The notes below the pieces were generated by a model. It did no database searches, was not told the DNA's origin, and worked only from the letters and a program-made list of their open reading frames with translations. A program made the position numbers and the translations under genes. A stretch of DNA of 15,870 bases from a candidate division KSB1 bacterium (GTDB lineage: Bacteria > Zhuqueibacterota > JdFR-76 > DREG01): the NCBI GenBank assembly GCA_022566355.1, contig JADFJB010000109.1, positions 1-15,870 on the forward strand, given 5' to 3'. Of the stretch, positions 1 through 15,870 are shown in pieces (positions within the stretch are counted from its first letter, which is position 1; every line of letters starts with the position of its first letter).

Positions 1-228
1 TGAAATTGCTGCCCCGTCACATCTAAGCCATCCCGTGGGAATTGCAGCAACAAGCCCGCTAAACATGGCAATCATGCCAATTTCAGATTGACCTATCCAA
101 GCCGTGTTTGCATCATTTCTTCTAAATAATGTCTCTGTGGTTGTGTTAGACCATAAAGCCCCCCCGCCTAAACTGCCAGGGTCAGAGCCTTGAGCTACTA
201 CGTTAGCCGTTGATTCGAAAGTTCCCAT
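1..228 (-). CDS. Phage tail-collar domain protein, 3' part beyond left edge
   Basis: The first 76 codons are visible and the gene continues past the window edge. It starts with ATG at 226-228. The N-terminus contains a Gly/Ser-rich segment and the stretch LFRRNDANTAW, followed at about residues 51-74 by GMIAMFSGLVAAIPTGWLRC and then DGAAIS. The pattern G-I-x-x-F-x-G-x-x-x-x-x-P-x-GWL-x-CDG is the hallmark of the phage tail-collar family (also called microcystin-dependent protein-like), found at the C-terminus of tail fibre and other virion or secreted contractile-apparatus proteins. The ATG overlaps the stop of the upstream gene by one base (TAATG), so the two are translationally coupled. It probably belongs to a prophage or a prophage remnant. 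A collar-domain protein of a non-viral secreted particle is the alternative. The family is clear; the role is inferred. Confidence 0.75.
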   Translation of the reverse strand, partial: MGTFESTANVVAQGSDPGSLGGGALWSNTTTETLFRRNDANTAWIGQSEIGMIAMFSGLVAAIPTGWLRCDGAAIS

Positions 229-557
229 TATCTTCTTAGACCTCTTAACCTATTTGGGCTTAATGGTCTTGGTAATTGTATAGGGTCCGTATTACTTCCT
301 TGAAATAATAAACCCCCTATTGATAAATTATCTCTAAGGTTTGCTAATGCTGTTTGGAATGGTGTAAGCCCTGGGGCTGAATCAATTAACCCTAATGTGT
401 TAGTAGTGTTAAATCCGAATTGTTTGGGGCTTGTTATGTCCTGGCGTGGTAAATCAATAATATCTTTTGTTGCATTAGCTAAGGGGTTTTTGAAGATTAA
501 GAAATAACCCACTAATCCAAAAACTCCCAATAAAACTAAGCTGTCTAAGGCTCCCAT
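228..557 (-). CDS. Small single-span membrane protein, probable virion component
   Basis: This 109-residue protein has one hydrophobic segment near the N-terminus (about residues 6-24, LVLLGVFGLVGYFLIF) followed by a polar tail rich in Asn, Thr, Pro and Leu and ending in a basic Arg-rich tip (PNRLRGLRR). No family is recognised. An SD-like AGGGTGA lies just upstream of the ATG and overlaps the stop codon of the preceding reading frame (562-564), and its own stop overlaps the ATG of the tail-collar gene. This stop-start chaining is typical of phage structural modules and supports it being a real gene. A small N-terminally anchored virion protein is a plausible role; this is inference only. Confidence 0.6.
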   Translation of the reverse strand: MGALDSLVLLGVFGLVGYFLIFKNPLANATKDIIDLPRQDITSPKQFGFNTTNTLGLIDSAPGLTPFQTALANLRDNLSIGGLLFQGSNTDPIQLPRPLSPNRLRGLRR

Positions 558-561
558 ATTA

Positions 562-861
562 TCACCCTAGATTTTGGGCTAACCTGTCAAAGAGTGCAGA
601 AGAACCACGAATAAATCTAGTTCCTCCTGTTGGCGTGGTAAATGAACCGATTAAAGTTGTTTGTCCCCTTGTTATGGCTCTTTGAGCTAGTGGTAAGCCT
701 CTTATTCCAAAGTTGCCCGTATCAATACCTGATGCCCCGATGACTTGTAAACTTGTACCGGTTCTTGTTGTCGCCCTAACTGGACCAACTGCAATTAGTT
801 CATTAGGTCTAAGTGATACGTTTTGATTAATAAAATTCTGGAAGATTTGCGAAGATTTTAA
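562..861 (-). pseudogene. 5'-truncated phage-like gene fragment
   Basis: The frame is open from codon 889-891 down to TGA at 562-564, yet contains no ATG, GTG or TTG, so it has lost its start. The readable part (about 91-100 codons) includes NQNVSLRPNELIAVGPVRAT, then a Thr/Gly-rich stretch, and ends FDRLAQNLG. The composition (Asn, Thr, Gly, Arg, few acidic residues) resembles a structural protein, and the downstream gene is coupled to it through an overlapping SD. The break coincides with copy A of an 18-bp direct repeat (844-861), which suggests that recombination at this repeat removed the 5' end. An assembly junction would look the same. No function is assigned. Confidence 0.5.
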
Positions 862-962
862 TATGCAGCTAAACTTATAATTTATATATAGTTAACCCAT
901 CTTTACTCGTTTGTTATCGACTAAAATGACCACATTTGAGCGGCGATTTGCGAAGATTTTAA
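844..962. repeat. Pair of 18-bp direct repeats at phage-fragment boundary
   Basis: The 18-mer GATTTGCGAAGATTTTAA occurs exactly at 844-861 and 945-962, separated by 83 bp. Similarity extends loosely beyond it: both copies continue with a GCAGC/GGCAGC plus AACTT-like segment within about 17 bases. Copy A sits at the broken 5' end of the phage-like reading frame. Copy B marks the beginning of the AT-rich stretch in front of the CRISPR array. This could be a recombination or attachment footprint or a duplicated leader segment; the sequence alone does not decide. Confidence 0.6.
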
Positions 963-1058
963 AAAAGGCAGCATAACTTGAATAAATACACCAGGATAGA
1001 AAACACAGAAATTAAAATTGATAAAATACTGGATTTTTAACCCATTGATTTATATGCT
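892..1058 (+). other. AT-rich non-coding stretch, candidate CRISPR leader
   Basis: No convincing reading frame is present on either strand. The stretch is AT-rich and directly abuts the first repeat on the side expected for a leader, because the repeat's GATTGAGAC end points away from it and the degenerate repeat lies at the opposite end. I see no unambiguous promoter. Assignment as leader is inferred from orientation only. Confidence 0.4.
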
Positions 1059-1321
1059 ATTTGGGAATTGACCTGCGGGGGCAGGGATTGAGACGGCTGC
1101 AATTATTACCAATACAACCCACCACTGTGCATTTGGGAATTGACCTGCGGGGGCAGGGATTGAGACACATAGTTAACAATTTAACTTGTTAGCTAAATTT
1201 TTCCTCCATATTTATTTTGGAATTGACCTGCGGGGGCAGGGATTGAGACGAACCCAGCTGCAATAATTACACAGATTACGATGGTGGGAATTTTGGAATT
1301 GACCTGCGGGGGCAGGGATTG
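1059..1321 (+). CRISPR. Short CRISPR array, 36-nt repeats, three spacers
   Basis: Full repeats lie at 1059-1094, 1131-1166 and 1214-1249, and a terminal repeat conserved over 32 nt lies at 1290-1321. Each begins ATTTGGGAATTGACC or ATTTTGGAATTGACC and ends GGGATTGAGAC. The centre CCTGC-GGGG-GCAGG forms a stem-loop. The end ATTGAGAC resembles the eight-nt crRNA handle ATTGAAAC/G of many type I and III systems. Repeats 3 and 4 share a G-to-T change. Spacers are 1095-1130 (36 nt), 1167-1213 (47 nt) and 1250-1289 (40 nt). The last repeat loses its 3' end, as expected at the leader-distal end. No cas gene is present in the window, so the effector must be elsewhere or absent. The uneven spacer lengths and small copy number are the main caution. 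Confidence 0.82.
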
Positions 1322-1449
1322 TTAACGTGAGACGTGAAACGGCAGACGGCAAACGTGAAACCGCCGAAAACTGATAATTCCAGTATGATTGGAGAGCGTG
1401 ACAAAAAGATAGAATAGGAGAAATAGTGAAAGGGAGACAGGAGTCTAAA
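1322..1449. repeat. Intergenic ACGTGARAC-type repeat patch
   Basis: The motif ACGTGAGAC/ACGTGAAAC occurs at 1325-1333, 1332-1340 and 1353-1361, mixed with GGCAGACGGC. The patch directly follows the truncated last CRISPR repeat, and its first GTGAGAC happens to mimic the missing repeat end. The rest of the stretch to 1449 is purine-rich with no supported gene. Confidence 0.4.
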
Positions 1450-1534
1450 TGTAAGTCTGTGGCAATAGTCAGTGTAAGTCTGTGGCAATAGTCAGTGTAA
1501 GTCTGTGGCAATAGTCAGTGTAAGTCTGTGGCAA
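1450..1534. repeat. 23-bp tandem repeat, about 3.7 copies
   Basis: The unit begins TGTAAGTCTGTGGC and continues AATAGTCAG. Identical copies occur at 1450-1472, 1473-1495 and 1496-1518, with a 16-bp partial copy at 1519-1534. A period of 23 is not a multiple of three and the minus-strand frame over it looks artificial, so this is a non-coding minisatellite. Perfect copy identity suggests recent expansion. Confidence 0.9.
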
Positions 1535-1668
1535 AAGATGAGAAGACAAAAATATCTCTGAATAAAAATAAAATCAACCTTCAATAATCAAATTAAAAAT
1601 CTATCCGATTTACTTTTCAAGTCGTTCACTCACAATATTTTAAATTACTGTAATCAATCAGAAATTCC

Positions 1669-1697
1669 TTGAATTTCAAAAGGCCATACCCTATATA
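1669..1697 (+). promoter_or_regulatory. Candidate sigma-70-type promoter for hppA
   Basis: TTGAAT at 1669-1674 and TATATA at 1692-1697 are separated by 17 bp, leaving a 5' leader of roughly 50 bases before the hppA start. The surrounding DNA is very AT-rich, so a chance match is possible. Nothing else of note is visible between 1535 and 1743. Confidence 0.35.
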
Positions 1698-1753
1698 TTA
1701 CTTTATTTCAAAAAAAACCTGATATACAAACTCATTAAATTACAGGAGGTTAA

Positions 1754-3742
1754 ATGGGCTTAGACAATTTTGCCCCATATGTCGGTGGTTTGGGACTGGT
1801 GTTTGCATTCATTATATATTTTCAAGTCAAACGCTATCCTTCCGGAAACGACATCATGAAAGAGATTGCTGCAGAGATTCACAAAGGGGCAATGACGTTT
1901 TTGAATCGCGAATACCGCACCCTGGCAATTTTTCTTGCCATTCTTTTCGTGGTCTTATGGCAAGCGATAGGTATTTACACCGCCCTGGCATTTTTAACGG
2001 GTGGAATTTTTTCCATGATTGCCGGTTATATCGGCATGAATGCCGCAACCCATGCGAATGTGCGAACCGCCCAAGCTGCGACAGAAGGGGCTAACAAAGC
2101 ACTAATGGTCGCCTTTAGCGGCGGCGCCGTGATGGGCATGGCCGTAGCAAGTTTAGGATTACTGGGACTGTCAATTTATTATTTAATCTTCAAGGATCCG
2201 CAAATCATAAATGGCTTTGCTATGGGAGCCAGCTCAATCGCCCTGTTTGCCAGGGTCGGCGGTGGAATTTTCACTAAATCAGCAGACGTCGGCGCAGACC
2301 TGGTGGGTAAGGTCGAAGTCGGTATCCCTGAAGATGATCCAAGAAATCCAGCCGTTATTGCCGACAATGTTGGTGATAATGTCGGCGACATAGCCGGTAT
2401 GGGCGCTGACCTTTTCGAATCTTACGTAGGTTCAGTGGTGGCGGCAATCGCCATCGCTTTCACATTTTCCCCGGAAATGAGATTCCAATTTATGGCATTG
2501 CCAATCGGTCTTATCGTTATGGGAACGGTCTCATCCATCATTGGCATATTTGTCATGCGAATATTCCAAAACTCGGACCCGCAAGCCGCTCTGCGAAACT
2601 CTACTTATTCAGCAATGATCCTCTTGATCATAGGCGCTTTTTTCTTTGTACCAGCTTTGACTGGTTCTTTGGCCCCATTTTGGGCAGTCGTTTCAGGAAT
2701 CGTAACAGGCGCTTTGATTGGACTTTTCACAGAATACTACACCTCCGGAAAACCCATCAAGGATATAGCCGAAGCCAGCAAGACCGGCGTGGCTACCAAC
2801 ATTATCGAAGGGTTGTCTGTAGGTTTTAAAAGCACGGGATTACCGATGCTCGCAATTTGTGCGGCAATCTTTGTCGCGTACGAAACCAATGGTGTTTACG
2901 GTATTGCAATTTCGGCTGTTGGTATGTTGGCAACTATTGGTATCGTCATGTCAGTTGACGGCTATGGTCCTATTTCTGACAATGCCGGTGGAATTGCAGA
3001 AATGGCGAAAATGGGTCCGGATATTCGAAAGATTACCGACAAATTAGATTCAATTGGAAATACAACTGCAGCTATAGGCAAAGGCTTTGCGATAGGCTCA
3101 GCCGCTCTAACTTCCCTGGCATTATTTGCAGCTTACACTGCAACGGTTGGTCTTGAGTCCATTAGCTTAACCAAAGCCCCGGTTGTTATTGGTCTGCTGT
3201 TGGGAGGCACCCTGCCATTTATTTTTGGCGCAATTACAATGCAGGCTGTTGGTAGAACGGCTTTCAAAATGGTTGAGGAAGTTCGACGACAGTTTCGTGA
3301 GATTACCGGTTTAATGGAAGGAAAAGCAAAGCCGGACACAGCAACTTGCGTCGATATTGCGACTCGGGGCGCTTTGAAAGAAATGATCGCACCTGGTGTT
3401 TTGGCGGTGGTTTCGCCCATCATAGTCGGTACTCTGCTAGGTGTGGAAGCGCTTGGCGGGATGCTTGCCGGGACAACCACAGTTGGCGTTTTGTTGGCTA
3501 TTATGATGAGTAATAGCGGCGGCGCCTGGGATAATGCCAAAAAATATATCGAAGAAGGGAACCTGGGCGGTAAAGGTTCCGACAACCATAAGGCATCCGT
3601 TGTGGGAGATACGGTTGGTGATCCTTTTAAGGATACCTCAGGCCCATCAATGAACATTCTAATAAAACTGATTTCGGTTGTTTCACTGGTTTTTGGCCCT
3701 GTTCTGCTAAAAATGCATGAATGGTTTATTGGATTGTTTTAA
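1754..3742 (+). CDS. hppA: K+-dependent membrane-bound pyrophosphatase (ion pump)
   Basis: This 662-residue polytopic membrane protein couples pyrophosphate hydrolysis to pumping of H+ or Na+ out of the cytoplasm. Length and many hydrophobic helices match the family. The first catalytic loop, with [11 protein letters not shown] at 178-188, then EDDPRN and DNVGDNVGD up to about 212, carries the Mg-PPi-binding aspartates. The second conserved loop near the C-terminus has [30 protein letters not shown]. At 435-444 the sequence is [10 protein letters not shown], with Ala (439) and Gly (442) where K+-independent enzymes have Lys and Thr, so K+ dependence is predicted. Glu222 in DLFESYVGS sits at the gate position of Na+-pumping and K+-dependent enzymes. 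Pumped ion is not decided. A strong SD AGGAGG (1744-1749) fixes the ATG. The gene stands alone and ends at a terminator. Confidence 0.97.
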
Positions 3743-3769
3743 AGAAAGATTTAATATCTCACGTATATT

Positions 3770-3804
3770 AGACCCATGATAATGATTATCGTGGGTCTTT
3801 TTTT
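3770..3804 (+). terminator. Rho-independent terminator after hppA
   Basis: A 13-bp stem (3770-3782 AGACCCATGATAA with 3786-3798 TTATCGTGGGTCT, one G-U pair) with a three-base loop is followed by seven T residues. It lies 27 bp after the hppA stop. Confidence 0.92.
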
Positions 3805-3864
3805 ATTATCCTAAATTTATTAAATTGATAAATGAACGATTAACCTGGATTATTCAATCCAAAA

Positions 3865-3878
3865 AGACCTGGCAGGTT
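3865..3878. repeat. ACCTGGCAGGT palindromic motif, copy 1
   Basis: AGACCTGGCAGGTT is a near-perfect palindrome about one odd central base. The same motif occurs twice more in the window, at 13094-13112 and, inverted, at 13142-13163, always between genes. It looks like a dispersed intergenic palindrome of this genome. Confidence 0.55.
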
Positions 3879-3943
3879 GTAAATTTCTACATGTGCGGTT
3901 CGACTTTACGTTTCATGAATTATCCAGATTTAAGCAAGAAATT

Positions 3944-4555
3944 TTGATAAAATTGAATCAACAGTTTTTCTTCTTATTTGTATTTTCACTATGTTACTAT
4001 AATGGATGTTCTAGTAAATCAACTTTGAAACCAAATAAATTAGATATCGCAATCCATTCCAGAGATGATTGGAAATCCCTCCCAATTGATTCCGGATACA
4101 CCTCTCATAAAATTAAATTCATCACCCTTCATCATAGTGGTGTGGTTTTTGAAGGTGATACACCGATTCCTGAATATATGCGAAACATTCAAAAATGGAG
4201 CCGCAGTGAGAGGAATTGGCCGGATATCCCATACCATTTCCTAATCGACTTAAAAGGAAAAACCTGGGAAGGAAGACCTCTTCAATATAAGGGAGATACA
4301 AATACAGAATATGATCCTACCGGGCATGTCTTAATTTCAGTGATCGGAAACTATGAAGAGCAAGAGATTTCTTCCGAGCAACTTGATGCCGTTGTAAAAT
4401 TGATGGCTGCACTTTGCAAATCCTTTGGCTTGAATACAGATAAAATAAAATCCCATAAAGATTTCGTCCCCTCGACACTTTGTCCCGGCAAAAATTTGTA
4501 TTCCTATATGAAAGATGGAAGTCTAATCGAAAAAGTGAACACACTTCTAAACTGA
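3944..4555 (+). CDS. Lipoprotein N-acetylmuramoyl-L-alanine amidase (PGRP/amidase_2)
   Basis: This is a zinc amidase of the T7-lysozyme/PGRP type that cleaves the MurNAc-L-Ala bond of peptidoglycan, presumably in the periplasm for wall turnover or recycling. Counted from an upstream in-frame GTG at 3893, ligands are His80 (LHHSG), His188 (SHKDF) and Cys197 (LCPGK), with Tyr114-His115 in the conserved PYHFLID segment. I chose the TTG at 3944 because it gives MIKLNQQ followed by FFFLFVFSL and a cysteine after Gly (C39 in GTG numbering), i.e. a lipoprotein signal; the GTG start would place 17 charged or polar residues in front of it. The lipobox (YNGC) is degenerate, and no start has a good SD. 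TTG at 3953 is also possible. The fold assignment is secure; start and lipidation are inferred. Confidence 0.88.
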   Translation: MIKLNQQFFFLFVFSLCYYNGCSSKSTLKPNKLDIAIHSRDDWKSLPIDSGYTSHKIKFITLHHSGVVFEGDTPIPEYMRNIQKWSRSERNWPDIPYHFLIDLKGKTWEGRPLQYKGDTNTEYDPTGHVLISVIGNYEEQEISSEQLDAVVKLMAALCKSFGLNTDKIKSHKDFVPSTLCPGKNLYSYMKDGSLIEKVNTLLN

Positions 4556-4570
4556 ATCGGAAGTTGTTGT

Positions 4571-4618
4571 GGCGATATAGCAGCTAAAAATATTTTGGGA
4601 ATATAGCCGGCTTTTTTT
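4571..4618 (+). terminator. Candidate terminator after amidase gene
   Basis: GGCGATAT (4571-4578) can pair with ATATAGCC (4601-4608) with one mismatch, and a T7 run follows at 4612-4618 after GGC. The loop is long, and a smaller AGC-AGCT/AGCCGGCT pairing competes. It lies between two convergent genes, where a terminator is expected. Confidence 0.35.
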
Positions 4619-4666
4619 GAGCTTTTAATTCGGTTGATTTCTTCCATATAAACTTTCAATTCCATC

Positions 4667-5554
4667 TTAATCATTCAGTCGATAAAACATCCACCTCAAA
4701 CCACCCAGGACTAGTAAAAAAGGAACGCCAAAAATATTCAAGATCCAAAGCCAGGGCAACCGGTACCATTTCAGAAAATATCGAATAAAATCCAAATGGG
4801 ATTGCCAGGTCAATTTTGCCCTTGCCCTGTAAATTGAACTACCCTTTTGATGCGTAACTTTTGCATGTGGATAAAAATAAATTTTATGATCATTTCTCCA
4901 AATTCTTTTGCAGAGATCGACATCACTGAAAAATAAAAAGAATCTCTCATCCAACTCTCCTACTTCGCGGATTACCTCACCTGGGATCATCAAACAAGAA
5001 CCCTGGGGTTGTTGCACTACTCTGATCGCGTTGTGATCAAAATCTCCCATCTTCCAACCGTTAAATATTTTATTGTTTGGGAAAAAATAAGACAAGCCCA
5101 GCAATTCATAAGCGACAAACCGATAACGAGGGAACCTGCGACATGAGGGCTGAATTGATCCATCCGAGAAAAGTAATTGCGGCGCTACTGCACCTACACC
5201 AGGATGATTACTTAAAAATTGCATCATGGAATCCACAGCCTTTTCCTCGACTTTAGTGTCCGGATTCAACAACAAAAGGAATTTGCCGGTAGCCTGGTTC
5301 AACCCTTGATTAACAGCTTGTGTAAATCCTACATTAACCACATTTTGAATTAGATTTATTGTTCTATTTTGATTCTGTTTTGATTGTATGAAATGTTCTA
5401 TTACTGAAATCGTACTGTCTTTTGAAGAATTATCAACAACGAAAATTTCCAACGGATGCACAGAATAATTTTTATCAATGGCTTCAAGACATTCAATTAT
5501 TTCATTGGAATGATTATAAGTTACAATGATTATGGAGAGAATTGGGGTCATCAT
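4667..5554 (-). CDS. Family 2 glycosyltransferase, membrane-associated
   Basis: This 295-residue GT-A-fold glycosyltransferase has the N-terminal nucleotide-binding segment LSIIIVTYNHS (6-16), DNSSKDST (41-48) and the DxD-type metal site in LLNPDTKVE (95-103). A later FFSDVDLCKRI (208-218) contains the conserved acidic acceptor-side residues. This arrangement is typical of rhamnosyltransferase-like or O-antigen/exopolysaccharide transferases. A hydrophobic C-terminal stretch (about 266-290, WLWILNIFGVPFLLVLGGL) probably anchors it to the inner membrane. Two ATG codons are adjacent (5552-5554 and 5549-5551) behind a weak purine-rich SD. The sugar and acceptor cannot be read from the sequence. 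It is 287 bp downstream of the peptidase gene on the same strand and may be a separate unit. Confidence 0.88.
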   Translation of the reverse strand: MMTPILSIIIVTYNHSNEIIECLEAIDKNYSVHPLEIFVVDNSSKDSTISVIEHFIQSKQNQNRTINLIQNVVNVGFTQAVNQGLNQATGKFLLLLNPDTKVEEKAVDSMMQFLSNHPGVGAVAPQLLFSDGSIQPSCRRFPRYRFVAYELLGLSYFFPNNKIFNGWKMGDFDHNAIRVVQQPQGSCLMIPGEVIREVGELDERFFLFFSDVDLCKRIWRNDHKIYFYPHAKVTHQKGSSIYRARAKLTWQSHLDFIRYFLKWYRLPWLWILNIFGVPFLLVLGGLRWMFYRLND

Positions 5555-5607
5555 TCTCTAAAGGTTGAAAATATTTTCGTTTTCAATTACGGCCACAATT
5601 CGAAAGA

Positions 5608-5786
5608 TCACAAATTACAATTATCAAATCACAAATAAATTTCAAATTTGAAAAAACAATTACCTACCGGTTAAGTGCAAGATGAAAATGAATCTAATTT
5701 CACACAATCATCTAACCATATGTTGGATTTTGATAATTTGTTTAATGATATATATTTGAGTTTTGTCATTTGTGAATTGGTCATTT
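5608..5786. repeat. AT-rich CAAAT/ACAAAT intergenic repeat with inverted counterpart
   Basis: Between the glycosyltransferase and the peptidase, 5608-5650 is built from CAAATTACAA-, ATCAAATC- and ACAAATAAAT-like words. The stretch 5732-5786 carries the complementary words (GATAATTTG, TTTGTCATTTGTGAATTGG, TCATTT), so the two can be read as degenerate inverted arms. No gene is supported here; the frame at 5456-5638 on the plus strand looks accidental. Confidence 0.4.
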
Positions 5787-5841
5787 CTTAATAAAGTTGT
5801 AACCGATATCGTATGACTTAAACTAGTTTCATGCCAATGGA

Positions 5842-6915
5842 TTAAGATATTTCTATGAAATCTCTGGTAGCGTGTGTCAGTAATTCTCCATGGTTTTTCC
5901 GAACCAATACATCATCTTCTATTCGCACCCCACCAAGTTCCGGCACATAAATTCCAGGTTCGATTGTAATGACAGCATATTCCGGAATGGCATGATCAAT
6001 CTCTGTTGCGATTCTCGGCTCACTGTGAACATCTAACCCCAACCCATGACCCAATGCATGCCCAAAATATTCGCCATAGCCGGCGTTTTTAATTAGCTCC
6101 CTGGCTGCTGCATCAAGCTCATTACATTTTACGCCCGCTTTTATTGATCGAAGCGCCTGAGCCTGCGCTTCCCGGACGATATTATAAATTTTTACTTGCT
6201 CTTGGCTCGGGTTGCCAATCACAATCGTTCGAGTGATATCGCTTGCATAGCCGTTTACAACACAACCAAAATCGAGCACCACCAAATCACCCTGTTCAAT
6301 CAATTTTTCTGATGCAATCCCATGCGGTAAGACAGACCTCAAACCACTTGCAACAATTGGTTCGAAAGCTGAGCGGTCTCCTCCCATTCTTTTTATTCGC
6401 CCAATTATTTCACCGGCAACCTCATTTTCTCGCATTCCGGCATGAATAAGGCCAACAAGATCGGAAAAAATCCTATCAGCCATTTCTGCTGCTTTTCGAA
6501 TATAACCGATTTCTTCTTGTGATTTCACGATGGATAAATTTTCAATTACTCTTTCATATGGCCGCCATTTTATATTTGGATACAATTTTGATATTTTTTC
6601 GAATTGATTATAAGTGAGAGTATCTGATTCAAACCCAAATTGTGAACTAACGTTAATATTTAGTTCCTGGATCAAATCAAAGAGTGAACCTCTACCAATA
6701 TGAATGGAAAATTCTTTAACTTCATCTTTAGCCTGTTGTTCATATCGATTATCAGACATAAAAAAAGCATCTGAATTTGTAATCAAACAGATGCCATTAG
6801 ATCCGGAAAAGCCGGTTAAATATCGGACATTGATAAGCCGGGTAACCAGGAAGCCATCCAACTTCTGTTCAATAAGGATTTCCCGTAGTGTTTTAATTCT
6901 GTTGGAATGGCTCAT
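5842..6915 (-). CDS. Xaa-Pro aminopeptidase/prolidase, M24B metallopeptidase
   Basis: This 357-residue cytoplasmic peptidase cleaves N-terminal residues before proline or Xaa-Pro dipeptides. It has the creatinase-like N-terminal domain (about 1-125, with NVRYLTGFSGSNG) and the pita-bread catalytic domain. The five dimetal ligands are visible: Asp215 (VVLDFG), Asp226 (ASDITRT), His290 (GHALGHGLG), Glu319 (TIEPGIYV) and Glu333 (VRIEDD); the spacings 11 and 29 fit aminopeptidase P. His198 (PHG) and His297 (VHSEP) are the usual substrate-site histidines. The length suits the short bacterial PepQ/YpdF/YqhT type and not the longer E. coli PepP. It starts 10 bp after the TPR gene stop, with its SD inside the end of that gene, so the two are cotranscribed. 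Aminopeptidase versus dipeptidase is not resolved. Confidence 0.93.
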   Translation of the reverse strand: MSHSNRIKTLREILIEQKLDGFLVTRLINVRYLTGFSGSNGICLITNSDAFFMSDNRYEQQAKDEVKEFSIHIGRGSLFDLIQELNINVSSQFGFESDTLTYNQFEKISKLYPNIKWRPYERVIENLSIVKSQEEIGYIRKAAEMADRIFSDLVGLIHAGMRENEVAGEIIGRIKRMGGDRSAFEPIVASGLRSVLPHGIASEKLIEQGDLVVLDFGCVVNGYASDITRTIVIGNPSQEQVKIYNIVREAQAQALRSIKAGVKCNELDAAARELIKNAGYGEYFGHALGHGLGLDVHSEPRIATEIDHAIPEYAVITIEPGIYVPELGGVRIEDDVLVRKNHGELLTHATRDFIEIS

Positions 6916-6925
6916 GAAATTATTA

Positions 6926-8419
6926 TTAGCTCTCTTCTTCCTCCATTCTTTTTTTTAGGTCTTCTACCTTTGTTTTATAATGTTCATTGGCAGGATCTTT
7001 TCTTAAGAGAATTTCATAGACACCAATGGCTTTGCTAAAATGTCCCTGGGCGGCATAAATCTCTCCGAGGGTTGCCGTAACAATTGGATCTTTTTTAGGT
7101 GTCGTCTCCGGTTCAGGTTGGGACTCTGGAGATGGTTCTTGATGGGGACCTTCTATTTTTTCTTCACTGGTAAACTCTTCAACAGAGGTTGTTTCTTTAG
7201 ATTCTTCTAAACTTTCTTCAGATTCAGGTTCCGGAGAAGTGTCTTCCTTATCATCTACTAGATCTTTAAAGTAATCGTCCTCTTCGTCTTCATCATTATC
7301 AATATATTCTTCAACCACTAAATCGTCGTCTCCGAAAATCTTACTAGCAATTTTCTCTTTTTCCTCAGTGGACATTTCAGGTTCATTTTTTTGAGTCTCA
7401 GATTCTTGCTCTAAGTTGATATCTTCAGGAGTAGCATCGGCCTCATCTAGAGATGCAACTGTTTCCTCACTCTCTTGACTTCCTTCCATTTCGGTTACAC
7501 CTTCTGTTTCTTCGGTACCCTGGCTTTCTTGCATCACTGTTTTTTCTGCCGGTTCTTCAATTTCCGAAATGTCTTCTTCAACAGCCGTACTTTCTTCTCC
7601 TCTTTCCGGTTTAAAGATATCATCTAAAATGAATTCATATTTCTTTTCATCTTGATCTTCGGATCTCTCTTCCTCTTTCTCTTCCTCTTTCTCTTCCTCT
7701 TTCTCTTCCTCTTTCTCTTCCTCTTCTTCTATCTCCTTTACTTCGGTTATCTCATCGGAAACCGTTTCAACCTCATCAGAAATTTCCTCAATTGTTTCCG
7801 AATCCTTATCACTGAAATCTTCATCCATCTCGATGGTTTCTTCTTCCACTATAAATTCGGATTCCGGCTGTTCCAATTCAGTTTCAGGCTGTTCTTCAGA
7901 TTCGGAAAATGTTTTTTCAATTTCTGTAAATTGGTCTTCAGGTGAAGCTTCCGAAGGTTCTTCTACCAGGGTGTCTGTCGGAGTTTCACTTGCTAATTCA
8001 GGTTCAGACTCTTTGGATACTTCAAAATTATCCAGCATTAACAGAGCTGTGCTATCCATAGGATCTATTGCCAAAGCCCGCTTAACCCAAAGTACGTGCG
8101 CGTTTTGCCACTCTCTCTTTTTCATAATATTGGCTTGATAGTGGTGGGCATTAATGTGCTCAGCATCGTAAAGCAGGGTTTTGTTGAACTCGCTTTCAGC
8201 GACATCGAGATCCCCAATTTCAAAATAACAACGTCCAAGGATGAAATGAGCATTCGCATATTGTGGATGCTGGTCTAATCCCTTTTGGCACACTTCAATG
8301 GCTTCATCGGTTTTTTTCATCTCAAGGAGGTAGTCCGCCAATCTTGCAAATTCTATTGAACGAGAATCTTGCGCTAATAATTTTTGTAATCGATCAACTT
8401 CATCTGCTAAATTTTTCAT
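6926..8419 (-). CDS. TPR protein with long Glu-rich acidic linker
   Basis: This is a 497-residue protein without a signal peptide. Residues 20-121 form about three tetratricopeptide repeats (for example ANAHFILGRCYFEIGDLDVA at 55-74). Residues about 136-440 are a low-complexity linker dominated by Glu with Ser, Thr and Asp, including an EEEK/EEK tandem run. Residues 447-480 (LGEIYAAQGHFSKAIGVYEI) are a final TPR. TPRs bind partner proteins; the acidic linker is probably disordered and joins two binding ends. The specific partner is unknown. A strong SD GGAGGG (8423-8428) fixes the ATG. A weak promoter-like pair TTGTTT-18 bp-TAATAT lies in the 145-bp gap upstream. The gene sits between lptE and the peptidase, without an obvious shared pathway. 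Confidence 0.85.
   Translation of the reverse strand: MKNLADEVDRLQKLLAQDSRSIEFARLADYLLEMKKTDEAIEVCQKGLDQHPQYANAHFILGRCYFEIGDLDVAESEFNKTLLYDAEHINAHHYQANIMKKREWQNAHVLWVKRALAIDPMDSTALLMLDNFEVSKESEPELASETPTDTLVEEPSEASPEDQFTEIEKTFSESEEQPETELEQPESEFIVEEETIEMDEDFSDKDSETIEEISDEVETVSDEITEVKEIEEEEEKEEEKEEEKEEEKEEERSEDQDEKKYEFILDDIFKPERGEESTAVEEDISEIEEPAEKTVMQESQGTEETEGVTEMEGSQESEETVASLDEADATPEDINLEQESETQKNEPEMSTEEKEKIASKIFGDDDLVVEEYIDNDEDEEDDYFKDLVDDKEDTSPEPESEESLEESKETTSVEEFTSEEKIEGPHQEPSPESQPEPETTPKKDPIVTATLGEIYAAQGHFSKAIGVYEILLRKDPANEHYKTKVEDLKKRMEEEES
7665..7730. repeat. 12-bp in-frame tandem repeat inside TPR gene
   Basis: The unit TCTTCCTCTTTC (plus strand) is repeated about five times. It encodes Glu-Glu-Glu-Lys units on the minus strand. 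Because the period is a multiple of three, copy-number change alters linker length without breaking the frame. Confidence 0.9.
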
Positions 8420-8564
8420 GGTCCCTCCGGATTCGGATTTTTATGCAATTTATTAGATTCCATTTGACACATATTACCATTAATACAGTAATCCAAACAA
8501 TTTGTTAATTTTAATATCCATTATAATTTACTGAAAGTTATTCGTGATGCGCAAAACTTTTTGC

Positions 8565-9077
8565 TCACCAACCGGAAACGGTTTTATTTAAAATATCCTC
8601 GGCTATTTTTTCGATTGCAATTTTGATCCCTTCTTGCCGTGCTTCGTTACCGTCACTCAATTTATAAAGTCCCCATTGTGACCAACTTTCCTTCCAAAGG
8701 TTTGTATTATTCTTTCGGTCCAGAACTGCAAATTCTACAGTAATGTAGACCCGATAAGACTCGACATTTTCATCAGCAGAAAATGTATCTGCGCGATCAG
8801 TTAAAGAAATGATCTTTCCGGTAACAACTGCATCAGCTTCGGCTTCGTTGGCAATTTTAATTGAATTATCCTCAGTGATTTCATTAATGATAGCGTCAGT
8901 CAAGTTTTCTCTGACCCCAAATTCTGAGGTTTGATCAGTTACTAGTGGTACGGCAATCGTTTTGATATGACTAGGTATTGAACTGCCGGAAAATGAATAT
9001 GGACCACAAGAAAGAAAGCCGCATGAACAGATTGTGATGAAAAATCTAAAAATCTTATTCCTGAAGATTATATTCAT
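8565..9077 (-). CDS. lptE: LPS-assembly lipoprotein of the LptE family
   Basis: This outer-membrane lipoprotein partners the LptD barrel that inserts lipopolysaccharide into the outer leaflet. From the ATG at 9075-9077 the protein has 170 residues and opens with MNIIFRNKIFRFFITICSCG, then FLSC-GPYSF: a basic n-region, a hydrophobic core and a lipobox with lipidated Cys24. The following YSFSGSSIPSHIKTIAVPLV and NLTDAIINEI segments match the LptE/RlpB pattern Y-x-F-x-G-x-S-I-P-x-x-x-K-T-I. An in-frame GTG at 9102-9104 would add nine residues before the signal peptide; AGGA stands in front of both, but the ATG gives the better signal. It overlaps the sigma-54 regulator by 23 bp. Family call is good; the remote similarity leaves some doubt. 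Confidence 0.82.
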   Translation of the reverse strand: MNIIFRNKIFRFFITICSCGFLSCGPYSFSGSSIPSHIKTIAVPLVTDQTSEFGVRENLTDAIINEITEDNSIKIANEAEADAVVTGKIISLTDRADTFSADENVESYRVYITVEFAVLDRKNNTNLWKESWSQWGLYKLSDGNEARQEGIKIAIEKIAEDILNKTVSGW

Positions 9078-10236
9078 TGATTTTCCTATACAATGTTCGT
9101 TCACTAATTCCTAAAATTTGAGCCGTTTTTCGTTTACTCCAATTTGTTTTTTCCAGGGTTCGGCTAATCAAATCTCGTTCAACCTCTTCGAGCGATCGTA
9201 ACTCTTCATTCGGCCTCACTTCATCAATAGGATCGACATTCTGAAAAATACTGCCCATATCTCCAGGCGCCAATTTTTTAGGTTGTATGATTTGCGAAAA
9301 CATAAATTGTTTGATCTGGTTTAAATCAGATTTCAACTCTAGTAAAATTTTATAAATTAATTCCCGTTCTACTTGTTCAGAAGGGACCCGCGTAGGAACC
9401 GGAAGCGCTCGAATATTTGAATTTTGATCATAAATAAACTTCTCTAAATTTGCAGCATTAATTTGCTTGCCGCGTTCAAGAATAATAACCCTCTGGACAA
9501 CATTACGCAACTCCCGTACATTACCCGGCCATTCTAATTTTTGTAATAACTCAGTGGCCTCCGGTGTAAATCCTTCAAATTGAAACTGGTTTTGCTCACA
9601 GAATTCATCAACAAATTTACCAATCAATTCGGGAATATCTTCCGGCCTGGAATGTAAAGGCGGAAGCACGATTCTCACAGCATTTAGACGATAAAACAAA
9701 TCCTGGCGAAAATTACCTGACTGGACTTCCTGTTCCAGGTTCTTATTAGAAGCAGCAATGATGCGAACATCGATATTATGATAAGAACCTCCACCAACAC
9801 GAATAAATTCTTTTTCTTCCAAAACCCGCAATAATTTTACCTGGGTAGAAAGAGGCATTTCACCAATTTCATCTAAAAATAAAGTGCTGTTATCTGCCAG
9901 TTCAAAATAGCCTTTACGGGTTTCAACTGCTCCCGTAAACGAACCGCGCTGATGTCCGAAAAGTTCGCTCTCTAAAATGCCTTCCGGTATTGCACCACAA
10001 TTGACTGTAAATAGAACTTTATTACTTCTGGGGCTGCATTGATGCAGCGCTTTTGCTACAAGTTCCTTGCCAGTGCCGCTTTCACCCTCAATAAGGACAG
10101 GAATATTTGTTGGAGCCACTTGTTTGATGGTTTCCCTGAGTTGATGGATAACAACCGATTTACCCAAAATACCCAGGTTATTTGAAGGTAATAATCCGAT
10201 GCTTCGTTTCTGTTCTACTTCTTTAGGCATATTCAT
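9055..10236 (-). CDS. Sigma-54-dependent AAA+ activator without receiver domain
   Basis: This 393-residue bacterial enhancer-binding protein remodels sigma-54 RNA polymerase by ATP hydrolysis. The AAA+ domain starts almost at once: Walker A GESGTGKE (51-58), the sigma-54 contact loop GSFTGA (98-103, a variant of GAFTGA), Walker B LFLDEIGE (119-126), the Arg-finger region RQDLFYRLN (177-185) and WPGNVREL (236-243). A Fis-type helix-turn-helix is at about 362-390 (KTAQILGISERTLYRKINEY). The N-terminus is only about 22 residues, so there is no phospho-receiver or ligand domain; activity may be set by expression or by another protein. An AGGA 9 bp upstream supports the ATG at 10234-10236. It overlaps lptE, suggesting one transcript. 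Target promoters are not visible in this window. Confidence 0.94.
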   Translation of the reverse strand: MNMPKEVEQKRSIGLLPSNNLGILGKSVVIHQLRETIKQVAPTNIPVLIEGESGTGKELVAKALHQCSPRSNKVLFTVNCGAIPEGILESELFGHQRGSFTGAVETRKGYFELADNSTLFLDEIGEMPLSTQVKLLRVLEEKEFIRVGGGSYHNIDVRIIAASNKNLEQEVQSGNFRQDLFYRLNAVRIVLPPLHSRPEDIPELIGKFVDEFCEQNQFQFEGFTPEATELLQKLEWPGNVRELRNVVQRVIILERGKQINAANLEKFIYDQNSNIRALPVPTRVPSEQVERELIYKILLELKSDLNQIKQFMFSQIIQPKKLAPGDMGSIFQNVDPIDEVRPNEELRSLEEVERDLISRTLEKTNWSKRKTAQILGISERTLYRKINEYNLQE

Positions 10237-10603
10237 TAAACGTTCCTGGAAGATATCAATTTATATGTTGAATAGTATATTGCAATTTATCTGAATAAAC
10301 GACAAATATCAACATTCCTAACAGGTTGTTTATAATAGAAATGTAACCAGTTGAACAAGTAAAATCAAGTGAAATTGGATAATCATTCGGGAATTGGTTT
10401 GTAATAATGTACCCAATATAAATATTTAAGTTAATTCCCATGCTAAAATTCTGATCATTCATATCTGAGTTTCGTGATTCCTGAACAAGTCCGGGACAAA
10501 CTTATTTGATATTTTAGATTTGGTTTTGGAATTCTCTCTAGACTGACTAATATTTAATTATTTATAGCAAGCAAAGAACCATCTGGATTTATAAAGACGT
10601 CAA
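10237..10603. other. Intergenic region upstream of sigma-54 activator
   Basis: This 367-bp AT-rich stretch holds no supported gene. A 68-codon minus-strand frame (10256-10462) has no good SD and no recognisable features. The only functional candidate is the promoter listed at 10284-10312. No terminator is apparent after the epimerase gene. Confidence 0.5.
10284..10312 (-). promoter_or_regulatory. Weak promoter candidate for the sigma-54 activator gene
   Basis: Read on the minus strand, TTGATA (10307-10312) and TAAATT (10284-10289) are 17 bp apart, about 48 bp before the start codon. AT-rich context makes a chance match likely enough that this is only a candidate. Confidence 0.25.
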
Positions 10604-11527
10604 TTACATTTCCTTTTTTCGAAAATACTCGACGGTCTTTGCAAGGCCATCTGTAAAAAGGACTTCCGGTTCCCAGCCAAGATGCGATTTAATTTTAGCA
10701 TACGAAACAACACTTCTCATCTGCTCACCTTCTTTTGCAGGTCCGTGCTTTTCAGGCGTTTTGTTGCCACAAAATTCGTTTAAGCCACGAAAAATCTGGT
10801 TGACATCTGATTCCAATCCGGTGCCGACATTAAATATCTCATTATCTCCATTTTCAAGGACCAGCAAGTTTGCTCGCACAACATCCTTAACATACACATA
10901 ATCACGGGTTTGTTTGCCATCTCCATTGATGATAGGCTGACCTCCCGCCATCATCATCTGGATAAAAATAGCAACCACACCAGCTTCGCCGTGGGGATTT
11001 TGTCGTGGACCATAGACATTGGCATATCGTAGAATGGTATAATTCAAGCCAAATACTTGTTGGTAATAATTCAGGTATTTCTCGACAGTGAGTTTGGTAA
11101 TACCATACGGAGAACACGGCCGGGTGGGATGATCTTCATCTGCCGGAAAATAGTCTTGCTCTCCATAAATCGCTCCGCCTGTTGAAGCAAACAAGAACTT
11201 TTTCACCTTATATTTTACCGAATTCTGTAATAAATTTAAACTGCCGGAAATGTTAACACTGGCGTCAAACAAAGGATCCTCCACAGATGCCCGAACATCC
11301 ATTTGCGCTGCCTGGTGATAAACCAGATCAATTTCTTCTGTTTCGAATACTTTTTCTATCTCTGCGGCTCGAATGTCCATCAAATAGAATTTAACATCAG
11401 GATGTAAATTGGTCATCCTGCCCATGTAAAGATTATCAACTACAACCACCTGGTGGCCAGCCTCTATGAAAGCATCCGCCAGGTTAGATCCTATAAAACC
11501 AGCACCGCCAGTTACAAGTATTTTCAT
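10604..11527 (-). CDS. NAD-dependent sugar epimerase, UDP-glucose 4-epimerase-like
   Basis: This 307-residue extended short-chain dehydrogenase has the NAD-binding Rossmann motif TGGAGFIG (6-13), an Asp (31) that selects NAD(H), Ser115/Thr116 in FASTGGAIYG, and the catalytic Tyr141-x-x-x-Lys145 in SPYGITK. Downstream segments RYANVYGPRQNPHGEAGV and GDGKQTRDYVYVKDV bind the nucleotide sugar. This set is typical of the UDP-glucose 4-epimerase-like group that supplies nucleotide sugars for LPS or exopolysaccharide. Exact substrate (UDP-Glc, UDP-GlcNAc or an acid form) cannot be assigned. It starts 16 bp after the purD stop with a GGAGC SD, so the two are cotranscribed, although their pathways differ. 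Confidence 0.9.
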   Translation of the reverse strand: MKILVTGGAGFIGSNLADAFIEAGHQVVVVDNLYMGRMTNLHPDVKFYLMDIRAAEIEKVFETEEIDLVYHQAAQMDVRASVEDPLFDASVNISGSLNLLQNSVKYKVKKFLFASTGGAIYGEQDYFPADEDHPTRPCSPYGITKLTVEKYLNYYQQVFGLNYTILRYANVYGPRQNPHGEAGVVAIFIQMMMAGGQPIINGDGKQTRDYVYVKDVVRANLLVLENGDNEIFNVGTGLESDVNQIFRGLNEFCGNKTPEKHGPAKEGEQMRSVVSYAKIKSHLGWEPEVLFTDGLAKTVEYFRKKEM

Positions 11528-11543
11528 TTTCAGAGCTCCATAT

Positions 11544-12821
11544 CTAATATTCTAAACTTTCTAATCCTTTTTGTCCGATGTCTTTTCGAAAAAACATTCC
11601 ATCAAATTGAATTTTTTCAACACCATCGTACGCTTTTTGTATTGACGATTTCAATGTTTTTCCATACGCCGAAACACCCAGAACTCGTCCACCATTTGTA
11701 AATACTTTGCCATCCTGCAGTTTAGTGCCGGCATGGAAAATAATTGTGTCCTTATTAGGATCCGGTTCCAGGCCGGTTATCATTTTATCCTTTTCATAAT
11801 TTCCAGGATAACCTTCGGACGCTAAAACCACACAGGTGCAATATCCGTCTCTAATGGTTATCGACTTGTTTGGTAATTTTCCTTCGGTAGATAACATCAA
11901 TAATTCCAATAAATCTATGTTTAACAAAGGCAAAATAGCTTGTGTCTCCGGATCACCGAACCGTGCATTAAACTCAATAACCTTCGGTCCACTTTGTGTT
12001 GCCATTAGTCCGGCATATAAAATTCCTTTATAAGCGATATCTTGCCGGGCAAGTCCATCAAGAACCGGATCCAATATCTCCTCTTGAACCCGATTCATAA
12101 AATCCTGATTCGCAAAAGGAACCGGTGCAAAAGAACCCATTCCCCCGGTATTTGGCCCTCGATCTCCGTCATAGACCGGCTTATGATCCTGGGCAGGTAC
12201 AAAGGGTTGTATGATTTTAGAATCGGTAATAGCTATCACTGAAAGTTCTTCACCGGTTAGAAATTCTTCGATAACAACTTTTTTGCCCGCCTCTCCGAAG
12301 GTTTCGTTTAGCATCATATCTTTCAAAGTGTTGAATGCATGATCTTCCTCATGACAAACAACAGCGCCTTTTCCGGCAGCGAGGCCATCCGTTTTGATGA
12401 CTATGGGGCAACCCTGTGTTTGAACATATCTGTGTGCATCATGATAATTGTCGAACAGCTTAAATTGTGCGGTAGGAATTTTATATTTCTGCATAAATTG
12501 TTTCGCGAATCCTTTGCTGGATTCCAATTGGGCGGCTTTGCGATTGGGGCCAAATATTTTCAAATTGTTTTTTTCGAACGCATCCACAATGCCCAAAGCC
12601 AATGGCTGTTCAGGCCCGACGACCGTAAAATCGATATCCTTATTCCGGACAAATTCCAACAACCCTGAAATATCGTCCATCGAGATATACACACATTCTG
12701 CCAACTCTTTTATCCCGCCATTTCCGGGGACACAATAAATTTCGGATAGTAAGGGGCTTTGTTTGATTTTCCAAACCAAGGCATGTTCTCTTCCGCCACT
12801 ACCTATGACCAGGACTTTCAT
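11544..12821 (-). CDS. purD: Phosphoribosylamine-glycine ligase (GAR synthetase)
   Basis: This cytoplasmic ATP-grasp enzyme joins glycine to 5-phosphoribosylamine, the second step of purine synthesis. Its 425 residues match the usual monofunctional length. Conserved blocks are GSGGREHAL (7-15), GPNRKAAQLE..K (91-103), the ATP-grasp lid IKTDGLAAGKGAVV (142-155), DHKPVYDGDRGPNTGGMG (212-229, the PurD signature) and the metal-binding VIEFNARFGDPETQ (281-294). The start is supported by AAAGG six to seven bp upstream. No other pur genes are nearby and no riboswitch-like structure is evident upstream, so purD is isolated from its pathway and paired with a sugar epimerase. Confidence 0.97.
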   Translation of the reverse strand: MKVLVIGSGGREHALVWKIKQSPLLSEIYCVPGNGGIKELAECVYISMDDISGLLEFVRNKDIDFTVVGPEQPLALGIVDAFEKNNLKIFGPNRKAAQLESSKGFAKQFMQKYKIPTAQFKLFDNYHDAHRYVQTQGCPIVIKTDGLAAGKGAVVCHEEDHAFNTLKDMMLNETFGEAGKKVVIEEFLTGEELSVIAITDSKIIQPFVPAQDHKPVYDGDRGPNTGGMGSFAPVPFANQDFMNRVQEEILDPVLDGLARQDIAYKGILYAGLMATQSGPKVIEFNARFGDPETQAILPLLNIDLLELLMLSTEGKLPNKSITIRDGYCTCVVLASEGYPGNYEKDKMITGLEPDPNKDTIIFHAGTKLQDGKVFTNGGRVLGVSAYGKTLKSSIQKAYDGVEKIQFDGMFFRKDIGQKGLESLEY

Positions 12822-13265
12822 TTCGGACCTTTCAAAATTTTATCAATTTAAGAAGATAATTTTACAAATAGAGTTATGCCAATGCGATCATCCTTAAAAT
12901 GATTCGGACGATTTCAATAAGATTAGAATTAAGGTTCATCCGGGATTGGTTTGCAAAACGGTATGCAAAAATGATCTCAAAATCCTAAAACCGAATTTCG
13001 AATCCCGTAACAAGATAAAATCAAAACTCCAAATTCGAATCCTTTAAAAATATTTTATCCTTGTTTACTTTGTAATTCATGAAATGTGCAAATAGACCTG
13101 GCAGGTTTCTAACTCCATATTTTTACGAATTTATTGCTTTCTTAGAAAAAACCTGCCAGGTTTTAGATTCACACCCGACATTAATATAACTTATTTAGGA
13201 TTAGAAAACGTCGATTTTTTGAGATTCAGAGATGATTCCGTCTAATTCGGTGGCTAACTTAATTA
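12822..13265. other. 444-bp intergenic region between trpG and purD
   Basis: No gene is supported. It contains a degenerate inverted pair (13007-13021 with 13052-13067, around AACAAGATAAAAT and ATTTTATCCTTGTT), a direct pair TTCGAATCC (12998-13006 and 13034-13042, approximate), and the inverted ACCTGGCAGGT elements listed separately. A weak minus-strand promoter-like pair TTGGCA (12877-12882) and TATCTT (12853-12858), 18 bp apart, could serve purD. Confidence 0.45.
13094..13163. repeat. Inverted pair of ACCTGGCAGGT palindromes
   Basis: AGACCTGGCAGGTTTCTAA at 13094-13112 faces TTAGAAAAAACCTGCCAGG beginning at 13142, forming long arms with two extra A residues on one side and a loop of about 29 bases. 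Each arm is itself palindromic. On the minus strand the right arm reads AAAACCTGGCAGGTTTTTT, a small hairpin followed by T residues about 100 bp after trpG, so it may also stop the trp transcript. Confidence 0.6.
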
Positions 13266-13841
13266 TCAAAAAGCCTGCGTTTTTTCCAGCCAATTCGCAA
13301 TGATCTTGAAACCTTCCGAAGTTAAAATGGATTCAGGGTGAAATTGAACGCCATAAACCTGGTGAATATTGTGTTGGATAGCCATAATCAAATCATCTTC
13401 GGTATCTGCGGTAATTTGCAATTCATTGGGCACAGATTTCCGGTCTATAATTAACGAATGGTATCTCGTTGCTGCAAATGGCGATGGAACTCCTGCAAAT
13501 ATTTCATTTCCCATGTGCCGGATTAAAGCAGTTTTACCATGCACCGGTTCCGGAGCCCGGATAATGTTTGCACCAAAAACCTGTCCGATGCATTGGTGGC
13601 CTAAACATACACCTAAAATCGGGATGGTCTGGTAAAATTGTCTAATGACATCACAACACACTCCGGCATTGTCTGGCGTGCCGGGGCCAGGAGAAATTAC
13701 AATTCCAGCCGGTTGTAATTCTGCGATTTCATCCGGAGTAATCTGATCATTTCTCACCACTTTTAAGGATGGCTCTAATTGGCCAAAATAATCAACCAGG
13801 TTGTAGGTGAATGAATCGTAATTATCGATAAATAAAATCAT
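13266..13841 (-). CDS. trpG: Anthranilate synthase glutamine amidotransferase subunit
   Basis: This is component II of anthranilate synthase, a class I glutamine amidotransferase that releases ammonia from glutamine for TrpE. From the ATG at 13839-13841 it has 191 residues, the normal length. Motifs are ILFIDNYDSFTYNLVDYF (2-19), SPGPGTP (50-56), the nucleophile elbow GVCLGHQ with Cys79, HGK (101-103), and the catalytic His168-Pro-Glu170 in YGVQFHPES. A longer frame from 13883 exists, but the ATG chosen is preceded by GAGGG at ideal spacing and matches family N-termini. The start lies inside trpE (20-bp overlap), giving coupled subunit synthesis. PabA is very similar in sequence; the Trp attenuator upstream argues for TrpG. 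Confidence 0.96.
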   Translation of the reverse strand: MILFIDNYDSFTYNLVDYFGQLEPSLKVVRNDQITPDEIAELQPAGIVISPGPGTPDNAGVCCDVIRQFYQTIPILGVCLGHQCIGQVFGANIIRAPEPVHGKTALIRHMGNEIFAGVPSPFAATRYHSLIIDRKSVPNELQITADTEDDLIMAIQHNIHQVYGVQFHPESILTSEGFKIIANWLEKTQAF

Positions 13842-15306
13842 GGATTCCCTCATCTGCTTTTTCAATTGCCATGCGTAAAGCAAGCGCTTTATTGATGGTT
13901 TCCTGGTATTCGTTTTTAGGAATACTATCCGCTACAATTCCTGCTCCAGCCTGCAAGTACAGTTTGTTATCCTTCGCAATTATGGTTCGAATTGCGATGC
14001 ACATATCCATATTGCCGGAATAATCGAAATACCCGATTGCGCCAGCATAAATTCCTCGTTTCTGCTTTTCTAATTCATGGATAATTTCCATGGCACGTAT
14101 TTTCGGAGCGCCGGAAACAGTCCCTGCCGGAAATGCAGATTTAAAAGCATCGACAGATGTAAAGCCTTCCTTCAATTCTCCAGTCACTCTTGAGATAATA
14201 TGCATCACATGGGAATAACGCTCGATGGTTTTGAAATCGCTTACTTTAACACTGCCATGCCTGGATACCCGGCCCATATCATTCCTGGCAAGATCGACCA
14301 ACATGATATGCTCCGCAAGTTCCTTCGGATCATGCAGCAGACTATCAGCCAGCTTATTATCTTCTTCGCTGGAATTCCCTCTTGGCCGTGTGCCGGCAAT
14401 CGGAATAATTTCCAGGTTGTTTTTTTCTGCCCGAATGAGCGGTTCCGGCGAAGATCCGATAATTTGGTAGCCGACAAAATCAAGGTAATACAAATATGGC
14501 GACGGATTTACGGTTCGTAATGACCGGTAAACCTGGAAAGGATCGCCGGAAAACGCTACCTCAAACCGTTGAGAAAGAACCACTTGAAAAATGTCACCGG
14601 CATAAATATGATCCTTTCCCTGCCGGACAGCTTCTTCAAATTCCGATTCACTAAAGTTACTCTTGAATTGATCCAATGATGCCGAAAAATTCAATTCAAC
14701 GGAAAATGGCCGGTTTAATTTTTCCAACAACTGATCCAATCTTCTTTGCCCATCACGGTACAAATGTGGTATATGGCTATCCTGATCGACAAAAACATTG
14801 GCAATAAGGATTACCTCATTCTTCAAATGATCGAAAGCAACCAGGTTGTCATAAAATGCCATTACAGCATCTTCGCTGCCTATTTTATCCTGTTTTGGCT
14901 CAGGCAGTGTTTCAATGGATCGAATCATATCATAGCCAACGAATCCTAGTACTCCGCAGGTAAATTTGGGCAGCCCTTCTACGGAAATCGATTGATATTC
15001 TTTAAGATAGGATTCCAGCAAACTAAAGTAATTATTCTTTGCAATGTGGTTTGCATTAAACTCATCGATGACTGTTTGGGAATCTAAGGATGAAACCACC
15101 CGAAATGGCTGCTGGCCGATAAATGAATACCTGCCTAGCTGCTGCCCCTTTTCTACGCTTTCGAGCAAGAAGGAGTAACTTCCTTCTTCTCTTATTTTCA
15201 GATAAGCAATAACCGGGGTGATAAAGTCGGCATTCAACTTGCGGTAAACCGGGACTATTGTCCTGGGTTTTGCTAATTTTTCAAATTGTTCGAAAGTCAT
15301 GGCCAT
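13822..15306 (-). CDS. trpE: Anthranilate synthase component I
   Basis: This 494-residue chorismate-utilising enzyme makes anthranilate, the first committed step to tryptophan. The N-terminal regulatory domain contains SYSFLLESVEKG (43-54); the LLES motif is the tryptophan feedback site. The catalytic domain shows HIMLVDLARND (333-343), PAGTVSGAPK (393-402), GAIGYFDYSG and GAGIVADSIPKNEYQE (454-469), all conserved Mg and chorismate contacts. The start is ATG 15304-15306 or the in-frame ATG at 15298-15300; the SD (GTGAG) is poor, perhaps because initiation follows antitermination. A terminator ends 14 bp before the gene, part of the attenuator. Other trp genes are not in the window; purD lies downstream. 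Confidence 0.97.
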   Translation of the reverse strand: MAMTFEQFEKLAKPRTIVPVYRKLNADFITPVIAYLKIREEGSYSFLLESVEKGQQLGRYSFIGQQPFRVVSSLDSQTVIDEFNANHIAKNNYFSLLESYLKEYQSISVEGLPKFTCGVLGFVGYDMIRSIETLPEPKQDKIGSEDAVMAFYDNLVAFDHLKNEVILIANVFVDQDSHIPHLYRDGQRRLDQLLEKLNRPFSVELNFSASLDQFKSNFSESEFEEAVRQGKDHIYAGDIFQVVLSQRFEVAFSGDPFQVYRSLRTVNPSPYLYYLDFVGYQIIGSSPEPLIRAEKNNLEIIPIAGTRPRGNSSEEDNKLADSLLHDPKELAEHIMLVDLARNDMGRVSRHGSVKVSDFKTIERYSHVMHIISRVTGELKEGFTSVDAFKSAFPAGTVSGAPKIRAMEIIHELEKQKRGIYAGAIGYFDYSGNMDMCIAIRTIIAKDNKLYLQAGAGIVADSIPKNEYQETINKALALRMAIEKADEGIHDFIYR

Positions 15307-15320
15307 AAGTTACTCACAAC

Positions 15321-15349
15321 AAAAAAGCCCACCGGGATAAGTGGGCTTT
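15321..15349 (-). terminator. trp attenuator terminator hairpin (3:4)
   Basis: On the minus strand AAAGCCCAC (15341-15349) pairs perfectly with GTGGGCTTT (15324-15332) around an eight-base loop, followed by a run of T. It lies between the leader peptide and trpE and would end transcription before the operon when it forms. Confidence 0.9.
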
Positions 15350-15440
15350 GTAAATTCATCATTGATTTTTAATATCAGGACATACAAATTCCACATAGTT
15401 TACTATACCACCACCAGGAATCGTTATCGGAATTGTATGT
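15321..15440 (-). promoter_or_regulatory. trp operon ribosome-mediated attenuator
   Basis: Four segments can pair in exclusive ways on the minus-strand transcript. Segment 1, ACATACAATTCC (15429-15440, leader codons 6-9), pairs with segment 2, GGAATTTGTATGT (15380-15392), over 12 bp with one bulged base. Segment 2 extended, GTGGAATTTGTA (15383-15394), pairs with segment 3, TACAAAGCCCAC (15341-15352), over 10 bp with a 2x2 internal loop. Segment 3 pairs with segment 4 in the terminator. The Trp codons lie between segments 1 and 2, so a ribosome stalled there would cover segment 1 and free segment 2 to form the antiterminator. This is the classical logic; the pairings are read directly from the sequence. 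Confidence 0.88.
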
Positions 15441-15455
15441 TTTAAAGTTATTCAT
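15375..15455 (-). CDS. trpL: trp operon leader peptide with three consecutive Trp codons
   Basis: A 26-codon frame starts with ATG at 15453-15455 and ends with TGA at 15375-15377. It begins MNNFKTYNSD and contains SWWWYS, with TGG-TGG-TGG at 15408-15416 (residues 14-16). It sits 69 bp upstream of trpE, between a consensus promoter and the attenuator terminator. The peptide itself has no expected function; translation of its Trp codons senses charged tRNA-Trp. There is no clear SD, only an A-rich stretch before the ATG, which is the one unusual element. Length and position match known trp leader peptides. Confidence 0.88.
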   Translation of the reverse strand: MNNFKTYNSDNDSWWWYSKLCGICMS

Positions 15456-15482
15456 TTTTTTGATTTTACTTTGCTTGAACAA

Positions 15483-15509
15483 ATTATACAATTTAGAAAT
15501 AGTTGTCAA
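15483..15509 (-). promoter_or_regulatory. trp operon promoter
   Basis: On the minus strand a perfect TTGACA (15504-15509) and a perfect TATAAT (15483-15488) stand 15 bp apart. Transcription would start around 15475, giving a leader of about 20 bases before trpL. The spacing is two bases shorter than ideal, which may weaken an otherwise consensus promoter. No TrpR-type operator palindrome is visible. Confidence 0.7.
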
Positions 15510-15604
15510 GTTAAATCTTTGTGAAAGCTGGGAAGTGGGTTATAAACGGCCTTTTTACTCAGATAATGCCGGTGGTTGAGATAATTTATGATAAGTTACA
15601 TGGC

Positions 15605-15841
15605 TTAGCTTCGATGCTTGACCAATTTCTTACCAGCCAGATAATTGCTAGGGTTTCTTAGTACACGCTTGTGACGTTTACCTAGAATGGAACCAATTGC
15701 ACCAGCTATGCTTTTACGCGGCAGTACGGCTAGAAAGCCAAGTCGTATTACCGATTTAGACAACAAGCCGCTTGACTGAAAATCATCGTCAGGAGGAGAA
15801 ATTATTTCGTCAAAATCTTTGATGTACTGTTTCAATTGCAT
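15605..15841 (-). CDS. Hypothetical small basic protein, possibly partial
   Basis: The frame has 78 codons from ATG 15839-15841, with GGAA six or so bases upstream. The N-terminal third is acidic (FDEIISPPDDDF), and the rest is basic with a hydrophobic core (LGFLAVLPRKSIAGAIGSIL) and a Lys/Arg-rich end (GKRHKRVLRN, KKLVKHRS). I recognise no family. The frame stays open from the ATG to the right window edge with no stop, so the true start may lie outside and the visible part could be the C-terminus of a longer protein. No clear terminator follows it before the trp promoter. It may also be a chance frame. Confidence 0.4.
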   Translation of the reverse strand: MQLKQYIKDFDEIISPPDDDFQSSGLLSKSVIRLGFLAVLPRKSIAGAIGSILGKRHKRVLRNPSNYLAGKKLVKHRS

Positions 15842-15870
15842 GCTTATTCCACATACAAGTAAATCACGAT

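Follow-up and report, generated by a model that had tools for sequence, protein, structure and literature searches.

A very probable ribosome-mediated attenuator of trpEG in a candidate division KSB1 bacterium and codon-exchanged leaders in its phylum

Does the short region upstream of trpE in this candidate division KSB1 genome hold a classical, ribosome-mediated transcription attenuator, and is the arrangement shared within the phylum? We analysed the window, that is, the whole stretch of 15,870 nt, together with upstream regions from related genomes. A sequence-only reading of this DNA had proposed that a promoter, a leader peptide with three consecutive Trp codons, 1:2, 2:3 and 3:4 pairings and a terminator 14 nt before trpE lie together here, and all of these parts were found on the minus strand.

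The leader region upstream of trpEG

15504..15509, minus strand: −35 element TTGACA, exact consensus match; a similar element lies 5' of the leader in 19 relatives
15483..15488, minus strand: −10 element TATAAT, exact consensus match, with a spacer of 15 nt to the −35 element
15375..15455, minus strand: leader peptide ORF MNNFKTYNSDNDSWWWYSKLCGICMS plus stop, 26 codons, matched by covariance model R1
15429..15440, minus strand: segment 1, ACATACAATTCC, codons 6–9; 1:2 duplex −14.7 kcal/mol
15408..15416, minus strand: three consecutive Trp codons (codons 14–16), the proposed sensing site, read from the sequence
15380..15395, minus strand: segment 2, TGTGGAATTTGTATGT, codons 21–26, partner of segment 1 or segment 3; its core aligns to AGTGGG of relatives
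15341..15352, minus strand: segment 3, TACAAAGCCCAC, 3' arm of the antiterminator, overlapping the 5' arm of the terminator; 2:3 duplex −11.8 kcal/mol
15321..15349, minus strand: intrinsic terminator (3:4), AAAGCCCACT-TATCCC-GGTGGGCTTT plus T-run
13822..15306, minus strand: trpE, anthranilate synthase component I (TIGR00564, 580.7 bits, cut-off 517.7)
13266..13883, minus strand: trpG, amidotransferase component (TIGR00566, 227.1 bits, cut-off 121.05), overlapping the end of trpE

From promoter to terminator the parts occupy 15509–15321 of the minus strand. The promoter 5' of the leader ORF is of the sigma-70 type and was passed over by a generic scan with 16–18 nt spacers because of its 15-nt spacer. 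A promoter-like match to TTGA(C/T)-N15-19-TAnnnT was present 5' of the leader in all 20 leaders checked, with spacers of N16–19 in the 19 relatives, the match in L004 lying farther upstream than the others. No clear Shine-Dalgarno sequence was seen before the leader ATG. The start of trpE is listed at the ATG at 15306 and is possibly at 15300, where most relatives' matches begin; the end of the T-run lies 14 nt from the former and 20 nt from the latter. Since purD is the next gene after trpG, trpEG stands alone in the window.

The 1:2 pairing joins ACATACAATTCC (codons 6–9) to GGAATTTGTATGT (codons 22–26), in agreement with the proposal that this stem uses codons 6–9 and the last codons of the peptide. 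Both competing stems had also been placed largely within the leader frame, which is correct for the whole of 1:2 and, for 2:3 (GTGG..TTTGTA with TACAAA..CCAC), for the 5' arm only, segment 3 lying after the stop. The 1:2, 2:3 and 3:4 pairings are mutually exclusive, and segment 3 is common to antiterminator and terminator. As in leader-peptide attenuators, a WWW ORF precedes trpE, a terminator lies between this ORF and trpE, 2:3 excludes the terminator and 1:2 excludes the antiterminator.

The adjacent Trp codons, the competing 1:2, 2:3 and 3:4 pairings and the terminator before trpE resemble the trp attenuator of E. coli (trpL; RF00513). In E. coli trpL segment 1 includes the Trp codons and segment 2 comes after the stop, whereas in the present leader segment 1 is located 5' of these codons, which occupy the 1:2 loop, and segment 2 is inside the ORF. 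RF00513 (Trp_leader) gave a sub-threshold match at the same place and strand (20.3 bits, E = 4, gathering threshold 41), and RF01859 (Phe_leader) matched weakly around the terminator (23 bits against a gathering threshold of 55), although the codons here are for Trp and not Phe. At gathering thresholds, no Rfam family was found in the window or in 20 relatives.

Dinucleotide shuffling of the 320-nt upstream region gave a W.?W ORF in 69 of 2000 shuffles and such an ORF followed by a terminator in none (0/2000). The leader RNA folded at −36.1 kcal/mol (z = −3.23), and 0/200 shuffles folded as well. When the same ORF-terminator filter was applied to the regions upstream of 567 ORFs (150 aa or longer) that served as non-trpE controls, seven matched, all seven at trpE itself in opposite-strand loci, so that the number of genuine controls passing was 0. 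The motif TGGTGGTGG alone is uninformative genome-wide (51 copies versus 52 of the reversed pattern); it is the surrounding context, not TGGTGGTGG itself, that sets the locus apart.

Conservation and coevolution of the pairings before trpE

The lineage had been described as another diderm, non-proteobacterial phylum. The presence of an LptE gene in the genome indicates a diderm, and in an rpoB tree the window genome and genomes of the same phylum formed their own clade (98/97) among rows of Calditrichota, Fidelibacterota and Ignavibacteriota; the row for L004, which represented a wrong ORF and had a very long branch, was disregarded. Within the window's phylum a leader precedes trpE in 24 of 29 loci, including L088, where it lies farther upstream and was found only by the covariance model. 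The closest genome, of the same family (L084), carries MMHFNSSYKTKRNNWWWYYLQSGFCMFD in the same arrangement. Leaders also occur in Fidelibacterota (L005, L008, L009, L011, L012, L022), in Ignavibacteriota (e.g. L014, L031, L034, L045) and in some Calditrichota (L017, placed by rpoB, and L024), while the automated filter found none in the Deltaproteobacteria, Omnitrophota or Clostridia loci fetched. A filter match in a gammaproteobacterium (L071) was poor and was judged spurious.

According to the sequence-only reading, relatives that keep trpE and lose the Trp codons, or lose the pairings without compensation, would speak against attenuation. Such loci exist, with no leader before trpE in L106, L107 and L110–L112 of the same phylum and in L006 and L007 of the Calditrichaceae; they read as lineage-specific absence and not as refutation. 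Elsewhere among the relatives, Trp-codon runs, terminators and both competing pairings upstream of trpE are kept with compensating changes, as that reading had anticipated for a functional leader. The distance from stop to terminator is about 23–42 nt in the FCB-group leaders before trpE, and that from terminator to trpE ranges from 13 to >100 nt among relatives.

We permuted segments among 33 leaders, those of seven opposite-strand trpE loci being left out. The mean energy of the 1:2 duplex was −17.9 kcal/mol for own partners versus −12.7 kcal/mol across species, and that of 2:3 was −17.4 versus −11.8 kcal/mol, with 0 of 20,000 permutations reaching the own value in either case, a result to which base composition differing among species could contribute through exchange of AT-rich with GC-rich segments. 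The window's own 2:3 duplex ranks only ninth against the 33 segment 3s, and its own 1:2 duplex third. The pairing of aligned cores is free of this base-composition weakness: with 13 leaders aligned, 96% of cells were paired in the 2:3 core (AGTGGG with CCCACT) and 100% in the 3:4 core, both cores having changes on both sides, and sliding the aligned cores by 1–3 columns dropped pairing to 35–53%. All three segments have changed together in L004 (AGCGGG/CCCGCT/AGCGGG) and in L091 (GGTGGG/CCCACC/GGTGGG). These covariation tests cover the Trp leaders.

In nine loci (L094, L096, L098, L100, L101, L104, L105, L108, L109) two tandem terminator-like hairpins follow the leader before trpE, for example GCCGTG..CACGGC and then GGCGCTGTG..CACAGCGCC; pairing is possible between the first hairpin's 3' arm and the second one's 5' arm.

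Codon exchange with the downstream pathway

The covariance model R1 was built from 13 trp leaders and run on 82 genomes of the phylum, where 54 gave a match at E <= 0.01. In the window genome the single match at this threshold was 15321–15455 (E 6.9e-18, the window being in the training set). We examined 71 R1 matches, eight of them training members. Going by the first recognised gene that follows, 16 matches precede trpE, 18 trpB2, 8 a serK/SbnI-like gene, 16 chorismate mutase or DAHP synthase, 3 cysK and 3 hisG, and 7 have none; classes were assigned by simple residue-density scoring together with tblastn against eight reference proteins. The seven matches lacking a recognised gene or a leader may be terminator-only false matches. 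For L195 the frame scored by the script was the wrong one, and the likely ORF, MNPTFFHNSAQYFWFWRFYYYTGSGKGVS, is aromatic.

In the held-out matches the codon that is dense in the leader fits the next gene: Trp for trpE, trpB2 and serK-like genes, and Tyr/Phe, His or Cys for the others. Tyr/Phe-run leaders precede chorismate mutase and DAHP synthase in L193, L214, L215, L218, L220, L222, L225, L231, L239, L240, L244, L246 and L247, and a mixed WFWxWYYH run precedes these genes in L188, L197 and L199. His leaders lie before hisG in three R1 matches, namely L203 of the window's own family (MIHTITHSLHHHSHHCSTGSG), L227 and L235, and His-run peptides were found upstream of hisG in three further genomes (L210, L211, L212); these six are candidate histidine attenuators. 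Cys-run leaders with terminators precede cysK in L204:1500–1660 (MINPASYHFNFCCCACSCLTSDNNGKIMCLCAT, CCCACSC) and in L252 (CCCCC), which we regard as candidate cysteine attenuators; in the third cysK match, L242, the Cys run is not clear, and the window genome itself showed no Cys leader before any of three cysK-like genes.

R1 had only Trp leaders in its training set, and for this reason the way in which codon and pathway change together is the strongest evidence for the mechanism. We think it probable that the phylum senses several amino acids with one recurring, multi-purpose scaffold, in which it is mainly the repeated codon that varies (Trp; Tyr/Phe; His; Cys). In this scaffold, AGTGGG ... 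CCCACT ... AGTGGG, segment 2 would carry the sequence of the terminator's 3' arm in frame, and the sensing codons would be in the 1:2 loop. Natural exchanges of this kind, in which the RNA scaffold stays similar, are useful for asking about descent, duplication or convergence, and searches with the model bring up leader peptides that annotation has missed.

Trp, Phe and Tyr codons occur together in some trp-type leaders (L181, FWFWYWYYYY; L176, L180, L188), which may respond to all aromatic amino acids. Genes of the TIGR01415 trpB2 type stand behind Trp leaders, directly or via an SbnI/SerK-like serine-kinase gene, in L185, L186, L189–L192, L194, L201, L202, L216, L217, L219, L221, L223, L224, L226, L228–L230, L233, L234, L236, L238, L243, L248 and L250. 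In the serK/SbnI-like matches trpB2 comes next where the sequence reaches (e.g. L190, L194). TrpB2 is reported to use O-phosphoserine, so an adjoining serine kinase under Trp control makes pathway sense, and serK-like and trpB2 genes are in this way linked to tryptophan control.

Proposed mechanism, alternatives and genomic context

We modelled cotranscriptional folding with exposed RNA only, from which segment 4 was still missing. With a ribosome at the first or the last Trp codon the probability of 2:3 was 0.83; it was 0.13 when no ribosome was present and 0 when one stood at the stop codon. With the full-length RNA at equilibrium the terminator was favoured in all states, P(3:4) being about 0.7 even with a stalled ribosome. 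Since the terminator wins on the complete RNA, the model would require antitermination to be kinetically trapped. The E. coli trp switch is likewise understood as kinetic.

Taken together, the sequence parts, their conservation, the coevolution of the paired segments and, in related genomes, the agreement of the repeated codon with the gene that follows make it highly probable that the locus is a classical, ribosome-mediated transcription attenuator of trpEG that senses charged tRNA-Trp. We infer the start of transcription, translation of the ORF, stalling and termination itself. RNA polymerase would start a few tens of nt 5' of the leader ORF, trailed by a ribosome. When charged tRNA-Trp is scarce, the ribosome would stall at codons 14–16 and mask or separate segment 1, so that segment 2 could pair with segment 3 while segment 4 has yet to be transcribed; the 2:3 antiterminator would then block the terminator and allow transcription of trpEG. 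As 12 nt separate the end of segment 1 from the Trp codons, masking of this segment by the stalled ribosome may be only partial. With plentiful Trp, a ribosome reaching the stop codon would cover segment 2, so that 3:4 could form and transcription would end before trpE, while without translation 1:2 would sequester segment 2 and the terminator would again form.

Several other explanations can be set against these data. The hairpin could by itself terminate transcripts coming from upstream, and the locus would then be an unregulated terminator and promoter region 5' of trpE in which the ORF arose by chance; with 0/2000 shuffles and no genuine control region passing the filter, and with segment coevolution and the codon-pathway match, we give this next to no credence. 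Sensing of Trp by a T-box that binds tRNA-Trp, or by binding of a TRAP protein, has precedent in the trp genes of Firmicutes, where both are known, but no T-box covariance match was obtained up to E = 10, the leader has no series of GAG/UAG triplets, and it is the Trp-run ORF that is conserved instead, which makes this equally hard to credit.

The terminator is only 14–20 nt 5' of trpE, and the leader peptide and hairpin could accordingly control translation of trpE and not its transcription, by acting on access to the trpE start or on coupling. The T-run after the 3:4 hairpin in the leaders examined, the position of the trpE start outside the hairpin and the variable distance to trpE among relatives all argue against this, and it seems very unlikely. 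There is a slight chance, a little better than for the foregoing, that the attenuator is joined by trans action of the released leader RNA or peptide, as reported for peTrpL of Sinorhizobium meliloti (PMC7298713), whose trpL is likewise the leader peptide of a Trp-gene transcription attenuator. Many of the leader peptides do carry an SG motif near their end; however, nothing points to a trans target, and this likeness is explained by RNA pairing, because the in-frame AGTGGG of segment 2 encodes the shared motif.

Ribosome-mediated attenuation of trpEG, as preferred here, is already a textbook mechanism, and leader peptides with regulatory codons likewise lie 5' of amino-acid genes in the attenuators of another phylum, the Actinobacteria (PMC1262725). 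The authors of a 2010 study described their Firmicutes case as, to their knowledge, the first leader-peptide system shown outside Proteobacteria and Actinobacteria (PMC2965389). Earlier predictions in neighbouring phyla are possible, for example in the comparative study by Lopatovskaya and colleagues (2010), as cited in PMC4833913. In the library searched we found no paper on this phylum, and the phylum-wide use of the attenuator for several amino acids is apparently undescribed. With our data, the known range of ribosome-mediated attenuation would come to include a deep diderm lineage that appears to use it as a general control of amino-acid operons.

As to the rest of the pathway, trpE, trpD, trpC and trpA share one contig in a genome of the same family (G002), while in the window genome trpD is on another contig (C108), behind tRNA-Gln, and no Trp leader was found at the trpD region. 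Neither trpC, trpA, trpB nor hisG was found in the window genome (G000, listed as 98.5% complete), and the pathway that this leader would serve is thus incomplete in the assembly, a point against the attenuator reading. The trpD contig ends directly after trpD in a tandem array of 13 copies of ACAAAGGC (L141:2503–2608), which suggests an assembly gap, and such a gap is the simplest reading of the absence of trpC to trpA; for hisG, trpC, trpA and trpB together, assembly gaps or real auxotrophies through true loss are possible. Between trpG and purD, the window holds a perfect 13-bp inverted repeat, ACCTGGCAGGTTT / AAACCTGCCAGGT (13096–13161, arms 40 nt apart), possibly a terminator or a repeat element.
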